Shown: positions 1 to 64,000 of the stretch, in pieces
Position numbering within the stretch: the first letter of the stretch is position 1
How the letters are laid out: each line of letters opens with the position of its first letter
NCBI RefSeq assembly: GCF_003568865.1
Contig: NZ_CP031115.1
Location: 2,232,001-2,296,000, forward strand
DNA from: Rubrobacter indicoceani
Lineage (GTDB): Bacteria > Actinomycetota > Rubrobacteria > Rubrobacterales > Rubrobacteraceae
Direction: 5' to 3'
Length of the DNA: 64,000 bases
The notes under the pieces: generated by a model
Databases searched by the model: none
The model's input: only the letters and a program-made list of their open reading frames with translations
What the model was told of the DNA's origin: nothing
Position numbers and translations under genes: made by a program

Positions 1-870
1 GGCCTCGAATCGGTGGATACGGCGGCCTACCCCGGGGACCTCATCGCCCGAGCCGTCAGGAGCGACCTCACGGTCTACGCCGCGCACACGAGCTATGACG
101 CCGCCCCGAACGGGGTCTCCGTCGCGCTCGCGGATGCCCTCGGGCTTGTCGGTGAGAGGGAGGTCGTCGGCCCGGCGGGTTCCGTCGTGAAGCTCGTGGT
201 GTTCGTTCCGGTGGACTACACCGAGGCCGTGGCCGGTGCTCTGGCCGGGGCCGGGGCGGGTGAGATCGGAGCCTACACCCGCTGTACTTTTCGGACCTCC
301 GGAACGGGCACCTTCCTTCCCGGCGACGCGGCGAACCCCTACGTCGGGGAGCACGGCGAACTCGAGTACGCCGACGAGGTCCGCCTTGAAACGGTTGTCC
401 CGGCGCATCTGGCGGGGCGGGCCGCAGACGCCGCCATCGCAGCTCACCCCTACGAAGAGGTCGCCCACGACCTGTACCCGGTCACCGGGACGCCGCCGGG
501 CTGCGGCTACGGTCGGACGGGGGTCCTGCCGCGGCCGATGACGCCGGACGAACTCACCTCACACGTCTCCGACAGGCTCGGCTTCCCGGCGCGGCTGGTC
601 GCTGACCCGAAGCCGGAGCGAAAGATAGAGCGGGTAGCCGTTCTCGGTGGTTCGGGGGGGTCTTTTCTGGGAAAGGTCGCCGCCTCCGGCGCAGAAGCCT
701 ACATAAGCGGGGACCTCGACTACCACGACGCACTCCGCGCCGGGTCGCTCGGCCTCACCGCCATAGACGCCGGACATGCCGCCACCGAACTGCCCGCGCT
801 TGCTCCGTTTGCCGAACGCCTCTCGGGGCGCGTCGCCGTACCCGTCGAGATCAGCCGCGTTCGGCGCTAG
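1..870 (+). CDS. NIF3-like dinuclear metal-centre protein (5' truncated by window edge)
   Basis: The frame is open from base 1, so the true start lies outside the window; the GTG at 13 is internal. The 289 visible residues fit the NIF3/YqfO family (about 370 aa), which folds around a two-metal site. Visible family features are AAHTSYD (about residue 27), a central CutA/PII-like insert containing AHPYEEVAHD, and the C-terminal GHAATE. The segment SGDLDYHDAL stands where the family usually has a TGE..HH-type motif, so the second metal half-site is slightly atypical. NIF3 proteins are often annotated as GTP cyclohydrolase I type 2, but their biochemical role is unsettled. The next gene is convergent. 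Confidence 0.85.
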   Translation, partial: GLESVDTAAYPGDLIARAVRSDLTVYAAHTSYDAAPNGVSVALADALGLVGEREVVGPAGSVVKLVVFVPVDYTEAVAGALAGAGAGEIGAYTRCTFRTSGTGTFLPGDAANPYVGEHGELEYADEVRLETVVPAHLAGRAADAAIAAHPYEEVAHDLYPVTGTPPGCGYGRTGVLPRPMTPDELTSHVSDRLGFPARLVADPKPERKIERVAVLGGSGGSFLGKVAASGAEAYISGDLDYHDALRAGSLGLTAIDAGHAATELPALAPFAERLSGRVAVPVEISRVRR

Positions 871-912
871 AGAAGCGACCCCGGGGGGAACCGGGTACGC
901 ACCGGCAGGCGG

Positions 913-1887
913 CTACAGAGCCTCGCCCCGGATGTGCCGCTCCAGCCTGTCCCCTGTCGGAAGAGGTTCCATGGCCCCCAGGCCGGTGCAGGCTATGGCC
1001 CCGGCGGTCGTGCCGTAGCGGACGGCCTCCCGGACAAGGGTCTCGTCGGTGAGGTCGCCCCCGGCAAGCTTCACGAGAGTCGCGGCGAGAAAGGCGTCCC
1101 CCGCGCCCGTCGCGTCCACGACCCTGACCTCGACAGACGGAATCCTGCCCCGAAAGCCTTCTGTCGCGTAGAAAGCCCCGTCCGGCCCGAGGCTCACCAG
1201 AACAAGCGACGCCCCGCGCTCGAGAAGCACATCGGCGGCCTCGTCCGGGTCGGTGACGCGGAGCAGCGGCAGGAGTTCGTCGTCGCTCAGCTTCACCACG
1301 CTCGCAAGGTCCAGAAACGGTTCGACGGCCTCTCTGGCGGTGGCGTCGTCGGACCACAGATGGGCCCGGTAGTTCACGTCGAAGGCAAACGGGACGCCGG
1401 ACTCCCCGGCAAGCTCGGCCAGGCTCCGGGCGGCGGAGCGGGCCGGTTCCGTCAGAAGCGGGATGCTCCCGAAGTTGATAAAAGAGGCGTCTGCAAGGGC
1501 GTCTGAAAGAACATCCCCGGGGGTGAAGAGCTCGTCCGCGGCGGGCTTGGAGCGATAGAAAGTAAATTCGCGGTCGCCGTCGGGGAGGATCTCGACAAAG
1601 GCCAGCGAGGTTCTCGTGGGGGCCTTCTGACGTACGATGCTCTGCACCTCTACGCCTTCGGCGGCGAGGGCCTTCAGGACAAACTCCCCGAAAAGGTCGT
1701 CCCCGACCGACCCGATAAAGGCCGCCCCGGCCCCGAGCCGGGCCGCCGCGACCGCCACGTTCGCCGGGGCGCCGCCGGGCCGGGCGGTCATTGAAAGTTC
1801 GACCTCCGAGTCGGAGGGGTCGCGGTAGATATCCGCCACGACCTCCCCGAAAGCAACTATCCTCGCCGCTTCGCTGCGCTCTGCCAT
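913..1887 (-). CDS. PfkB-family sugar kinase, fructokinase-like
   Basis: 324-residue ribokinase/PfkB-fold kinase, expected to phosphorylate a free sugar such as fructose with ATP in the cytosol. The N-terminal signature GGAPANVAVAAARLG (about residues 38-52) and the C-terminal anion-hole/catalytic-base signature DATGAGDAF are intact. The frame stays open upstream to 2196, but I chose the ATG at 1887 because AAAGGTGA sits just ahead of it and the family N terminus (IVAFGEVVADI) begins about ten residues later. It diverges from murJ across about 170 bp. Fructokinase is the best guess; substrate cannot be fixed from sequence. Confidence 0.85.
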   Translation of the reverse strand: MAERSEAARIVAFGEVVADIYRDPSDSEVELSMTARPGGAPANVAVAAARLGAGAAFIGSVGDDLFGEFVLKALAAEGVEVQSIVRQKAPTRTSLAFVEILPDGDREFTFYRSKPAADELFTPGDVLSDALADASFINFGSIPLLTEPARSAARSLAELAGESGVPFAFDVNYRAHLWSDDATAREAVEPFLDLASVVKLSDDELLPLLRVTDPDEAADVLLERGASLVLVSLGPDGAFYATEGFRGRIPSVEVRVVDATGAGDAFLAATLVKLAGGDLTDETLVREAVRYGTTAGAIACTGLGAMEPLPTGDRLERHIRGEAL

Positions 1888-2056
1888 TTCTTCACCTTTC
1901 TGGATGGCGGACCCCGCCTGTGATCCGTAGAAAGAGTTTATTACAGTGGTTCCCGTCGTCGCCGACCACCGGCGCCGGCGCTTGCCCGGCGTGCAGCCCG
2001 GAGCCGGGTCGGGTTTGCCCTGCAGCCTCCGGCGGGCGGATGTAACATCCACTCCC

Positions 2057-3637
2057 GTGTCAGCCGTTCTGAGAGCCGTCTTCACGATGTCGTTCGCCAC
2101 CGGCGTGTCGCGCATCACGGGGTTCCTGCGCACCGCCGCGCAGACAACGGCCCTCGGTACGGGCGCGGTGGCGAACGCATACACGCTCTCCAACACGCTG
2201 CCGAATCAGATCTACGAGCTCTTCATGGGCGGACTTCTGTCTTCGATTTTTATCCCGCTGCTCGTCGAACGCCTGACGAAACACGGCGAGGAGGACGCCC
2301 GCCGCCTGACAAACGCCCTGCTTACCCTGATCGTTCCGGTGCTGGGCGTCGTGGTCGTGCTGGGCATCGTCTTCGCCGGGCCGCTCGTGGCCGCCACGAC
2401 AAACTGGGACTCCGCCGGGAGCTGCGCCGTGAACGCCGGGGCTTCCGGCTCGGACCCGACGGGGCTTGCGGTCCTGATGTTCCGGGTGTTCGCCGTGCAG
2501 ATCCTCTTCTACGGCCTCGGGGCGGTGGCGATGGGCGTCCTGAACTCGCACCGCATCTTCTTTCTGCCGACCATCGCCCCCGTTCTGAACAACTTTATCG
2601 TTATCGGCTCGTTTGTCGCCTACGCGCTCACGGTCTCCGAGAACCCGACGCTCGCCATCTACGTCCTCGCCGCCGGGACGACCTTCGGGGTTGCGGTGAT
2701 GTCGCTTGTCCTTCTGCCGAAGATGATCTCTTTAGGCTATCGTCCGTGGCCGACTTTCGGACATCCTTCGCTTCTTCCGGCGGCGAAACTCGCCGGGCCG
2801 ATGCTCGTCTTTGTGGCCGCCTCGGTCGGAGTTCAGGTCGTCGCCAACTTCTTCGGATCGGGCTACTGCGGCGTCGAGAAGCTCTGGTACGCCTTTACGG
2901 TCTTCCAGCTTCCGTACGGGGTCTTTGTCGTGGCGATCGCAACGGCCCTGATGCCCGAGCTCTCGGAACGCTTCGCCTCGGACGACGCCGACGGCTACCG
3001 CGAGAACCTTTCGTTCGGCCTCCGGGTGATGGCGTTTATAGTCGTCCCGGCCTCCGTGGGGATGGTCGCCCTCGCCGTCCCGATAGTGGGCCTGCTTTAC
3101 GAGCGCGGCGCGTTCGGAGCGCAGGACACGCTCGAAGTCTCGGCCCTTCTGGCATCCTACGGGGTCGGCCTGTTCGGTTACGCAGCGTACTTCGTGCTGG
3201 TGAGGAGTTTCTACGCTCGGCAGAACACAAAGATCCCGGCGCTGCTGAACGTCGGGCTGCTCGCGGCTTACGTTGCGCTGGCGTACCTTTTCTCCGAGGC
3301 TCTGGGGCTTGTCGGGGTGGCTCTGGCTTTCTCGGCCTCGTACGTCTTTCTGGCCGCCGGGCTGGTTTTCTTTATGCGGCGCGAGATCGGCGGCCTGGAC
3401 GGGCGGCGGATATCTCTGTCGCTGGTTCGTATCCTTCTCGCCGGGGTCCTGATGTACGGCGCCGTGCGCACCGTTCTCTTTTTCACCGGGACGGGCGAGA
3501 CCCTGACGGAGCGGCTCGTGGTCCTTTCGGTGGCCGGGGGGGTTGCGGTCGGCGTTTATCTGGCGGCCTCGTACGCGCTGCGCGTGGAGGAGCTGCGCTC
3601 CGCCATCGGTCTTGTCCGCCGCAGACGGTCTCCCTAG
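2057..3637 (+). CDS. murJ: Lipid II flippase MurJ (MviN family)
   Basis: About 526 residues with roughly 14 hydrophobic segments, typical of the MurJ/MviN MOP-superfamily flippase that moves lipid-linked peptidoglycan precursor across the membrane. The N terminus carries the hallmark pattern SFATGVSRITGFLRT and the conserved region FMGGLLSSIFIPLL. The frame extends to an ATG at 1946, but that extension is arginine-rich and unlike MurJ; GTG 2057 gives the usual short cytoplasmic tail before the first helix, so it is preferred without a strong Shine-Dalgarno. A CwlM-like amidase lies 7 kb away; in mycobacteria CwlM is linked to MurJ and precursor synthesis. Confidence 0.9.
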   Translation: MSAVLRAVFTMSFATGVSRITGFLRTAAQTTALGTGAVANAYTLSNTLPNQIYELFMGGLLSSIFIPLLVERLTKHGEEDARRLTNALLTLIVPVLGVVVVLGIVFAGPLVAATTNWDSAGSCAVNAGASGSDPTGLAVLMFRVFAVQILFYGLGAVAMGVLNSHRIFFLPTIAPVLNNFIVIGSFVAYALTVSENPTLAIYVLAAGTTFGVAVMSLVLLPKMISLGYRPWPTFGHPSLLPAAKLAGPMLVFVAASVGVQVVANFFGSGYCGVEKLWYAFTVFQLPYGVFVVAIATALMPELSERFASDDADGYRENLSFGLRVMAFIVVPASVGMVALAVPIVGLLYERGAFGAQDTLEVSALLASYGVGLFGYAAYFVLVRSFYARQNTKIPALLNVGLLAAYVALAYLFSEALGLVGVALAFSASYVFLAAGLVFFMRREIGGLDGRRISLSLVRILLAGVLMYGAVRTVLFFTGTGETLTERLVVLSVAGGVAVGVYLAASYALRVEELRSAIGLVRRRRSP

Positions 3638-3725
3638 AAACGGTCTTCAACGGGCGGCCCCGCCGACCTCCGGCCTTTCCGGTAACATCGTTGGAAGATT
3701 ACATCGGAGATCTGAAAGGGACGGC

Positions 3726-3986
3726 GTGGCATACCTTGAAGGAAAGCTCAGGCGCAGAACCGAGAACTCGGAGCACACCGGCTACGTGCTGGAGGTCGAG
3801 GTCGAGATGACGGAGGTGGACGACGCGGACGACCTCTTCGGCGAACAGGTCGCTCTGACGGGGGACGTGCGGATGCTCGACTTCCCCGAGCGCGGCAAGA
3901 TCCTTGTCTTCAAAGCCACCTCCGCCGCCGCCATCGAGACCGAAGACGACGAAGAGTACGAGGAGGACGAAGAAGACCCGGAGTAG
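3726..3986 (+). CDS. Small acidic hypothetical protein
   Basis: 86 residues starting at GTG 3726, with GAAAGGGAC ending about four bases upstream. The first 60 residues alternate hydrophobic and charged positions (YVLEVEVEMTEV, KILVFKATSA), suggesting a small beta-rich domain. The C terminus is an almost pure Asp/Glu tail (TEDDEEYEEDEEDPE). I do not recognise the family. The gene follows murJ by 88 bp on the same strand and ends just before a bidirectional terminator, so it may share the murJ transcript. No signal peptide or membrane segment is visible. Confidence 0.65.
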   Translation: MAYLEGKLRRRTENSEHTGYVLEVEVEMTEVDDADDLFGEQVALTGDVRMLDFPERGKILVFKATSAAAIETEDDEEYEEDEEDPE

Positions 3987-4011
3987 CCGAGCCCGCCTTC
4001 CGGCGGCAGAC

Positions 4012-4049
4012 AAAAGGCCGGGAACCCGTCCCGGCCCGGCTCTTCTTTT
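4012..4049. terminator. Bidirectional intrinsic terminator
   Basis: Perfect 8-bp inverted repeat GGCCGGGA / TCCCGGCC (4016-4023 and 4029-4036) with a 5-nt loop. On the plus strand it is followed by CTTCTTTT; on the minus strand by TTTTGTC. It therefore ends both the 3726-3986 gene and the convergent small gene at 4084-4218. Confidence 0.8.
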
Positions 4050-4083
4050 CGCCGTTCACCCTAAGGAGCGGTGAGCCGCAATG

Positions 4084-4218
4084 CTACTTAAGTGCTTTCT
4101 TGATCTTCCCCTCGACCCCGCCGCCGCTTTTCTTGCCGCCGGGCTTTCCCTTGCCGCCGGCAGTTTTATTGCTGACCGCTTTCTTTGCGGCACCTTCTAC
4201 TTTCTTGCCTATCCCCAT
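4084..4218 (-). CDS. 44-aa lysine/glycine-rich basic protein
   Basis: ATG at 4218 with GGGAG ten bases upstream opens a 44-codon frame ending in TAG at 4084. The protein begins MGIGKKVEGAAKKAVSN, has a central Gly/Lys/Pro/Ser-rich stretch and ends EGKIKKALK. About a third of residues are Lys and there are no aromatic residues or Cys, which fits a small nucleic-acid-binding or stress peptide. I do not recognise the family. Support for a real gene: a good Shine-Dalgarno, sensible composition, and a dedicated terminator downstream (minus-strand T-run at 4012-4015). The start lies about 100 bp from the tRNA-Arg gene on the same strand, so they could be co-transcribed. Confidence 0.6.
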   Translation of the reverse strand: MGIGKKVEGAAKKAVSNKTAGGKGKPGGKKSGGGVEGKIKKALK

Positions 4219-4318
4219 GCTTTGCTCCCTTCGCGTCGTTTACGAGTTAGTACTTACCCGCACAATCACCTCGCAAACCAGCGGGCCTCGGAGTTCTATG
4301 ATGGTTCAGAAGGGAAAG

Positions 4319-4391
4319 CGGGCCTGGAAGGATTCGAACCTCCGCCACCTGGCACCGGAAACCAGTGCTCTATCCCCTGAGCTACAGGCCC
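4319..4391 (-). tRNA. tRNA-Arg (anticodon CCG)
   Basis: A full cloverleaf folds on the minus strand: acceptor GGGCCTG/CAGGCCC, D-arm with GCTC...GAGC, anticodon stem CTGGT/GCCAG with loop TTCCGGT (anticodon CCG, reading CGG), and T-arm GGAGG/CCTTC with TTCGAAT loop. The discriminator is G; CCA is not encoded. Confidence 0.93.
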
Positions 4392-4501
4392 GCGCAGGGT
4401 GATTCGCCCTCAATACTACCGCAGAATCCGGTCGTCGTCGTAAAGGTCGTCCGGCGGGCCGGGGTGGTGAGGGCGAGCGTAAAAGATCAGTGAAAAGCGG
4501 C

Positions 4502-4510
4502 TGCTATACT
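4502..4510 (+). promoter_or_regulatory. Extended -10 promoter for the phosphoesterase gene
   Basis: TGCTATACT matches the extended -10 consensus (TG-N-TATAAT-like) 16 bp upstream of ATG 4527. No good -35 is visible. The predicted transcript would have a leader of about ten bases. Confidence 0.5.
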
Positions 4511-4526
4511 ACGCCGGGCTTAGATC

Positions 4527-5297
4527 ATGTACGCGGTCATCTCGGACATCCACGGCAACTTCGACGCGCTGGAAGCCGTCCTCTCGGACCTTCCGGACAA
4601 GGTCGAGCGGGTCTACTGTCTCGGCGACGTTATCGGTTACGGGGCTTCGCCGAACGAGTGCTGCAGGGCCGTGCGCGAGCGCGAGATGCCGACGATCACC
4701 GGCAACCACGACCTGGCCGTTACCGACCTTGAAACGGACCTCTCGTGGTTTAACCCGGTCGCGGCGAGGGCCGTACTCTGGACCCGCGAGCAGCTTACCG
4801 ACGAGAACGCCGATTTCCTCAGAGAGCGTCCGCGTATGATGCAGACGCGTGACGCGCTCTTTGTTCACGGTTCGGTGCGCGACCCGGACGAATACATCAT
4901 CAACACCACCGCCGCCGAGGAGAACCTCGCCGTTCTGCGCAGGGAATACTCGAACATCCCGGTCTGCTTTTTCGGCCACACGCACGTCAAGGCCGTGGCC
5001 CCCGCGCCGCCGGACTACAAGGAGAACAGAGGCGATGGCGAAGAAGCGAGCGTCCTTGACCTCACGGAGGGCGGACCGTTTCTGGTGAACCCCGGTTCGG
5101 TCGGCCAGCCAAGAGACGGCGACACGTTCGCATCGTACGTGCTCGTGGAGCCGACCCCGACGGTAAACGGGGCCGCGCCGGTCGGGCCGAAGGTCCTGTA
5201 CCGCTTCGTCGAGTACGACATCGAGCAGGCCCAGGCGAAGATCCGGGCCGCCGGGCTGCCGGATATGCTCGCCGAACGCCTCGCGCTCGGTCGCTGA
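4527..5297 (+). CDS. Calcineurin-like metallophosphoesterase
   Basis: 256-residue cytosolic phosphoesterase with the complete two-metal signature: SDIHGN (residues 6-11), GDVIGYG, GNHD, a central FVHGS histidine and GHTH. It most resembles the YfcE/ApaH-like group acting on phosphodiesters or nucleotide substrates, but the sequence does not identify the substrate. ATG 4527 is chosen because the first metal motif follows immediately, as is normal for the family. It is followed after 10 bp by a DUF2203 gene and then dtd, forming a compact plus-strand cluster expressed from an extended -10 element at 4502. Confidence 0.85.
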   Translation: MYAVISDIHGNFDALEAVLSDLPDKVERVYCLGDVIGYGASPNECCRAVREREMPTITGNHDLAVTDLETDLSWFNPVAARAVLWTREQLTDENADFLRERPRMMQTRDALFVHGSVRDPDEYIINTTAAEENLAVLRREYSNIPVCFFGHTHVKAVAPAPPDYKENRGDGEEASVLDLTEGGPFLVNPGSVGQPRDGDTFASYVLVEPTPTVNGAAPVGPKVLYRFVEYDIEQAQAKIRAAGLPDMLAERLALGR

Positions 5298-5307
5298 GGG
5301 GTAACGG

Positions 5308-5697
5308 TTGGAGCGGCATCCGTTTGCACGGCTCTTCACCGTCAGGGAGGCGAACGCCCTGATCCCCAAACTCTCCGAGCTTCTCGCCGAGGTCGCCCGT
5401 CGCCGCGACGAGCTGAGGCGCAAGGCCCCGCAGGTAGAACCCGCCCTCCGGGCGAGCCTCTTCAACGGCGGCGGCGCCCCGGCCTCGGAGTACGGCGTCG
5501 AGGCTTACAGGCTCTACCTCGCGGTTGACGTGATAAGAAGCCTCGGCCTTGTCCTGAGAGACCTCGACACGGGCCTGCTCGACTTCCCTCACGAACGCGA
5601 CGGGCGGGTCGTCTTTCTCTGCTGGCAACCCCCGGAGGCCGAAATCACCCACTGGCACGAGCCGGACGAGGGCTTCGCCGGACGCAAGCCCCTTTAG
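5308..5697 (+). CDS. DUF2203-family protein
   Basis: 129 residues from TTG 5308, with GAGGGG six bases upstream. The N terminus (FTVREANALIPKLSELL) and C terminus (VVFLCWQPPEAEITHWHEPDEGFAGRKPL) are characteristic of DUF2203, a small helical family of unknown function. The first half forms an amphipathic helix rich in Glu and Arg; the second half holds the conserved W-x-x-x-E-x-x-I-x-x-W-H-E-x-x-x-G-F pattern with potential metal-binding His residues. It sits between a phosphoesterase and dtd with gaps of 10 and 3 bp, so it is almost certainly co-transcribed with both. Confidence 0.75.
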   Translation: MERHPFARLFTVREANALIPKLSELLAEVARRRDELRRKAPQVEPALRASLFNGGGAPASEYGVEAYRLYLAVDVIRSLGLVLRDLDTGLLDFPHERDGRVVFLCWQPPEAEITHWHEPDEGFAGRKPL

Positions 5698-5700
5698 ACC

Positions 5701-6141
5701 GTGAAGGTCGTCCTGCAACGCGTCGGCCGGGCCTCCGTCAGCGTCGAAGGCCTGACCGTAGCGCAGATAGAGCGCGGCCTGCTGCTCCTTGTGGGCGTGG
5801 CAGACGGGGACTCCGAAGAACAGGCCGACTGGCTTGCACTCAAGATATCCGGCCTGCGCGTCTTTGAGGACGAAGCCGGGAAGATGAACCTCTCGGTGCT
5901 GGACGTCGGCGGCGAAGTCCTCTGCGTCTCGCAGTTTACCCTGCTGGCCGACACGAGCAGAGGCAAGCGCCCGAGCTTCGCACCCGCCGCAAAGCCGGAG
6001 GTCGCAGAACCCCTCTTCGACCGCTTCTGCACCCGCCTTCTGGAACACGGCGCGCCGGTGAGAAAAGGCGTCTTCGGGGCGACGATGGAGGTCGCGCTCG
6101 TCAACGACGGCCCGGTAACGCTGACTCTGGAACGCCGGTAG
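5701..6141 (+). CDS. dtd: D-aminoacyl-tRNA deacylase
   Basis: 146 residues, the standard DTD length, from GTG 5701, 3 bp after the previous stop. DTD hydrolyses D-amino acids (and Gly) from mischarged tRNAs in the cytosol. The N-terminal [10 protein letters not shown], the active-site SQFTL region and the C-terminal Gly-cisPro motif within NDGPVT are all present; the more common form of the last motif is NxGPVT. It is the last gene of the plus-strand cluster that begins at 4527. Confidence 0.92.
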
Positions 6142-6234
6142 AGAGGCGACGCCGCGAAAGCTCCCCGACCTCAGAGAGCCGGACGCCCCTGGCAGGCGGT
6201 CCGATATCCCGCCGGATAGAGCTGTTCGCAAAAC

Positions 6235-7062
6235 CTACAGGTGGTTTCCCGACCCCGGCGGCGCTCCGGCGAGCTCCGTCGGATGATCTGGAAAAACAAC
6301 CGCAAAGACCGTCGCGGGCCGCGTATAGCCTTCGGCCTTCACCCGGAGTTTCAGGCCTTCCCAGCGCGCCCTGAGCCGCGCGGCGTCATCCGCTTTCAGA
6401 AGGTCAAACCCGTCCGGCTCGGGCTGGGCCAGAAAAAGCCTGTCGAGGTGCCGCACCGGGAACGGCGGACAGACCCGCAACCCGTGCCGCCCGAACGGAC
6501 CGCGCAGCAGCCCCTCGATGCGGTCCGAACCGCCGACCCCGAAGAGCTTCGATCCGGTTGCAAGGCGTGCGGCCTCGGCAAAGATCCCCTCCTCTTCCAC
6601 CTGGACCGCCGGTACGTCCGAGACGAAGTCGCTGGCGGCCACGAAGCCACCGGCCCGCACGACGCTCTCCAGGCTCCGCAGCGCCTCCGCGATCTCGCCC
6701 TCCGCAACGTCCAGCTCGTGCAGAAGCCCCGAAGAGTAGGCGAGGTCGAAACGCGCAACCGGGAAAGGCAAGTTGAACACGTCTCCTGCGACGTACTCCG
6801 GCGTGAGCGGCAGGTCGTCCGGGGCGAAGCTCTCCTGTGCCGCAGAAAGGCCGTCCCCGTCGGCATCGAGGACGCTCAGGGAGCCTTCGGGGCCGATCCT
6901 CTCTGCCAGACCTTCGATCCAGAGCGGCGAAGTTCCACCGGCGTAGAGAACCGATTTACCCGCGATATCCCCGAGGAGATCCAGCTCGCGGTCACAGAAG
7001 CGGATCAGGTCCCGCTCGTATTCGTCGCGTTCTTGCGGTGAGAGTGGGTCATCTCTATTCAT
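6235..7062 (-). CDS. Class I SAM-dependent methyltransferase
   Basis: 275 residues. The Rossmann fold starts at about residue 38 (KSVLYAGGTSPLW), where motif I is an atypical glycine-rich loop instead of the usual DxGxGxG; the acidic residue ending strand 2 (SLSVLDAD) and a motif IV-like segment (FDLAYSSGLLHEL) are recognisable. A C-terminal domain of about 100 residues follows. Small molecule is the likeliest substrate class but none can be named. The start codon lies only 20 bp from the ABC-F start, so the two genes are divergent and the -10 box of the ABC-F gene lies just outside this reading frame. Confidence 0.7.
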   Translation of the reverse strand: MNRDDPLSPQERDEYERDLIRFCDRELDLLGDIAGKSVLYAGGTSPLWIEGLAERIGPEGSLSVLDADGDGLSAAQESFAPDDLPLTPEYVAGDVFNLPFPVARFDLAYSSGLLHELDVAEGEIAEALRSLESVVRAGGFVAASDFVSDVPAVQVEEEGIFAEAARLATGSKLFGVGGSDRIEGLLRGPFGRHGLRVCPPFPVRHLDRLFLAQPEPDGFDLLKADDAARLRARWEGLKLRVKAEGYTRPATVFAVVFPDHPTELAGAPPGSGNHL

Positions 7063-7067
7063 CCCGA

Positions 7068-7073
7068 TATAAT
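7068..7073 (+). promoter_or_regulatory. -10 box of a probable leaderless ABC-F transcript
   Basis: Perfect TATAAT ends 9 bases before ATG 7083. Transcription would start about two bases before the ATG, and no Shine-Dalgarno is present, so the mRNA is predicted to be leaderless. The -35 region is weak. Confidence 0.6.
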
Positions 7074-7082
7074 CCTATTTTC

Positions 7083-9005
7083 ATGAAGGCAATTATCGCA
7101 AGCAACCTCGTAAAGTTTCACGGAGGGACCGTCAAGGTTCTCTCCGGCGCGACCCTCTCCATCGAGCGTGGCGAGAAGGTCGGCCTTGTCGGGAAGAACG
7201 GCGCGGGTAAGACAACCCTGATGGACCTTCTCTCCGGCGCGACCGAGCCGGATTCCGGGTCCGTCGAGTACGTGAACAATGCCCGCGTCGGCCTGACAAA
7301 CCAGAGCCTCTACGCCGGAGAGGCCGGGAGACGTTCGATTCAGGATGAGATCTCCTCGGCGTTCTCGGGGCTTATGGAGCGCGAGCAGGAGCTGAAAGAG
7401 CTGGAGGCCCGGCTCGCAGAGAGTCCTTCGGCGGGTGTGATCGAACGCTACGGCAGGATGCAGCAGGAGTTCGAGCGCGACGGCGGCTACACCTATCGCG
7501 CCCGCGCGGCCTCGGCCCTCTCCGGCCTCGGGTTCGCCCCGGAGGAGTGGAACCGCCCTGTCGGGTCGTTCTCCGGCGGCGAACAGAGCCGGGTCGCCCT
7601 GGCGAAGCTCCTGCTGGAGGAGCCGGACCTGATCCTTCTAGACGAACCGACCAATCACCTGGACCTCCGGGCCATCGAGTGGCTCGAAGACCTCGTGAAG
7701 AACACGAAGAGCGCGGTCCTGACCGTCTCCCACGACCGCTACTTCCTTGACAACACCGCCACCGCCATCCTTGAACTCGACGAGGGCAGGGTAACGCGCT
7801 TCCCCGGCAACTACACGAGGTACGTCGCCGAGAAGGCCGCCCGCGACGAGCTCCTCGCCAGGCGCGCCAAAGCAAACGCCGAACGCCGGCAGCAGCTGGA
7901 GCGGTTCATCACTAAGTACAAGGCGAAGAACACAAAGGCTCGGCAGGCAAAGAGCAAGCAGAAGCTTCTTGACCGGATGGAGAGGATAGACGCCCCCGGC
8001 AGCCGTGACAGGCGCATGAAGCTCGACCTCGGAAACGACGTGGTGCGCGCCGGACGCGTCGTGCTGGAGTTCGAGAACGCCCGCTTCGGTTACGGAGACG
8101 GTTCTAACGGCGACGGAGAAGCGAAGCCGCTTATCGAGAACCTCGACCTCGTGGTGGAACGCGGCGAGCGGGTCGCGCTGCTCGGGCCGAACGGGACCGG
8201 CAAGAGCACCATCATGCGCCTCGTCAACAGCGAGGAGAGACCCGACGGCGGCTCCGTCCGGCTCGGCCACAACGTAACGCTTGCGTATCAGGATCAGCAA
8301 CTCGCCCGCCTCTCCGACGACAAGACCCTTCTCGAAGAGGTCCGCGACGCTACCGGACTCGACCCGGCGGACGCCCGCGACCTTCTCGGAGCGTTCCTGT
8401 TCTCCGGCAACGACGTTTTCAAGAAGGTCGGCGCGCTCTCCGGCGGCGAGCGCAGTAGGCTGTCCCTTGCGGAGATAGTCGCCGGGGACGCGAACCTGCT
8501 GCTCCTCGACGAGCCGACGAACAACCTCGACATACCCGCCCGCGAGGCTCTTGAGGACGCGCTCCTTGAGTACCCCGGCACCATGTTCTTTATCTCGCAC
8601 GACCGGTATTTTCTGCGGAAGATAGCGACCCGCATCGTCGAGCTCGAAAACAAGCGCCTGACCAACTACCCGGGCGGCTTCGATTATTACCGCTCGCACG
8701 TCCGGCTCGACGAAGCGTCGGGCAAGAACGGCGGCCGCAGGCGCCCGAGGCAGCGCGTCAGGCCGGGGCAGAGCAGGGAGCAGAGCATCCTCGCAACCCG
8801 GCTCGTCGCGGTCGAGGGTGAGATAGACGCCACCGAACGGCGCGTTGGAAAGCTGGAAAGGGACCTTGCCTCCTCGGAGCTGTACTCGGACGGCAGGAAG
8901 TCCCGGGAGGTCGTGCTGGAACACCGGCAGCTCAAGGGCGTTCTCGAGAACCTCTACACCGACTGGGGCGAGCTACTGGAAGAGGCGGAGCGGGCGGGGT
9001 TGTGA
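7083..9005 (+). CDS. ABC-F family ATPase (ribosome-associated)
   Basis: 640 residues with two fused ATPase domains and no membrane segment, the ABC-F layout of translation factors such as EttA/Uup and of antibiotic-protection proteins. Domain 1: Walker A GKNGAGKTT (residues 37-45), signature SFSGGEQSR, Walker B with LLDEPTNHLD. A basic, helical interdomain linker (the P-site tRNA interaction motif, about residues 240-320) follows. Domain 2: GPNGTGKST, ALSGGERSR, LLDEPTNNLD. The C-terminal 70 residues form a charged coiled coil. The frame is open upstream to 6837, but ATG 7083 begins the conserved first strand and follows a TATAAT box. Its stop overlaps the start of the lipoprotein gene (GTGA). 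Confidence 0.9.
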   Translation: MKAIIASNLVKFHGGTVKVLSGATLSIERGEKVGLVGKNGAGKTTLMDLLSGATEPDSGSVEYVNNARVGLTNQSLYAGEAGRRSIQDEISSAFSGLMEREQELKELEARLAESPSAGVIERYGRMQQEFERDGGYTYRARAASALSGLGFAPEEWNRPVGSFSGGEQSRVALAKLLLEEPDLILLDEPTNHLDLRAIEWLEDLVKNTKSAVLTVSHDRYFLDNTATAILELDEGRVTRFPGNYTRYVAEKAARDELLARRAKANAERRQQLERFITKYKAKNTKARQAKSKQKLLDRMERIDAPGSRDRRMKLDLGNDVVRAGRVVLEFENARFGYGDGSNGDGEAKPLIENLDLVVERGERVALLGPNGTGKSTIMRLVNSEERPDGGSVRLGHNVTLAYQDQQLARLSDDKTLLEEVRDATGLDPADARDLLGAFLFSGNDVFKKVGALSGGERSRLSLAEIVAGDANLLLLDEPTNNLDIPAREALEDALLEYPGTMFFISHDRYFLRKIATRIVELENKRLTNYPGGFDYYRSHVRLDEASGKNGGRRRPRQRVRPGQSREQSILATRLVAVEGEIDATERRVGKLERDLASSELYSDGRKSREVVLEHRQLKGVLENLYTDWGELLEEAERAGL

Positions 9006-9856
9006 TCCCGTGCGCGATCCGCGCAGCCGGTCCGTTTGTCGCCCTTGTCTTTCTTTTCCTCACCTCCTGCGCCGCCGAACCGCAGCCCGTAGAACTCGGC
9101 TGGACACCCGATGCCCCCGCCGTCTACCGCGTCAGCGTGGACTCCGGGAGCCGCTTCTCTGGCCCGGTCTCGAACCTCTCCTCCGAAACCCGCCTCGTCG
9201 CGACCCTCGGCGTAACACCCCTCTCTGAAAGCGAGGCGGAGGTCGAGATCCTTGGCCTTGGGGCCTCCACCACCGACGCCCAGGGAGAGGCCGTCGGTCT
9301 CTCCCTGCCGGACACAACCGGCGAGACGGCGACGGTGCGGTTCTCCTCTCCCGGTGTTGTCGAAGGGGTGGAGGGCGGAGACTCTCTTCTCTCGACGGAG
9401 GTTTCGCTGGTCTCGATGGAGGATGTCGTCCGGTCCGTCTTTCCGCCGCTCCCGGAGGGCTCGTTTCTTCCGGCGGACACCTGGACGGGCGGCCTGCCCG
9501 CCCCCTTCCCGAACCTCGGCGAAGACTTTGTCAGGATGCGTTACGTCGTTGACTCCGCTGGAGCGGAACCGGAGGTAACGGGCCGCGAGCTCTCCGTCGC
9601 GCCGAGGCCGTTCGCTACGCAGACGGCGGCGGACGAGGTTCGCGGCGAGGGGCATCTGGACGTGGAGTTTCAGGGGACGCTGGACAGACGCGGCGGCTAC
9701 GGAAGCTCCAGACGCAACGCGACCTTTGAGTCCGACTTCCTGCAGCTCGGGAGCGGCGGTTACGCAAACGGCGGCCTGCGCCTCACCCAGAACCTTGAAG
9801 TAGAGAAGCTCAGCGAGTTCGAGCAGTTCGGTCTGGACGCTGTGCGACCGGGCTAG
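9002..9856 (+). CDS. Putative lipoprotein
   Basis: 284 residues from GTG 9002, overlapping the ABC-F stop by 4 bp. The N terminus has a hydrophobic helix ending in lipobox LTSC with the acylated Cys at residue 23, so the mature protein should be tethered outside the membrane. The rest is polar, beta-rich and cysteine-free, with Ser/Thr/Gly-rich turns, resembling DUF6263-like extracellular domains, though I cannot assign it firmly. Coupling to an ABC-F gene is probably only transcriptional. It is followed by the minus-strand tRNA-Pro gene. Confidence 0.7.
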   Translation: MIPCAIRAAGPFVALVFLFLTSCAAEPQPVELGWTPDAPAVYRVSVDSGSRFSGPVSNLSSETRLVATLGVTPLSESEAEVEILGLGASTTDAQGEAVGLSLPDTTGETATVRFSSPGVVEGVEGGDSLLSTEVSLVSMEDVVRSVFPPLPEGSFLPADTWTGGLPAPFPNLGEDFVRMRYVVDSAGAEPEVTGRELSVAPRPFATQTAADEVRGEGHLDVEFQGTLDRRGGYGSSRRNATFESDFLQLGSGGYANGGLRLTQNLEVEKLSEFEQFGLDAVRPG

Positions 9857-9880
9857 ATAAAAAAGAGTCAGAGAAAAGAG

Positions 9881-9954
9881 TCGGGACGAGAGGATTCGAA
9901 CCTCCGACCTCCTCGTCCCGAACGAGGCGCGCTACCAGGCTGCGCTACGTCCCG
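9881..9954 (-). tRNA. tRNA-Pro (anticodon CGG)
   Basis: Minus-strand cloverleaf with acceptor CGGGACG/CGTCCCG, D-arm GCGC...GCGC, anticodon stem CCTCG/CGAGG with loop TTCGGGA (anticodon CGG, reading CCG), and T-arm GGAGG/CCTCT with TTCGAAT loop. Discriminator A; CCA not encoded. Confidence 0.93.
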
Positions 9955-10050
9955 ACGCCGTAAAGCCCCCGCCTGCGCGGGAGGCGGCCCTGGCGAACCG
10001 CGACGGCTATTATAGCAGCCGCCGTGCGGGTGTCATTGCTCTGTCGAGGG

Positions 10051-11127
10051 TCACGCCGTGATGAAGCGGGCGTCGCGCCCGGCGTACTGTTCGAGCGAGC
10101 CCGCTATCGCCTCGGCGGCGGCGGTCGGGTAGTACGGGTCCGAGGCGATGTCGAGGTCTTCCGGGTTGCTCAGGTGCAGAAGCTCGAGCATCACCGCCGG
10201 GATGTTCGTCTCGCGGAGTATGTCGTACGAGCGTCCAAACTCCCCGATGTCGAAGGTATCGAGGGCGCGGCTGACCCCTCGCTGGATGTACGCCGCGGCC
10301 ATCCTGCCCCGGTGGGAGCGGTAGCCGTGCCGTTCAAAGTAAAACGAGGCGGTGCCGCCGGCTTCGGGGGCCGGGTGGTAGGCGTGGTGGAGGCTTATAA
10401 CCATCCGGGCCTGCGAGGTATTCGCCAGAAAAGCCCGGTCCTCGGGGGAGATCTCCTCGTCCGTATCGCGGGTCAGGAGAACCTCTCTTGCCGGTAGTAT
10501 CTCCGCCAGAGCCTGGGCCACAGCGAGGTTCAGGTCCGCCTCGGCGACGCCGTTCGGGGCGGTGCAGCCGCGCTCGTGGCCCCCGTGAGCTGCGTCTATT
10601 ACGATCACACCACCGAAGAGCTCTTCGTTCTCTGAGAAGTAGCCGTTGTTTTTGTCCGGTATCTGATGCGTGGCCGCGCTCTGCCCGGCGTATGTTCTGA
10701 GCACCCTGAAGACCTCGCCGTCAACGACGCCGTCCGGTTGAAGCCCGGCGTTTCTCTGGAACTCGCGGATCGCCCGCGCCGTTCTTCCGTCGAGCAGCCC
10801 GTTGACCGCACCGGGGTCGAAGCCGATGTCGTTGAGCATCCGTTGCAGTTCGACCACGTCCGACCCGCGAAACGGCGGCTGCCGCAGGTACAGCAGGCGG
10901 CCACCGGCCCGGTATCCGGCCTCTACGAGCTCGCGCCACGTTACCGCCCCCACGGTGCCGTCGGAGAGGATGCCGACCCGCTGCTGGAAGGAGCGCACGC
11001 AGGTTTCGGTCATCTCCCGGAAAACGCCGTCTATACCGCGTCCTCCGAGTTCGTATCCGAGCGCCTGAAGTCGGGTCTGGAGGTCAACGACCTCGCGGCC
11101 GCGGTCTCCCCTGCGCAAGGCGCGCAT
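10051..11127 (-). CDS. CwlM-like N-acetylmuramoyl-L-alanine amidase with two peptidoglycan-binding domains
   Basis: 358 residues without a signal peptide. Two PG_binding_1 repeats occupy about residues 1-70 and 80-150 (DLQTRLQALGY, ELQRMLNDIGF). An Amidase_3 domain follows from about 173: DAAHGGHERG, GVAEADLNLA, ISLHHAYHP and the C-terminal VMLELLHLSN. The Zn-binding His/Glu/His and the catalytic Glu all appear present. The cytoplasmic architecture and the neighbourhood of trxA match actinobacterial CwlM, which in mycobacteria regulates peptidoglycan precursor synthesis instead of cleaving wall. Whether this copy is enzymatic or regulatory is open. It lies downstream of groES and trxA on the same strand, but each of those has its own terminator. 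Confidence 0.82.
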   Translation of the reverse strand: MRALRRGDRGREVVDLQTRLQALGYELGGRGIDGVFREMTETCVRSFQQRVGILSDGTVGAVTWRELVEAGYRAGGRLLYLRQPPFRGSDVVELQRMLNDIGFDPGAVNGLLDGRTARAIREFQRNAGLQPDGVVDGEVFRVLRTYAGQSAATHQIPDKNNGYFSENEELFGGVIVIDAAHGGHERGCTAPNGVAEADLNLAVAQALAEILPAREVLLTRDTDEEISPEDRAFLANTSQARMVISLHHAYHPAPEAGGTASFYFERHGYRSHRGRMAAAYIQRGVSRALDTFDIGEFGRSYDILRETNIPAVMLELLHLSNPEDLDIASDPYYPTAAAEAIAGSLEQYAGRDARFITA

Positions 11128-11237
11128 CTAGCAGCCCCCCCGAAGAGAAGCTCGAAGATGGTCCCGGAATTGTCCGATCCGTTTAGTCAACAAGAGATCA
11201 ACCCCACCACGAGAAGCGCTGCGGCAACAGAAGGCAG

Positions 11238-11266
11238 AACGCCGGGCAGGAAGTGCGCCCGGCGTT
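11238..11266 (-). terminator. Hairpin after groES (probable terminator)
   Basis: Perfect 10-bp inverted repeat AACGCCGGGC / GCCCGGCGTT (11238-11247, 11257-11266) with a 9-nt loop, 37 bp past the groES stop. The following minus-strand sequence (CTGCCTTCTGTTG) is only moderately T-rich, so termination may be partial. Confidence 0.55.
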
Positions 11267-11302
11267 CCGTGTACCGCTGCTCTCTCCCGCTTCGGAGAAA
11301 GT

Positions 11303-11593
11303 CTAGCTCTCGACGACGCCGAGGATATCGTCGGAGTCGAGGATCATGTAGTCCGTGCCTTCGAGGGAGATCTCCGTCCCCGAGTACTTGGCGAAGACGA
11401 TAACGTCGCCCTGCTTGACCTCGACGGCGACGCGCTTGCCGGAATCGTCGAGCTTGCCCTCACCGACCGCTACGACCTCGGCGGTCTGCGGCTTTTCCTT
11501 TGCGGTGTCCGGCAGGACGATTCCGCTGGCGGTGGTCTGTTCGCGCTCGATCAGCTTCACCAGCGCACGTCCACCGAGGGGCTTGAAGTTCAT
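11303..11593 (-). CDS. groES: Co-chaperonin GroES (10 kDa chaperonin)
   Basis: 96 residues, the usual GroES length. It caps the GroEL folding chamber as a heptamer in the cytosol. The N-terminal beta strand ([16 protein letters not shown]), the mobile loop region ([19 protein letters not shown]) and the C-terminal strand with [14 protein letters not shown] are typical. ATG 11593 has AGGAGG nine bases upstream; the frame continues to 11653 but without family similarity. No groEL follows: the next gene is the amidase after a hairpin. A good sigma-A type promoter lies at 11657-11685, and I see no CIRCE operator. Confidence 0.95.
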
Positions 11594-11656
11594 AGACTTT
11601 TCCTCCTGTCGTTTTCGATCTTGCCTTCCCGGTTTGCCCGGATTTTTCCGCACGGG

Positions 11657-11685
11657 ATTGTAACCCCGCTTGTTGCTATAAGCAA
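11657..11685 (-). promoter_or_regulatory. groES promoter
   Basis: Minus strand TTGCTT (11685-11680), 17-bp spacer, TACAAT (11662-11657). It lies between the trxA terminator and groES and predicts a leader of about 55 nt. The -35 overlaps the 3' T-run of the trxA terminator region. Confidence 0.65.
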
Positions 11686-11688
11686 TCG

Positions 11689-11715
11689 AAAAGCCGCCGG
11701 GGGTGTCCCGGCGGC
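11689..11715 (+). terminator. Hairpin between trxA and groES, acting on either strand
   Basis: Perfect 9-bp repeat GCCGCCGGG / CCCGGCGGC (11693-11701, 11707-11715) with a 5-nt loop. The minus-strand continuation is TTTTCGATT, so the functional direction is minus, toward groES; as trxA ends at 11735 on the minus strand, this terminates trxA. The strand field records the hairpin only; the T-run shows minus-strand use. Confidence 0.65.
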
Positions 11716-11734
11716 CCCGTCTGAAATAGATTTC

Positions 11735-12046
11735 CTAGAGACCGAGCTGCTGCGAGAGCTGCGCCTTCGGCAGCGCGCCTACGGCCTGCTGGGTGATCTC
11801 CCCACCCTCGAACCGGGCGACGGTCGGGATGGAGGTGATGCTGTAGTTGAGCGTCGTGGTGGGGTTGTCGTCAACGTTGATCTTGACGAACTCCACGTCG
11901 TCGCGGTCCTCGGAGAACTGCTCCAGAACCGGGGCTATGCGCTTGCAGGGCTGGCACCAGGGCGCCCAGAAATCCACTATCACCGGCTTGTCGGCATTGA
12001 GGACGGCCTCCTTGAAGTCGGAGTCCGTTACGTCTTTTACCGCCAT
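11735..12046 (-). CDS. trxA: Thioredoxin
   Basis: 103 residues with the complete thioredoxin fold: VIVDFWAPWCQPCKRIAPVLEQF (shown in part as WCQPC, residues 29-33), then NPTTTLNYSITSIPT with the conserved cis-Pro. It is the cytosolic disulfide reductant recycled by thioredoxin reductase, whose gene is not in the window. The active site is WCQPC instead of the classic WCGPC, which can shift redox potential or partner choice. ATG 12046 is preceded by GGAGGTAGAG. A hairpin with a T-run follows the gene. Confidence 0.93.
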   Translation of the reverse strand: MAVKDVTDSDFKEAVLNADKPVIVDFWAPWCQPCKRIAPVLEQFSEDRDDVEFVKINVDDNPTTTLNYSITSIPTVARFEGGEITQQAVGALPKAQLSQQLGL

Positions 12047-12171
12047 TTGATCTCTACCTCCGTGTCGAGCTTTCTGACCTCGGTCTCGCCGGGGTCTGAC
12101 GACCCACTCCGTTCTATCTGCGAGACCGACTTATTTTACACCCGCGTGTTCCGAACGCCGGACCGGATCCG

Positions 12172-13149
12172 CTAGATGGTCCGGTCGCTTTCGGGCCGCT
12201 GCGGGAGCTTGCCGGAGAGTATCTCCACCTCGACCTGTCCGGCGAGTTCTTCGGCCCTCAGCGGGTCGAATCGGCAGGCTCCGGGCATCTCGGCGTTTGC
12301 GGCGGCGCATCCGGCGGCGAGCCGCGCTGCTTCTACCAGCCCGAGCTTTCTGTGCAGAAGACCGCCTAGAAGCCCGGAGAGGTAGGCGTCTCCGCTGCCG
12401 ATGGTCGCGATCCGCTCGACCATCGGGGCGAGCGCGGAGACGGTGGTTCCGTCCCTGTCCCGGAGGTAGGAGTGTCCCTCGGGCGAGGTTATGCAGGCGC
12501 TTGAAGCCCCAAGCTCCATCATCCGCGAGAGGCCCAGCGAGAAATCCCCCTCCTCCATGAAGTCAAACCCGGCGACGCTCTCGGCCTCATGCTGGTTCGG
12601 GCTGACAAGAGAGGGCCCGGAGCGCAGCGCGGCCTTGAGCAGCGTCGGCGGCGAGTCTACGACCGTGAAGAGGTTTCTTTCTCTGGCCCGGTCCACAAGC
12701 GAAGCAAGGTAGCCTTCGTCGAGGTTCGGGGGGATGCTCCCGGCAAAGACAACGGCGGTCGCGTACTCCATAAGGTACTCGAGTCGCCGGGAGAACTCTC
12801 GGGCCTCCTCGTCTGTGACCTCGGGGCCGTATTCGTTGATCTCGGTCTGAACCCCGTTCATCGGGTCCACTATCGCGACGGAGGTTCTGGATTCCCCCCG
12901 CGTCTCCACGAGGTCGAAGGGTATGGCCGCGTCCGAGAGACCGTCCCTTATGGCGTCTCCGTTTCTCCCCCCGGCGAACCCGGTCGCAAGCACCGGAACG
13001 TTCAGGGCGCGCAGCCCCCGCGCCACGTTGACACCCTTGCCCCCGGCAAGGGAGACGCTGTCCGGAGCGCGGTGGCGATGTCCGAAGGTCAGGCTAGGGA
13101 CGACGAGCGTCCGGGCCATAGCGGCGTTGAGGGTTACGGTAAGTATCAC
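12172..13149 (-). CDS. PfkB-family kinase, 1-phosphofructokinase/tagatose-6-phosphate kinase type
   Basis: 325 residues. Family marks are the N-terminal GGKGVNVARGLRAL and the C-terminal catalytic motif TIGSGDAYLSGLL, where Ser replaces the middle Ala of GAGD, as is common in FruK/LacC enzymes. It should phosphorylate a sugar phosphate with ATP. The frame opens at 13182, but GTG 13149 starts directly at the first strand (ILTVTLNAA) and has GAGGTGGGG about 12 bases upstream. No PTS transporter or aldolase is adjacent, so pathway context is missing. It is a different subfamily from the PfkB kinase at 913-1887. Confidence 0.82.
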   Translation of the reverse strand: MILTVTLNAAMARTLVVPSLTFGHRHRAPDSVSLAGGKGVNVARGLRALNVPVLATGFAGGRNGDAIRDGLSDAAIPFDLVETRGESRTSVAIVDPMNGVQTEINEYGPEVTDEEAREFSRRLEYLMEYATAVVFAGSIPPNLDEGYLASLVDRARERNLFTVVDSPPTLLKAALRSGPSLVSPNQHEAESVAGFDFMEEGDFSLGLSRMMELGASSACITSPEGHSYLRDRDGTTVSALAPMVERIATIGSGDAYLSGLLGGLLHRKLGLVEAARLAAGCAAANAEMPGACRFDPLRAEELAGQVEVEILSGKLPQRPESDRTI

Positions 13150-13261
13150 ACCTGAAGTATCCCCCACCTCTCCGACCATCAAAACCCGGAGGCTGGTAAT
13201 TCAGGTTCGTGCAACCCGCCGGCCGGTTATTCCCGGCTGCGGTAACGCGCTCGGCGGCGCG

Positions 13262-13552
13262 CTATTTCTGCCAGCCGTAACCTCGCTGCGGGTTTTCGCT
13301 CGGGGTTTCCGGGGTTGCGGCTTCTTTTTCGGGTGGGACATCGCCTCTTGCGAGCGATGGTGTTCTCGGGGGCGGCGCGGCATCCGGCGAGGGAGTTTGA
13401 AGGTTTCCCCGGCTTATCACGGCCATGATCTCGTTTGCGTGTTCGCGCACGGTTTCGAGTTTCTCGGCGGCCCGTCTCAAACGCTCGTACTCCTCCACCG
13501 GTACTACAACGTGCGTTCTCTCGCCGCCCTCGTCGACCAGATATCCGGGCAT
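13262..13552 (-). CDS. Small protein with antitoxin-like N terminus, function unknown
   Basis: 96 residues from ATG 13552, with GGAGGAAAAGC directly upstream, an excellent ribosome site. The N-terminal half (GYLVDEGGERTHVVVPVEEYERLRRAAEKLE) resembles the dimerisation/DNA-binding part of Phd/YefM-like antitoxins and related DUFs, followed by a helix; the C-terminal 45 residues are Pro/Glu/Thr-rich and probably disordered. No toxin-like partner gene is next to it, so an antitoxin role is only a suggestion. Confidence 0.65.
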   Translation of the reverse strand: MPGYLVDEGGERTHVVVPVEEYERLRRAAEKLETVREHANEIMAVISRGNLQTPSPDAAPPPRTPSLARGDVPPEKEAATPETPSENPQRGYGWQK

Positions 13553-13766
13553 TGCTTTTCCTCCTGTGATCCCGACCCTCTGAAGGCCGTCTCTCTTGCT
13601 ATGGAAATCGCGGAGCATGTCGCCGACCGACCCCGGGTGAGAACCCCTCTGGTAATGGTACGGGCCGCCGGAACGGGCTGTTGCGGGGCATTTTAAACGG
13701 ACGCCCGGCGCAGCGACATCCGTCCAATGACACAAGGGGCCGGATTCTGCCCGTGCTGCCCCCGGC

Positions 13767-15020
13767 TTAGTTCCAGAGCCGCGAGATGGTGTACCCGACC
13801 TTCTGGAGAACAGAGGCCGCTCTGTAGCCCTCTGAGGCTACGAGGGGGCTCTCGCCGACCGTTTCTCCGTCGACGCTCAGAAACACCGTCCCGAGGCGGT
13901 CTCCCCGCCCGGCTGAGCCCGGCAGCTCTTCCCTGACCTCCACCCGGGTCTCGACGCTGCTTTCGGCCCCGACAAGGGCTTCGATGTCCCGGGCGGCCAC
14001 CAGCGGGACCGACTCCTCCCGACGGTACGGGGGTTGCACCTCCCTGAACTCCTCGTCCCGCTCGACAAGCGCCCGGCGGTCGTAGGCGGCGAAGCCGTAG
14101 TCGAGGATCGAGATCATACCCCCGTACCGGTCTGCGGCGTCGAGTACTACGGCGGTGTAGTCCTCTCCATCCGCCGCCGCCGACCCCACAAGGCTCGGAC
14201 CGGCTCCGGGCGAGGTTCCGGTCTTTACCCCGGTCGCCGCCGGGTACGCATACAGAAGCTCGTTTACGCTGCTGAGCGGTATTTCCCGGTCTTGCGTGGA
14301 GACGACGGCGTACTCGGTGGAAACGATCTCCCGAAAGACGGGCGACTCGGCGGCGGCCCGGGAGAGCGTCGCCAGATCGCGGGCGCTGGAGTGGTGTCCC
14401 CGGGCGTCGAGCCCGGTCGGGTTTGAAAAGCCCGTCTCCGAGAGGCCGAGTCCCTCGGCTTTCCTGTTCATCAGGCCGACGAACTCCTCGACGCCCCGCT
14501 CGCCGCCTCCGCCGCCGACGTGCTCGGCGAGCGCGACCGCGGCGTCGTTGCCGGAGACTATGATCGCGGCTTCGAGCAGTTCCTCGACGCTCAGCACGTC
14601 GCCGGCCTGAAGCCCGGCGTTGCTGTACTCGGGGATGGCGTAGGAGGCAGCGAGGTCCGAGACGCTTACCTCTTCGTCCAGTTCGGCGTTCTCGAGGACC
14701 ACGAGGGCGGTCATGATCTTGGTCGTAGAGGCCATCGGTGCCTGCTGCTCGACGTTCTCTCCGGCGAGGGTTTCCCCGCTCTCCGAGTCAACGATGATCC
14801 ACGAGCGCGCCTCGATGTCCGGCGCCTCAACTTCGGGCGGCAGCCCGGGCCCCGCGTCCGGCCCGGCCCGGCCCCCGCCGTACTGAGCTTCCGCGGCCGT
14901 CGTACTCTGCCCGAGAGCAGCCGGGGTGGTGACGCCCGCCGAGGCCAGCGAGATCATGATCACCGCCAGCATCGGCAGAAACCGCCCCGCCAGCCCCCGT
15001 TTCAAGGCGTCAAAGTTCAA
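13767..15020 (-). CDS. dacA: D-alanyl-D-alanine carboxypeptidase (peptidase S11, PBP5 family)
   Basis: 417 residues. It trims the terminal D-Ala from peptidoglycan stem peptides outside the membrane. Order: signal peptide (hydrophobic PMLAVIMISLASAG, about residues 16-30), catalytic domain with ASTTK (nucleophile Ser), SGN and KTG (in VKTGTSPG), then a C-terminal PBP5-associated beta domain from about residue 300. The extreme C terminus (GYTISRLWN) is short and not an obvious membrane anchor. ATG 15020 directly precedes the basic signal region. The gene is monocistronic and diverges from the thioredoxin-like gene at 15207. Confidence 0.9.
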   Translation of the reverse strand: MNFDALKRGLAGRFLPMLAVIMISLASAGVTTPAALGQSTTAAEAQYGGGRAGPDAGPGLPPEVEAPDIEARSWIIVDSESGETLAGENVEQQAPMASTTKIMTALVVLENAELDEEVSVSDLAASYAIPEYSNAGLQAGDVLSVEELLEAAIIVSGNDAAVALAEHVGGGGGERGVEEFVGLMNRKAEGLGLSETGFSNPTGLDARGHHSSARDLATLSRAAAESPVFREIVSTEYAVVSTQDREIPLSSVNELLYAYPAATGVKTGTSPGAGPSLVGSAAADGEDYTAVVLDAADRYGGMISILDYGFAAYDRRALVERDEEFREVQPPYRREESVPLVAARDIEALVGAESSVETRVEVREELPGSAGRGDRLGTVFLSVDGETVGESPLVASEGYRAASVLQKVGYTISRLWN

Positions 15021-15206
15021 GACGGTGAGGATTATATGGCCTTTTGGATCTCCTGCCGCTCGGTCCCACCTTCGGACTGCTCCGTGTCCGAGGGCGGGTC
15101 GGACTATATAATCGCCTGCGCAGTCGAGGCGAGGTTCGACCTCTACACCGCAAAAGACCGGAGGGCTTACGAAGGTTTTTCCCTACATTCAGCCGGAGTC
15201 CAGACC

Positions 15207-15719
15207 TTGAGAAGGTTGATAGTCGTGGTGGTGATCGTCCTTGCAGCGGCGGGCTTCTACCGCTCTTTCGGGGACGAGGAGACCGGGACGGGGAGCCTGA
15301 CCCTCCCCCAGCCGTACCCGACGGTCGGCTCCAGCGTCCCGTCTTTCAGGACGGCGAGCGAGGAGGGTGGAACGTTTGCGCTTCGGGACGAAGGTACGTA
15401 CGTCCTGACTTTCTGGAGCACCCTGAACCGCCAGTCGAATCAGTCGCGAGCGAGCTTCGAGCGTCTGGCCGGTGAGTTCCCCGAAGACGATGTGAAGTTC
15501 GCCGCCGTCTACGTCAACAGCGCGCCGGAGCGGGCGAGCGCAAACTACGAGGTTCTTCAGGACAGAAGCGGCACGCTTACCCAGGGCTACAACATAAAGC
15601 GTGTCCCGAGGCTCTTCCTGATCGTGGACGGCAGGGTCCGGCTCGTTCAGACCGGCTTTTACGGGGAGTACGAGGAACAGCTCGAAGAGGAGATCCGAGC
15701 CGCCATCGAAGGCGGCTGA
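15207..15719 (+). CDS. Membrane-anchored thioredoxin-fold protein lacking the CXXC active site
   Basis: 170 residues from TTG 15207, with GGAG at 15195-15198. A signal anchor (RRLIVVVVIVLAAAGF) is followed by a TlpA/AhpC-TSA-like domain facing outside. The fold is clear (GTFALRDEGTYVLTFWSTL, cis-Pro in KRVPRLFLIVDG), but where TlpA has WCxxC this protein has STLNRQSNQ, and no Cys occurs anywhere in it. It therefore cannot be a thiol reductase and is more likely a structural, chaperone or binding variant. It diverges from dacA across 186 bp. Confidence 0.72.
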   Translation: MRRLIVVVVIVLAAAGFYRSFGDEETGTGSLTLPQPYPTVGSSVPSFRTASEEGGTFALRDEGTYVLTFWSTLNRQSNQSRASFERLAGEFPEDDVKFAAVYVNSAPERASANYEVLQDRSGTLTQGYNIKRVPRLFLIVDGRVRLVQTGFYGEYEEQLEEEIRAAIEGG

Positions 15720-15757
15720 CCCCGCCGGGCTTCACGCGTGGTCTGTGAACGCTCCGG

Positions 15758-15787
15758 TTGACCGGACGGCTCGCTACGGGCTAAACT
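15758..15787 (+). promoter_or_regulatory. Promoter of the 32-aa membrane protein gene
   Basis: TTGACC (15758-15763), 18-bp spacer, TAAACT (15782-15787). The ATG of the small gene is only 6 bases past the -10, so the transcript is predicted to be leaderless. Confidence 0.65.
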
Positions 15788-15793
15788 TTCTCT

Positions 15794-15892
15794 ATGTCCA
15801 GAGAGAGATTGGTACAGGTGTTCGGTCTGATTCTTATCATTGCAACGGTTGTCGTTACCGTAGCGAGCCTTTTGAACATAGCTTCGCACTAG
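15794..15892 (+). CDS. 32-aa single-pass membrane peptide
   Basis: ATG 15794 to TAG 15890-15892. The sequence is a basic start MSRERLVQVFG, one clean hydrophobic helix (LILIIATVVVTVASLL) and a short polar end NIASH, the classic layout of a small bacterial membrane protein. There is no Shine-Dalgarno, but a strong -35/-10 pair ends 6 bases ahead, which suits leaderless translation. It lies convergent to pyrF, with 17 bp between stops. Function unknown. Confidence 0.6.
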   Translation: MSRERLVQVFGLILIIATVVVTVASLLNIASH

Positions 15893-15909
15893 CGACCGGC
15901 AACGAAGAA

Positions 15910-16770
15910 TCAAAGTCCCCGACCGGCCCGCGAGAGTTCCCTGCGGGCCTTTTCTGCTGCCCCGGCGGCCGCCTCGCGGTAGTCGAGGTGCGGCTGTTCC
16001 TCAAAAGCGTAGATTATCGCCCGGCTGCTGTTGACGACGACCCCGCCGCCGCGAGCGTCGAGCAGGGCTGCAACGGCCTCCACCCCGCCGCCCTGAGCCC
16101 CGAACCCGGGCACCAGAAAGAGCGTGTCCGGCAGGATCTCCCTGACCCGCTCCCCGACCTCCGGCCTAGTTGCCCCGACGACCGCACCGCAGTCCGGGTA
16201 ATCGCCGCCTGTCAGCCCGACCTCGGCGACCAGCCGGGCGGCGACTTCGTGGACGGGCGGCTCGGTAGCACCCTGGAAAGAGACCGAAGACGGGTTGGAG
16301 GTCGCGACCAGAGAGAACACGCCGCCCCCGCGTCCGAGCCTTCGTGTCTCTTCCAGAAACGGCTCGACCGCCTCCGAGCCCATGTAGGGGTTGACGGTGA
16401 CGCACGTAGCCCCAAAGCGCGATAGGTGCGCTCGAGCGTAGGCCCGGGCCGTCGAGCCTATGTCGCCGCGCTTTACGTCAGCGATGGTCGGCAGCCCCGC
16501 CCGTCCGGCCTCGGCAAGAAGGTCCCGGTACACCTCCACCCCGGCGACCCCGAGTGCCTCGAAGTACGCCGACTGCAGCTTGAAGGCGGCGGCGAACGGC
16601 GCGGTCGCCTCCAGGATTTCGAGGCAGAACCCCCGGACCTTGCGCGCCGCCTCCCGCTCATCGTCTTCGGGGCGCGGCGCAAGAACGCCGGGAAGCCGCG
16701 CAGGGTCCGGGTCGAGGCCGACTACAAGGATGCTGTTCTTGCTCCGGGATGCTTCGACTATAGCTTGCAG
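15910..16770 (-). CDS. pyrF: Orotidine 5'-phosphate decarboxylase, type 2
   Basis: Last step of UMP synthesis. The catalytic signature DVKRGDIGSTARAYA (Lys and Asp residues) and the N-terminal substrate strand ILVVGLDPD identify the type 2 (about 280 aa) group. The start is uncertain. The only conventional start is TTG 16827, but it lies inside the hup terminator hairpin and has no ribosome site. CTG 16770 has AGGAG (16784-16780) nine bases upstream and gives the short N terminus typical of the family, so I use it here (286 aa). No ATG, GTG or TTG lies between. pyrE is two genes upstream with hup between them. Confidence 0.88.
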   Translation of the reverse strand: MQAIVEASRSKNSILVVGLDPDPARLPGVLAPRPEDDEREAARKVRGFCLEILEATAPFAAAFKLQSAYFEALGVAGVEVYRDLLAEAGRAGLPTIADVKRGDIGSTARAYARAHLSRFGATCVTVNPYMGSEAVEPFLEETRRLGRGGGVFSLVATSNPSSVSFQGATEPPVHEVAARLVAEVGLTGGDYPDCGAVVGATRPEVGERVREILPDTLFLVPGFGAQGGGVEAVAALLDARGGGVVVNSSRAIIYAFEEQPHLDYREAAAGAAEKARRELSRAGRGL

Positions 16771-16802
16771 GGTTGCGGTCTCCTGAAACGTAGGGGAACG
16801 GG

Positions 16803-16840
16803 TAAAAGAGAAGCCCCGGTTCCGCAAAGGGCCGGGGCTT
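16803..16840 (-). terminator. Intrinsic terminator of hup
   Basis: Perfect 9-bp repeat AAGCCCCGG / CCGGGGCTT (16811-16819, 16832-16840) with a 12-nt loop, followed on the minus strand by CTCTTTTACC. It lies 35 bp past the hup stop and overlaps the TTG that could be read as a pyrF start. Confidence 0.75.
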
Positions 16841-16875
16841 GAGGGTGTGCCTTTCTGCGAAACTAAAAGAGGCTT

Positions 16876-17154
16876 TTACTTGATCGCATCCTTAAGAGCG
16901 TTACCCGCCGTGAACTTCGGTACCTTCGAAGCCGGAATGTTTATCTTCTGCTTGTTCTGCGGGTTGATCCCCTCGCGAGCGGCTCGTTCCTGCACGTAAA
17001 ACTTCCCGAAGCCCGTTATCTGCACGTCGTTACCTGATTTGAGCGCATCCTTTATCGTCTCGGTGAAAGCGTCGAAATACTTCTGCGCCTCGCTTTTAGA
17101 GCCCCCCGTCTTGCCGGCGATCTCCTGTATCAGGTCCGTCTTGTTCAAGCTCAT
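16876..17154 (-). CDS. hup: HU-family DNA-binding protein
   Basis: 92 residues, standard HU length. It is a dimeric histone-like protein that bends DNA in the nucleoid. The N-terminal helices (MSLNKTDLIQEIAGKTGG) and the beta-arm with GFGKFYVQERAAREGINPQ are typical, including the INPQN segment at the arm tip. It lacks the long Lys/Ala-rich C-terminal tail found on mycobacterial and streptomycete HupB/HupS, an argument against those lineages. ATG 17154 has AAGGAGGAT upstream. A strong terminator follows. Confidence 0.95.
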   Translation of the reverse strand: MSLNKTDLIQEIAGKTGGSKSEAQKYFDAFTETIKDALKSGNDVQITGFGKFYVQERAAREGINPQNKQKINIPASKVPKFTAGNALKDAIK

Positions 17155-17249
17155 TCCCTATCCTCCTTGTTGCTGGCTTCTATACTCTGTTTCTCTGATC
17201 CTACCCCGAACCGCGATTCGAGGGACTATATCAGAGCCGACTTGGTGCC

Positions 17250-17801
17250 TCAGATTCCTTTCCCTACCCGCAATTCGTCCATCGTAAGCAGCGTGGCGAA
17301 GGGGAAACCCCCGAGCCGCTGCGGCGAACGGTCCTCCCGGCGGTCCAGCACGGCGTAGATCCCGACGACTTCCATCCCCTCGGAGACGAGCCGTTCGGCC
17401 GCCGCAACGGCCTGGGTCCCGGTCGTTACGACATCCTCCAGAAGCGCGACGCGGTCCCCGCTTTCGAAACGTCCCTCGACCTGCCGGGCCGTGCCGTAAT
17501 CCTTTGCTCCCTTGCGGGCGATGACGTATGGTTTCCCGCTCGCCAGAGAGGCCCCGACGACGAGCGGCACGGCCCCGAGTTCGACCCCGGCCAGGCGATC
17601 CACCCCTTCCGGCAGAAGCTCGACAAGGGCGGAGGAGATCTCCTTCAGAAGCTCCGGCTCGGTCGAGAAAAGGTATTTGTCCACGTATACGTCGCTGCGC
17701 CTGCCGCTGGAGAGCACGAAGTCCCCCTCAAGCAGCGCGGCCTCCGCCACGCGCCGGGCGAGCATCCGCGTTTCCTCCCGCCCGGCCTCAGGATGCGTCA
17801 T
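17250..17801 (-). CDS. pyrE: Orotate phosphoribosyltransferase
   Basis: 183 residues. It joins orotate and PRPP to form OMP, the substrate of PyrF. The PRPP-binding motif VALLEDVVTTGTQA and the preceding KGAKDYG loop (flexible catalytic Lys) are visible. ATG 17801 overlaps the end of the upstream gene by 14 bp, implying translational coupling; the frame extends to 17849 but inside that neighbour. hup follows after about 95 bp. Confidence 0.92.
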   Translation of the reverse strand: MTHPEAGREETRMLARRVAEAALLEGDFVLSSGRRSDVYVDKYLFSTEPELLKEISSALVELLPEGVDRLAGVELGAVPLVVGASLASGKPYVIARKGAKDYGTARQVEGRFESGDRVALLEDVVTTGTQAVAAAERLVSEGMEVVGIYAVLDRREDRSPQRLGGFPFATLLTMDELRVGKGI

Positions 17802-18096
17802 CGTCCGTCCCTCGCTCGCGGCGCTCAAGGTCGGCCAGGGCCTCGTCAAAGGACCCGAAGCTCAGGCCGTCAAGGATATCCCCGAGTTCTCTGGCCTCAC
17901 CGCTGACGGAATCGAGGCTCGCCTGAACGGTCGAGTTGATCTCCTTTAAAAGCCCCAGAGCGTGGTCCAGAGCCTCCACGACCTCCCCATCCGGCGTATC
18001 GGCGAGCGTTTCGGCGATGCGCTCCAGCTCCACGACCCTCTGTTCGAGGGCTTCTATTCCACCCTCGCCACCTGTCAGATCCTGATCATTCTCCAT
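17788..18096 (-). CDS. Acidic coiled-coil hypothetical protein
   Basis: 102 residues from ATG 18096, preceded by GGAG five bases away. The protein is strongly acidic and almost all helical, with heptad-like leucines (ALEQRVVELERIAETL, ALDHALGLLKEIN, EALADLERRERG). No Cys, signal or membrane segment. Its size and helix content recall exonuclease VII small subunit, but the XseB core pattern is not convincing and no xseA is nearby, so I leave it unassigned. Its 3' end overlaps pyrE, so the two are coupled. Confidence 0.6.
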   Translation of the reverse strand: MENDQDLTGGEGGIEALEQRVVELERIAETLADTPDGEVVEALDHALGLLKEINSTVQASLDSVSGEARELGDILDGLSFGSFDEALADLERRERGTDDDAS

Positions 18097-18168
18097 ATCT
18101 CCGCACAACCTCTGTAGCTCACTACCGGCTTCTCTTTCGGAAACCCCGAACGGGGCGAGACTATAGCA

Positions 18169-18390
18169 CTATCGCCTGTCTCTTCTGCGAGCCGCGACCC
18201 GCGCCAGCCAGACCCCCGTCACTACCGTAACAACCATCGAAACCCCGAACGGAACCCCGAGCGCGACCGCAAGCCCGAACCCCGACCGGGCCAGCAGCAC
18301 CGCCGCGATAACCGCCAGCACCACGATCAGGGGAACCATCCCCATCATCAACAGAAGCGGTCCGTTCGGGTTCCCGGAGTTCTTTGTCAT
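18169..18390 (-). CDS. Small two-helix membrane protein
   Basis: 73 residues with two hydrophobic helices (LLLMMGMVPLIVVLAVIAAV and VSMVVTVVTGVWLA), a Pro/Asn-rich N terminus and a strongly basic C-terminal tail (RVAARRRDRR), so both ends are probably cytoplasmic. The ATG overlaps the stop of the CsoR-like gene by 4 bp (ATGA), placing it at the end of the murE operon. No family recognised; a partner of the upstream regulator or of MurE is possible but unproven. Confidence 0.65.
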   Translation of the reverse strand: MTKNSGNPNGPLLLMMGMVPLIVVLAVIAAVLLARSGFGLAVALGVPFGVSMVVTVVTGVWLARVAARRRDRR

Positions 18391-18647
18391 TTCGTTACCC
18401 GCTCCACGGCCTTGAGCACCTCTTTCATCGCATCCTCCGACAGACCTTCCCGGTCCGCACTCTCTTCTATAAGATCCTTCAGTAACAATGTATTGATACG
18501 TTTCATCGCAGAGAAGACCGCGCTGGTCTGCTGAACTATCTCGGCGTAGGTTACATCCTTTTCCTCGACCATCTTCGCGACGCCCCGGACGTGACCTTCG
18601 ACGCTTTTCAGCCGCCGGACGGCTTCTTCTCTGGCCTTGTCCCTCAT
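18387..18647 (-). CDS. CsoR/FrmR-fold transcriptional regulator without metal ligands
   Basis: 86-residue all-helical protein of the DUF156 family (RRLKSVEGHVRGVAKMVEE, SAVFSAMKRINTLLLKDLIEE). CsoR-type repressors sense copper through Cys-His-Cys and FrmR/RcnR types use related Cys/His positions. Here the first Cys position is Tyr (in TYAEIVQQ) and the second-helix H-x-x-H-C region reads DLIEES. The protein has no Cys at all, and its only His is in the conserved DNA-facing GHVRG. It should bind DNA but sense something other than Cu(I), formaldehyde or persulfide, or nothing. The start overlaps the murE stop (ATGA). Confidence 0.78.
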   Translation of the reverse strand: MRDKAREEAVRRLKSVEGHVRGVAKMVEEKDVTYAEIVQQTSAVFSAMKRINTLLLKDLIEESADREGLSEDAMKEVLKAVERVTK

Positions 18648-20182
18648 CTTCCCATCTCCCGGAGTATCTCGCGAACGACCGTCGGGTCGTGGAAGGGTAC
18701 GTCGCCCGCCGGGAGATGCTGCACTTGTTCGTGGCCCTTGCCCGCGACCACGACCACGTCTCCGGCCCGAGCGAGGTTCAGGGCCGTTCGTATCGCCTCC
18801 TCGCGGTCGAGTATGACCCGGGCGGCCTCCCGGGAGCGCGTCGGGATCCCGGCGAAGACCTCGGTGGCTATCTCTTTCGGGTCTTCCCCGTAGGCATCGT
18901 CGGTCGTGACGATGCAGGCGTCGGCGAGTTCGGCCGCGACCCGGCCCATAAGCGGACGCTTCGCGCCGTCGCGTTCTCCGGCGGCCCCGAAGACGCAGAT
19001 GATGCGTCCCGGCGTTTTCGTTTTTCTCTTGGCGGTCTCCAGCACGTCACGGGCGACCTCCAGAACGGCGTGAAGCCCGACATCCGTGTGGGCGTAGTCC
19101 ACTATCACCTCGAAGCCGAAGCCGGTTCTCGCCTCGGGGACGCGTTCAAAGCGCCCCGGAACCTGTTCCATCCGGCGGGCCGCCCGACAGACGGCCTCCT
19201 CATCAGCCCCGACCGCCAGCGCCAGCGAGGCCGCCCCGGCGACGTTGAGGACGTTGTAGGAGCCGAGCAGCGGCGTATGGAGGCGCATCTCGCCCGCCGG
19301 ATGGCGAAGGGAGAAAGCCGTTCCGGTCTCGCCGGGGGCTACGTCTTTTATCCGGTAGTCGGCGTCCGGGTTCGTGCCGAAGGTAAGGGCTCCCCCGACT
19401 TCCCGGGCCAGTCGTACACCCCATTCGTCATCGACGTTTACAAGCTTCGGGCCGTTGGTCATCAGGAAGAGGCCGCGTTTTGCAAGGTAGTACTCCTCCA
19501 TCGAACCGTGGAGGTCCAGATGGTCGCGGGTGAGATTCGTGAAGATAGCTCCGGAGAAACGCGTCCCGTAAACCCGCTTGAGCGAGACACCGTGCGAGGA
19601 GACCTCCATGACGACGCGGCCCACCCCGCTCTCGCGCATCCCGGCGAGCGAACGCTGCACTTCCGTCGCCTCGGGGGTTGTTCTGACGGAGGGCAGACGC
19701 CTGTCACCGATGATGGTCTCGACCGTCGTCATCAGGCCGCAGCTCCCCTCGCCGAAGACGCCGGAGAGTATCCCGTGCAGCACGTAGGAGGTCGTGGTCT
19801 TGCCGTTCGTGCCGGTCACACCGTAGACCGCCAGCCCCTCGGACGGACGGCCGCTGAACTCGCAGGCGAGCCGGGCAAGGGCCTCCCTCGCGTCCGGGAC
19901 AACAACGACGGGCACGTCGGAGCCCCTGGGGGAGCGCTCGGCGACCACGACGGGCGAGCCGCGCCGGACGGCCTCCCGGGCAAAGTCCATCCCGTCCCTC
20001 TTGAAGCCCTGGACCGCAACAAAGACCATCCCCGGTCCGGCCTCGCGGGAGTCGTGGGTTACACCGTGAACATCCATCCGAACCCCGGCCTCCGGCGACC
20101 CACCGTTCTCTTTCGGCAGAGGACCGAGGCCGAGGATGGAGCCGAGCTCCGCAAGATTGAAGCGCCTTTCGGGTTTCGTCAT
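18644..20182 (-). CDS. murE: UDP-N-acetylmuramoyl-tripeptide synthetase (Mur ligase)
   Basis: 512 residues. It adds the third amino acid to UDP-MurNAc-L-Ala-D-Glu in the cytosol. The N-terminal UDP-binding domain (VHGVTHDSREAGPG), central ATPase with GTNGKTTT (about residue 124) and EVSSHGVSL, and the TNLTRDHLDLHGSMEEY region are complete. The specificity loop of the C-terminal domain reads TTDDAYGEDP where m-DAP enzymes have DNPR and many L-Lys enzymes DNPA, so DAP addition is doubtful. ATG 20182 begins a typical N terminus; upstream codons to 20350 are spurious. A CsoR-like and a small membrane gene follow with 4-bp overlaps; murF and mraY are not next to it. Confidence 0.9.
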   Translation of the reverse strand: MTKPERRFNLAELGSILGLGPLPKENGGSPEAGVRMDVHGVTHDSREAGPGMVFVAVQGFKRDGMDFAREAVRRGSPVVVAERSPRGSDVPVVVVPDAREALARLACEFSGRPSEGLAVYGVTGTNGKTTTSYVLHGILSGVFGEGSCGLMTTVETIIGDRRLPSVRTTPEATEVQRSLAGMRESGVGRVVMEVSSHGVSLKRVYGTRFSGAIFTNLTRDHLDLHGSMEEYYLAKRGLFLMTNGPKLVNVDDEWGVRLAREVGGALTFGTNPDADYRIKDVAPGETGTAFSLRHPAGEMRLHTPLLGSYNVLNVAGAASLALAVGADEEAVCRAARRMEQVPGRFERVPEARTGFGFEVIVDYAHTDVGLHAVLEVARDVLETAKRKTKTPGRIICVFGAAGERDGAKRPLMGRVAAELADACIVTTDDAYGEDPKEIATEVFAGIPTRSREAARVILDREEAIRTALNLARAGDVVVVAGKGHEQVQHLPAGDVPFHDPTVVREILREMGR

Positions 20183-20545
20183 GCCCGGTAGTTTAGCAAC
20201 AGTTCCGGCGGTTCCTCGCCGCCGGGCGGGGACGGCCCAAAGGACGGCGGAAACTTTCCCGAAACACAGACGTAACGTGTTCTCAGCCAGCCGCATCAAA
20301 ACAAAAGTGCTGCAAACGGGGACATAGAGCATCTCGCTCCGGGGCCTCATGCCGCCCGGAAAGCCGCTTGGGGACTGTGAATTCTGTGACTCACCATATG
20401 TGGTGTGTTAACCTACGCGGGTTGCAGATTTCGGTTCACAAGAGTCTTGCGGGTTCTATCGGGAGCAGGTCAGCTCGGAGGCTCGCTGTGCCTGTAGCAC
20501 GCTCTGTGAGCCATTTGTTCTGGGATCTAGATACGGGGGCAATGG
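20183..20545. other. Intergenic region upstream of murE and sigA
   Basis: 363 bp between divergent starts, no convincing ORF. The half nearer sigA is less G+C-rich and holds the interrupted palindrome CACCATATGTGGTG followed by TTAACC, a candidate promoter/operator area for the sigma factor gene. I could not fix a -35/-10 pair with confidence. Confidence 0.5.
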
Positions 20546-21628
20546 ATGGCGGCTGAGACTACCATGATTCTGGCAGACCGGACCGAAGAGCTTCTCAACC
20601 GGGGAAGGAGCCAGGGTTTTCTCAGTGCGGAGGATGTAGCGGAGTTCGTTCGGGAAGGTGACCTCTCCCAGTCGGAGCTCGAAGAGTTCTACGGTGCGCT
20701 GGAGGAGGAGGAGATCCGCGTCGCGGAGGATGAGGATCAGCAGCCCGCCTCCACCCGCGAGGTCTCGGAGGTTCCGATAGCCCAGATCGCACACGCGGTC
20801 GCCACGGGCGACTCCATAAGGATGTACCTGGCCGAGATAGGCCGCGTCCCGCTCCTCACGCACGCGGATGAGATCAGGCTCGCAAAGGGCGTCCTTCGCG
20901 GGTGCAAGCGCAGCAAGGACCGGCTCGTCGAAGCGAACCTCCGGCTCGTGGTTTCGATAGCGAAAAAGTACCGCAACCGGGGCGTTTCCTTTCTTGACCT
21001 CATACAGGAGGGCAACCTCGGCCTGATCCGGGCCGCCGAGAAGTTCGACCACACCAAGGGCTTCAAGTTCTCGACGTACGCGACGTGGTGGATCCGTCAG
21101 GCCATCACCCGCGCCATCGCCGACAAGGGACGCACCATCCGCATCCCGGTCCACATGGTCGAGAAGGTGAACAAGTACCACCGAACCCACCGCCGAATGA
21201 CCCAGACGCTCGGGCGCGAGCCGCTTGACGAGGAGATAGGCGTCGAGCTCGAGATCTCCATAGAAGAGATACTGCGTCTCAGGGAGATCAGCCAGCGGTC
21301 CATCTCGCTTGAGACCCCGGTCGGCGACGATGATTCGTCTCACCTCGGGGACTTTCTTGAGGATGCCGCCACGGTTACCCCGACGGAGGCCGTTTCCGAG
21401 AGCCTGCTGAAGCTGCATCTGCGTGAGGCCCTCGACGAGCTTCCGGAGCGCGAGCGGCAGATCATCGAGCTGAGGTTCGGCATGAAAGACGACCGCCCGC
21501 GGACGCTCGAAGAGGTGGGCCGGGAGTTCGACATCACCCGTGAGAGGGTCAGGCAGATCCAGATGAAGACCCTGAACCTGCTGCGCGAGCAGCGTCGCAC
21601 CCAGAACCTCCGCGAATATCTCCACTAG
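20546..21628 (+). CDS. sigA: Primary RNA polymerase sigma factor (sigma-70/RpoD family)
   Basis: 360 residues. Region 1.2 (about 88-120, [15 protein letters not shown]), region 2 (about 121-195, with [20 protein letters not shown] and [13 protein letters not shown] for -10 recognition and melting), region 3 and region 4 (about 295-355, [18 protein letters not shown] helix-turn-helix for the -35) are complete. The full set of conserved regions and a short acidic N-terminal 1.1-like part point to the housekeeping factor. ATG 20546 follows GGGGG. The SuhB-like gene begins two bases after the stop, so they form an operon. A second close paralogue elsewhere cannot be excluded. Confidence 0.9.
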
Positions 21629-21630
21629 GT

Positions 21631-22458
21631 TTGAACGGCCAGAACCCCTCGGGTCCGGACGAACTGCACGACTTTCTCTGCGACCTTGCAAGGCGGGCCG
21701 GAGAGTTGCAGATGTCTCGCTACGAACGTCCCGGTGACATAAGGGAGAAGGCTCCGAAGGACATAGTCACCGAGGTGGACTTTCTCTGCGAGGACCTGAT
21801 AGTACAGGCCATCGAAGCCCGCTACCCCGATGATGCGATCCTCTCCGAGGAGCGGGGCGGCGAGATAGCGGCTTCGGGCCGCTCGTGGCTGGTGGACCCG
21901 ATAGACGGTACGGCGAACTTCGCCCGGGCCAACCCCCTTTTCTGCTCCTGCATAGCCGTTATGGAGGATGGTGAGGTCACGAACGCGGTCGTTGCGGCCC
22001 CGAGGATAGGCGACCTCTACCATGCAAGGCGCGGCGCCGGAACCTTCCGGGAGTCGAACGGGGAGACCTCTCCCGTCAAGGTCAGCGAGACGCAGAGCCT
22101 TGAGTACGCGCTCGTCGGGGCCGACATGTCGCTCTCGAGGGTGAGCAAGCGCAATCAGCGTTACCGCGAGGCGCTAGACGAGATATTCAGCGGCTGCTGG
22201 CAGTTTCGCGCCCTCGGAAGCGCGGGCATCCGCGGGGCGTGGCTCGCCTCAGGATACCTAGACGTTTCGGTCGGGACCCACAACACCCCTTGGGACTACG
22301 CCCCGACCGTTCTGCTCGTAACCGAAGCCGGGGGTCGCGCCACCGACCTGACCGGCGAACCCTGGTCCCCGGAGGCCGAAGGGCTTCTCGCGACGAGCGG
22401 TGGTCCGCTTCACGAAGAACTGCTCGGTGTCTTCAGGCGCGGAACCACCCCGGGCTGA
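21631..22458 (+). CDS. Inositol monophosphatase family protein (SuhB-like)
   Basis: 275 residues from TTG 21631, two bases after the sigA stop; the ribosome probably reinitiates. Metal-binding motifs of the IMPase superfamily are all present: the first Glu in ILSEERGG, WLVDPIDGTANF, and the C-terminal WDYAPTVLLVTEAGG. It should remove phosphate from inositol-1-phosphate or a similar substrate (e.g. histidinol-phosphate or fructose bisphosphate in some members) with Mg2+. In proteobacteria SuhB also binds transcription complexes; coupling to sigA here is suggestive but not proof. Confidence 0.88.
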   Translation: MNGQNPSGPDELHDFLCDLARRAGELQMSRYERPGDIREKAPKDIVTEVDFLCEDLIVQAIEARYPDDAILSEERGGEIAASGRSWLVDPIDGTANFARANPLFCSCIAVMEDGEVTNAVVAAPRIGDLYHARRGAGTFRESNGETSPVKVSETQSLEYALVGADMSLSRVSKRNQRYREALDEIFSGCWQFRALGSAGIRGAWLASGYLDVSVGTHNTPWDYAPTVLLVTEAGGRATDLTGEPWSPEAEGLLATSGGPLHEELLGVFRRGTTPG

Positions 22459-22526
22459 ACTTTTCCCCGGCGGTATTCCCGAAGCGGTCGGTGGGTCCCG
22501 TCCGAACGACGACCGTCTCCCTGGCT

Positions 22527-24899
22527 TTAACTGTTGTCGTTGCGGTCTCTTGCCGCCCTGCCGCCGAAGCTCTGGGAGGGCTGCTGAACGGGTGTGCCGG
22601 GGGTCTGGACGATGGGCGCTCCGTTCGGCACCGAGTCAACGGGCGTTACCTGACCGTTGGGGTCTATTCTGTAGATCTGCCCGCCCTGTCCCTGCGGGTT
22701 CCCCCCCTGTGGGTTCCCCCGATTCGGTCCGGTCGTTGCGCCTCCCCCTGACGTGACCGCCGCCGGTGGCGGGGTCGAGAAGTCGGAGACGCCGTCCTGC
22801 GGCGTTGCGGCCTGCGTCCCGTCCTCATCGTCGTCCAGAAAGGGGTTCGAGAAAGAGGGTGTCGTTGACTCCGGGTTCTCCCCGGTTGTCTCTGGGCCTC
22901 CGGTTGTACCGTCGCCGTTCTCTATGTCGAGGTCGAGGGAGGGGTTCGGGGCGTCGAACTGCTGCTCGTCGAAGTACCCGACAGCCCCCTGCATGTAGTT
23001 CGACCAGATATCGAGCGGGAAGTTTTCGCCGTTGATCTCCTCGTAGCCCCGGATGTTGATCATCGGGGTCCGGTCACCCGGATATCCGACCCAGACGCTT
23101 GTCGAAAGTTGCGGGATGTAGCCGACGTACCAGGCGTCGGCGAAATTCTCGGTCGTCCCGGTCTTCCCGGCGGACGGGCGGCCTATCTCCGCGTCGAGAT
23201 CATGGAACTGGCTTGCCGTGCCACGCTCGACCACCTCACGCATCGTATCCACGAGAACCGCGTTCTCGTCTCGCGTCAGCACCTCGCTGCCCGAGAGCTC
23301 GTGTTCTTCCAGGACCGTCTCCTCGCCGTTCTCTATGCGGGTTACGCGGTCCACGAGGTACGGTTCCATGTGCGTGCCGGAGTTGGCGAAGGTCGCGTAG
23401 GCCGAGGCCATCTCCAGCGGGCTTACACCCTCTCCGAGCCCGCCTATGGCCGTGGAGAGATAGGGTTCCAGCCGGCTCGTGATGCCGAGGTCCTGCGCCA
23501 TATCCACGACGTTCTCCATACCGAGGTCCTGCGCGAGCTGCACAAAGACCGTGTTGTCCGACTGGGCGGTCGCCTCCTCGACCGTTATATCTCCGCGCTC
23601 TACAAAGCCGTAGTTGGCGACCTCGTAGAACGGCTCGTCCGAGCCCGGCGGGAGCGGTATGCGCAGCGACCGGGAATCGTAGACGCTCTCCGGGGAGATA
23701 CCCTGACGGATCATCTCCGCAAGAACAAACATCTTGAAAGAGCTTCCCGGCTGACGCTTGGACTGCGTCGCGAGGTTGAACTTCACCTGATCGAAATCCG
23801 TGCCGCCGACCATCGCCCGTACCGCACCCGTCGCCGGGTCAACCGAGACCAGCGACGCCGAAGGGTCTCCCGCCGAGGGGTCGACAACGGACTCGACCGC
23901 CGTGCTGGCCTCTTCCTGAAGGCGAGGATCGAGGGTCGTGTAGATCTCAAGACCCCCCTCGTAGATCATCTGATCCCCGTATTTCTGGGCAAGGTCGCGC
24001 CGGACGGCGTCAAGGAAGTATTCGTTGTCGTCCTGCGCCTCGACCCTGCCCCGGCTCAACTCTATCTCGGCCGCCGTGGCCTGCTCGTGCTCGGCCTCGT
24101 CTATAAACCCGTAGCGCAGCATGGAATCAAGAACGACGTTTCGCCGCGCCTGCGCGCTCTCCGGGTCGTTGAACGGGTCGTAGGCCCCGGGGAGGTTGAT
24201 GATCCCCGCAAGAAGCGCGGATTCTTCGAGGTTCAACTCGCTGGCCGACTTGTTGAAGTACGTTCTCGCCGCCGCCTCCGAACCGTAGGCGTTCGCCCCG
24301 AAGTAGACGGTGTTCAGGTACTGCTCAAGGATTTCGCTCTTTGAGTTCTCTTTCTCGTACTGCCACGCAAGCGCGGCCTCGTTGATCTTTCGCTGGAAGC
24401 TCGCCACGCTGCGCTGCTCCTGGGCGATGTACGTGTTCTTTATAAGCTGCTGGGTTATGGTCGAACCACCCTCCTGGATAGAGAGCGTTTCGACGTTTCT
24501 CTGAGCCGCCCGGCCTATCGCCTCGAAGTCCAGCCCCCGGTGATCGTAGAAGCGGTGATCCTCTATCGCCACCACCGCATCCTGAAGGTTCGGGCTTACG
24601 TCGTCGAGCCCGACCACGAAGCGGTTCTGAACCCCGTAGAGCTCCCCCATGACCCCGCCGCTGGAGTCGTAGACCACCGAGGTCTGGGCAAGCTCCGAGG
24701 ACTGGTAGTTGGCGAGATCCGGCAGGTCGTCCGCAAAGGCATTGTAGCTGTAGGCAAAGCTGGAGAACAGCCCTACGGCCCCGAGCAGGGCGAGCGCTGT
24801 GGATACGAGCAGGGTCGTCCGTACCCAGGACAACACCCGGTTTCGCTGCTGGAGCCGACGCCGACGCCGACTCATCCTGACGAGTACTCCACTACGCAT
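22527..24899 (-). CDS. Class A penicillin-binding protein (transglycosylase/transpeptidase)
   Basis: About 790 residues. It polymerises glycan strands and cross-links peptides outside the membrane. A basic cytoplasmic head (MSRRRRRLQQR), one membrane anchor (TTLLVSTALALLGAVGLF), a GT51 domain with EDHRFYDHRG and GGSTITQQLIKN, and a transpeptidase domain with SSFK, SDN and KTGTTENFADAW are followed by a 150-residue Pro/Gly/Asn/Gln-rich disordered tail. Two starts are plausible: ATG 24899, nearly leaderless behind TATAAT, or ATG 24875 with GGAG 11 bases upstream. It is a single gene, divergent from the class V aminotransferase. Confidence 0.92.
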   Translation of the reverse strand: MRSGVLVRMSRRRRRLQQRNRVLSWVRTTLLVSTALALLGAVGLFSSFAYSYNAFADDLPDLANYQSSELAQTSVVYDSSGGVMGELYGVQNRFVVGLDDVSPNLQDAVVAIEDHRFYDHRGLDFEAIGRAAQRNVETLSIQEGGSTITQQLIKNTYIAQEQRSVASFQRKINEAALAWQYEKENSKSEILEQYLNTVYFGANAYGSEAAARTYFNKSASELNLEESALLAGIINLPGAYDPFNDPESAQARRNVVLDSMLRYGFIDEAEHEQATAAEIELSRGRVEAQDDNEYFLDAVRRDLAQKYGDQMIYEGGLEIYTTLDPRLQEEASTAVESVVDPSAGDPSASLVSVDPATGAVRAMVGGTDFDQVKFNLATQSKRQPGSSFKMFVLAEMIRQGISPESVYDSRSLRIPLPPGSDEPFYEVANYGFVERGDITVEEATAQSDNTVFVQLAQDLGMENVVDMAQDLGITSRLEPYLSTAIGGLGEGVSPLEMASAYATFANSGTHMEPYLVDRVTRIENGEETVLEEHELSGSEVLTRDENAVLVDTMREVVERGTASQFHDLDAEIGRPSAGKTGTTENFADAWYVGYIPQLSTSVWVGYPGDRTPMINIRGYEEINGENFPLDIWSNYMQGAVGYFDEQQFDAPNPSLDLDIENGDGTTGGPETTGENPESTTPSFSNPFLDDDEDGTQAATPQDGVSDFSTPPPAAVTSGGGATTGPNRGNPQGGNPQGQGGQIYRIDPNGQVTPVDSVPNGAPIVQTPGTPVQQPSQSFGGRAARDRNDNS

Positions 24900-24908
24900 T
24901 GGGCCGTT

Positions 24909-24914
24909 ATTATA
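24909..24914 (-). promoter_or_regulatory. -10 box for the class A PBP gene
   Basis: Minus-strand TATAAT, 9 bases before ATG 24899. No convincing -35. The spacing predicts a transcript with almost no leader if ATG 24899 is used, or a 25-nt leader with GGAG if ATG 24875 is used. Confidence 0.55.
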
Positions 24915-24992
24915 CAAGGTGACCCCGCAAAGCCAGCCGCACAAACCTTAAGATTAGATGAAACCCTGAACAGACCGGAGGAAGAACCCCCT

Positions 24993-26126
24993 GTGAAGCC
25001 TGACCGAAACTCCATCCGCACCCTGAGAGACAACGACTTCGTCTACCTGAACTCCGGCGGCAGCGGCCCGCCTCCGGACTACGTTCGCGACGGGATGAGG
25101 CTGGCCGACGACCTGACCTCCGGCCCGGCCTACCTTGAAGGCGCGGCTTTCTACGCCCGCTGCGCCGACACGGTGAGGTCGGCCAAAGAAGCCCTTGCCC
25201 GGCTGCTCGGCGGCGCGCCCGAGGACTACGCCCTGACAAACAACACTTCGCAGGGCATGAGCCTCGGGGTCGCGGCCATGGACTGGAGTCCGGGTGATGA
25301 GATCATAACCACGACCACCGAGCACCCGGGCTGCCTCGTTCCGCTCCACGCCGCCGCCGAGCGCTACGGCGCCACGATCCGCTACGTGGAACCAGCGGTA
25401 ACCGCCGGTAAGGTAGAGGCCGCCATGTCGGAGAAGACCCGCCTCATCGCCCTCTCGCACGTAGACTGGACAAACGGCTACGTCCTGCCGCTCGAAGAGA
25501 TAGCGGCCCTCGCCCGCGAGCGGGGCGTCGTCACCCTCGTTGACGGTGCTCAGTCGGTTGGGGGCATGCCCGTAGACATCCCGGCGACCGGAACCGACCT
25601 GTACGCCTTTACCGGACACAAGTGGCTTCTCGGACCGGAGGGAGCGGGCGGCCTCTACGTCCGGCCCGACTGCGACCTGCCGAGCACGAACCTCGGCTAC
25701 GCCTCCGTCTCCGACCCGCAGAGCTTCGACCTCCACGGCGACTACAAGCTCAAGGCCGGGGCCGGACGCTTTGAAGCCTCGACGGCAAGCCCGGCTCTGG
25801 CGGGCGGCCTCGCGGCGGCGGCCGACGCGCTCGCAAACAGCGGTGAGGAGACTTTCGGGGAGATCACCCGCAAGGCCGAACTTCTCATGGACCTGCTCTC
25901 CGAGAACCCGAGGGTTACGCTCCGCTCGCCCAGACCCGCAAGGACCGGCCTTGTCTCCTTTGAGATAGAGGGCCTGGAGACAAAGGACGCCGTCGCAAAA
26001 CTCTTAAAGCGCCGCTTTGTGCTGCGCTTTCTGCCCGAACCGAGCTATTACCTCCGCGCCAGCACCCACGCCTTTGTAACGGACGGGGAGCTTGAGTCGC
26101 TGGCGCGGGCCGTCTCGGAGTTGTAG
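24993..26126 (+). CDS. Class V aminotransferase (cysteine desulfurase-like fold)
   Basis: 377 residues from GTG 24993, with GGAGG 11 bases upstream. The N terminus (FVYLNSGGSGPPPDYV), cofactor pocket (NNTSQGMSLG) and the PLP lysine motif FTGHKWLLGPEG identify a fold type I PLP enzyme of the class V group that includes cysteine desulfurases, isopenicillin-N epimerases and selenocysteine lyase-like proteins. The mobile Cys loop of SufS/IscS is not evident, and the C-terminal part is short, so I would not call it a desulfurase. No Fe-S assembly genes are nearby. Substrate unknown. Confidence 0.8.
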   Translation: MKPDRNSIRTLRDNDFVYLNSGGSGPPPDYVRDGMRLADDLTSGPAYLEGAAFYARCADTVRSAKEALARLLGGAPEDYALTNNTSQGMSLGVAAMDWSPGDEIITTTTEHPGCLVPLHAAAERYGATIRYVEPAVTAGKVEAAMSEKTRLIALSHVDWTNGYVLPLEEIAALARERGVVTLVDGAQSVGGMPVDIPATGTDLYAFTGHKWLLGPEGAGGLYVRPDCDLPSTNLGYASVSDPQSFDLHGDYKLKAGAGRFEASTASPALAGGLAAAADALANSGEETFGEITRKAELLMDLLSENPRVTLRSPRPARTGLVSFEIEGLETKDAVAKLLKRRFVLRFLPEPSYYLRASTHAFVTDGELESLARAVSEL

Positions 26127-26149
26127 GGGGGTTCGGCTCTACTTTTGCT

Positions 26150-26812
26150 CTACGTTAGGGTAAGCAGGTAGTCAACGGCTCCGGCCACGTCCTCGGTGAG
26201 GTGATCCGGTCTGGAGAGTTCGAGCACGTCCCACTCAAACGCGCCCCAGCTTACGGCGACGCTCGTCATCCCCGCCGCTTTGGCCGCGTTTACGTCGAAG
26301 GGCGCGTCCCCTACGTAGGCGGCCTCCTCCGGGTCTCTGCCGCCGAGCATCTCAAGGCCGCGAAGAAGCGGCTCCGGGTCGGGCTTGTGCTTCTCCGTGT
26401 CCTCCATCGTCACAAAGCGGTCGACGGCCTCGTGAAGCTCCGGGAAGCTTTTCAGAGCAAGCTCGACGGAGTGACGGCGCTTGGAGGTTACAACCGCTAT
26501 CTCAACCCCGGCCTCCCCGAGCCGCCTGAGCGAAGCCGGGATGTCAGGGTAGCTCTTTATGTACTGCTCGTGGACTTCGTCGTTGTAGGCCCGGTAGGAT
26601 TCCAGCAACTCGTCCACGCGCTCCGGATCGAACTCCGCCATCTGCACCGGGAGCGGCTGCCCGACGTTTGCAAGAAGCGTAGCCCGGGGGTACTCCCTGC
26701 CGAGAACACCGCTCGTGGCGTGCTTCATGGACTGGTGGATCAACTCTATGGTGTCTACGAGCGTCCCGTCAAAGTCAAAAAGAGCGTACTTTATCTTCCC
26801 TGACCCGGCCAC
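26150..26812 (-). CDS. HAD-family phosphatase (PpaX/Gph-like)
   Basis: 220 residues from GTG 26812, with GGAG six bases upstream. HAD motif I is FDFDGTLVDT, motif II is VVTSKRR, motif III is the Lys in EKHKPDPEP, motif IV is YVGDAPFDVNAA. The helical cap follows motif I, as in PpaX pyrophosphatase and phosphoglycolate phosphatase. It starts one base after the surE stop, so both phosphatases are made from one transcript, consistent with a shared nucleotide or phosphoester clean-up role, although the substrate is not predictable. Confidence 0.85.
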   Translation of the reverse strand: MAGSGKIKYALFDFDGTLVDTIELIHQSMKHATSGVLGREYPRATLLANVGQPLPVQMAEFDPERVDELLESYRAYNDEVHEQYIKSYPDIPASLRRLGEAGVEIAVVTSKRRHSVELALKSFPELHEAVDRFVTMEDTEKHKPDPEPLLRGLEMLGGRDPEEAAYVGDAPFDVNAAKAAGMTSVAVSWGAFEWDVLELSRPDHLTEDVAGAVDYLLTLT

Positions 26813-26813
26813 G

Positions 26814-27686
26814 CTATCTCCCCCTGCCGTTTGTATCCGCGAGGCCGAGCCTGCCGAAGATCGCATCCACATCCCACGAGGCCGTCTCCGTAACACCTTC
26901 ACGGTCGGTCAGGTCGAGGTGGATCGGGGTAACGCTGATCCTCCCCTCCTCCAGCGCGGCGAAGTCCGTTCCTTCCTCCGGCTCGTACCCGGGCGGGTTG
27001 TTGTAGATGTCGTAGAAGACGCTCTGATCGTCTTTGCCCTTGACCTCGACTATCTCGTCCTTGTACAGCCGGCGTCCGAGCCGGGTCACCGCCGCCCCTT
27101 TCAGCTCCGAGTCCGGTATGTTCGGGGCGTTGATGTTGAGTATCCGACCCTTCGGCAACTCCTTGAGGGCGACCTGTGTGATGCTCGCCGCAAACCTCGC
27201 CACGGGGCCGAAGTTCATCTCCTCGCCGCGCTCCCTGAGCGTCTCCATAGAGGCGTACTCGTCCTCGATGTCCTTGCTCTGATGCCACGAACGACCGGTC
27301 GAGAGCGAGACCGCCACCCCCGGAACACCGATGACGATGCCCTCGAGCGCACCCGCGACCGTCCCGGAGTACGTAATATCGTCGCCGAGGTTCTCGCCGT
27401 GGTTGATCCCGGCGACCACCACGTCCGGCTCGAAGTCGAGCAGCCCCATCGCCACTATCCTTACGCAGTCAACCGGGGTTCCGCTGCATGCATAACCCAT
27501 CACCCCGTCAGACATCTCGCGCTCCTCGACCGAGAGCGACCGCCCGATGGAGATGCTCCGCCCGACCCCCGAACGGTTCCTGTCCGGCGCGACCGTAACC
27601 ACCTCCCCGATCTCCTCCAGAGCCTGGCGCATCGCCAGAATCCCCGGTGCTTCTATACCATCATCGTTTGTAAGGACTATCCGCAT
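26814..27686 (-). CDS. surE: 5'-nucleotidase/stationary-phase survival protein SurE
   Basis: 290 residues from ATG 27686 with GGGAGAGAGA just upstream. SurE is a divalent-metal nucleoside 5'-monophosphatase, also active on short polyphosphate in some species. The metal site is clear: LTNDDGIEAPG at the N terminus, then GRSISIG, the nucleotide pocket SGTPVDCVRI, and the third metal ligand in AGINHGENLGDDITYSGTVAGA (Asn and His). The frame is open further up to 27752 without family similarity. It leads a two-gene operon with the HAD phosphatase. Confidence 0.94.
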   Translation of the reverse strand: MRIVLTNDDGIEAPGILAMRQALEEIGEVVTVAPDRNRSGVGRSISIGRSLSVEEREMSDGVMGYACSGTPVDCVRIVAMGLLDFEPDVVVAGINHGENLGDDITYSGTVAGALEGIVIGVPGVAVSLSTGRSWHQSKDIEDEYASMETLRERGEEMNFGPVARFAASITQVALKELPKGRILNINAPNIPDSELKGAAVTRLGRRLYKDEIVEVKGKDDQSVFYDIYNNPPGYEPEEGTDFAALEEGRISVTPIHLDLTDREGVTETASWDVDAIFGRLGLADTNGRGR

Positions 27687-27949
27687 TCTCTCTCCCGACA
27701 AAGTCGTTCTATGTTTCGTAGCTTTATCAATGTTCCCGCCGATGCTCGCCACGAGTATGTATCACAAATACGCAGCAGATCCGGCTCGGAACCGGGTACA
27801 GACCCAGAAACAGACTAAAACACACTTATAGAAGACCAAAAAGGAGACCAGGAGCCGGGGACGTGCATCGCGACCGGGCCGTCCGTACCTCTGCCTGAAA
27901 TATCGCCCTTCGGGTAGACAAACACCAACTCGTGAGATAGGTTTCATCC

Positions 27950-28975
27950 ATGACTATCAGTGAGCGGGATCTCGGTGTTGTTGACGCTGCGGAGTGGTTC
28001 CAGCATCGTTCATATGAATATACACAGTTTGATGTAGAGAGCCTGAGCCGCAGGAAATCCGAACGGGGCGTAACGGTAGATGCGGTGCTGCCGGGTCGGA
28101 ACGTGGCGGATACCATCGGACAGATAATAGATGAGATCGGATCCGTCAACGAACGCGCGGTGGCCGCAGCGGGAACCAGGCTGGTTGACCGGGTCATCGT
28201 CATCGACGCCGATTCGCCGGACGGTACGGCGGACGTGGCGCGCCGGGCCGGCGCGGAGGTCTTCTCCGAAAACCAGCTCATGCTCTCTCACGGCGGGGCG
28301 CACGGCAAGGGGGATGCGATGTGGCGCGCCCTCTCCGTTACCGACGGCGACCTCGTCATGTACATGGACACGGACACGAAAGATTTCCGCGACGAGCTTG
28401 TTTGGGGTGTGCTCGGACCGATACTGACCGTCCCACAGGTTCGCTACGTCAAGGCCGCTTACCGGCGGCCGTTCAAGAGCGGTGAGGAGGCTCAGGAGGA
28501 CGGTGGCGGCAGGGTTACGGAGCTGTCCGCCAAGCCGCTCTTCAACCTTTTCTATCCGGAGCTCGCCGGGTTCGTGCAGCCGCTCGCCGGGGAGTTCGTC
28601 GCCGACCGGGAGCTTTTCGGCTCGATCCCGTTTATGACCGGGTACGCCGTCGAGACGAACATCATGATAGACGTGCTGAACAGGGTGGGACTCGCCGCGA
28701 TGGCCCAGGTGGACCTCGGGACGCGCCAGAACCGGCACCAGTCGCTGCGCGACCTCTCCCGGATGTCCTACGCCGTGCTTCGGGCGGTCGCGAGGCGCAT
28801 GAGACAGGACGGACGCCTCGATATGAGCGCCGACAGGCGCGTCCCGACAAGCCTGCACCAGTTCTCGGACTACCTGCACGCCGTCGCGACCCCGGACGGC
28901 CTGAAGCTCAACGAGTACGTCGAGGAACTCGTCGAGCGGCCCCCGATGAACGATGTCCTGAGGAAAGCCCGCTAG
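27950..28975 (+). CDS. gpgS: Glucosyl-/mannosyl-3-phosphoglycerate synthase (GT81)
   Basis: 341 residues. A GT-A transferase of family GT81 that moves glucose or mannose from an NDP-sugar to 3-phosphoglycerate, the first step to glucosylglycerate or mannosylglycerate, both compatible solutes. The NDP-sugar fold starts near residue 44 (VDAVLPGRNVADTIGQII), with VIDADSPDGTADVA, the GKGDAMWRAL loop, the metal motif MDTDTKDF and a C-terminal acceptor region QNRHQSLRDLS. In Rubrobacter xylanophilus the GT81 homologue accepts both GDP-mannose and GDP-glucose (established knowledge), so donor choice is unresolved here. No phosphoglycerate phosphatase gene is adjacent. Three nitrile hydratase-like genes follow, the first 2 bp after the stop. 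Confidence 0.88.
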   Translation: MTISERDLGVVDAAEWFQHRSYEYTQFDVESLSRRKSERGVTVDAVLPGRNVADTIGQIIDEIGSVNERAVAAAGTRLVDRVIVIDADSPDGTADVARRAGAEVFSENQLMLSHGGAHGKGDAMWRALSVTDGDLVMYMDTDTKDFRDELVWGVLGPILTVPQVRYVKAAYRRPFKSGEEAQEDGGGRVTELSAKPLFNLFYPELAGFVQPLAGEFVADRELFGSIPFMTGYAVETNIMIDVLNRVGLAAMAQVDLGTRQNRHQSLRDLSRMSYAVLRAVARRMRQDGRLDMSADRRVPTSLHQFSDYLHAVATPDGLKLNEYVEELVERPPMNDVLRKAR

Positions 28976-28977
28976 GG

Positions 28978-29277
28978 ATGCGCCGCGTGAACGATGTCGG
29001 CGGCGACCCCGCCGGACCGGTCGACAAAAGCCAGCACGCGGTCGAGGATTGGGAGCTGCTCACGGACGCCATAACCATCGTTCTCGACAGGAAAGGTCTG
29101 AAGACAACAGACGAACACCGGCGCACCATCGAGGGCCTCTCCCGGTACAGGGAGCTTGCCTACTACGAGCGGTGGGCGGCGGCCACCGAGAGACTCCTTA
29201 TCGAGAAGGGCGTGCTCACGGAGAAGGAAATAGACAGGCGCGTCGAGAAGCTGAAACGGGTCTGGAGCGAGGAATAG
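28978..29277 (+). CDS. Nitrile hydratase/thiocyanate hydrolase-like subunit (beta, N-terminal half)
   Basis: 99 residues from ATG 28978, two bases after the gpgS stop. The sequence begins with VNDVGG, the conserved start of nitrile hydratase beta subunits, and continues with DWELLTDAITIVLDRKG and the helical YYERWAAATERLLIEKGVLTE region. In ordinary nitrile hydratases this half is fused to an SH3-like C-terminal domain; here that domain is the next gene. The separate form matches the beta subunit of thiocyanate hydrolase (scnB position) and three-subunit nitrile hydratases. Its stop overlaps the next start by one base. Confidence 0.82.
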   Translation: MRRVNDVGGDPAGPVDKSQHAVEDWELLTDAITIVLDRKGLKTTDEHRRTIEGLSRYRELAYYERWAAATERLLIEKGVLTEKEIDRRVEKLKRVWSEE

Positions 29278-29555
29278 TGCGGTTCTCACCCGGAGAGTCC
29301 GTCGTGGTTCTCGACCTGAAGAGACCCGGCCACGTTCGCACGCCGAGCTACCTGCGGGGCCGTTCGGGCAGGGTAGACCGCATCCTCGGAGAGTTTCGCG
29401 ACCCCGAGGACCTCGCCTACGGGGGCGACGGCCTGCCGGAGAAGCCGCTCTACCGGGTGGCGTTCGAGCAGCGGGAGCTGTGGCCGGACTACGGGGGCGC
29501 GTCCGGTGACCTGCTGTACGCGGACATTTACGAAGACTGGCTGGAGAGAACATGA
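29277..29555 (+). CDS. Nitrile hydratase/thiocyanate hydrolase-like subunit (SH3-like, beta C-terminal half)
   Basis: 92 residues from GTG 29277, overlapping the previous stop by one base. It carries the SH3-like barrel of the nitrile hydratase beta C terminus: FSPGESVVVLDLKRPGHVRTPSYLRGRSGRV near the start and the final LYADIYEDWLERT. In Thiobacillus-type thiocyanate hydrolase the same domain is the small alpha subunit (scnA position). It is needed for assembly around the metal subunit. Its stop overlaps the next ATG (ATGA). Confidence 0.82.
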   Translation: MRFSPGESVVVLDLKRPGHVRTPSYLRGRSGRVDRILGEFRDPEDLAYGGDGLPEKPLYRVAFEQRELWPDYGGASGDLLYADIYEDWLERT

Positions 29556-30166
29556 CCGGACACGATCACCCGCACCCCGAACTCCCGGCGTCTCCCTACG
29601 CTGTCCGCATCCGGGCGATAGAGCAACTGCTGATAGAGCGCGGCGTTCTCACCCGGGCGGAGGTTCGGGCTCAGATCTCCTACATGGAGGCTCGCTCCCC
29701 GGAGAACGGCGCGAGGCTGGTAGCGCGGGCCTGGGTTGATGAAGGCTTCAAGGCGCGGCTTCTGGAAGATACCAAGAAGGCCGCGCTGGAGCTTGGCATA
29801 GACGCAACGGGTCCCGTCGAGTTTCTCGTCGTCGAAAACACCCCGCAGGTTCACAACCTTATCGTCTGCACGCTCTGCTCCTGTTACCCGAGGGCGATCC
29901 TCGGTCGTCCGCCCGACTGGTACAAGAGCCTCGACTACCGTTCGAGGGCGGTGAGGGAGCCTCGCGCCGTGATGCGCGAGTTCGGCTTCGAGGTGCCCGA
30001 GGACATCGAAGTCCGCGTTCACGACTCGACCGCCGACCTGCGCTATATGGTCCTTCCGATGCGCCCCGAAGGCACCAAGGGCATGAGCGAGACGGGGCTT
30101 GCGGGCCTCGTCCGGCGGGATGACCTGATCGGGGCCACGATCCCCCTCTCGCCCGCAAAAGCCTGA
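29552..30166 (+). CDS. Cobalt-type nitrile hydratase alpha/thiocyanate hydrolase gamma-like metal subunit
   Basis: 204 residues. The metal claw VCTLCSC (about residues 108-114) has Thr after the first Cys, the cobalt-type signature (iron enzymes have Ser). Two of the Cys are normally oxidised to sulfinic/sulfenic acid. The next residues are YPR; canonical cobalt nitrile hydratases have YPW, and from memory thiocyanate hydrolase gamma has Arg there, lining an anion pocket, so thiocyanate or a similar anion is a plausible substrate. RPPDWYKSLDYRSRAVREPR follows as in the family. No separate metallochaperone/activator gene is visible. An intrinsic terminator closes the operon. Confidence 0.85.
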   Translation: MTGHDHPHPELPASPYAVRIRAIEQLLIERGVLTRAEVRAQISYMEARSPENGARLVARAWVDEGFKARLLEDTKKAALELGIDATGPVEFLVVENTPQVHNLIVCTLCSCYPRAILGRPPDWYKSLDYRSRAVREPRAVMREFGFEVPEDIEVRVHDSTADLRYMVLPMRPEGTKGMSETGLAGLVRRDDLIGATIPLSPAKA

Positions 30167-30184
30167 TCCGGGCCTGACAGTTCT

Positions 30185-31300
30185 CTAGGAGCCGGTGGTG
30201 CGGCGACCGGCTCGTTGTTTTTCCCGGGCCGGTCGCCGGGTGTCGGAACCACTTGCCTCCGTTCCGCCAAGAGGGAGAGGACCCTGATGTACGCCTCGCA
30301 CGAAGAGGGGCAGATCCCGACCATCGCCCCAGAGGAGCAGGACCGCGAGAAGACCGTAAATCGGGAGGTGCCCGACAAGCTCCGGCCAGGCGAAAACGGT
30401 CAGCGTCAGGTTCACCGGTACAAGGGCGATCAGGGCTATTTCCCTCGGAAAGATCCCAAGCAACAGGAACAGCCCGACCCCAAGCTCTACGGAGCCTGCC
30501 ATCAGGACAAAGACCTCGTCCGAGATCGGCAACCCCAGTGCCTCGACGAAGTTGAGCGGGTTCGACTCCAGAAAGGACAGCCCGAGCGGGATGTTGGCAA
30601 ACTTCTCGGTGAAGGCCACGACCACGAAGCTCGCCCCGACGCCTGCCCGGGCGGCCGGTATCGCGTAGCGGGCGAGCCTCTCCGGGGGTTCGAAACGCGG
30701 CAGCAGCAGCCGGTCAACCGAGAACGGTCCCCGCCCGGCAAAAAAGAAGAACGCCGCGAAACCGAGGTAGAGTACGTTGTCGAGCATCGCCTCGAAGCCT
30801 ACGAGAAAGACCCCCGAGACCCACAGCCCCGCAAGCCCGACCGCCGCGACCCGCGTCAATGCCCCGTAGAAAAGCGAGAGTGCGACGAAGGTCTCGGCGA
30901 ACCCGAGAAAGTTGGCCCCCACCCCCGGCAGGTCGTTGTCTACGGAGAAAAGCGTGCCCTGAACCCCGTTCACGAGAAGCGGCACCGCGATGTGTACGCC
31001 GAGGATAAGCGGAACCAGCGAGTAAAAGAAAGTCCACCGGTTCTCGAGGGCACCGAAGCTCTCCGGACCGGGCACGAAGCCGCGACCGCGCCCGAGGTAG
31101 AAGACACCCGTAACCGTCGTAGCCAGCAGCACGGCCCCGACAAGGAGCAGCGGCAGCGGCTGGAAGAACAGATCCCACCTGAGGGGAAAGGGCTCCGCAT
31201 TCTCAAACCACTTTACGTGGGCGAGGGCAGGGCTTGCAGCAGTGAGGCCCGAGACCACCGCCGCGACGAAAACCCCGATAACGACCGCAACCTTCGACAT
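30185..31300 (-). CDS. DoxX-like multi-pass membrane protein with signal peptide
   Basis: About 371 residues. A signal peptide ends SPALAHVKWF, so cleavage after ALA would leave an N-terminal His on the outside. Roughly nine hydrophobic helices follow, with DoxX-type segments (ARAGVGASFVVVAFTEKF, SVELGVGLFLLLGIFPRE). DoxX-like proteins are linked to quinone- and thiol-dependent redox chemistry in some bacteria; function here is unknown. Two starts are possible, TTG 31306 or ATG 31300. The protein's basic Arg-rich C terminus lies in the same DNA as the plus-strand terminator. It is convergent with the nitrile hydratase-like operon. Confidence 0.75.
   Translation of the reverse strand: MSKVAVVIGVFVAAVVSGLTAASPALAHVKWFENAEPFPLRWDLFFQPLPLLLVGAVLLATTVTGVFYLGRGRGFVPGPESFGALENRWTFFYSLVPLILGVHIAVPLLVNGVQGTLFSVDNDLPGVGANFLGFAETFVALSLFYGALTRVAAVGLAGLWVSGVFLVGFEAMLDNVLYLGFAAFFFFAGRGPFSVDRLLLPRFEPPERLARYAIPAARAGVGASFVVVAFTEKFANIPLGLSFLESNPLNFVEALGLPISDEVFVLMAGSVELGVGLFLLLGIFPREIALIALVPVNLTLTVFAWPELVGHLPIYGLLAVLLLWGDGRDLPLFVRGVHQGPLPLGGTEASGSDTRRPAREKQRAGRRTTGS
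30189..30222 (+). terminator. Intrinsic terminator of the gpgS operon
   Basis: Perfect 8-bp repeat GAGCCGGT / ACCGGCTC (30189-30196, 30206-30213), 9-nt loop, then GTTGTTTTT. It lies 23 bp past the last plus-strand stop, and within the last codons of the convergent DoxX-like gene. Confidence 0.82.
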
Positions 31301-31467
31301 CCTCAAAGTACCCGCCCCCTAGACGACGATCCCACCCCCGGCTTTCCGGCGCGAGGCTCGAATATTCAGCCACATCCTACTACGCCCCCGGAAAAGGCCG
31401 GCTCCGCGACAACCAACCCTGCACCGGGAGCTTCGACCCGGGTGCGCCGTCTCACCTGCGGGTCGGT

Positions 31468-33528
31468 CTAGACCTTCTGCACCTCTTCCTCCCGTTCGTT
31501 GGCGGCGAGGACTTTCTCGAGGAGGTTCTGGGGGACTTCTTCGTAGTGGCCGAACTCGACGTGGAAGTTGGCCCGGCCTCCGGTTATGGAGCGCAGGTCC
31601 CGGGCGTAGGTGAGCATCTCCACCTGCGGGACTTCGGCCTGAACAACCTGTCTTTCGCCTCTTTGCTCCATCCCCATCGGCCTGCCGCGTCTGCCGGAGA
31701 GATCTCCCATTATGTCCCCGACAAGCTCCGTCGGGGCAAGGACCTCGACCTTCACAAACGGCTCTAGAAGAACCGGTCCGGCCTGTTCGCAGGCGTTCTT
31801 GAAGGCGAGGCTGCCCGCTATCTTGAACGCCGCTTCGGATGAGTCTACGGAGTGGTACGCGCCGTCGTGGAGTCGGACCTTCACGTCCACTACGGGGTAG
31901 CCGGCGATGGGACCGGCCTCCATCGCCTCGACGACGCCCTTCTCGACGGCGGGGATAAACTGGCGGGGGATCGCCCCCCCGACGACCGCGTCCTCGAACT
32001 CAAAGCCCTCGCCCCTCCCCAGCGGCTCTACGTCTATCCTTGCGTCGCCGAACTGACCGCGACCGCCGGACTGCTTTTTGTGGCGGCCCTGCGCGCTCGC
32101 CGCAGCCGAGATCGTCTCCATAAACGGGACCTTCGGGGCCTTTGCCTCGACCTCGACGTTGTAACGGTTCGATATGCGCTCCAACGCAAGCTCTATGTGC
32201 ATCTGCGTGAGGCCGGAGAGCAGGTCTTCACCGGTCGCCTCGGAGCGGGTCAGGACAAGCGAGGGGTCTTCGTCGGTTACACGCTTTATGGCCTCGAAGA
32301 CCTTGTCCTCCTCGCCGTGGCGCGTCGCCCCGACGGCGAAGGCCGTCGTCGGTTCGGGGAGTTCGACCCGCCCGTAGCTGAGCACGGTCTCCTGGTTTGA
32401 GAGCGTGTCGAGCGTTGAGGTGTCCTTGAGCTTCGGGACGGCGAGTATGTCCCCGGCCACGGCCTCGTCCACCGTTTCCGAGCGGTCTCTGCCCAGAAGC
32501 CGGGTCATCCCGCCGAGTCGCTCCTGGGACCCCGTCCTCGGGTTTACAAGCGTTTCGTCCGAGCGGCAGCGGCCGCTCACTACGCGCAGCACGCTCAGCC
32601 GTCCGGCGTGTGGATCGACGTAGGATTTAAAGACGTACGCGCTGAACGGGGCTTCGGGGGCGCAGGGGATCTCATCCCCCTCCCCGGAGACCCAGCGCGA
32701 GCGATCCCTCGGAGAAGGCGCGCTCCCGGCGATAAGGTCGAGGATCCGGTCGATGCCGACGCCCTTCGCTCCCTTTGTCGCGCTCGCCGCCGCTACGGGG
32801 ATGATAAGCCCCTCGGCTATCCCCTTTCTTATCCCCTCGAACGTCTCGTCGTTGGTGAGTTCCTCACCTTCTAGGTACTTCTCCAGCAGCGTGTCGTCGC
32901 TCTCGGCGATCGCCTCGAAGAGCCGGACCTTCGCCTCGTCTATCTCGGCCTCCATCCCGGCGGGTGGTCCTTCGGTCTGCTCCCCCGTCTCGTAGTCGAA
33001 GGCGGTGTCGGTCAGAAGCCCGTAGACGCCCCGGAACCCGCCTTCCTTTCCTATGGGCAGGTTCACCGGGACAACGGAGGTTCCGAAGCGGTCACGCAGA
33101 AGCTCTACGACCCCGGCGTAGTCGGTGCGTTCGCGGTCGAGGTGGTTTACGACAACGAAGTGTGGGATCTCCTCTTTCTCACCGCGCCGCCAGACCCGTT
33201 CGGTAACGACCTGCACCGGGTCCTGGGCGTGAACGACAAGGACGGCGCAGTCGGCTACTCTTTGTGCGATAAAAGCATCCCCGATAAAGCCGCCGTCTCC
33301 GGGGGTATCCAGGAGGTTTATGCGGCGGCCCTTCCAGTTGAAGCTCGCAAGGCTCAGGCCGAGGGTCATGCCACGCTCGGACTCGTCTTCAGCGAAGTCG
33401 AGAACCCTCCCGGTGCGCCCCTCCCGCCCGGAGGCGAGTGAGATCATGGCCTCACCAATAGAAGTCTTACCGCTGCCCCGGTGGCCGATCAGGCATACAT
33501 TACGGATAGAGTCCGGTCCCTCTGCCAT
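31468..33528 (-). CDS. Elongation factor G-like GTPase (EF-G2 type)
   Basis: 686 residues with the five-domain EF-G/TetM plan. The P loop is GHRGSGKTS (residues 15-23) instead of the usual GHIDAGKTT; switch II is DTPGDGGF where canonical EF-G has DTPGHVDF, so the catalytic His is replaced by Asp. The guanine motif NHLDRERTD (NKxD position reads NHLD) is also changed. Domain IV (GRGQFGDARIDVEPL) and V are complete. These changes mark the auxiliary EF-G-like group, not the housekeeping translocase, and may reduce GTP hydrolysis. ATG 33528 has GGAGAG six bases upstream. No ribosomal genes are nearby, as expected for the paralogue. Confidence 0.85.
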   Translation of the reverse strand: MAEGPDSIRNVCLIGHRGSGKTSIGEAMISLASGREGRTGRVLDFAEDESERGMTLGLSLASFNWKGRRINLLDTPGDGGFIGDAFIAQRVADCAVLVVHAQDPVQVVTERVWRRGEKEEIPHFVVVNHLDRERTDYAGVVELLRDRFGTSVVPVNLPIGKEGGFRGVYGLLTDTAFDYETGEQTEGPPAGMEAEIDEAKVRLFEAIAESDDTLLEKYLEGEELTNDETFEGIRKGIAEGLIIPVAAASATKGAKGVGIDRILDLIAGSAPSPRDRSRWVSGEGDEIPCAPEAPFSAYVFKSYVDPHAGRLSVLRVVSGRCRSDETLVNPRTGSQERLGGMTRLLGRDRSETVDEAVAGDILAVPKLKDTSTLDTLSNQETVLSYGRVELPEPTTAFAVGATRHGEEDKVFEAIKRVTDEDPSLVLTRSEATGEDLLSGLTQMHIELALERISNRYNVEVEAKAPKVPFMETISAAASAQGRHKKQSGGRGQFGDARIDVEPLGRGEGFEFEDAVVGGAIPRQFIPAVEKGVVEAMEAGPIAGYPVVDVKVRLHDGAYHSVDSSEAAFKIAGSLAFKNACEQAGPVLLEPFVKVEVLAPTELVGDIMGDLSGRRGRPMGMEQRGERQVVQAEVPQVEMLTYARDLRSITGGRANFHVEFGHYEEVPQNLLEKVLAANEREEEVQKV

Positions 33529-33666
33529 ACAACTCTCCTTTCCGCCGCCGGGTTACGGTCCCGGCCTGCTTTTCCCCCGTTCGCTTGATCCGAACGGCCC
33601 TGTTTCAGCTTATCTCACCCGTAGCTTTCATGCACCCGGAAGTTGTGTCGGCTGCCCCCTTATCGG

Positions 33667-33675
33667 TGCTAGAAT
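33667..33675 (+). promoter_or_regulatory. Extended -10 promoter
   Basis: TGCTAGAAT, 11 bases before ATG 33687, fits an extended -10 without a good -35. Predicted leader is only a few bases. Confidence 0.5.
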
Positions 33676-33686
33676 CGGCAGGTCTT

Positions 33687-34058
33687 ATGGATAGTTTCTC
33701 TAAGAGAGCGGTCGAGAGGTTCGGGGTGCGCGGCTTGTTTGCCTCCGCTGCCCTGCTCGTTGCATTCTTTCTCGGGGACGCTCTGCTACACGAAGAGGCC
33801 TACGCCGAACTCGGCTACGCCTTTGCGCTCTGCTCCATGCTCGGCTTCGCCGCCGGGTTCGGCGGGCTTCTGCTGCTCACCGTCAGGTCGAGCGAACACA
33901 CCTTCGGACCGCGCTTTCTGCAGACCCGGCACGAACTGCAGCTTCGTCGGGAACCCCCGAGGGTCTGCGGGAACCTCCCCGTCCTCCTCACGCTGCTCTA
34001 CTCACCGCTTTGCGCCCTTTTCTCCGGGCTCGCCGGCTGGGTCGAAATTCGGGCCTGA
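33687..34058 (+). CDS. Small membrane protein of unknown function
   Basis: 123 residues from ATG 33687. Three hydrophobic segments are visible (GLFASAALLVAFFLGDALL, YAFALCSMLGFAAGFGGLLLL, LPVLLTLLYSPLCALFSGLAGW), joined by a basic loop (RFLQTRHELQLRREPPR). Three Cys are scattered and form no motif. The frame is open to 33585 but the extra part is unlike a coding N terminus. An extended -10 element lies 11 bases before the ATG. YidC follows 60 bp later on the same strand. No family recognised. Confidence 0.65.
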   Translation: MDSFSKRAVERFGVRGLFASAALLVAFFLGDALLHEEAYAELGYAFALCSMLGFAAGFGGLLLLTVRSSEHTFGPRFLQTRHELQLRREPPRVCGNLPVLLTLLYSPLCALFSGLAGWVEIRA

Positions 34059-34118
34059 ACCACAGACCCCGAAACAACCCTCCAGTAACCTCCGCAACCC
34101 GCAAAGGACCGTAAAGGC

Positions 34119-34937
34119 ATGTTCGACGGCATACTCGCGTTTTTAAGGAACATCTTCGACCCGCTCTTCGATGCTCTAGGCTGGCTGCTCCTCACCTTCC
34201 ACAACGACTTCGGCGCGCCCTGGTGGCTCTCCATAGTTATGCTCACCATCTGCGTCAGGACGGTTCTGCTCCCGCTGACCGTTCGCCAGACAAAGAGCAT
34301 GCGGGCCATGCAGGTGCTTCGTCCCGAGATGGACGCCATCCGCGAAAAGCACAAGGACGAACCGCAGAAGATGCAGCAGGAGATGATGAAGCTTTACCAG
34401 GAGCGGAAGGTCAACCCGCTCGGCGGTTGTCTGCCCGTTCTGGTGCAGCTCCCGATCTTCCTTGTTCTGTACTACACCATCCGCGAGTTCGAGACGCTCG
34501 AATCATTCAGGACGGGCGGGCTTTTCTGGTTTACCGACCTCACGCAGGCCGACCCGTACTTCATCCTGCCGATCGTCTACGTCGGCACGATGATGGCGGC
34601 GCAGGAAGTAACGCTCAGGCACACCCCGATGCAGGGTCAGCAGAAGATGATCATGCGCTTCCTGCCCGTCGTCTTCGGTTTCTTTCTTGCCGGGTTCCCC
34701 GCCGGGCTTCTGGTCTACTGGATCGCCTCTAACATTATCTCCTTTGTCCAGAACGTGGCGATCTACCGCATCTACCCCGTCGTCGAACACCCGCCGAAGC
34801 CGGAAAACGAACCAAGCGATGAACCGGACGCGAAACCCGCCGTCGCCGCCGGGACGCCCCACAAAAAGCCCGAGAGCGTGAACGGCTCCGGCGCACCGGC
34901 GAAAAAGAAGCGCCGCAAGAAAAAGAACCGCCGCTAG
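34119..34937 (+). CDS. yidC: Membrane protein insertase YidC/Oxa1
   Basis: 272 residues, the short Gram-positive form. It inserts proteins into the cytoplasmic membrane. The conserved core is present: a periplasmic amphipathic start, first core helix with VRTVLLPLTVRQTKSM holding the conserved pore Arg, a coiled-coil hairpin (PEMDAIREKHKDEPQKMQQEM), and later helices containing NPLGGCLPVLVQLPIF. The C terminus is very basic (KKKRRKKKNRR), which favours ribosome contact. It is not beside rnpA/rpmH, the usual place of the primary copy, so this could be a second paralogue. Confidence 0.92.
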   Translation: MFDGILAFLRNIFDPLFDALGWLLLTFHNDFGAPWWLSIVMLTICVRTVLLPLTVRQTKSMRAMQVLRPEMDAIREKHKDEPQKMQQEMMKLYQERKVNPLGGCLPVLVQLPIFLVLYYTIREFETLESFRTGGLFWFTDLTQADPYFILPIVYVGTMMAAQEVTLRHTPMQGQQKMIMRFLPVVFGFFLAGFPAGLLVYWIASNIISFVQNVAIYRIYPVVEHPPKPENEPSDEPDAKPAVAAGTPHKKPESVNGSGAPAKKKRRKKKNRR

Positions 34938-35027
34938 AGCTAAGTAGTTTCGCCTCGGACTCGCACTCGATGCCAGGCGCAAGATCAAGCTGCTATCCTG
35001 CGTTAGATCAGTGACCCGGAGGGATAC

Positions 35028-35885
35028 ATGCCGCACTACGAGAACAGCGTAGCGGTCAGGGTTCGCGCCCTGAGAGCGTATCTGAACGTCAAGATCGAGG
35101 TCGGACGGGCGGGGCCGTCGGCTCCGAGGGCGGTCTTGAAGCCCGCATCGAACGACGCGACCTCGCTGTATCTGGATCTGCTGGAACGCTCTCTTCTGGG
35201 CCTCATCGAGCGCGACGGTGAATCAATGGGCGGCAGGGAATTCGACCTCGGCAGAAGGCTCAGGGGTCGCGACTGGCCGCAGTCGGCGTACACCATGATC
35301 GGTCAGAAACGCCTTCGGAGCATCCGTCGCTGCATCAGAACGGTGATCCGCGAAGACGTACCCGGCGACCTTATCGAGACAGGCGTCTGGCGGGGCGGGG
35401 CGTCCATCTACGCAAAAGCCTGCCTCAAAGCCTTTGGAGACGAAAAGCGCAACGTGTGGGTCGCCGACTCCTTCACGGGTCTTCCCGAGCCGAACCCCGA
35501 GAAATATCCGGCTGACGCGGGCGACGAACACCACACCTACGAGCAGCTCGCTATCAGCCTTGAAACAGTGAGGGACAACTTCTCTCGCTTCGATCTGCTC
35601 GATGAGCGGGTCCGCTTCCTCAAGGGCTGGTTCTCGGAGACCCTGCCGACCGCTCCCATCGAACGCCTCGCCGTAGCCCGGCTCGACGGCGACCTTTACG
35701 AATCCACGATGGACGCGCTGACGGCTCTCTACCCGAAGCTCTCACCCGGCTTCCTGATAGTTGACGATTACGGCGGCCTCGCGCCGTGCAGAGAAGCCGT
35801 TGAGGACTACCGCTCCGCTCACTCCGTAACCGGGCCCGTCGAGAAGATAGACTGGACCGGAGTTCTGTGGCGCAAGGCCCGGTAA
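35028..35885 (+). CDS. TylF/MycF-family sugar O-methyltransferase
   Basis: 285 residues from ATG 35028 with GGAGG five bases away. Family PF05711-type residues: SAM-binding LIETGVWRGGAS (about 112), VADSFTGLPEPN, the metal-related pair in LAVARLDGDLYESTMDALTALY and IVDDYGG. TylF/MycF enzymes methylate deoxysugar hydroxyls of macrolides, but relatives occur in cell-surface glycan loci. It stands at the left edge of the glycan cluster and is convergent with the PQQ dehydrogenase gene, 6 bp between stops. A TGCTATCCT extended -10 lies at 34991. Confidence 0.82.
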   Translation: MPHYENSVAVRVRALRAYLNVKIEVGRAGPSAPRAVLKPASNDATSLYLDLLERSLLGLIERDGESMGGREFDLGRRLRGRDWPQSAYTMIGQKRLRSIRRCIRTVIREDVPGDLIETGVWRGGASIYAKACLKAFGDEKRNVWVADSFTGLPEPNPEKYPADAGDEHHTYEQLAISLETVRDNFSRFDLLDERVRFLKGWFSETLPTAPIERLAVARLDGDLYESTMDALTALYPKLSPGFLIVDDYGGLAPCREAVEDYRSAHSVTGPVEKIDWTGVLWRKAR

Positions 35886-35891
35886 CCCGGA

Positions 35892-36923
35892 TCAACCGGA
35901 CGCGAGCCGGACTACCTTGTCGTTTGATCCGTTGGTGGTGAGGAGCCAGACAGAGCCGTCGGGGGCCTGCTCGACGGCGCGGAGCCTTCCGTAAGTTCCG
36001 GTGAGAAATGCGGTCCGGCTCCGTATCGTGCCGTCGGCCCGGCGGTCCAGCTTCCAGAGCCGCTCGCCCCGGAGCGCGGCGAAGAGCAGGTCGCCGTTCC
36101 AGCCCGGGATCGCATCTCCCCGGTAGATTGCCGCACCGCTCGGTGAAGCGGTCTCGGGGCTGAAGACGGCCACGGGGTTCTTGAACCTCCGGTTCTTGCT
36201 CTTGCCCTCGACCCTCGGCCAGCCGTAGTTTTTGCCTTTTGCTATCCGGTTGACCTCGTCAAAGGCGTTCTGTCCGAGTTCGGTGGCGTACATCCTGCCG
36301 CGAGCGTCCCACGCAAGCCCCTGCACGTTGCGGTGTCCGTAGCTCCAGACGGCGTTGCCGAACGGGTTGTCGGCGGGGACCGTCCCGCCCGGGTTGACGC
36401 GCAGAACCTTTCCTCCGAGCGAACGTCTGTTCTGGGAGAGGCCCGTGTCCCCGGCGTCGCCCGTCCCGACGTAGAGCTTGCCGTCCGGCCCGAAGGCTAT
36501 CCTCCCGCCGTTGTGGGTTCTACCCTTCGGGATTCCGGTCAGGACCGGCTGCGGAGCCCCGCCGAGCCGGAACCGGACGACCCGGTTGTCCGTCGCGCCT
36601 GTAACGTAGGCGTAGACGAGGCCGTCCGTCGCGTACCCGGGGGATACGGCGAGGCCGAGCAGACCACCCTCGCCCTCGCCCTGCTCCGGTATCACCTGCA
36701 CCGTTTCCATCTTGCCTTCCGGCGTAACCCGAAGGAGCCTCCCCGTGTCCCGCTCCGTAAGGAGCGCATCGCCCCCGGGCAGAAAGTCAATACCCCACGG
36801 ACGCTCCAGGTTGTCCGCCAGGACCGAAGCCCGAAACGGGGTCGTCTGACCGCTCGCCGCGCCACCGACCATAAATGCAAGGACCACCGCCAGCACCAAC
36901 CCGGACAGGACCGAATTTTTCAC
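35892..36923 (-). CDS. Secreted PQQ-dependent aldose sugar (glucose/sorbosone) dehydrogenase family
   Basis: 343 residues from GTG 36923, with GGGGAG eight bases upstream. A signal peptide (VLSGLVLAVVLAFMVGG) directs export. The six-bladed propeller of the GDH-B/YliI family follows: LERPWGIDFLPGG, the catalytic-His segment GRTHNGGRIAFGPDGKLYVGTGD, WSYGHRNVQGLAWD and ELGQNAFDEVN. It would oxidise an aldose or similar sugar with PQQ outside the cell; no PQQ genes are in the window. It is a single gene, divergent from the epimerase gene. Confidence 0.88.
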   Translation of the reverse strand: MKNSVLSGLVLAVVLAFMVGGAASGQTTPFRASVLADNLERPWGIDFLPGGDALLTERDTGRLLRVTPEGKMETVQVIPEQGEGEGGLLGLAVSPGYATDGLVYAYVTGATDNRVVRFRLGGAPQPVLTGIPKGRTHNGGRIAFGPDGKLYVGTGDAGDTGLSQNRRSLGGKVLRVNPGGTVPADNPFGNAVWSYGHRNVQGLAWDARGRMYATELGQNAFDEVNRIAKGKNYGWPRVEGKSKNRRFKNPVAVFSPETASPSGAAIYRGDAIPGWNGDLLFAALRGERLWKLDRRADGTIRSRTAFLTGTYGRLRAVEQAPDGSVWLLTTNGSNDKVVRLASG

Positions 36924-37143
36924 GCCATTCTCCCCGCAGCCGAACGTCCCGCACCGGAAATATCCCGACCGTATGCGTTTCGTAGCCAACACCGTCTTCC
37001 GGGCAGACTAACAGAGCAAACCAAGCGGGACCACGGCGCAAACGGCCCGGGTAGCGTATATTCTCCGGCAGCCGGACATCAAGAGCGGCGTTCGCAGAAA
37101 GACGTTCACAGAAGGAAACGCAGAAAAGGTCGAGGAGGAACTT

Positions 37144-38130
37144 TTGAGGTGGGTGATCACGGGCGGCTGCGGCTTTCTCGGGACGGCTTTTATCCGCGGG
37201 CTGCTGGAGAGAGGCGAACACGCCGTGCGGGTCGTGGACAACCTCTCGGTCGGGACGCGCGACGACCTCGCCGGGGTCTGTGACTTTTCCGAAAGCGACG
37301 CTCGCGGCCCGTTCCCCGAACCCGGCTCCGTCGAGCTTGTCGTGGGGGATATCCTTGACGAGGAACTCGCGCTTCAGGCCGCCGACGGGGCCGACGTTGT
37401 AGTCCACTTCGCCGCCAACACCGGGGTCGCGCCGTCGGTCGAAGACCCGCGCCGGGACTGTTTCGCAAACGTTATCGGTACGCTCAACTACCTTGAAGCG
37501 GCGAGGCACGGCGGGGTTTCGCGCTTTGTCTCGGCCTCGAGCGGGGCCGCTCTCGGCGAGGTCGAACCGCCTCTCAGCGAGGAGAAAGTCCCCCACCCCG
37601 TCTCGCCCTACGGCGCGAGCAAGATGGCGGGAGAGGCTTACTGCTCGGCATACCACAAGACCTTCGGCGTCCAGACCGTCGCCCTGCGCTTCGGGAACGT
37701 CTACGGGCCGCTGTCGGGTCACAAAAACAGCGCGGTCGCCAGGTTTATCCGCCGGGCGATGAACGGCGAGCGGCTGGAGATATACGGCTCCGGCTCCCAG
37801 ACCCGCGACTTCGTCTACATCGAGGATCTCGTCCGGGCGGTGTATCTCGCGGCGACCGTCCCCGGCGTCGGCGGGGAGGTCTTTCAGATCGCAACCAGCG
37901 CGGAGACCTCCGTTGACGAGATGGTCGCCCTGCTCCTGCCGGCCCTTGCGGAGTCCGGCTTCGACGATATAGACGTGATAAAGACCGAGCCGCGTCAGGG
38001 GGACGTGATGCGAAACTACGCCGATACGCAGAAGGCCCGACGTCTGCTCGGCTGGAGTTCCGAGGTCGGCCTCGAAGACGGGCTGCGCCGGACGGTTTCC
38101 TGGTTTACCGAGGGCCCGCGAAACACCTGA
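37144..38130 (+). CDS. NAD-dependent epimerase/dehydratase (UDP-glucose 4-epimerase type)
   Basis: 328 residues from TTG 37144, with GAGGAGG five bases upstream. Extended SDR enzyme: TGGCGFLG Rossmann loop, VVDNLSVGTRDDL, the catalytic Ser in SASSGA and YGASK, then LRFGNVYGP and RDFVYIEDLV in the sugar-binding domain. It should epimerise or dehydrate a nucleotide sugar for glycan synthesis. Active-site Ser/Tyr/Lys are intact; the substrate (Glc/Gal or GlcNAc/GalNAc) is not predictable. It faces the flippase convergently. Confidence 0.88.
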   Translation: MRWVITGGCGFLGTAFIRGLLERGEHAVRVVDNLSVGTRDDLAGVCDFSESDARGPFPEPGSVELVVGDILDEELALQAADGADVVVHFAANTGVAPSVEDPRRDCFANVIGTLNYLEAARHGGVSRFVSASSGAALGEVEPPLSEEKVPHPVSPYGASKMAGEAYCSAYHKTFGVQTVALRFGNVYGPLSGHKNSAVARFIRRAMNGERLEIYGSGSQTRDFVYIEDLVRAVYLAATVPGVGGEVFQIATSAETSVDEMVALLLPALAESGFDDIDVIKTEPRQGDVMRNYADTQKARRLLGWSSEVGLEDGLRRTVSWFTEGPRNT

Positions 38131-38175
38131 ACTTCTGCGCCCGAGTCGAAGGCGAAGGTTGACGGTCTCTGTCCC

Positions 38176-39402
38176 TCACTTCTTTGTAAAGAGGCAGAAC
38201 CCGGTCTGTGCGGCGGCCACGCAGGCGATGCCCGAGACCAGCGCAGCGGAGACACCGACGAGGAGGTCCTCCCCCGGCGGCAGGACGAGCAGCGCCACAG
38301 CGACCGGTACACCGAGAAGCCAGGCCAGCATCGAGAGCCGGGTCAGGCCGCGAGCGAAAAGAACCTGGTTAAGGAAATCGCAGAATATGTAGAGAGCCGC
38401 AAGCGCGGCGAGCAGAACCAGCACGACCGTCTCCGGCGAGAAGGCCGCGTCCCCGGTAAAGACCCTCACCGCCCAGCCGCCGAAGAGGCCGCTCAGCACG
38501 ACCATCGCCACCCCGACCAGAACGAGCAGCGCGCCCAGCCGAAGGACGAGGCGGTCAAAGGCCCGGCGGCCCCGTGAAGCAAGGGTTCCGCTCAGGTGCG
38601 GCAGCAGGCTCTCTACCGCCGGCGAAAGAACGTACTGCGGGATGCGGGTGAGGATCAGGGCCGCCCCGAAGACCGCGACCTCGGCGGGCGAGCCGCCGAG
38701 AAGGCTTACCAGGATCACACCCCCGCTCGCAAAGCCCTGACCGATGGCCATGCACACGAGGATCGGGGCGGCGAACCGGGTGGCCTCCCCGGCTTCGAAC
38801 TCCGGCCCCGCAGCCCCCCCCGGCTCCGGCGGCCTGTTCCCGACCGCAAGCACCCCGATAAGCGGGGCCAGAACCACCGCCGCAACCGGACCCCACACCC
38901 CGAGACCGACAACGACAAGCGCAACCCCGAGCGCGAGCCGTCCGACGGACTCAAGGACTATCTGCGCCCCGAGCCGGGCGAACTGCCGGTGGCCGTTGAA
39001 CAGCCCCCGGCGGAAATACTCCGGGGCGTAGAACGCTACCGCCAGCACAAAGGCCCCGGTCAGCCACCAGTTCCCCTGGAAAACCGCCCCCGTCAGAAGA
39101 GGGCTTGCGAGCAGCGAGGCAAGTACAAAGGCCGCCAGCAGTCCGAGCTGCCAGCGCAGGGTCGAGGAGACGACGGGTCGCCAGTCTTCGCCACGGGCGC
39201 CCCGCTCCGAGACGTACCGCCCGAGCGTCTGCGTCCCGGAGACCCACAGCACCTGCACCATCAGGAAAGTCGCCGACCAGAGCAGCGCGAGCAGCCCGTA
39301 GCCCTCCGGTCCGAGGGCGCGGGTAGCAAAAGCGTGAAAAGCGTAGGTCAGAGCGCCGGAGAGTAAGATGGCGAGGACCACGTACGCGCTCCCCGCCCCC
39401 AT
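38176..39402 (-). CDS. Polysaccharide flippase (Wzx/oligosaccharidyl-lipid flippase family)
   Basis: 408 residues, about 12 hydrophobic helices in two halves. The N terminus (LLSGALTYAFHAFATRALGPEGYGLLALL) matches the MOP-superfamily polysaccharide exporter pattern, in which the G-x-x-x-Y-G-L motif follows the first helix. It probably flips an undecaprenyl-linked glycan across the membrane. The GT2-DUF2304 gene precedes it on the same strand, 100 bp apart, so the two may form one transcript. Confidence 0.82.
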   Translation of the reverse strand: MGAGSAYVVLAILLSGALTYAFHAFATRALGPEGYGLLALLWSATFLMVQVLWVSGTQTLGRYVSERGARGEDWRPVVSSTLRWQLGLLAAFVLASLLASPLLTGAVFQGNWWLTGAFVLAVAFYAPEYFRRGLFNGHRQFARLGAQIVLESVGRLALGVALVVVGLGVWGPVAAVVLAPLIGVLAVGNRPPEPGGAAGPEFEAGEATRFAAPILVCMAIGQGFASGGVILVSLLGGSPAEVAVFGAALILTRIPQYVLSPAVESLLPHLSGTLASRGRRAFDRLVLRLGALLVLVGVAMVVLSGLFGGWAVRVFTGDAAFSPETVVLVLLAALAALYIFCDFLNQVLFARGLTRLSMLAWLLGVPVAVALLVLPPGEDLLVGVSAALVSGIACVAAAQTGFCLFTKK

Positions 39403-39502
39403 ACCCTGCTGCGGTTGCCGGAACCTTGCGAAAAGAGGCTTCAGGATCTCCTCCGGCGGGTGACGGTCCGCCGGTCGGTGCCGAACCCGGAAAAACGCAT
39501 CG

Positions 39503-40546
39503 CTAGCGGAGCCAGGTCTGGATCATCACCCTCAGCACCCCGAGCGGGTAGCGCAGCCGCTTGGGCTTCTTGCTCTCGCCTTCCATCCGGCGATCCATCG
39601 AAACCGGAACCTCCTTCAGGCGCATACCGTTGCGAAGCCCTTCAAGGATAAGCTCCGTTGCGCTGAAGCTCTTCTCGCGCAGCTCCATCTTGCCTACGAG
39701 CGACCCCCGAATCGCCCGGAAGCCGTTGGTGCAGTCCGTTATCCTCTGCCCGCTCAGAATGGAGATAAGCCATGAGAAAAATACGACCCCCGCGTGGCGG
39801 ACGCTCCCGGCCTCCTCGTAGTAGCCCATAAACCGCGAGCCGTGAACGTAGTCGGCCTCGTCGTCTATTATCGGCTGCATGAGCCGATCCAGCTCGTCGG
39901 CCCGGTACTGTCCGTCGGCGTCGAAGTTGACCACGATGTCGGCCCGCTCCAGCGCCGCTATCTCAAAGCCGGTTCTCAAGGCGTCGCCCTGTCCCCGGTT
40001 CATGATGTGCACCGCGACCGGGTATCCCGCCCCCCGCGCGACCTCCTCCGTACCGTCCGAGGAGCCGTCGTCCACCACCACCACGTCCACCCGGTGCCCG
40101 GAGACCTCCTCCGGGAGCGTTGCGAGCACCTGCCTCAGAGAACCGGCCTCGTTGTAGGCCGGGACTATAACGAAGAGTTTCTTGCGTCCGTCCTTTTCCG
40201 CGTTGTAGAAGTCCTCCCGGTACTGCCGGACGGCTATCGCCCCGACGAGCTTTCCGGTTCTCAGGCTGTTCTCCCGGACCTGGTTGAGCAGGTAGAGAAA
40301 GAGGGCAAACAACACAAGGGTCGAGGCGACGAGCAGGCCGAAGGCCCGGTTCTCGAGGTCGAAGAGGTTCAGGAACACGTCCCCGATGCGCGGCACAATA
40401 GAGACGACGGCGACCGCCAGGGAGATGGCGAGGGCGATCAGGAGATCCAGCCTTCTCCAGCCGCCGCTCCGGTACTTGTAGAAACCGTAGGCCGCGAAAA
40501 GCCCCGCAACCACGATGCCCGCCAACCTGACGTGCTCCAGACCCAT
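39503..40546 (-). CDS. DUF2304 membrane domain fused to GT2 polyprenyl-phosphate glycosyltransferase
   Basis: 347 residues from ATG 40546, with GGAGG seven bases upstream. The first 125 residues form three membrane helices typical of DUF2304; in most genomes DUF2304 is a separate small protein next to a GT2 gene. The rest is a DPM1/DPG synthase-type transferase: VIVPAYNEAGSL, VVVDDGSSDGTEEV, the metal site FDADGQYRADEL, and TDCTNGFRAIR. It likely charges a polyprenyl phosphate carrier with a hexose for use by extracellular GT-C transferases such as the GT39-like protein in this cluster. Confidence 0.88.
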   Translation of the reverse strand: MGLEHVRLAGIVVAGLFAAYGFYKYRSGGWRRLDLLIALAISLAVAVVSIVPRIGDVFLNLFDLENRAFGLLVASTLVLFALFLYLLNQVRENSLRTGKLVGAIAVRQYREDFYNAEKDGRKKLFVIVPAYNEAGSLRQVLATLPEEVSGHRVDVVVVDDGSSDGTEEVARGAGYPVAVHIMNRGQGDALRTGFEIAALERADIVVNFDADGQYRADELDRLMQPIIDDEADYVHGSRFMGYYEEAGSVRHAGVVFFSWLISILSGQRITDCTNGFRAIRGSLVGKMELREKSFSATELILEGLRNGMRLKEVPVSMDRRMEGESKKPKRLRYPLGVLRVMIQTWLR

Positions 40547-40751
40547 CAACCAGCCTCCCGACGCTCATTCTTCGACAACGATTCATCCTGCGGCGTTCGA
40601 CCGGATACCGCACCGGATGATGATTTTATATACACTACTCGTCAAAGTATTCACAAGGACAGCCCGAAAACAGCCTTTTCTCTTTTGCATCCGGTCTATC
40701 TTCGGGGCAGCGTACAGAAAACAGCCGACTTATAGAAGCAAGGAGAGTTAC

Positions 40752-41408
40752 TTGAAACGCAGCGTCCCGCAGAAGATGTTGGACACCGTTACCTTCCCCC
40801 TCCGGGCGGTGCTGCCGTTCCGGGCCGGGGAGCGGAGCCGCTGGGGTCTGACTTCCCGGGCCTCCGAGCGGCTGGAGTACGCTGCCAGAGAGACGGTCGG
40901 GTACACGCTGGACGTGGGTTGCGGTCCGGGCAACCGGCTCGTCGTGGACTACCTCGGCGGCAACGGCTTCGGGATAGACGTCTTTGACTACAACGGGAGC
41001 CTGAGCCGGGAGCAGGTCTTCGACGACCTGACGACCTTCCCCTTCGAGGACGCACGCTTCGATTCCGTAACGCTGGTCGCGACGCTGCACCACATACCGC
41101 GCTCCAGCCGGGACAAGGAGCTCTCCGAGGTCTACCGGGTACTGAAACCCGGAGGCAACGTCGTTCTAACGCAGGCGCTCCCCATCGCGGAGATACTGAT
41201 ACACAAGATCACCCGCGTTCACGCCAGGCTCTTCGGCAGGCATTACGACATAGACCTTCTGCGCGACATGCACGAGGAAGAGGAAGACCACGTCCGGGAC
41301 GAGGAGATAGTGGAACGCCTGGCCCGGGCGGGGTTCAGGGATATCCGCCGAAAGCCGTTCGGAACCCAGTGGGGTACAAACCGGGCCTTTGTCGGCTGGA
41401 AACGGTAG
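40752..41408 (+). CDS. Class I SAM-dependent methyltransferase (glycan cluster)
   Basis: 218 residues from TTG 40752, with AAGGAGAG six bases upstream. Methyltransf_11 fold: motif I LDVGCGPGNRL (about residue 51), acidic end of strand 2 in GIDVFDYN, motif IV SVTLVATLHHIP, and VLKPGGNVVLTQ. The frame is open upstream to 40515 across an AT-rich divergent promoter region, so the extra sequence is not counted. In its setting it may methylate a sugar or lipid carrier; substrate unknown. Confidence 0.8.
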   Translation: MKRSVPQKMLDTVTFPLRAVLPFRAGERSRWGLTSRASERLEYAARETVGYTLDVGCGPGNRLVVDYLGGNGFGIDVFDYNGSLSREQVFDDLTTFPFEDARFDSVTLVATLHHIPRSSRDKELSEVYRVLKPGGNVVLTQALPIAEILIHKITRVHARLFGRHYDIDLLRDMHEEEEDHVRDEEIVERLARAGFRDIRRKPFGTQWGTNRAFVGWKR

Positions 41409-41467
41409 CCGGATCTCGGTCTTCGGGAAACTTTCGGCGGGCTTCCCGTAGTAGATACCCGTAGTGG

Positions 41468-43789
41468 ATGCCGGGAGTTCGGATCAACGCCCGTTGGGCG
41501 GGAAGGGAGACGCGGACGCTAGCTGACGTGATTCTGGTCCTTGTGGTGGGGGCGGTCGTGTGCGTTTTGCCGGGCTATTTCTGGGCGCGGCTCGCGTGGC
41601 CCGTGAGCAAGTCCGAGGGCAGAACCGGGCGCGCCGGACGGCTCGTGCTGGCTGCGGCCCTCTCGCTTGCGCTGGTCCCGGCCCTCTCGCTCGGTCTGGC
41701 CCGGCTTTTCGGGGGCGGGGTCGGTCTTGCGGTCGCGGTCGCGTCGGTTGTTCTGGTGTTCGTCGCAGGCTTTGTCACGGAGCGGTTTTTCGGGGCGGCG
41801 GGTGACCGGGAGATGCAGGGGGTTTCTTTCTTCTACGGGGGACCGCCCGTTCTCGGCGGGGCTTCTCTGGCCCTTATAGCGCTGGCTCTGCTTGTCGTGC
41901 TAGTCGTGGATTTCGTTTACTTCGGTGCCTTCTGGTCGGCTACGGACTGCTGGGGCTGGGGCGGCCCGCTCTGCGAAGCGAGCGGTGAGGCGCAGCGGTT
42001 CATGGTCCCGGTGGCCGCAGCCCTGACCCTCGCTGGCCTTGTGTACCTGCGCGGTGTTCGGAAAGGAAGATCTGACGCCGCCGATACCGCTGTGCAAAGG
42101 GGCGAAGCAGAGAACGTCGCAAGCCCGGTCGAGGGGCCTTCGGTCGAGGGGCCTTCGGGGTGGAGGCGGTTTCTGCTTCCGGTGGTTCTGGGGGTTGTTC
42201 TGATCCGGGGTTACTCGGGGGTCGTTCTCTTTGACTGGCCGTTTATTCGCGGGGTGGATCACTACTCGCACGCGGTTATGGCCAACCGGATGATGTTTGA
42301 GGGGAGGATCGAGCCGTACCTGATCTACCCGTCCGGATTCCACCTGCTGATAGCGGATATGTCGCGGATCAGCGGCCTCGACCCGCTGGATATCTACCCG
42401 GTTCTCGGTCCGGCTCTTACCGTACTGCCGTCCCTGGCGCTCTTTGTTCTGGCGAGGCTCGTATGGAACTGGCGGGTCGGGGTGGCGGCGGCTTTTTTCG
42501 GGGGGCTCGTGATCGGCGGCCCGTACTATTATCTGAACGACTCGATGTACCCGAACCTCGTGGCTTCTCAGTTTCTGCTGGTCCTTGCGGTGGCGGCCCT
42601 TGTCCGGCTCTACCGTGAGCCTTCTTTTCGCTCGGGCGCGCTGTTTGCCGCGCTCGGCTCCTCGGTGGTTCTCTACCACTCGGTGGCTGCTCTGTACCTC
42701 GGGCTGTTGCTGGCGGCGGTCTCGCCTGTCGCCCTGCCCTACCTTTTCTTTAAACGGGGGGAGAGAAGAACGGCGATCGTTCTCTTTCTGTCGCTGGTAG
42801 CGCTGTCGGTCGTCTCGTTTCTGTACGCCTGGGATACTTACAACCTCCCGACGGTTATCTACTCGGCTCTGGGTTTCGGTGAGACAAGCGGTACGGGCAC
42901 CGCCGTGGACATGGCCGTCGGGACGCAGAACCCATTCCGAACGGACTACCTTTTCGGCACGATAGTCTCCCAGCCGGTAACCTGGCTGGCCCTTGTGGGC
43001 GTGCTGCTGGCCTCGGGCGTTTTCCTCCGGGAGCGGGAGGCCGCACCGAAGCTCGCCCTTCTGACCCTGATCCTCTGGTCGCTCGTTATCGTCGCCGGGA
43101 GCCTGACCTCGCTCTCCGGCTTCCCCCAGAGGTTCGGGCGCGACCTCGGCGTGCCGCTCTCGCTTTTCGCCGCCTACGCCCTTGTCTCGCTTTTGCGCTC
43201 CGTGCCGTACCCGCTGCCGCGTCCGCGTTTCCTGCTCGGGAGCGTCGGGGGGCTTGCGCTTCTGGCGGTGCTGCTCTTCGGGGTTCTCGGCGGATTTCGG
43301 GTTGTTCAGGGCTTTGAACAGGCCGCAACCCCGAGCTGGCGGATGACCACCACGCCCGAAATCTCTGCCGCCGGGGCCTGGCTTCAGAGAAACAACACCG
43401 GTGGCAACATCATGGTCGGTCCGGAGCGAACGCAGGTCCCGAGCCGGATGATGCTCGCGATGGGAGACTACTCCGCGCTGCAGTCCTTCACCGAGCTGAA
43501 CATCGAGCGGAACCGCGACCTCCCGCCCACCGGGCCGGGGCCGCTGCGCGACGTGCTGACGGTTATGAAAGAAGCGGAGGGCCCCGAAGCCCGGCGGCTT
43601 ATACAGGAGTACGACGTGCGCTACATCGTAACGTTCAAGGACATGCCCGATCGCTCCGTCGAGGGTTACTCATGGCGGTTCCGGGCCAACCCGGAGCTTT
43701 ACGATAAAGTCTTCGAAAACCCTGATGTGGTGATCTTCGCCCCCAGACCCGAGCCGCTGGCCCTGTCTCCAACCGGGGCTAATCCCTGA
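41468..43789 (+). CDS. Large multi-pass membrane protein, possible GT-C-type glycosyltransferase
   Basis: 773 residues. About 15 hydrophobic helices occupy residues 20-640, followed by a soluble C-terminal domain of about 130 residues (NTGGNIMVGPERTQVPSR, YDVRYIVTF). The first extracellular loop after a helix contains DWPFIRGVDHYSHAVMANRM, whose acidic and His residues are placed like the catalytic Asp loop of GT-C transferases; this resembles DUF6541-like proteins. A perfect 15-bp tandem duplication at 42127-42156 makes the repeat VEGPSVEGPS in a cytoplasmic or extracellular loop. The last 11 bp overlap the convergent GT39-like gene. Confidence 0.7.
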   Translation: MPGVRINARWAGRETRTLADVILVLVVGAVVCVLPGYFWARLAWPVSKSEGRTGRAGRLVLAAALSLALVPALSLGLARLFGGGVGLAVAVASVVLVFVAGFVTERFFGAAGDREMQGVSFFYGGPPVLGGASLALIALALLVVLVVDFVYFGAFWSATDCWGWGGPLCEASGEAQRFMVPVAAALTLAGLVYLRGVRKGRSDAADTAVQRGEAENVASPVEGPSVEGPSGWRRFLLPVVLGVVLIRGYSGVVLFDWPFIRGVDHYSHAVMANRMMFEGRIEPYLIYPSGFHLLIADMSRISGLDPLDIYPVLGPALTVLPSLALFVLARLVWNWRVGVAAAFFGGLVIGGPYYYLNDSMYPNLVASQFLLVLAVAALVRLYREPSFRSGALFAALGSSVVLYHSVAALYLGLLLAAVSPVALPYLFFKRGERRTAIVLFLSLVALSVVSFLYAWDTYNLPTVIYSALGFGETSGTGTAVDMAVGTQNPFRTDYLFGTIVSQPVTWLALVGVLLASGVFLREREAAPKLALLTLILWSLVIVAGSLTSLSGFPQRFGRDLGVPLSLFAAYALVSLLRSVPYPLPRPRFLLGSVGGLALLAVLLFGVLGGFRVVQGFEQAATPSWRMTTTPEISAAGAWLQRNNTGGNIMVGPERTQVPSRMMLAMGDYSALQSFTELNIERNRDLPPTGPGPLRDVLTVMKEAEGPEARRLIQEYDVRYIVTFKDMPDRSVEGYSWRFRANPELYDKVFENPDVVIFAPRPEPLALSPTGANP

Positions 43790-45260
43790 CGTAGAACCAG
43801 AAGTTGCCGACCTTCTCCTCCCTGGAGTACCCGGTTTCAAGCCATTCCTGAAGCTCCCGGCGGTTCTCCGGGGTCAGGTCGTTGAAGGGCATCTGCCGCT
43901 GGGCGTCGGCAAAGTAGGCTATGGCGTCCGGGTTCTGTTCTTCAAGGTTTTCGATCCAGCCCGTAAACCCACCGGGGTAGGTCGCGTCAACCTGCCGGTC
44001 TATGCCGTCGGTGATAAAGAGGTAGGGGTTCGGGTTCTTTTCGTGGATCAGGGCAAGCACCTGCGGCGCGTTGATCGAGACTATGGTGGCGTTCTCGCCG
44101 AAGCGCGCCGTGATCTGCTCCGCGGAACGTTCCTGCTCCTGAAGGCTCGGGCCGGGTGTGGCGTCTTTGTCCACAAACGGCCCGCCGACCACGGCCGCTC
44201 CGACCAGCCCGACCGCTATCCCGGCGGGCAGGACCGCCTCCCGGAAACGTCCTCCGAAACGGTCGGAGAGCAGGGCGAGCCCGGCCCCGAGACCGACGGC
44301 GGCGTAGGGCAGAAAGATGTAGAAGTCTTCGGAGACCTGGAAGTCAACGAGCGACCACGCCCCGAAGAGCGGCAGCGAGAGCAGGAGCGGGGTGAAGCGG
44401 TGATCCCGGAGCCGCAGAATGCACAGCACGAGAAGGGTGACGAGGCCGACGAGGGCGGGCAGGGCCATAAAATCGTAGCCGTTTGAGATCGGGAGCACGA
44501 GCTGCCGGATGTTTTCGTAGGGCTGTTCGCCGCCGCGGCTGACGCGCAGAAGGTTAAAGACAAGGAACCCTTCAAGGAACTCCCGGAGCGCGCCGCTGTA
44601 CAGATAGTAGGCGAGGGTCACGGCCAGCGGTATCGCCGCCCCGCCCGCGAACCTCGAAGCCGCCCCGAACCGACCGGCCCCGAACACGGCTGTCAGGAAA
44701 CCGACCGCGAGCAGTATCCCTGCGGGTTGCCAGGTCAGAAACGCGAGCGCGCCGCAGAGGCCTGCGAGCAGCCACCGCCTGTGGACCATGAGCGCAAGGG
44801 CTAGGACCTGAAACAACACCAGCGGGGTCTTCGGTTCCGGGCCGGAGGCGACCCCGACGGAGTACGCCTGAAAACCCACAAAGATCAGAGCCGCGAACAA
44901 CCCGACCATCCTTGAGTTAAAGACGCTCCGACCGAGCCAGTACACGGAGAGGGCCGCAAGACAGCCGACCCCGAAGAAAACCGCCCGCACGGTGATCAGG
45001 TCGTCCGTACCGAAAAGGCCCGACAGAACCACCCCGAGGGCCGACAGAAAGACGGGCATCGGCCCTTTGTGATCGAAAATCCCCGCGTACGGCGGCACGC
45101 CCCCGGCCATCATCTGACCGCCATAGAGGTAGATGCCGTAGTCCCGGTAGAGCGGCCCGTCGAAGCCGTACATAACGTAGACCGCTGCGGCAACGACAAG
45201 AACGCTCAGCGGGGCCAGAACCCCGTACGGGGCGGCCTTGCCGATGACCCCGCCCTTCAA
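43779..45260 (-). CDS. GT39-like membrane glycosyltransferase (PMT/ArnT fold)
   Basis: 493 residues from TTG 45260. About 11 helices, with the GT-C catalytic loop after helix 1 (FDGPLYRDYGIYLYGGQMMAGGVPPY) and the second acidic motif in IFDHKGPMPVF; these Asp residues are the expected catalytic and metal-related positions. The C-terminal 120 residues form a soluble extracellular domain. It should transfer a sugar from a polyprenyl-phosphate donor, which the DUF2304-GT2 protein could supply. The stop overlaps the neighbour's stop region by 11 bp. A plus-strand structured RNA lies just upstream of its start. Confidence 0.78.
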   Translation of the reverse strand: MKGGVIGKAAPYGVLAPLSVLVVAAAVYVMYGFDGPLYRDYGIYLYGGQMMAGGVPPYAGIFDHKGPMPVFLSALGVVLSGLFGTDDLITVRAVFFGVGCLAALSVYWLGRSVFNSRMVGLFAALIFVGFQAYSVGVASGPEPKTPLVLFQVLALALMVHRRWLLAGLCGALAFLTWQPAGILLAVGFLTAVFGAGRFGAASRFAGGAAIPLAVTLAYYLYSGALREFLEGFLVFNLLRVSRGGEQPYENIRQLVLPISNGYDFMALPALVGLVTLLVLCILRLRDHRFTPLLLSLPLFGAWSLVDFQVSEDFYIFLPYAAVGLGAGLALLSDRFGGRFREAVLPAGIAVGLVGAAVVGGPFVDKDATPGPSLQEQERSAEQITARFGENATIVSINAPQVLALIHEKNPNPYLFITDGIDRQVDATYPGGFTGWIENLEEQNPDAIAYFADAQRQMPFNDLTPENRRELQEWLETGYSREEKVGNFWFYVRD

Positions 45261-45322
45261 CCCGCGACCGGAGGGTTCCGGCGCAGAGAAAGAGACCGGC
45301 CGGGAGAGCAGAGGAGGCCCCG

Positions 45323-45426
45323 GGGGGGCACCTTCCGGTCCATCGGGCAGGCAACGGGTGGTCTTCTCACGGTGCTCCCCTGTTCCGGTTCGGAGGGGAC
45401 CCCGGAGCAGGGGTCCCCTTTTCTTT
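45323..45426 (+). ncRNA. Candidate plus-strand structured RNA ending in an intrinsic terminator
   Basis: A 10-bp stem (45323-45332 with 45371-45380, one G-U pair, so it pairs better as plus-strand RNA) encloses a 38-nt loop, followed by a 14-nt linker and a perfect 9-bp terminator stem GGGGACCCC / GGGGTCCCC (45395-45403, 45410-45418) and TTTTCTTT. No protein gene on the plus strand lies close upstream, and I found no -10 or -35. It might be a small RNA, or a terminator for plus-strand antisense transcripts. It matches no RNA family I can name. Confidence 0.45.
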
Positions 45427-45443
45427 CGCGCAGGTCTGTCCTG

Positions 45444-46820
45444 CTATACGACGAGGTTCATGGGGCTTTCGATAAGCCGTTTGACCTCGGCCATGTAGAG
45501 CGCGCCCTCCGCGCCGTTGGCGATGCGGTGATCCGCCGAGAGCGTCAGCTTCATGTAGCTTCTCGCCACGACGCTGCCTTCGTCATCGAAGGCCGGACGG
45601 CTGGAGATGCTCGCGACCGCCACGATGGCGGCCTGAGGCTGGTTGATTATAGCGGAGAAGTTTTCGATGCCGAACATCCCCATGTTGGACACGGTAAACG
45701 TCCCGCCCTGATACTCCTCGGGCTTGAGCTTGCCGTCGCGGGCGCGCTTCGCGAGGTCCTTCGCCTGAGCGGAGATCGCCGAGAGCGTGATCCTCCCGGC
45801 GTCCTTGACCACCGGCGTTATAAGCCCCGCGTCGAGGGCGACGGCCATCGCCATGTCCACCTGCTCGTGGGTCTCTATGCCCTCGTCGGTCCAGAGCGCG
45901 TTGAGGTTCGGGAACTTCCTGAGCCCGGCGGCGCACGCCTTCATCACGAAGTCGTTGACGGAGAGCTTTACGCCGTCTTCTTCGAGCGAGGAGTTGAGCT
46001 GCTTTCTGAGGGCCATGAGCGCGTCCACCTCGGCCTCTACCGTTACGTAGAAGTGCGGCACCTCCTGCTTGGACTGGCTCATGCGGCTCGCCACGACCTG
46101 CTGCATCTTCGTGAGCGGCTTTATCTCCGTGCCATCCTCGCCCGTCGGCTTCGGGGCCTCGGACTTCGGGGTTCCGGCGCTCGCCTGCTTTGCATCGGCC
46201 TCAGATGCCTGCTGCTTTGAACCGGGGTCTTCGGCTTCCCCACCGGAGGCCTTCTGCGCGCTGCCATCCTCCATAGCCTGTTTTACGTCGCGCTCAACGA
46301 TGCGCCCCGCCGGGCCGCTGCCCTGGATCCTCGACAGGTCGAGGTCGTTCTCCCGCGCCAGCCGCTTCACTATCGGAGAGGCCCGGTACTGTCCGTTGGA
46401 CCCGGCCTCTGCATTTGCCCCGGCCTCTCCGCCCGGGGAGTTCTCCGAGTCGCCGTCCGAGAGGGTTACGGTGGCGCGCGGTCCGCCGCCCGAGTCGCCG
46501 GAATCTCCGGTGTCGCCCTCCTCAGCTTCGGCTTCGCCGCCGGAGTTCTCCGCCGCGGAACCGCCGCCTTCGGGGGCTTCCTCGCCCTCCCCGGCGATAA
46601 ACGCGATTGCCTCCCCGACGGGGACCTCATCGCCCTCTCCGGCGTAGAGCTTCGCCAGGGTGCCGGCGTCTTCGGCCTCGAGCTCGAGGGTTACCTTGTC
46701 GGTCTCGATCTCGGCTATCGGGTCGCCCTCGGAGACCTCGTCGCCCTCGGACTTGAGCCACTTGAGGAGCGTGCCTTCCTCCATCGCGTCGCCCATCTTG
46801 GGCATTATTACTTCGGGCAA
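45444..46820 (-). CDS. pdhC: Dihydrolipoamide acyltransferase (E2) of a 2-oxoacid dehydrogenase complex
   Basis: 458 residues from TTG 46820, with GAGGAGAA upstream, at the pdhB stop. Domain order: lipoyl domain (residues 1-75, lipoyl Lys42 in IETDKVTLE), an acidic Ser/Gly/Ala linker, the E1/E3-binding domain (SPIVKRLARENDLDLSRIQG), a second linker and the catalytic domain. The catalytic motif reads DHRIANGA where the usual form is DHRxxDG, so Asn replaces the conserved Asp. The E1 genes suggest pyruvate, but branched-chain or acetoin substrates are possible. No E3 gene is adjacent. Confidence 0.9.
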   Translation of the reverse strand: MPEVIMPKMGDAMEEGTLLKWLKSEGDEVSEGDPIAEIETDKVTLELEAEDAGTLAKLYAGEGDEVPVGEAIAFIAGEGEEAPEGGGSAAENSGGEAEAEEGDTGDSGDSGGGPRATVTLSDGDSENSPGGEAGANAEAGSNGQYRASPIVKRLARENDLDLSRIQGSGPAGRIVERDVKQAMEDGSAQKASGGEAEDPGSKQQASEADAKQASAGTPKSEAPKPTGEDGTEIKPLTKMQQVVASRMSQSKQEVPHFYVTVEAEVDALMALRKQLNSSLEEDGVKLSVNDFVMKACAAGLRKFPNLNALWTDEGIETHEQVDMAMAVALDAGLITPVVKDAGRITLSAISAQAKDLAKRARDGKLKPEEYQGGTFTVSNMGMFGIENFSAIINQPQAAIVAVASISSRPAFDDEGSVVARSYMKLTLSADHRIANGAEGALYMAEVKRLIESPMNLVV

Positions 46821-46821
46821 C

Positions 46822-47814
46822 TTACTTCTCCTCTATGTAGAGCGACTTTCTTGCGGCGTTTGCGACCATCTTCTCCGACGGGAAGGCGGCAAGCTCCAGG
46901 TTTCTTGCGTAAGGGGCCGGAACCTCCGCCCCGCTTACGCGCATAACGGGCGCGTCAAGCGAATCGAAGGCGTGTTCCTGGATGATCGCCGCTACCTCGC
47001 TCGCCACCCCGAACCACTTCCACTGCTCCTGAACCGCAACGGCCCGGTGCGTTTTCTCGACGCTCTGGATGATGGTCTGCTCGTCGAAGGGCCGGATGGA
47101 GCGCAGGTCTATAACCTCCGCGCTTACGCCGTCCTCTTCTTCAAGCGTCTCGGCGGCCCGCAGGCACAGATTAACCTGGCGACCATAGGCGATAAGGGTG
47201 ACGTCGGAGCCCTCGCGGGCTATCCTAGCCTTCCCGAACTCAACGGCGTTGTCGCCCTCTCCGACCTCGCCCTTGGTGCCGTACAGGGCGCCGGCTTCAA
47301 GGAAGATCACGGGATTGTCGTCGCGGATGGCCGTGATCATCATCCCCTTGACGTCGTTCGGAGTTACCGGGGAGACGACTTTGAGGCCGGGAAAGTGCCC
47401 GTAGAGGTTTTCAAGGGAGTGGGTGTGCTGCGCGGAGAGCTGCACCCCGCCGCCGTTGGGGCCGCGTATAACAAGCGGAACCTTTACCTGACCACCCGAG
47501 AAGTAGCGCACCTTCGCAGCGTTCTGGATGATCTGGTCGGAGGCGAGAAACGAGAAGTTCCACGTCATCATCTCGACTATCGGGCGCATCCCGGTCATGG
47601 CCATCCCGATCGCCGCTCCCACAAAACCCCCCTCCGCAATAGGCGTGTCCATGACCCTTTTCGGGCCGTACTGGTCGTAGAGGCCGTCGGTGATGAGGTG
47701 GGTGCCGCCGTATACTCCGATGTCCTCGCCCATGAGGACTACGTTTTCGTCGTCCTCCATCCCGAAGACCATGCCCTCTCGCAAGGCCTCCCGGTAGGTT
47801 TTGGTCTCAGCCAT
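46822..47814 (-). CDS. pdhB: 2-oxoacid dehydrogenase E1 beta subunit
   Basis: 330 residues from ATG 47814, one base after the pdhA stop. Thiamine-diphosphate enzyme half that binds the cofactor's pyrimidine ring and contributes substrate residues. Signatures: VVLMGEDIGVYGGTH, TPIAEGGFVGAAIGMA, the conserved Glu of EGGF and the ring HTHSLENLYGHFPGLKVV. It pairs with PdhA as an alpha2-beta2 E1 that decarboxylates the oxoacid and reductively acylates the lipoyl group of PdhC. Confidence 0.93.
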   Translation of the reverse strand: MAETKTYREALREGMVFGMEDDENVVLMGEDIGVYGGTHLITDGLYDQYGPKRVMDTPIAEGGFVGAAIGMAMTGMRPIVEMMTWNFSFLASDQIIQNAAKVRYFSGGQVKVPLVIRGPNGGGVQLSAQHTHSLENLYGHFPGLKVVSPVTPNDVKGMMITAIRDDNPVIFLEAGALYGTKGEVGEGDNAVEFGKARIAREGSDVTLIAYGRQVNLCLRAAETLEEEDGVSAEVIDLRSIRPFDEQTIIQSVEKTHRAVAVQEQWKWFGVASEVAAIIQEHAFDSLDAPVMRVSGAEVPAPYARNLELAAFPSEKMVANAARKSLYIEEK

Positions 47815-48861
47815 CTACTCGTTCCCCCCGTTGTTGTCGCTGCCCAGGTACTCGTCTTCTCCGACGTATACATCGGTGTAAAGCTCGGAGATGTCCGGCT
47901 CTTCGGCCTCGTCGGCGAACTTGACGGCGGCCTGGACTTCTTCTTTGGCCTCGTCCTTGTACTCGTCGAGCTTGCCCTCCTCAACGCCGCTCTCGACGAG
48001 CCTTTTCTCCAAGAGGCCGATTGGGTCGCGCTCGCGCCACTTCTCGACCTCTTCTTTGGTGCGGTATTTCTCGAAGAAGTCGGCCGCGCCGTGCGGGACC
48101 GTCCGGTAGGTCATTGCTTCGATGGCGTACGGTACGCCGGTCTCCCGGACCTGCGCCGTCAGCCTCTCTCCGGCTTCGAGCATGGCCTCAAGGTCCATGC
48201 CGTCCACTTTCTCGGCCTCGACGCCGTGGGCGCGGAACTTCTCGGCGAGGTCCTCTTGAGCCGTCGAGCGTCCGACCGAGGTTCCCATACCGTACTGGTT
48301 ATTCTCCAGAACAAAGAGGCACGGACACATGCCGTCCTTGCCCCAAAGCCCGGCGAGGTTTGCCGCCTCGTGAAACGCGCCGTTGTTCACGGAGCCGTCC
48401 CCGAGGTAGAGCTGGGTTATGTGATCTGTCCCGGTATACCGCTGCGCGTAGGCGAACCCGACACCGAGCGGTATGTGCCCCGCGACGATGCCGTAGCCGC
48501 CGTAGAGGCCGTTGTCCACGTCAAAGAGGTGCATCGAGCCGCCCTTGCCCTTGACGAGCCCGCTTCCCTTGCCGTACAGCTCGGCCATTACCTCGTCCGC
48601 CGTCGCGCCGAGCAGAAGCGCGTGCGCGTGGTCGCGGTACGCCGTTATAACGCGGTCGCCCTCCCTGTAGGCGTCGAGCAGCCCCGTCGCAACGGCCTCC
48701 TGCCCGGTATAGACGTGCAGATAGCCGCCGATCTTACCCTGCCGGAACCCGCGCCCGCACGCGTCCTCAAACGCCCGCACCAGAACCATCTTCCGGTATA
48801 ACTCAACGAGCCGCTCCGAACCTTCCTTTGTAGCTACCGCGCCCTTCTTGCCTTCGCTCAT
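47815..48861 (-). CDS. pdhA: 2-oxoacid dehydrogenase E1 alpha subunit
   Basis: 348 residues. The thiamine-diphosphate motif GDGSVNNGAFHEAANLAGLW...VLENNQYGM is complete (GDG...NN), along with FEDACGRGFRQGKIGGYLHVYTGQEA and the HxH-like HAHALLLG, so the enzyme looks active. ATG 48861 lies after GGAGGAAGGGGTAG. The upstream region (48862-49005) is AT-rich and contains TTGAAA then TAAAAG with a 16-bp gap, a weak promoter candidate for the pdhABC operon. Pyruvate is likely, but acetoin or branched-chain substrates are not excluded. Confidence 0.92.
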   Translation of the reverse strand: MSEGKKGAVATKEGSERLVELYRKMVLVRAFEDACGRGFRQGKIGGYLHVYTGQEAVATGLLDAYREGDRVITAYRDHAHALLLGATADEVMAELYGKGSGLVKGKGGSMHLFDVDNGLYGGYGIVAGHIPLGVGFAYAQRYTGTDHITQLYLGDGSVNNGAFHEAANLAGLWGKDGMCPCLFVLENNQYGMGTSVGRSTAQEDLAEKFRAHGVEAEKVDGMDLEAMLEAGERLTAQVRETGVPYAIEAMTYRTVPHGAADFFEKYRTKEEVEKWRERDPIGLLEKRLVESGVEEGKLDEYKDEAKEEVQAAVKFADEAEEPDISELYTDVYVGEDEYLGSDNNGGNE

Positions 48862-49005
48862 CTCACTACCCCTTCCTCCAACGGATCTCCTCTTCCACGG
48901 CGAAACTCCAGAGTATCACCGTAAAACTCTCTATACACATCTTTTATCGAAGCTATAGGTTTTTTCAATGTCCACTCGCTCCCCCTTTTTCTATCTCCTA
49001 TGTTC

Positions 49006-49575
49006 TTACCCTTTTCGACCGGCTGTCAGCCATACCGCCAGGGCGTTGAACGCCCGGTTTCTGTGTGAGTTCTCGTGTTTTTCGTCGCCCATCTCCGAGT
49101 AGGTCCGTCTGTGTCCGTTCGGAACGAAAACGGGGTCGTATCCAAAGCCGGCGGCTCCGCGCGGGGCGTCGGCTATCTCACCCTCGACCTCGCCCCGAAA
49201 GAGGTGTATCTCGCCGCTCGAAGCGGAGACGGCGACGACGCAGACGGAGCGGGCGGAGCGGTCGGGGAAGGCGGAGAGCATCTTCAGCAGCCCGGAAACC
49301 CCGACGCTCCGGAGAAACCACTTTGTAAGGGCGCCGGGGAAGTCGTTCCAGGCGTTCACGACAAGGCCGGAGTCGTCCACTATCACGGGGGCGTTCGGGT
49401 CGCCGAGGGCGGCGCGGGCGGCGCGGGCCTTCGCCGAGGCGACCTCCGCGAAATCAAGGGACTGGAGTTCGGGGACGTTCGGGGCGGCACGGTCGAGTTT
49501 CACGCCGAGTATCGCCTCGGCTTCGCGGAGTTTGTTTTTGTTCGAGGTCACGAAGATCGGTTTTTCAGGCATCAT
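49006..49575 (-). CDS. rdgB: Non-canonical purine NTP pyrophosphatase (RdgB/HAM1)
   Basis: 189 residues. Clears ITP/XTP/dITP from the nucleotide pool. The N-terminal SNKNKLREAE (S-x-N-x-x-K), the metal site VIVDDSGLVV and the GFGYDPVFVP base-contact strand are all present. ATG 49575 is followed by a second Met. It diverges from the aminotransferase-ddl pair across about 170 bp. The C-terminal region keeps the EKHENSHRNRAFNAL helix with the conserved His-Arg. Confidence 0.92.
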   Translation of the reverse strand: MMPEKPIFVTSNKNKLREAEAILGVKLDRAAPNVPELQSLDFAEVASAKARAARAALGDPNAPVIVDDSGLVVNAWNDFPGALTKWFLRSVGVSGLLKMLSAFPDRSARSVCVVAVSASSGEIHLFRGEVEGEIADAPRGAAGFGYDPVFVPNGHRRTYSEMGDEKHENSHRNRAFNALAVWLTAGRKG

Positions 49576-49742
49576 GTAGCGCAGTCTACAGGCTTCGGGG
49601 GCTTCGGGTGAAGCGCCGGCTGCGGCTATAAGCCGGGACGGGTATATGTTAGGGTTTCATCGGGTGCGGGCGGTTGTGGAACGGCCCTCTGCACCAGGCA
49701 GAGAAACCTAACGTGAACGGCGAGAAAGCGAAGGATCACAAA

Positions 49743-51110
49743 ATGCCGCTCGTAGACCTAGACAGGTTCGATTTTCTTTACGCAAACCGGGTCAAGGGTA
49801 TGAAGACCGCCGCGACCCGCGACCTCATGGCGACGCTTTCGAGGCCGGGGATCATCTCCCTTGCCGGGGGCTTTCCCGATACGAAAGCGTTTGGCGAAGA
49901 GGCGTTTCGCACGATCTCCGAAGACATCGCCTCGGACGCGGCGCAGGCCCTGCAGTACGGCCCGACCGGCGGCCTCGAAGGCATCAAGGACGTAATAGTC
50001 GAGGTGATGGAGGCCGAGGGGACGCCCGCCCAGCAGGAGAACGTCTTTATCACGACCGGGGCGCAGCAGGCGCTGGACCTTGTGGCGAAGGTGTTTCTCG
50101 ACGAAGGCGACGCCATCCTGTGCGAGGGGCCGTCCTACGCGGGGGCGCTCAACGCCTTTGCGGCGTACAGGCCGAGGATCGCACACGTACCGATGGACCG
50201 GGCGGGGATGATCCCCTCAGCGGCTCGCGAGACACTGGTGCGGGCAAAAAAGCAGGGGATGCACGTCAAGTTTATCTACACAGTTCCGAACTTCCAGAAC
50301 CCCGGCGGCGTTACGATGTCGCGCGAGAGGCGCAAGGAACTGCTCGCCATCGCCCGCGAGTTCGACCTTATAATCATCGAGGACAACCCGTACGGGATGC
50401 TCCGCTTCGAGGGCGAGCCGCTCCCGACCCTCGCCGCGCTGGAGATAGAAGAGACCGGCGACGTTGACCGGGTGGTCTACCTCGGGACCTTCTCAAAGAT
50501 ATTCGCGCCGGGGGTGAGGCTCGGGTGGGTTCACGCCCAGCCGGGGATTCTGCACAAGATCAACGTCGGCAAGCAAGGGGCGGATCTTTGCTCGTCGAAC
50601 CTGTCGCAGATGATGATCACTTCCTTTTTCAAGAACGGCGACTGGAACGCTTACGTCAGGCGTCTGAACGCTATCTACAAGGAGCGTCGGGATGCGATGC
50701 TCGCCGCCCTTGCCGAGTACATGCCCAAGGACGTCTACTGGACCCACCCCGAGGGCGGGCTGTTCGTCTGGGCGACGCTGCCTTCCTACCTCGATGCAAC
50801 GGCGATGCTGCCGCGGGCGATAAGCAAAAACGTCGCCTACGTGCCGGGTGAGGGGTTCTACGCCGGGGGCGAGCACAAAAACAACATGCGCCTCAACTTC
50901 TCGTTTGTCGAGTCCGAGAAGATCCGTCGCGGCATAGAGATCCTGGCCGAGGTCATTCGCCAGCGGATGGAGCTTCGCAGCGACCTGGAGCGCGGCACGG
51001 GGCAGATGCGCGCCGTCCCGAAGCCGAAGCCGAAGGCCCAGAAGAAGTCCCCCGAGAAAGAGGCCGCCGAGGCTCTCACCGAGCGGGCGCGAGCGGGGAG
51101 GGACGGCTAG
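49743..51110 (+). CDS. MocR/2-aminoadipate-type PLP aminotransferase
   Basis: 455 residues from ATG 49743, with AAGGA seven bases upstream. Class I/II aminotransferase: SLAGGFPDTKAF, YGPTGGLEGIKD, the EDNPYGMLRF segment with the cofactor Asp, PLP Lys in GTFSKIFAPGVRLGW, and C-terminal Arg in MRLNFSFVE. It resembles LysN/2-aminoadipate aminotransferase and aromatic aminotransferases. The last 60 residues are basic and Lys/Pro-rich (PKPKPKAQKKSPEKEA), an extension that is unusual for the family. Its stop abuts the ddl GTG directly, so the two are translationally coupled, which may link this enzyme to D-amino acid or wall metabolism. Confidence 0.85.
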   Translation: MPLVDLDRFDFLYANRVKGMKTAATRDLMATLSRPGIISLAGGFPDTKAFGEEAFRTISEDIASDAAQALQYGPTGGLEGIKDVIVEVMEAEGTPAQQENVFITTGAQQALDLVAKVFLDEGDAILCEGPSYAGALNAFAAYRPRIAHVPMDRAGMIPSAARETLVRAKKQGMHVKFIYTVPNFQNPGGVTMSRERRKELLAIAREFDLIIIEDNPYGMLRFEGEPLPTLAALEIEETGDVDRVVYLGTFSKIFAPGVRLGWVHAQPGILHKINVGKQGADLCSSNLSQMMITSFFKNGDWNAYVRRLNAIYKERRDAMLAALAEYMPKDVYWTHPEGGLFVWATLPSYLDATAMLPRAISKNVAYVPGEGFYAGGEHKNNMRLNFSFVESEKIRRGIEILAEVIRQRMELRSDLERGTGQMRAVPKPKPKAQKKSPEKEAAEALTERARAGRDG

Positions 51111-52064
51111 GTGGCGAAGCTCGTCGTACTCCGGGGCGGCCACTCGATGGAGCGGGACGTGTCGTTTGTCACCGGCACAAGGGTCGGGCGCGCCCTTGAA
51201 CGCCTCGGCCACGACGTCCATCTTCTCGACATCGAGGACTCCACGACCGAGAACCTTATAGACCTTGCCCCCGACGCCGCGTTTATCTGCCTGCACGGGC
51301 CGGGCGGCGAGGACGGGACGGTGCAGGCGCTTCTGGAGACCCTCGACATCCCGTACACCGGAAGCGGGCCGCTCTCGAGCATCCGCTGCATGGACAAGGA
51401 CTACGCCAAGCGCGCCCTGCAGGCCGCCGGGGTCCAGACGCCACCGTTCCGCACGTTCCTGAGGCGGGCGATGAACGAGATGGGTGCGGCCTCGGCGCTG
51501 AACATCGCGGCTGAGTCGCTCGGTTATCCGTTCGCCGTCAAGCCCGCTCGGGAAGGTTCGAGCTTCGGGCTGTCGAAGGTGGACGAGCCGGACGGGCTGC
51601 TCGAAGCCGTCTACGAAGCGTTCGGCTACGACGCAAAGATAATCCTCGAGAAGTGGATCGAAGGCCCCGAGGTCTCCGTCCCGATAGTCGAGTCGGAGAG
51701 CGGCGAGCCGGAGATACTCGGCCTTGTCGAGATAAGGCCGCGCGGCGGCGAGTACGACTTCCAGGCGAAGTACACCCCCGGCGCAACGGACTTCGCCATC
51801 CCGGCGGAGGTCTCGAACGTCGTCGCGGAGCAGGTCGAGCAAACCGCCCTGACGGCCTACAAGGCCCTTGGGTGCTCCGGTTTCGCCCGCATAGACACCA
51901 TCGTCGAGCGCGGCACGCCGAAGGTTCTGGACGTAAAGACCATCCCCGGCTTCACCGAGACCTCGACCTTCCCGCTCGCCGCCGAAGCGGTCGGGATGTC
52001 TTTCGAGAAGCTGGTAGAGAGAATCCTCTCCGCCGCCCTGAAGGACGAAGTGGTGAAGCTCTAG
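51111..52064 (+). CDS. ddl: D-alanine--D-alanine ligase
   Basis: 317 residues from GTG 51111. ATP-grasp enzyme that makes the D-Ala-D-Ala dipeptide for peptidoglycan. GGHSMERDVS, HGPGGEDGTVQ, VKPAREGSSFGLSKV, and the omega-loop-like YDFQAKYTPG are typical. In the usual C-terminal metal motif LExNTxPGMT, this protein has LDVKTIPGFTETS: the Mg-binding Glu is Asp and the Asn is Lys. That Lys could alter metal use or activity. The unusual neighbour is an aminotransferase. A longer protein family relative with a D-Ala-D-lactate or other D-dipeptide role is not excluded. Confidence 0.88.
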   Translation: MAKLVVLRGGHSMERDVSFVTGTRVGRALERLGHDVHLLDIEDSTTENLIDLAPDAAFICLHGPGGEDGTVQALLETLDIPYTGSGPLSSIRCMDKDYAKRALQAAGVQTPPFRTFLRRAMNEMGAASALNIAAESLGYPFAVKPAREGSSFGLSKVDEPDGLLEAVYEAFGYDAKIILEKWIEGPEVSVPIVESESGEPEILGLVEIRPRGGEYDFQAKYTPGATDFAIPAEVSNVVAEQVEQTALTAYKALGCSGFARIDTIVERGTPKVLDVKTIPGFTETSTFPLAAEAVGMSFEKLVERILSAALKDEVVKL

Positions 52065-52070
52065 CGACCG

Positions 52071-52967
52071 CTAGCACTGCTGACGACCGGGCTTCGGGCT
52101 TTTCAGGAAGTCCCTGAGCAGCCGGTTGACCCTCTGCGGCGCGTCCTGCTGGACCCAGTGGCTTGCGTCCGGGAGGCGTTCCGTTTGCAGATGCGGTACG
52201 AGGTCGCGGTCTACCTGCAGGAGTTCCACCCCGAGGTAGCGGTCGCGCTCGCCCCATATAAGGAGCGTCGGGGCTTCTATTCTGCGAACGAGCGAGGCGC
52301 TCTTCTTCGGGTTCCGGCGCAGAAGAGCGCGGTAGTAGTTTGTTGCGGCGGTCAGCGCGCCCGGTCTCGACATCGCCTCCCGGTAGAGTTCGAGGTCCCT
52401 TTCGCCGAACGTTCCGACCCGCACCGGGTCGCGGCGGAAGTTCAGGAGCATCCACTCAAAGATCTTTCTCTGGACGTACCTTCCCGGGGCGCCGGGGGTC
52501 TGCAGGGCGAATATGTACCAGCTCTTTCTCAGTTGCTTCGGCCTCAGAAGCCCCCGCATGAACGTTTTCGGGTGCGGGAGGTTCAAGACGACGAGTTTCT
52601 CGACAAGCTCCGGGAGGAGCATCGCCGCTGTCCAGGCGACCGCCCCGCCCCAGTCGTGGCCGACAAGGCAGGCTCGCCTTTTCCCGAGGTGGTGGATAAG
52701 GTCTGAGACATCCTGCACCAGCAGCTCGACGCGGTAATCCGAGACTTTCTCCGGCTTGCCTGAAAGGTTGTAGCCACGCATGTCCGGTGCGACGACGCGA
52801 AAGCCCGCCTCCGCGAGGGCCGGGATCTGAAACCGCCACGAGTACCAGAACTCCGGAAAACCGTGGAGCAGCACGACGAGCGGCCCCTCCCCGGCCTCGA
52901 CGTAGTGGAGCCTCACCCCTCCGAGGTCGGCGTAGCGGTGGACGACTCGTGGCTCCCCGGCGTTCAT
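52071..52967 (-). CDS. Alpha/beta hydrolase, epoxide hydrolase/haloalkane dehalogenase type
   Basis: 298 residues from ATG 52967; an upstream in-frame Met at 53018 is possible. Alpha/beta fold: HGFPEFWYSWRFQ oxyanion loop, nucleophile elbow GHDWGG with Asp as the nucleophile, and the late His in DASHWVQQD. The Asp nucleophile and HGFPE point to the epoxide hydrolase family; two Tyr in the cap would be needed for epoxide opening. Substrate unknown. It is convergent with ddl with 6 bp between stops, and an imperfect CTAGCG...GCTAG palindrome spans the junction. Confidence 0.82.
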   Translation of the reverse strand: MNAGEPRVVHRYADLGGVRLHYVEAGEGPLVVLLHGFPEFWYSWRFQIPALAEAGFRVVAPDMRGYNLSGKPEKVSDYRVELLVQDVSDLIHHLGKRRACLVGHDWGGAVAWTAAMLLPELVEKLVVLNLPHPKTFMRGLLRPKQLRKSWYIFALQTPGAPGRYVQRKIFEWMLLNFRRDPVRVGTFGERDLELYREAMSRPGALTAATNYYRALLRRNPKKSASLVRRIEAPTLLIWGERDRYLGVELLQVDRDLVPHLQTERLPDASHWVQQDAPQRVNRLLRDFLKSPKPGRQQC

Positions 52968-53358
52968 AGCCGGGAGTTTAAACGGCCTTTGATGCTTCTT
53001 CAGAAGGTCGAAAGGCACCGCGGAAAGCTGCGGTGAGCTTCAGAACCCTTCCGCCACGGGTCGCGACATCCATCAGGCGGGAGGCTTCCGCAGGCCATCC
53101 ACGAACGCGAGGTCCCGTGCGGCGTCGAGCTCCGATCGGCCCCCGCCTGCGCACGATATCGCTTCAGGGGCTTCAGCAAAAAGGGCCGGCTGAAAAAGAA
53201 AACGGCCCGAGCCTGAACCGCAGCTTCGGTCCGGTTGTGATCTCCAAGACCGTTAAACACGTAAGAGCATGTATCAGATACAACAACCAACATTCAGGGG
53301 AACGGTGCCTATCGTGATCAACTTACATGTGAGGTTACATCAGCTGGAGACTCGCACC

Positions 53359-53892
53359 ATGAAGTGGCTGGTCCGGTACAGCATCACCGTGCTGCGTGTC
53401 AGCCTGGGGGCCATCTTCCTCGGGTTCGGGCTGCTGAAGTTCTTTCCGGGCCTGAGTCCGGCGGCTGACCTTGCAACCCAGACCACGAGCGCCCTTACCT
53501 TCGGCCTGATTCCGGCGAGCGTGAGCATCCTGCTCGTTGCGACGCTTGAGTGCATTATCGGGCTCGGGTTGCTCTCGGGCCGGTTCATGCGCCTGATTCT
53601 GCTCCTGCTGGGCTTTCAGATGCTAGGTGCGATGTCGCCGATACTCCTTTTTTCGGGCCAGCTTTTCGCCGGTCCCTGGCACGCCCCCACCCTTGAAGCC
53701 CAGTACGTTATAAAGGACGTGGTCCTTATCGGCGCGGGGCTTGTCATAGGGGCCACCCTGCACGGCGGCCGCATCGTCACCGAACGGGTGCGCCGCGCCG
53801 AGGACTACCGGCGGTATATCCCCCCCTCAAAGCAGGCCCTCACAGAACCGGTCGCCAAGCCCCGGCTCCTTGAGAAGCTCCGCGTGAGGTAG
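53359..53892 (+). CDS. DoxX-like small membrane protein
   Basis: 177 residues from ATG 53359 with GGAG nine bases upstream. Four hydrophobic helices: VLRVSLGAIFLGFGLLKFFPG carries the DoxX-type G-x-x-x-x-x-F-G-x-x-K-F pattern, then TFGLIPASVSILLVATLECIIGLGLLSG, FMRLILLLLGFQMLGAMSPILLF, and YVIKDVVLIGAGLVIGATL. A basic C-terminal tail follows (RLLEKLRVR). The frame is open to 53269. Some DoxX proteins take part in membrane redox chemistry; here nothing adjacent supports that. Confidence 0.75.
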   Translation: MKWLVRYSITVLRVSLGAIFLGFGLLKFFPGLSPAADLATQTTSALTFGLIPASVSILLVATLECIIGLGLLSGRFMRLILLLLGFQMLGAMSPILLFSGQLFAGPWHAPTLEAQYVIKDVVLIGAGLVIGATLHGGRIVTERVRRAEDYRRYIPPSKQALTEPVAKPRLLEKLRVR

Positions 53893-53897
53893 GGGGA

Positions 53898-55253
53898 TCA
53901 CACCCCGGAAAGAGAGCCGCTCCGGGCCGCAGTCCCGACCTCACCCGGAAGGAACCCATCGAGCACCCGAAGGGCTTCCTCGGCCTGACGCATCCTGCGC
54001 TCCTGCTTCGGAACGCGCCGACCGTTCTCCTTTTTCGGGACGGTCGGCACGAGACCCCAGTTTGAGTTTATGGGCTGGAGCGTGCCTTCCTTTGTCGTGA
54101 TGTACTCGGCCAGAGCACCCGTCATCGTCTCCTTCGGGAGAACGAACGCGGGCTCGCCTTTCACCCGGCGCGCCACGTTTACCCCGGCGACGAGGCCCAT
54201 CGCCGTTGACTCGACGTAGCCCTCGACGCCCGTCAGCTGCCCGGCGACGTAGAGCGGGGCTTCGGTTATCCCGTCACGCACCTTCATCGTCCGGTCGAGC
54301 ATCCGGTTTGCGGGAACGTAGGTGTTGCGGTGCATCACGCCCATGCGGGCGAACTCGGCGTTTTCAAGACCCGGGATCATCCGAAATACCCGCCGCTGCT
54401 CGGGCCACTTCAGGCGCGTCTGGAAGCCGACGATATTGAAGAGCCGACCCTCGGTATCGTCCTGCCGGAGCTGCACGACCGCGAACGCTTCTTTTCCGGT
54501 GCGCGGGTCAGGGAGCCCGACCGGACGCATCGGCCCGAAACGAAGCGTGTCTATCCCGCGCCGGGCGATCGTCTCGACTGGGAGACAGCCCTCGAAGTAC
54601 AGGTCTTCCTCGAAGTCCTTTATGGGGGAGAGTTCCGCGCTGCGAAGCTCCTCGACAAAGGCGTAGTACGTCTCCCGGTCCATCGGACAGTTTATGTACG
54701 ACGCCTCGCCCTTGCCCCAGCGCGAGGCCATAAACGCGACCGAGCCATCAAGCGAGTCTCTGTGGATGATCGGCGACGCGGCGTCGTAGAAGTACAGGTT
54801 CTCCCCCGAGAGTTTCTCGACGTGGCGGTGCAGCGCATCCGAAGTCAGCGGCCCCGAAGCGATAACGACCGGGCAGTCCGGTATAGCCGTGGCCTCCTCC
54901 CGCACGACCTCGATGTTCGGGTGCGCCGAGACGGTCTCCGTTACGGCGCGGGGGAACTCCTCGCGCCCGACGCCCAGAGCGCCGCCGGCCGGGACGGAAG
55001 TCTCCTCCGCACAGCGCAGGATAACCGACCCCATCCGCCGGAGTTCCTCCTTCAAAAGGCCCGAAGCCGTTTCAAGGGCCGTCCCGCCGAGCGAGTTCGA
55101 GCAGACCAGCTCCGCGAAGTTTTCGGTGCGGTGGGCCGGGGTCTCGCGCGTCGGGCGCATCTCGAACAGACGGACGGACAGACCGGCCTCGGCGGCCTGC
55201 CAGGCGGCCTCGCTACCTGCAAGCCCCGCCCCTATGATGGTTACGTCAGACAA
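53898..55253 (-). CDS. trmFO: tRNA m5U54 methyltransferase, folate/FAD-dependent
   Basis: 451 residues from TTG 55253, with GAGGTAGAAG directly upstream. Makes ribothymidine at position 54 of tRNA using methylene-THF and FADH2. FAD motif GAGLAGSEAA (8-17), RTENFAELVCSNSLGG (with the catalytic Cys51), the second Cys in YFEGCLPVE, and AGQLTGVEGYVESTAMGLVAG are diagnostic. TrmFO occurs in Firmicutes and a few other lineages; SAM-dependent TrmA is the alternative. The gene is single, convergent with the DoxX-like gene. Confidence 0.95.
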   Translation of the reverse strand: MSDVTIIGAGLAGSEAAWQAAEAGLSVRLFEMRPTRETPAHRTENFAELVCSNSLGGTALETASGLLKEELRRMGSVILRCAEETSVPAGGALGVGREEFPRAVTETVSAHPNIEVVREEATAIPDCPVVIASGPLTSDALHRHVEKLSGENLYFYDAASPIIHRDSLDGSVAFMASRWGKGEASYINCPMDRETYYAFVEELRSAELSPIKDFEEDLYFEGCLPVETIARRGIDTLRFGPMRPVGLPDPRTGKEAFAVVQLRQDDTEGRLFNIVGFQTRLKWPEQRRVFRMIPGLENAEFARMGVMHRNTYVPANRMLDRTMKVRDGITEAPLYVAGQLTGVEGYVESTAMGLVAGVNVARRVKGEPAFVLPKETMTGALAEYITTKEGTLQPINSNWGLVPTVPKKENGRRVPKQERRMRQAEEALRVLDGFLPGEVGTAARSGSLSGV

Positions 55254-55342
55254 CTTCTACCTCGGCGATCTGGATCGTTCACGACAGGGGATATTCTATG
55301 CGCCGGAACGGGAGTTGAAAGAAAGAAAAGGTAAAGGTTACG

Positions 55343-56011
55343 CTACCCCGAGACGACGATGACCTCAAGCGTCCTCGGACCGTGTACGCCCTCCACCCGT
55401 TCGAGTTCTATATCCGAGGTTGCAGAAGGACCGGAGATAAAGGTGACGGCCCTTCCCTCGCCGCCGACGTTGTGCTGCAACTCTGCTATCGCCTCCGGGA
55501 CGAGACCGACGACCTGTTCCTCTCTGACCACGCAGAGGTGGTAGTCCGGCAGCAGAGTTATGGCCCGGCGGCCCTGTCCGGCCCCGGCGTCGAGGATGAT
55601 CGTCCCGGTCTGGGCGACCCCGATGGCGCAACCCGTCAGGACACCGTCCGCGTCGTCGAGGTCGGCGTTTGAGAGGGGGCTTCTCGGGTCGTCGCGCAGG
55701 ACTTCCACGGACCAGGGGATCATGGCCTCGGGCAGGTCGTGCGGTATGGCGAGCCGCCGGATGCCGCGCTCTCCGAGGCACCGGTCTATCTTCCTTGCAA
55801 GCTCCGCCTGCGTTGTCCGGTGCACCGTCGCCCGGTACTCCGCGACGTTCGCGCAGAAGGTGGCGACCGTCTCTTCGGGTGAAGCGTCTGTTTCGGTTCG
55901 GTAGCCACGCTCGATAGAAACGTCCTGGGGTCTCTCCGTCTTTGGCACGTCCGAGGTGGCGCGCCGGATGCGGGCGAGTATCTCTTCCCTTGCCGACGGG
56001 CCAGAGGTCAT
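55343..56011 (-). CDS. lutC: LUD-domain protein LutC
   Basis: 222 residues from ATG 56011, overlapping the lutB stop by 4 bp. Third component of the LutABC lactate oxidation system, which oxidises L-lactate to pyruvate in the cytosol. The LUD fold runs from SAREEILARIRRATSD to LDDADGVLTGCAIGVAQTGTIILDAG and RAVTFISGPSATSDIE, the usual C-terminal segment. In this protein family the C-terminal part includes conserved G-x-S-x-T-x-D-I-E. It is the last gene of the lutABC operon; the region after it holds no clear terminator. Confidence 0.9.
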   Translation of the reverse strand: MTSGPSAREEILARIRRATSDVPKTERPQDVSIERGYRTETDASPEETVATFCANVAEYRATVHRTTQAELARKIDRCLGERGIRRLAIPHDLPEAMIPWSVEVLRDDPRSPLSNADLDDADGVLTGCAIGVAQTGTIILDAGAGQGRRAITLLPDYHLCVVREEQVVGLVPEAIAELQHNVGGEGRAVTFISGPSATSDIELERVEGVHGPRTLEVIVVSG

Positions 56012-57534
56012 CGGTTCTCCCTCCACCAGTCGCGGAAGGACCTTTTCGGGACGGCCTTCAAATCCCGGACGCTCGTCCAGCCGCCGAGCATACCGGGCAG
56101 GCTCTTGATGTTGCCGCCGCGTTTGAACGGCAGCTGCCCGGCGCGAGCGAGCTTCTGGGCCTGCTCGTAGCGCTTCACGTCCGAGAAGGCGCGGGCCATG
56201 CCGGCCATCGCCGCGTTCTCCGGGTCGAGCTTCTTGCCGAGCGTCGAGAGCGGGTGCCCGCGCCAGTCATCCTCTTTATCCTGCCTGTTACGGACGACCT
56301 TGCCCCGGAGGTGGATCAGGACCTCCGGGATGTTGATCTTCACCGGACACACCTCGTAGCACGCCCCGCAGAGCGACGACGCGTACGGCAGCGAATCCGG
56401 CCCCTTCTTCCCGACCCCGACGAGCTGCGGCGTCAGGATCGCCCCTATCGGCCCCGGATACACCGAGTTGTACGCGTGTCCCCCGGCCCGCTCGTAGACC
56501 GGACACACGTTCAGGCACGCCGAGCAGCGGATGCACGCAAGGCTCTGCCGCCCGACCCTGTCGGATAGAACGTCCGTGCGCCCGTTGTCGAGCAGAACCA
56601 GATGAAACTCCTTCGGGCCGTCGCCCCCGGAGACCCCCGTCCAGAACGACGTGTACGGGTTCATCCGCTCGGCGGTCGAGCTTCGCGGGAGCGTCTGCAT
56701 AAAGACCTCGTGGTCGCGCCACTCGGGGATGATCTTCTCTATCCCCATCACCGTGACGAGCGTCTCGGGGAGCGTCGTGCACATCCTGCCGTTCCCCTCC
56801 GACTCCACGACGCAGACCGTCCCCGTCTCCGCAACGGCGAAGTTCGCCCCGGAGACCCCGACCTTTGCTTTAAGGAACTTCTCGCGCAGGTACAGCCGCG
56901 CGGCGTTGGCGAGCTCTTCCGGCTCGTCGGAGAGCTTCTGGCCGAACTTCCTCTGGAAGAGGTCTTTGATCTCGGCCCGGTTTTTGTGTATCGCCGGGAC
57001 GAGGATGTGCGAAGGCGTGTCTTCTGAGAGCTGCACGATAAGCTCCGCGAGGTCCGTCTCGTAGGCGTGGATGCCCTCGGCTTCCAGATGCTCGTTCAGC
57101 TTGATCTCATCGGTAGCAATCGACTTGACCTTCACGACCTCCGAAGCGTTCTTCTCCTTTGCGATGCCCGTGACTATCCGGTTCGCCTCCGCCCCGTCCC
57201 GCGCCCAGTGAACCCTGCCGCCCGCCCGCACTACCGACTCCTCCAACTGAAGAAGGTACTTATCCAGGTGACGCGCGACGCGGCGTTTGATGTCGCTCCC
57301 GGCCTGCCGCAGAAGCTCCCAGTCCGGCATCTCCGAGACGGCGACCTCGCGTTTCTCGCGGATGGTCTTTGTCGCCTTGCCGAGGTTCCTGCGTAGCTGC
57401 GAGTCCTGAAGGCTCGCCCGCGCCGACTTCTCGAAGGTCGGGGACTTGTCGGCGTCCCACGAGAACGCGTCCGGCACGTGCGCGTCGGGCTTTTTCGTTG
57501 TCGGCTTTGACGACGGTTTCGCCGGAGACGTCAT
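56008..57534 (-). CDS. lutB: Iron-sulfur LUD protein LutB
   Basis: 508 residues from ATG 57534, overlapping the lutA stop by 4 bp. It combines an N-terminal LUD domain with a ferredoxin-like C-terminal part: CIRCSACLNVCPV and CGACYEVCPVK each give Cys for two [4Fe-4S] clusters. In Bacillus LutABC, the oxidase complex feeds electrons from lactate to the membrane, probably through quinone. The C-terminal part from about residue 415 (LGKKLDPENAAMAGMA) is the usual DUF3390-like tail. Basic/Lys-rich N terminus (KPSSKPTTKKPDAHVPDAF) is not a signal peptide. Confidence 0.92.
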   Translation of the reverse strand: MTSPAKPSSKPTTKKPDAHVPDAFSWDADKSPTFEKSARASLQDSQLRRNLGKATKTIREKREVAVSEMPDWELLRQAGSDIKRRVARHLDKYLLQLEESVVRAGGRVHWARDGAEANRIVTGIAKEKNASEVVKVKSIATDEIKLNEHLEAEGIHAYETDLAELIVQLSEDTPSHILVPAIHKNRAEIKDLFQRKFGQKLSDEPEELANAARLYLREKFLKAKVGVSGANFAVAETGTVCVVESEGNGRMCTTLPETLVTVMGIEKIIPEWRDHEVFMQTLPRSSTAERMNPYTSFWTGVSGGDGPKEFHLVLLDNGRTDVLSDRVGRQSLACIRCSACLNVCPVYERAGGHAYNSVYPGPIGAILTPQLVGVGKKGPDSLPYASSLCGACYEVCPVKINIPEVLIHLRGKVVRNRQDKEDDWRGHPLSTLGKKLDPENAAMAGMARAFSDVKRYEQAQKLARAGQLPFKRGGNIKSLPGMLGGWTSVRDLKAVPKRSFRDWWRENR

Positions 57535-58283
57535 ACGTTTTCCTCCCGCTCATCGTCTTCGGTTGCGGAGAGTATCTCGGCGAGATGCACCGCTCTGACG
57601 CCCGTTTTCCCCCGCGCGAGACCGCCTCCGATGTGCATAAGGCAGGAGTTGTCCCCGGCGGTTACGACCTCGGCCTCGGTGTCCTGAACGTGGCGGAGCT
57701 TGTCCGAGAGCATCGCCGCCGAGGTGTCGGCGTTCTTGACGGCGAACGTCCCCCCGAAGCCACAGCACTCCCGGTCCATCTCGAGCTGCACGAGGTCCAT
57801 CCCGCGAACGTTCCGCAGAAGGTCGAGCGGCGCGTCTCCTACGTGCAGCATCCTCAGGGAATGACACGTCGGGTGGTACGTCACGCGGTGCGGATAGTAC
57901 GCCCCCACATCCGTAACGCCGAGCTTCTTCACGAGGAACTCCGACAGCTCGAAGGTGCGGCCGCCGAGTTCCTCCACCTCTGCCAGCAGCGTGTCATCCT
58001 CCGCCAGCCTCGCGACCATCGGGTAGAGTTCGCGGACCATCCCGACGCAGGAACCGGACGGGGCGACAACGGCCTCGTAGCCCCGGAACACGTCCACGAA
58101 GCGCCTGACGAGCGGTATCGCCTCGCGCTGGTATCCGGTGTTGAAGTGCATCTGGCCGCAGCAGGTCTGCTCCAGCGGGAAGTCCACCTCGTGGCCGAGG
58201 CGTTCCAGCAGCCTGACCGTTGCGACGCCGGTCTCGGGGAACATCGTGTCGTTAAAGCAGGTTATAAAAAGTCCTACGCGCAT
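57531..58283 (-). CDS. lutA: Cysteine-rich CCG-domain protein LutA
   Basis: 250 residues. Two CCG domains characteristic of heterodisulfide reductase B-like subunits: FITCFNDTMFP with LEQTCCGQMHFNTGY and PSGSCVGM in the first half, HPTCHSLR with DRECCGFGGTFAVK in the second. The Cys ligate a [4Fe-4S]-type cluster and form the lactate-oxidising core with LutB. The first gene of lutABC; ATG 58283. The intergenic region to the divergent permease-like gene (about 230 bp) has no obvious GntR-family operator that I could identify. Confidence 0.92.
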   Translation of the reverse strand: MRVGLFITCFNDTMFPETGVATVRLLERLGHEVDFPLEQTCCGQMHFNTGYQREAIPLVRRFVDVFRGYEAVVAPSGSCVGMVRELYPMVARLAEDDTLLAEVEELGGRTFELSEFLVKKLGVTDVGAYYPHRVTYHPTCHSLRMLHVGDAPLDLLRNVRGMDLVQLEMDRECCGFGGTFAVKNADTSAAMLSDKLRHVQDTEAEVVTAGDNSCLMHIGGGLARGKTGVRAVHLAEILSATEDDEREENV

Positions 58284-58511
58284 GGCATCCTCCGGTCTAC
58301 CGCCTCTCCCCGACGGTCGTGGCTGGCTTCACTCCCACCGTGTAGTTTAACGTGAAGATCGGAGTAGAATGTCCGCTGTTCTACTGATACTTCGGAGCGG
58401 ATATCTTTGCGCGCTCCTTGGCACGTCTCGAATTAGAGGTTTTATCCAGACAGAGGTTTCCGTATAAGCTCCCCGGCTAGCTCCGGCGGCTTCCTGACCG
58501 GCCTCGACCGG

Positions 58512-59837
58512 GTGCGCGTCGCGCTGCTCCCGGTCTTTCTCGCCGGATATTTCTGGTGGGTCTTTGCGCCGGGCGGTTTCGGGGCTTCGCTCTTTATCGG
58601 GTCCGGGCTAGTCCTGCTCGTACTCTCGATGTCGCGGGCGGGGGCGTTTCACCGGGGGCTCGCCGTTGCGGCGGTGATCGCGCTCGCGCTCTCGGTAGCG
58701 CTCGGTCGCTTCGACGCGGGCCTGATGTACGCCGATCTCCCGTCCTACTTCGCTATCGTGGCGATACTGCAGGTTCTGAGCCTCTCGGGCTACCCGGTTC
58801 GGGCGGCCCGGTTCGACCGCCGGATACGCGCCCTGATGTCTTCGCTGGCGCGGCGCGGGGCAAAGACCGGGACCATCTCGACAACGATGAGCCAGGCCCT
58901 CGGTTCGGTGCTGGACGTCGGGGCGTACGTGCTCGTTGACGTTGTCTTTGCAAAAGCCGCCCCCAAAGAACGCATAGACGCGCTTGTCTGGGCGGCGAGA
59001 TCTTTCTCTTTCGTAACGCTCTGGACGAACCTGAACCTTCTCACGGCAACGGCTATCGTCCTTACGACAACCTCCTACACCGGGCTGCTCGCCGTCTCGG
59101 CACCGTACCTCGTTGTCGGCCTCGGGGTGATGGTCCTGCTGTCGCAGACAAGGAAGGGGGGTAAGATCGAGGTGGACGACGACGTAGAGTTGGACTTCGG
59201 GGCTCTGGCGGTCGTGCTCTATCCCGTCGTGCTTATAGTCGCGGTCGCTGCTGTCAACCACCTCGTACCCGGCTTCGCCCTGACCTCGGCGATCGCCGTT
59301 ACGGTCGGCGGCGGGGTTGTCCTGATCGCATCTCTGGCGACCCTTGCGGCCCGCAATCCGGCCCCGCTCACACGCCTCGTCTCGGAGACGAGGGCCTCCT
59401 TTGCCGCTTCGAGCCCGGAGTTCGCGCTTTTCGGGGCGGCGGGGGTCTTTGTGCTTTCGCTGCAGTCGCTCGGCGCGCTCGACCCGCTCGGGACGCTGCT
59501 TTCGGGGCTTTCGGCTCCCTACGTTCCGCTCGCGCTCTTCGCCGTCGTAGCCCTCGGGTTCGTGTTCGGGATACACGTCCTGCCGATGATCCTGCTCATA
59601 GACTCGGCTTTCCCGCTCTCGGGCGGGGAGATGCCCGCCGTCTGGGCGCTTGCGATCATACTCGGCTGTCAGGTTGCGCTGCTTGTAACGCCGTTCTCCA
59701 ACTCCGTTACGATGCTCTCGCGGCTTTCGGGGATGGGTCCGTTCGAGATCGGCCCGAAACGAAACTGGCGCTTCGCCCTCGTGACGACCGTGGCCGCCGT
59801 CGCCTACCTCTCGGTCCTTACGCTTCTGCTTCCGTAG
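58512..59837 (+). CDS. Multi-pass membrane protein, possible organic acid transporter
   Basis: 441 residues from GTG 58512, about 11 hydrophobic helices in two halves joined by a charged loop (SQTRKGGKIEVDDDVE). Each half has a Ser/Thr/Asn-rich re-entrant-like segment (GTISTTMSQALGSVLD, TPFSNSVTMLSRLSG), as seen in ion-transporter (IT) superfamily carriers of dicarboxylates and lactate. It is divergent from lutABC across 230 bp, which makes organic-acid (e.g. lactate) uptake a reasonable but unproved idea. I do not recognise a specific family. Confidence 0.65.
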   Translation: MRVALLPVFLAGYFWWVFAPGGFGASLFIGSGLVLLVLSMSRAGAFHRGLAVAAVIALALSVALGRFDAGLMYADLPSYFAIVAILQVLSLSGYPVRAARFDRRIRALMSSLARRGAKTGTISTTMSQALGSVLDVGAYVLVDVVFAKAAPKERIDALVWAARSFSFVTLWTNLNLLTATAIVLTTTSYTGLLAVSAPYLVVGLGVMVLLSQTRKGGKIEVDDDVELDFGALAVVLYPVVLIVAVAAVNHLVPGFALTSAIAVTVGGGVVLIASLATLAARNPAPLTRLVSETRASFAASSPEFALFGAAGVFVLSLQSLGALDPLGTLLSGLSAPYVPLALFAVVALGFVFGIHVLPMILLIDSAFPLSGGEMPAVWALAIILGCQVALLVTPFSNSVTMLSRLSGMGPFEIGPKRNWRFALVTTVAAVAYLSVLTLLLP

Positions 59838-59851
59838 CGTTCCCGGTCGTT

Positions 59852-60637
59852 CTACAGACCCCGAAGGTTCTCCACATCGCCCTCTGATAGCTTGACGAGG
59901 CCGTTTTCGGTCGAGACGACGAGCGCCCCTTCAAGGTCTATGCCGACCGCAAGCCCCTCGATGACCTCCCCGAGCCGCCTGACCCTGACCCGCCTGCCGA
60001 GCGTGTCGCTGAGGCTTCTGAGATCCCGGAGCGTCTCCCCGAAGTCTTCGACCCGGCCCAGTTCGTCCTCAAGCTTCGGCAGAAGCCGGGCCAGCACCTC
60101 CAGCAGCGGCACGTCCCGCCCGAGTTCCCGCCGGATGCTCGTCGCCTGGTACTCCGAGAGCCCGAGGTCTTCAGGATCGAGGTTTACGTTCAGACCGATG
60201 CCCAGCACCACGTAGTCCAGCCTCAACCCCCGCTCACCGGACGTGAGGCTGGACTCGGCAAGAACGCCGCAGATCTTACGCCCCTCCACCATAAGGTCGT
60301 TCGGCCACTTTATCCTTGCCGCAATGCCGATCTCCCGAAGAAACCCGGCAACGGCGACGGCCGCGCTCTGGGTCATGCGCGGCGCGAAAACGGGCGCGTA
60401 GTCGGGCTTTATGAGCAGCGACAGCCAGAGTCCGCCCTCGGGAGATCCCCACTCCCGACCCAGACGACCCTTCCCGCCGACCTGCCTCCCGGCGACGACC
60501 AGAACCCCGCCGGAAGACCCCTCCTCTCCGGCGGCCTCGCGCGCTACCCGCTGCGTCGATTCAACCTCGTCCAAAACCACGACCCGCCGAAACAACCGCG
60601 AGCCGAGGCCCAGAACCTCGCCCCCGGAGGGCACCAT
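59852..60637 (-). CDS. birA: Biotin--[acetyl-CoA-carboxylase] ligase (class I BirA, no DNA-binding domain)
   Basis: Class I biotin protein ligase, attaches biotin to carboxylase carrier domains via biotinyl-AMP. VVVLDEVESTQ, GRQVGGKGRLGREWGSPEGGLWLS (biotin-binding loop; usual form GRGRxGRxW), KWPNDLMVEGRKICGVLAE and a short C-terminal SH3-like domain are present. There is no N-terminal helix-turn-helix, so it is not a repressor. The start is unresolved: TTG 60664 lies in a TTGACG-17 bp-TAGGAT promoter; ATG 60637 is at the -10; TTG 60595 would give the shortest form, MFRRVVVLDEVES, like that of other class I enzymes. Confidence 0.85.
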   Translation of the reverse strand: MVPSGGEVLGLGSRLFRRVVVLDEVESTQRVAREAAGEEGSSGGVLVVAGRQVGGKGRLGREWGSPEGGLWLSLLIKPDYAPVFAPRMTQSAAVAVAGFLREIGIAARIKWPNDLMVEGRKICGVLAESSLTSGERGLRLDYVVLGIGLNVNLDPEDLGLSEYQATSIRRELGRDVPLLEVLARLLPKLEDELGRVEDFGETLRDLRSLSDTLGRRVRVRRLGEVIEGLAVGIDLEGALVVSTENGLVKLSEGDVENLRGL

Positions 60638-60664
60638 CCTATCGACCACTGAAACCCCCGTCAA
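60636..60664 (-). promoter_or_regulatory. Promoter-like sequence at the birA 5' end
   Basis: TTGACG (60664-60659), 17-bp spacer, TAGGAT (60641-60636) on the minus strand. It fits a sigma-A promoter. If used, transcription starts near 60629, downstream of every start upstream of TTG 60595. Confidence 0.45.
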
Positions 60665-60939
60665 AAATAAAACCCACGAAAACCCGAACGAGTCCGGAAG
60701 GATATTCTACCGGCTGACCCTGCCCCGCACCCGGCAAGAAGCTTCTTCTACAAGACTGAAAATTTACAATGTATGTTTTATTTCACGCGAGCATCTGACA
60801 GATCGTACTTGTTCGCTACACCCCCGTATGTTTTGAACCGGCTCCGGGGAGTGGCAGCTCTGTCAGAGTACTTTTGGCATCTGTTTGTATCTCTCGGGCA
60901 CTTCCGGATTCGCCGGGTCCGGGCTTTGGGTTTGTTTTC

Positions 60940-61650
60940 CTACCAGGGTACGGACTGGCGGTCCCGGAAAAAACTCCCGGTCGGCCCGCGGCTGGAAAGC
61001 GTCGCGGCCCAGACAAGGGGTTCGGCCCCCTCCTCGACGTTTCGGGAGGCGTTCTGGCCGCCCATCTCCGTCGCGACCCAGCCGGGGCAGACCGAGTTCA
61101 CGAGGATTCCGGTTCCGCGCAGTTCGGAGGCGAGGATACGCGTCAGGGCGTTCAGGCTGGCTTTCGAGACGCGATAGGCCGGGTTGCCGCCGCCCATCTC
61201 GGTTATCGCCCCGAGCGCGCTGGAGACATTCACGATACGACCGTAGCCGTTGTTCAGCATCAGCGGGATCGCGGCTTCGCACAGCCTCCAGGCACCGATC
61301 AGGTTCGCCTCCAGCGCCTCCCGGACAAGGTCGAGGTCGGCCTCGGTGCCGCGCTGATCCCAGCCGCTGGATATCCCGGCGTTGTTGACCAGAACGTCGA
61401 GGTTCCCGAACTCGGAGCCTATGTAGGAGATGACCGCCGCAACGCTTTCGGCGTCCGTAACGTCCAGTTGAACGGGGTGTACGTCTTCTGAGCCGAGGGA
61501 TTGCACCGCCCGGCGTCCCTTCTCCTCGTCACGCGAACCCAGCACCACCACGAGGCCGCGCTCGGCGAGCTGGCGACAGACTTCGAGGCCGATCCCCCGG
61601 TTGCCGCCGCTCACGAGCGCGATGCGTCTCTCCGAGTTTTCTTCGGACAT
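60940..61650 (-). CDS. Short-chain dehydrogenase/reductase
   Basis: 236 residues from ATG 61650 with GGAGGAGAG six bases away. Classical SDR: cofactor loop SGGNRGIG (residues 14-21), NNAG, catalytic Ser in NVSSALG, YRVSK, then PGWVATEMGG. It resembles carbonyl reductases that use NADPH, with an Arg/Asn after the cofactor loop. No pathway partner is adjacent: the neighbours are a broken SLOG-family gene and birA. Substrate not predictable. Confidence 0.85.
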   Translation of the reverse strand: MSEENSERRIALVSGGNRGIGLEVCRQLAERGLVVVLGSRDEEKGRRAVQSLGSEDVHPVQLDVTDAESVAAVISYIGSEFGNLDVLVNNAGISSGWDQRGTEADLDLVREALEANLIGAWRLCEAAIPLMLNNGYGRIVNVSSALGAITEMGGGNPAYRVSKASLNALTRILASELRGTGILVNSVCPGWVATEMGGQNASRNVEEGAEPLVWAATLSSRGPTGSFFRDRQSVPW

Positions 61651-61691
61651 CTCTCCTCCTCTGCGATGAGAGTTTCAGGTCTCTGCGGATA

Positions 61692-62100
61692 CTACACGCT
61701 GGCAAGTCTGAACGCCGCCACCGCCTCCCCCGGCGAACAGGCGGACAGGACGTGATCCCCGACCTCCCGGCCATCGAGCGAGACCACTCGAGGCCCGACC
61801 TTCCCCGCGAGCCCGACCTCGCAGAGCGTCCCGTATTCACCTCCGGTGGCGATAACCACGTCCCCCGAGGCGACCACCGCGAGGTTCCGGGCCTGCCCGA
61901 CCCCGCTTGCGACGGAGCACGTCAGGTACGGGTCTGCAAGCCTCCGGTCCTTGCCGGGCAGAATCCCGATAGCCACGGCGCCGGCTTCCGTCGCGCCGAG
62001 AGCCGCCGCGCTCCGCCACGAGCCGACCCACCTCCCGGGCGTTCTCGTACTGCCCGTCGGTCGCGCTTCCGGTCCCGATCACGGTTACGTAGAGGCTCAC
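61692..62100 (-). pseudogene. Broken SLOG-superfamily (TIGR00725/LOG-like nucleotide-binding) gene
   Basis: The gene begins at GTG 62100, overlapping the YdeI-like stop (GTGA), with VSLYVTVIGTGSATDGQYENAREVGRLVAERGG. After that residue the reading frame changes: a different frame continues with AALGATEAGAVAIGILPGKD and ends at 61692 with ATGGEYGTLCEVGLAG, the expected C-terminal part. The central GGxxGVM phosphate/nucleotide-binding loop (about 13-15 residues) that joins these parts in the family is missing. A small deletion, not a multiple of three, explains both. Neither half is likely to function. An assembly error is possible. Confidence 0.72.
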
Positions 62101-62669
62101 TTTCCGTCCCTGAGCAGGTCCGGGTATTTGCGGATGCGACGGGCGCGAGTCTCGGGCTTTTTCGCGTCCTGGAGTGCGTACAGGATCTCGTAGCGGCGGG
62201 ATCTCCCGAGCGCGGCAAAGGCTTTCGCGGCGGCCGGGTCCCCGTCCAGTTCCCGCTGGAGGTCGTCGGGTACGGTGGCCGTCCTCGGGGAATCGTAGGC
62301 CGCGTCCCAGCGACCGTCGTTCTTTGCTCGCTCTACTTCGCGCAGCCCGACGGGGCGCATCCGGCCCTCTCCGGTGAGCCTCGCAACGTTTCTGCGGTTG
62401 ACTTTGGACCACTTGCTTCCCGGCCTGCGAGGGGTGTAGCGCTGCAGCCAGTACCGGTCGTCGAAGCTGCGCGTCTGACCGTCGATCCAGCCGTAGCAGA
62501 GCGCACCGTCCACGGCCTCGGCGTAGGTAACGCTCTCTATACCGGAGGCTTTTCTGGCGAACATAAGCCAGATCCCGCCGCCTGACTTATCGTGGTTTTC
62601 TTCAAGCCACCACTCCCACGCCCCGGCGGAGGCAAACATCAGGGTCGGTAGCTCCGGCTTCTCGCTCAC
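62097..62669 (-). CDS. YdeI/OmpD-associated family protein
   Basis: 190 residues from GTG 62669, with GGAG eight bases upstream; longer starts reach 62705. Family features: the N-terminal FASAGAWEWWLEENHDKSGGGIWLMFARK, the central SVTYAEAVDGALCYGWIDGQTRSFDDRYWLQRYTPRR and the C-terminal helix DAKKPETRARRI. These YdeI-type proteins are cytosolic, of unknown mechanism, sometimes linked to resistance against cationic peptides or bacteriocins. The 3' end overlaps the broken SLOG gene by 4 bp, so the two were once coupled. Confidence 0.83.
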   Translation of the reverse strand: MSEKPELPTLMFASAGAWEWWLEENHDKSGGGIWLMFARKASGIESVTYAEAVDGALCYGWIDGQTRSFDDRYWLQRYTPRRPGSKWSKVNRRNVARLTGEGRMRPVGLREVERAKNDGRWDAAYDSPRTATVPDDLQRELDGDPAAAKAFAALGRSRRYEILYALQDAKKPETRARRIRKYPDLLRDGK

Positions 62670-62715
62670 GGGGTCTGCTCCTTCCGGCCCGCCCGACGGT
62701 TCCAAAGCCCGCGCC

Positions 62716-64000
62716 TCAGCCGATCGTCGGGTATCCGCTCACCTGCCCGAGCGCGAACCGCAGCACCTCGACTCCGCCGGACTTGGAGAGCGGCTCGTTC
62801 CAGTTGCCGCACTTGGGGGACTGGATGCACGCCGGACAGCCCCGCTCGCACGGGCAGCGCGTAACGACCCCGAGCGTATCCCGAGCCAGGTTTGAGAACG
62901 CCTCGAAGCCGCGCTCCGAGATCCCGACCCCGCCCGGATACCCGTCGTAGACAAAGATGGTCGGCAGGCGCGTCTGACGGTGTGTGGCTATGGAGAGCCC
63001 GCCGATATCCGCCCGGTCGCACATCGCGAAAAGGGGGAGGAGGCCGATCATGGCATGCTCCGCCGCGTGAAGCGCCCCGCCGAAGCTCTCGAAGCTCGGG
63101 CGCGCGCCGCGAGGTATCGGCGGCAGGGTCAGCCAGAACGCCTGCGTCGTCAGCGTAACGTCCGGCAGGTCGAGCGGGAAGACCCCGACCTCCTTATCGT
63201 CTGCGACCTGGATCTTTTTGTAGTGTGTCACGGTGTCCGTCGTCCTGACAAAGCCCCGGTAGAGCGTCGCCCCGTTTGCAAGCGGCCGCTCGGCCAGCTC
63301 TTCGATGATCTCCACGTCCGTCTCGACCCTCGGTCGGGTGTGGAACTTGTTCGGGACGCGCCGGGCAACGGCCCGCTTCAGCCTGAGATCCAGGTCTTTT
63401 ACTTCGTAGGCGGCACCCCGGTGCAGGTACGTCGCGCCGGGGTGCAGCTCCGATGGCGCCCGAGTCGCCTCCGCCGTCCCGATGAGTTCCCCGTCGGCGT
63501 CCGCGATAACAACGGTCTCCGAAGAGGCCGACCTGAGCGAGATCCTCCGCGCCGGGGAGTCCCCGCCCGCGTACACCAGCCGTCCCCCGCTCTCGATGAG
63601 CCTCCCTTCCTCCACGAGCCGACCCGCCATCCGCCCGAACTCCGGCCCGAAGAAAGGCTCGTCTTCGGCTTCGAGCGGGGCTTCGTGCGCCGCCGCCAGC
63701 AGATGCGGCCCGAGTATGTAGGGGTTCTCCATCGTTACCCGAGCGGACTCGACGCGCCGCCCGAGAACGCGCTTCGGGTTCTCGAAGAGAAACTGATCAA
63801 GCGAGTCCCGCCCGGCGATGTACACCGCAAGCGACGGGTCCCTGCCGCGCCCGGCCCGGCCCCACTGCTGCCAGATGGACGCAACGCTGCCGGGATATCC
63901 GCAGCAGACCACCGCATCGAGCGAACCGACATCCACCCCGAGCTCCAGGGCGTTGGTACTGACGACGCCGAGCAGGTCGCCCCTGAACAGCCGCCCTTCG
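62716..64000 (-). CDS. DEAD/DEAH helicase with DUF1998 domain (MrfA/YprA-like), N-terminally truncated by window edge
   Basis: The open frame runs off the right edge; 427 C-terminal residues are visible. They begin in the helicase C domain: STNALELGVDVGSLDAVV (motif V) and IWQQWGRAGR (motif VI). A beta-rich middle domain and a DUF1998 metal-binding Cys cluster (TRCPCERGCPACIQSPKCGNW, CxxxCxxC...C) follow. Bacillus MrfA, of the same architecture, acts in mitomycin C lesion repair (established), so a DNA repair role is likely. The MrfB nuclease partner is not in the visible part. Confidence 0.86.
   Translation of the reverse strand, partial: EGRLFRGDLLGVVSTNALELGVDVGSLDAVVCCGYPGSVASIWQQWGRAGRGRDPSLAVYIAGRDSLDQFLFENPKRVLGRRVESARVTMENPYILGPHLLAAAHEAPLEAEDEPFFGPEFGRMAGRLVEEGRLIESGGRLVYAGGDSPARRISLRSASSETVVIADADGELIGTAEATRAPSELHPGATYLHRGAAYEVKDLDLRLKRAVARRVPNKFHTRPRVETDVEIIEELAERPLANGATLYRGFVRTTDTVTHYKKIQVADDKEVGVFPLDLPDVTLTTQAFWLTLPPIPRGARPSFESFGGALHAAEHAMIGLLPLFAMCDRADIGGLSIATHRQTRLPTIFVYDGYPGGVGISERGFEAFSNLARDTLGVVTRCPCERGCPACIQSPKCGNWNEPLSKSGGVEVLRFALGQVSGYPTIG

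What the first reader, a model, noticed from the sequence alone, without database searches (positions are those of the whole stretch)
27950..30222. Osmolyte synthase coupled to a split, cobalt-type thiocyanate hydrolase/nitrile hydratase-like module
A GT81 glucosyl/mannosyl-3-phosphoglycerate synthase gene is followed by three genes with a 2-bp gap, a 1-bp overlap and a 4-bp overlap, then one strong terminator. The three are the N-terminal half of a nitrile hydratase beta subunit, its C-terminal SH3-like half, and a metal subunit with VCTLCSC. The order beta-alpha-gamma is that of thiocyanate hydrolase scnB-scnA-scnC. The residue after CYP is Arg, not the Trp of cobalt nitrile hydratases, which favours an anion such as thiocyanate. 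Coupling this chemistry to a compatible-solute enzyme is not something I know to be described. No activator gene is present.
Basis: partly seen in the sequence, partly recalled or inferred. Interest (0 to 1): 0.78.

Follow-up and report, generated by a model that had tools for sequence, protein, structure and literature searches.

The report
Activator-free three-part nitrile-hydratase-like enzyme
Behind the gene for a stress-protecting sugar compound, this Rubrobacter-like bacterium carries three tiny genes for a cobalt enzyme that attacks carbon-nitrogen triple bonds; the pairing is an old habit of its whole bacterial family, but gene losses and moves suggest that the enzyme works on its own.

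Summary
It is no quirk: 26 of 39 Rubrobacterales genomes carry the split module, 20 with mpgS directly upstream (19 within about 20 nt), under purifying selection.

The GT81 gene is the orthologue of Rubrobacter xylanophilus MpgS. Arg after CYP matches thiocyanate hydrolase (SCNase), but the beta position aligned with SCNase Arg90 is His; alpha scores under the SCNase cut-off (205 vs 291) and over the NHase one; SCNase's N-terminal extensions are missing. In the alpha tree the Rubrobacter clade (98/94) lies outside both canonical SCNase and NHase. Its anatomy fits the three-subunit, activator-free NHases (S. canus ScNHase, toyocamycin NHase); no known-type activator exists in this genome.

Coupling to the osmolyte is probably positional. 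The module is absent from 9 genomes keeping mpgS, is cut off from mpgS by an antisense hydrolase gene in two, and in two lives elsewhere; one of these keeps a broken copy beside mpgS.

Verdict: real, conserved, new variant of a known kind; substrate unproven.

The parts
27950..28975 (+). mpgS: GT81 mannosyl/glucosyl-3-phosphoglycerate synthase, 341 aa
   Evidence: Best PDB match 3f1y, R. xylanophilus MpgS, E 4e-158; NCBIfam NF010496 346 bits over cut-off 262
28978..29277 (+). bN: stand-alone N-terminal half of NHase beta, 99 aa, 11.6 kDa; candidate maturation chaperone
   Evidence: PF21006 65.8 bits; matches SCNase beta residues 47-142; only NHase_beta_N protein over cut-off in the genome
29116..29124 (+). 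bN His47-Arg48-Arg49, aligned with SCNase beta Arg90-Arg91-Arg92
   Evidence: alignment of bN proteins
29277..29555 (+). bC: stand-alone C-terminal SH3-like half of NHase beta, 92 aa, 10.5 kDa, GTG start
   Evidence: PF02211 73.9 bits; matches SCNase alpha residues 36-125; GHVRTP arginine kept
29552..30166 (+). alpha: metal subunit, 204 aa, 22.8 kDa
   Evidence: PF02979 268.6 bits; TIGR01323 263.2 over 249.85; TIGR03887 205.4 under 291.45
29867..29893 (+). CTLCSCYPR: cobalt claw (Cys106, Cys109, Ser110, Cys111) and pocket Arg114
   Evidence: sequence; same motif in SCNase gamma
30189..30222 (+). hairpin GAGCCGGT/ACCGGCTC with T-rich tail, probable intrinsic terminator (overlaps the 3' end of the convergent DoxX-like ORF)
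   Evidence: fold -18.7 kcal/mol, z -1.63; not called by the scan

Best explanation
bN, bC and alpha form a three-subunit cobalt enzyme of the nitrile hydratase/thiocyanate hydrolase superfamily, probably an (alpha-bN-bC)2 hexamer. It matures without a dedicated activator: as shown for Streptomyces canus ScNHase, the free beta-N subunit probably also serves as cobalt and subunit-swapping chaperone. The pocket has the SCNase-type Arg on alpha but not the second SCNase Arg on beta, so the likeliest substrate is a small polar or anionic C-N triple-bond compound (organic nitrile more likely than thiocyanate), used for nitrogen or detoxification. In this genome it is probably translated from the mpgS transcript; that linkage is inherited in Rubrobacteraceae but is probably positional, not a step in mannosylglycerate metabolism. 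Shown: gene anatomy, motifs, conservation, purifying selection, absence of recognisable activators, loss and relocation. Inferred: subunit assembly, cobalt, self-chaperoning, co-transcription, substrate.
For: Domain hits and intact claw. Masses 11.6/10.5/22.8 kDa and order bN-bC-alpha match ScNHase <anhD><anhE><anhA> at 10.41/11.35/21.33 kDa, whose genome lacks an activator and whose AnhD is metal and swapping chaperone (PMC7329996), and TNHase at 21.2/10/11.4 kDa, (alpha-beta-gamma)2 (PMC8574189). No second NHase_beta_N protein over cut-off in the genome. In 39 Rubrobacterales, activators over cut-off occur only in G031, G036 and G037, the three with a fused-beta NHase. Second beta-N/activator ORF: 43/48 Trp-type loci, 0/36 split-Arg, 0/20 Rubrobacter, 0/3 Toy-like, 4/5 SCNase-like. 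Rubrobacter alphas one clade, 98/94. dN/dS 0.04-0.21. Autonomy: module absent from 9 genomes with mpgS; antisense hydrolase between in G034 and G036; G035 has a broken remnant beside mpgS and an intact module elsewhere, and G018 has its module away from mpgS.
Against: No activity, metal or transcript data. Activator seeds came from Trp-type loci, which favours that group; a non-homologous metallochaperone (COG0523 type) was not excluded. Near-zero gaps across many genera could mean that coupling to mpgS matters in most of the family.
Confidence: 0.6

Rival explanations
1. It is a true thiocyanate hydrolase: SCN- to carbonyl sulfide and ammonia.
For: Same subunit split and order as SCNase, same CTLCSCYPR motif; split-beta/Arg proteins, SCNase among them, lie across a well supported branch (100/97) from all Trp-type NHases; grouping with the SCNase clade not rejected, p-AU 0.198.
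Against: TIGR03887 205 bits against cut-off 291; beta Arg90 is His here and Met/Leu in relatives; SCNase N-terminal extensions absent; no activator, while 4 of 5 SCNase-like loci have one.
Confidence: 0.22
2. Functional coupling: under nitrogen limitation the cell makes a nitrogen-free osmolyte (mpgS) and scavenges nitrogen from nitriles or thiocyanate from one transcript.
For: Conserved near-zero spacing in 19 genomes; distances of alpha, bN, bC track those of mpgS, r 0.68-0.73. Mycobacteria accumulate glucosylglycerate in nitrogen starvation (PMC6608630) and M. smegmatis raises SCNase genes msmeg_6266/6267 in nitrogen limitation (PMC4617892).
Against: mpgS often without the module; module relocated or separated in four genomes; Rubrobacter osmolytes reported as independent of salt (PMC4148983); no enrichment of GlnR-like sites upstream of mpgS. 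The distance correlation also follows from vertical descent alone.
Confidence: 0.12
3. The module is decaying or inactive and persists by hitch-hiking on mpgS.
For: At least five gains or losses on the mpgS tree; a broken remnant in G035.
Against: CTLCSCYPR intact in the Rubrobacter alphas examined; dN/dS 0.04-0.21; intact copies kept at new sites.
Confidence: 0.05

Closest known systems
ScNHase of Streptomyces canus (anhD-anhE-anhA; PMC7329996)
   Same: Three subunits from a split beta, same gene order, near-identical masses, no activator gene in the genome
Toyocamycin nitrile hydratase (ToyJKL, TNHase)
   Same: Three subunits of 21.2/10/11.4 kDa, (alpha-beta-gamma)2 (PMC8574189)
   Different: Antibiotic-pathway enzyme; pocket residue differs in the proxy loci
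Thiocyanate hydrolase of Thiobacillus thioparus (PDB 2dd4)
   Same: Split beta, gene order, CTLCSCYPR
   Different: SCNase has beta Arg90, N-terminal extensions on beta and alpha, and an activator; this module scores below its family cut-off
Co-type nitrile hydratase (e.g. Pseudonocardia thermophila)
   Same: Cobalt claw; alpha over the NHase cut-off
   Different: Single-chain beta, Trp after CYP, separate activator
Rubrobacter xylanophilus MpgS (PDB 3f1y)
   Same: Orthologue of the first gene over its full length
   Different: No neighbouring module was mentioned in the papers held; of the two genomes with MpgS nearest to 3f1y (95 and 98% identical) one has the module and the nearer lacks it

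Membership tests
Thiocyanate hydrolase | Separate beta-N, beta-C and metal subunits in that order | tested here: met
Thiocyanate hydrolase | Cobalt claw CTLCSC followed by Tyr-Pro-Arg (gamma Arg136) | tested here: met
Thiocyanate hydrolase | Second pocket Arg, beta Arg90 (its role recalled from the literature, not read here) | tested here: not met
   His47 in bN; Arg only in T. thioparus and mycobacterial SCNases
Thiocyanate hydrolase | NCBIfam TIGR03887 over cut-off | tested here: not met
   205.4 against 291.45; 11 other actinomycete genomes pass it
Thiocyanate hydrolase | Clade with T. thioparus gamma | tested here: inconclusive
   outside it in the best tree, but p-AU 0.198
Thiocyanate hydrolase | Hydrolyses thiocyanate | not testable with these tools
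   needs enzyme assay
Canonical Co-type nitrile hydratase | Single-chain beta subunit | tested here: not met
   two ORFs in different frames
Canonical Co-type nitrile hydratase | Trp after CYP | tested here: not met
   Arg114
Canonical Co-type nitrile hydratase | Activator gene | tested here: not met
Canonical Co-type nitrile hydratase | TIGR01323 alpha over cut-off | tested here: met
   263.2 against 249.85
Three-subunit activator-free NHase (ScNHase/TNHase kind) | Order beta-N, beta-C, alpha; about 10-12, 10-12 and 21-23 kDa products; no activator | tested here: met
   against PMC7329996 and PMC8574189
Three-subunit activator-free NHase (ScNHase/TNHase kind) | Same clade as ScNHase/ToyJ | tested here: inconclusive
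   proxy loci L040, L047, L048 form another clade; the named enzymes were not available
GT81 MpgS/GpgS | Full-length homology to MpgS and NCBIfam cut-off | tested here: met

The most novel reading that the evidence does not exclude
A third functional class of three-subunit cobalt enzyme, distinct from SCNase and from TNHase/ScNHase, with an Arg/His pocket and a new natural substrate, matured by its own beta-N subunit, and physiologically tied in Rubrobacteraceae to compatible-solute synthesis.
Probability: 0.15. Interest if true: 0.72.

Novelty: new variant of a known kind. Interest (0 to 1): 0.42.

Why it matters
It shows that split-beta members of the nitrile hydratase superfamily without a recognisable activator are not a Streptomyces curiosity but are found in Actinomycetota, Chloroflexota and Pseudomonadota, most with an SCNase-like Arg. 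That makes a testable link between splitting beta and losing the activator. For the Rubrobacter osmolyte field it records a family-wide but dispensable neighbour of mpgS. Activator-free NHases from heat- and desiccation-tolerant bacteria could also be of practical use.

Tried and rejected
Neighbours of split-Arg modules in other phyla, for a substrate clue: mixed (TPP enzyme, carboxyltransferase, FMN oxidoreductase, D-serine dehydratase-like, Amidohydro_2, FliG, aquaporin), no common partner. GlnR-like sites upstream of mpgS: no enrichment. mpgS beside the module outside Rubrobacteraceae: none in the 80 best named loci, and most of 15 such genomes have no close GT81 at all. Resolving the alpha placement by AU test: not resolved. 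Idea that G013 is the strain of the solved MpgS: 3f1y is 97.6% identical to G014 and 95.2% to G013, so dropped. A mannosylglyceramide role for the enzyme was considered and dropped: an NHase makes amides from nitriles, not from acids. Structure prediction was not run: single-chain models would not settle the pocket, which lies between chains.

Full report
What is there. Pfam assigns Glycos_transf_2, NHase_beta_N, NHase_beta_C and NHase_alpha. The first gene is the orthologue of R. xylanophilus MpgS, PDB 3f1y, though NCBIfam names it GpgS; MpgS makes the precursor of mannosylglycerate, which R. xylanophilus and R. radiotolerans accumulate irrespective of salt (PMC4148983). The hairpin after alpha is a plausible but not statistically striking terminator.

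How conserved. NHase alpha has matches in 27 of 39 Rubrobacterales genomes; G037 has only a fused-beta NHase of another type, so 26 carry the split type. MpgS-like hits are in 38 of 39. In 20 genomes mpgS lies directly upstream on the same strand; the gap is -1 to about 20 nt in 19 and 87-93 nt in G012. The wider order PBP, aminotransferase, HAD, surE, mpgS, [module], EF-G-like is shared with genomes that lack the module, including the same-genus G010 where only about 90 nt separate mpgS from the EF-G-like gene. On an mpgS tree presence changes six times, at least five by well supported branches. Pairwise dN/dS is 0.04-0.21 for the module genes.

Not always with mpgS. In G034 and G036 about 2.1 kb with an antisense GH63-like hydrolase and a phasin-like ORF separates mpgS from the module; the hydrolase is closest in the PDB to M. 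hassiacum glucosylglycerate hydrolase entries and then T. thermophilus MgH (the naming of those entries is from my own knowledge). In G035 the mpgS site holds only a frame-broken remnant of bN and bC, while an intact module of another lineage sits on another contig near an alpha/beta hydrolase, an SDR and a DUF427 protein; its sister is the G018 module, beside an alpha/beta hydrolase and a CMD protein and likewise not beside mpgS. These are the best evidence that the enzyme works without mpgS.

Which enzyme. By NCBIfam alpha passes the nitrile hydratase cut-off and fails the SCNase one; most relatives with split beta behave likewise, whereas mycobacterial-type SCNases pass. A residue-level comparison shows three classes: Trp-type NHases, mostly with fused beta; split loci with Ile/Leu (f19, Streptomyces-like genomes); and a broad, mostly split-beta class with Arg, which includes canonical SCNase. 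At the bN position aligned with SCNase beta Arg90, canonical SCNases have Arg, some of their nearest relatives Lys, this clade His or Met or Leu, other split-Arg proteins mostly Leu. From memory, Arg90 of beta and Arg136 of gamma are the two arginines that set SCNase selectivity; I could not read that paper here. Thus one of two determinants is present.

Activator. The genome has one NHase_beta_N protein over cut-off, bN itself. Over 39 Rubrobacterales, activators over cut-off occur only in the three genomes with a fused-beta NHase. Over all loci, a second beta-N/activator ORF was found in 43 of 48 Trp-type, 4 of 5 SCNase-like, and none of 36 split-Arg, 20 Rubrobacter and 3 Toy-like loci (seeds from Trp-type loci favour that group, and short contigs hold less flank). 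The ScNHase study (PMC7329996) gives the mechanism: without any activator gene, AnhD acts as both structural subunit and metal/swapping chaperone. By order and size AnhD corresponds to bN; this is inference.

Conclusion. A well conserved, activator-free three-subunit member of the NHase superfamily with a half-SCNase pocket, riding behind mpgS in Rubrobacteraceae. Ordinary in chemistry class, unusual in pocket and in neighbourhood. A function in osmolyte metabolism is not supported; a nitrogen-stress link is possible and untested.

Noticed in passing
L089:8607-9995 (+), L090:6059-7447 (-): GH63-like glucosyl/mannosylglycerate hydrolase gene inserted antisense between mpgS and the module in G036 and G034; the own genome's homologue is far away (C1:1622725-1624020).
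   Followed up: partly
L195:2189-2571 (-): Frame-broken remnant of bN and bC at the mpgS site of G035, while an intact module of another lineage sits on another contig (L194).
   Followed up: yes
L127, L129-L131, L137, L139: Cyanobacterial NHases seem to have split beta yet keep Trp and an activator-like ORF, an exception to the split/activator-free pattern.
   Followed up: no
L185-L189: Mycobacterial-type SCNases over the family cut-off have the two small subunits fused in one ORF, with a weak beta-N/activator-like ORF after alpha in four of five.
   Followed up: partly
L118:298-867 (+): Two tandem beta-N domains in one ORF upstream of bC in a Burkholderiales module.
   Followed up: no
L120:5726-6947 (+): Rearranged order bC-alpha-bN in Glacieibacterium frigidum.
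   Followed up: no
L091:7943-8948 (-): mpgS of G028 is split over two frames, with the module directly behind it; may be a frameshift or a sequencing error.
   Followed up: no
window:29552-30166: alpha scores over the cut-off of the NHLP leader-peptide family (TIGR03793, 72 bits), as expected from the shared ancestry of that leader and NHase alpha.
   Followed up: no
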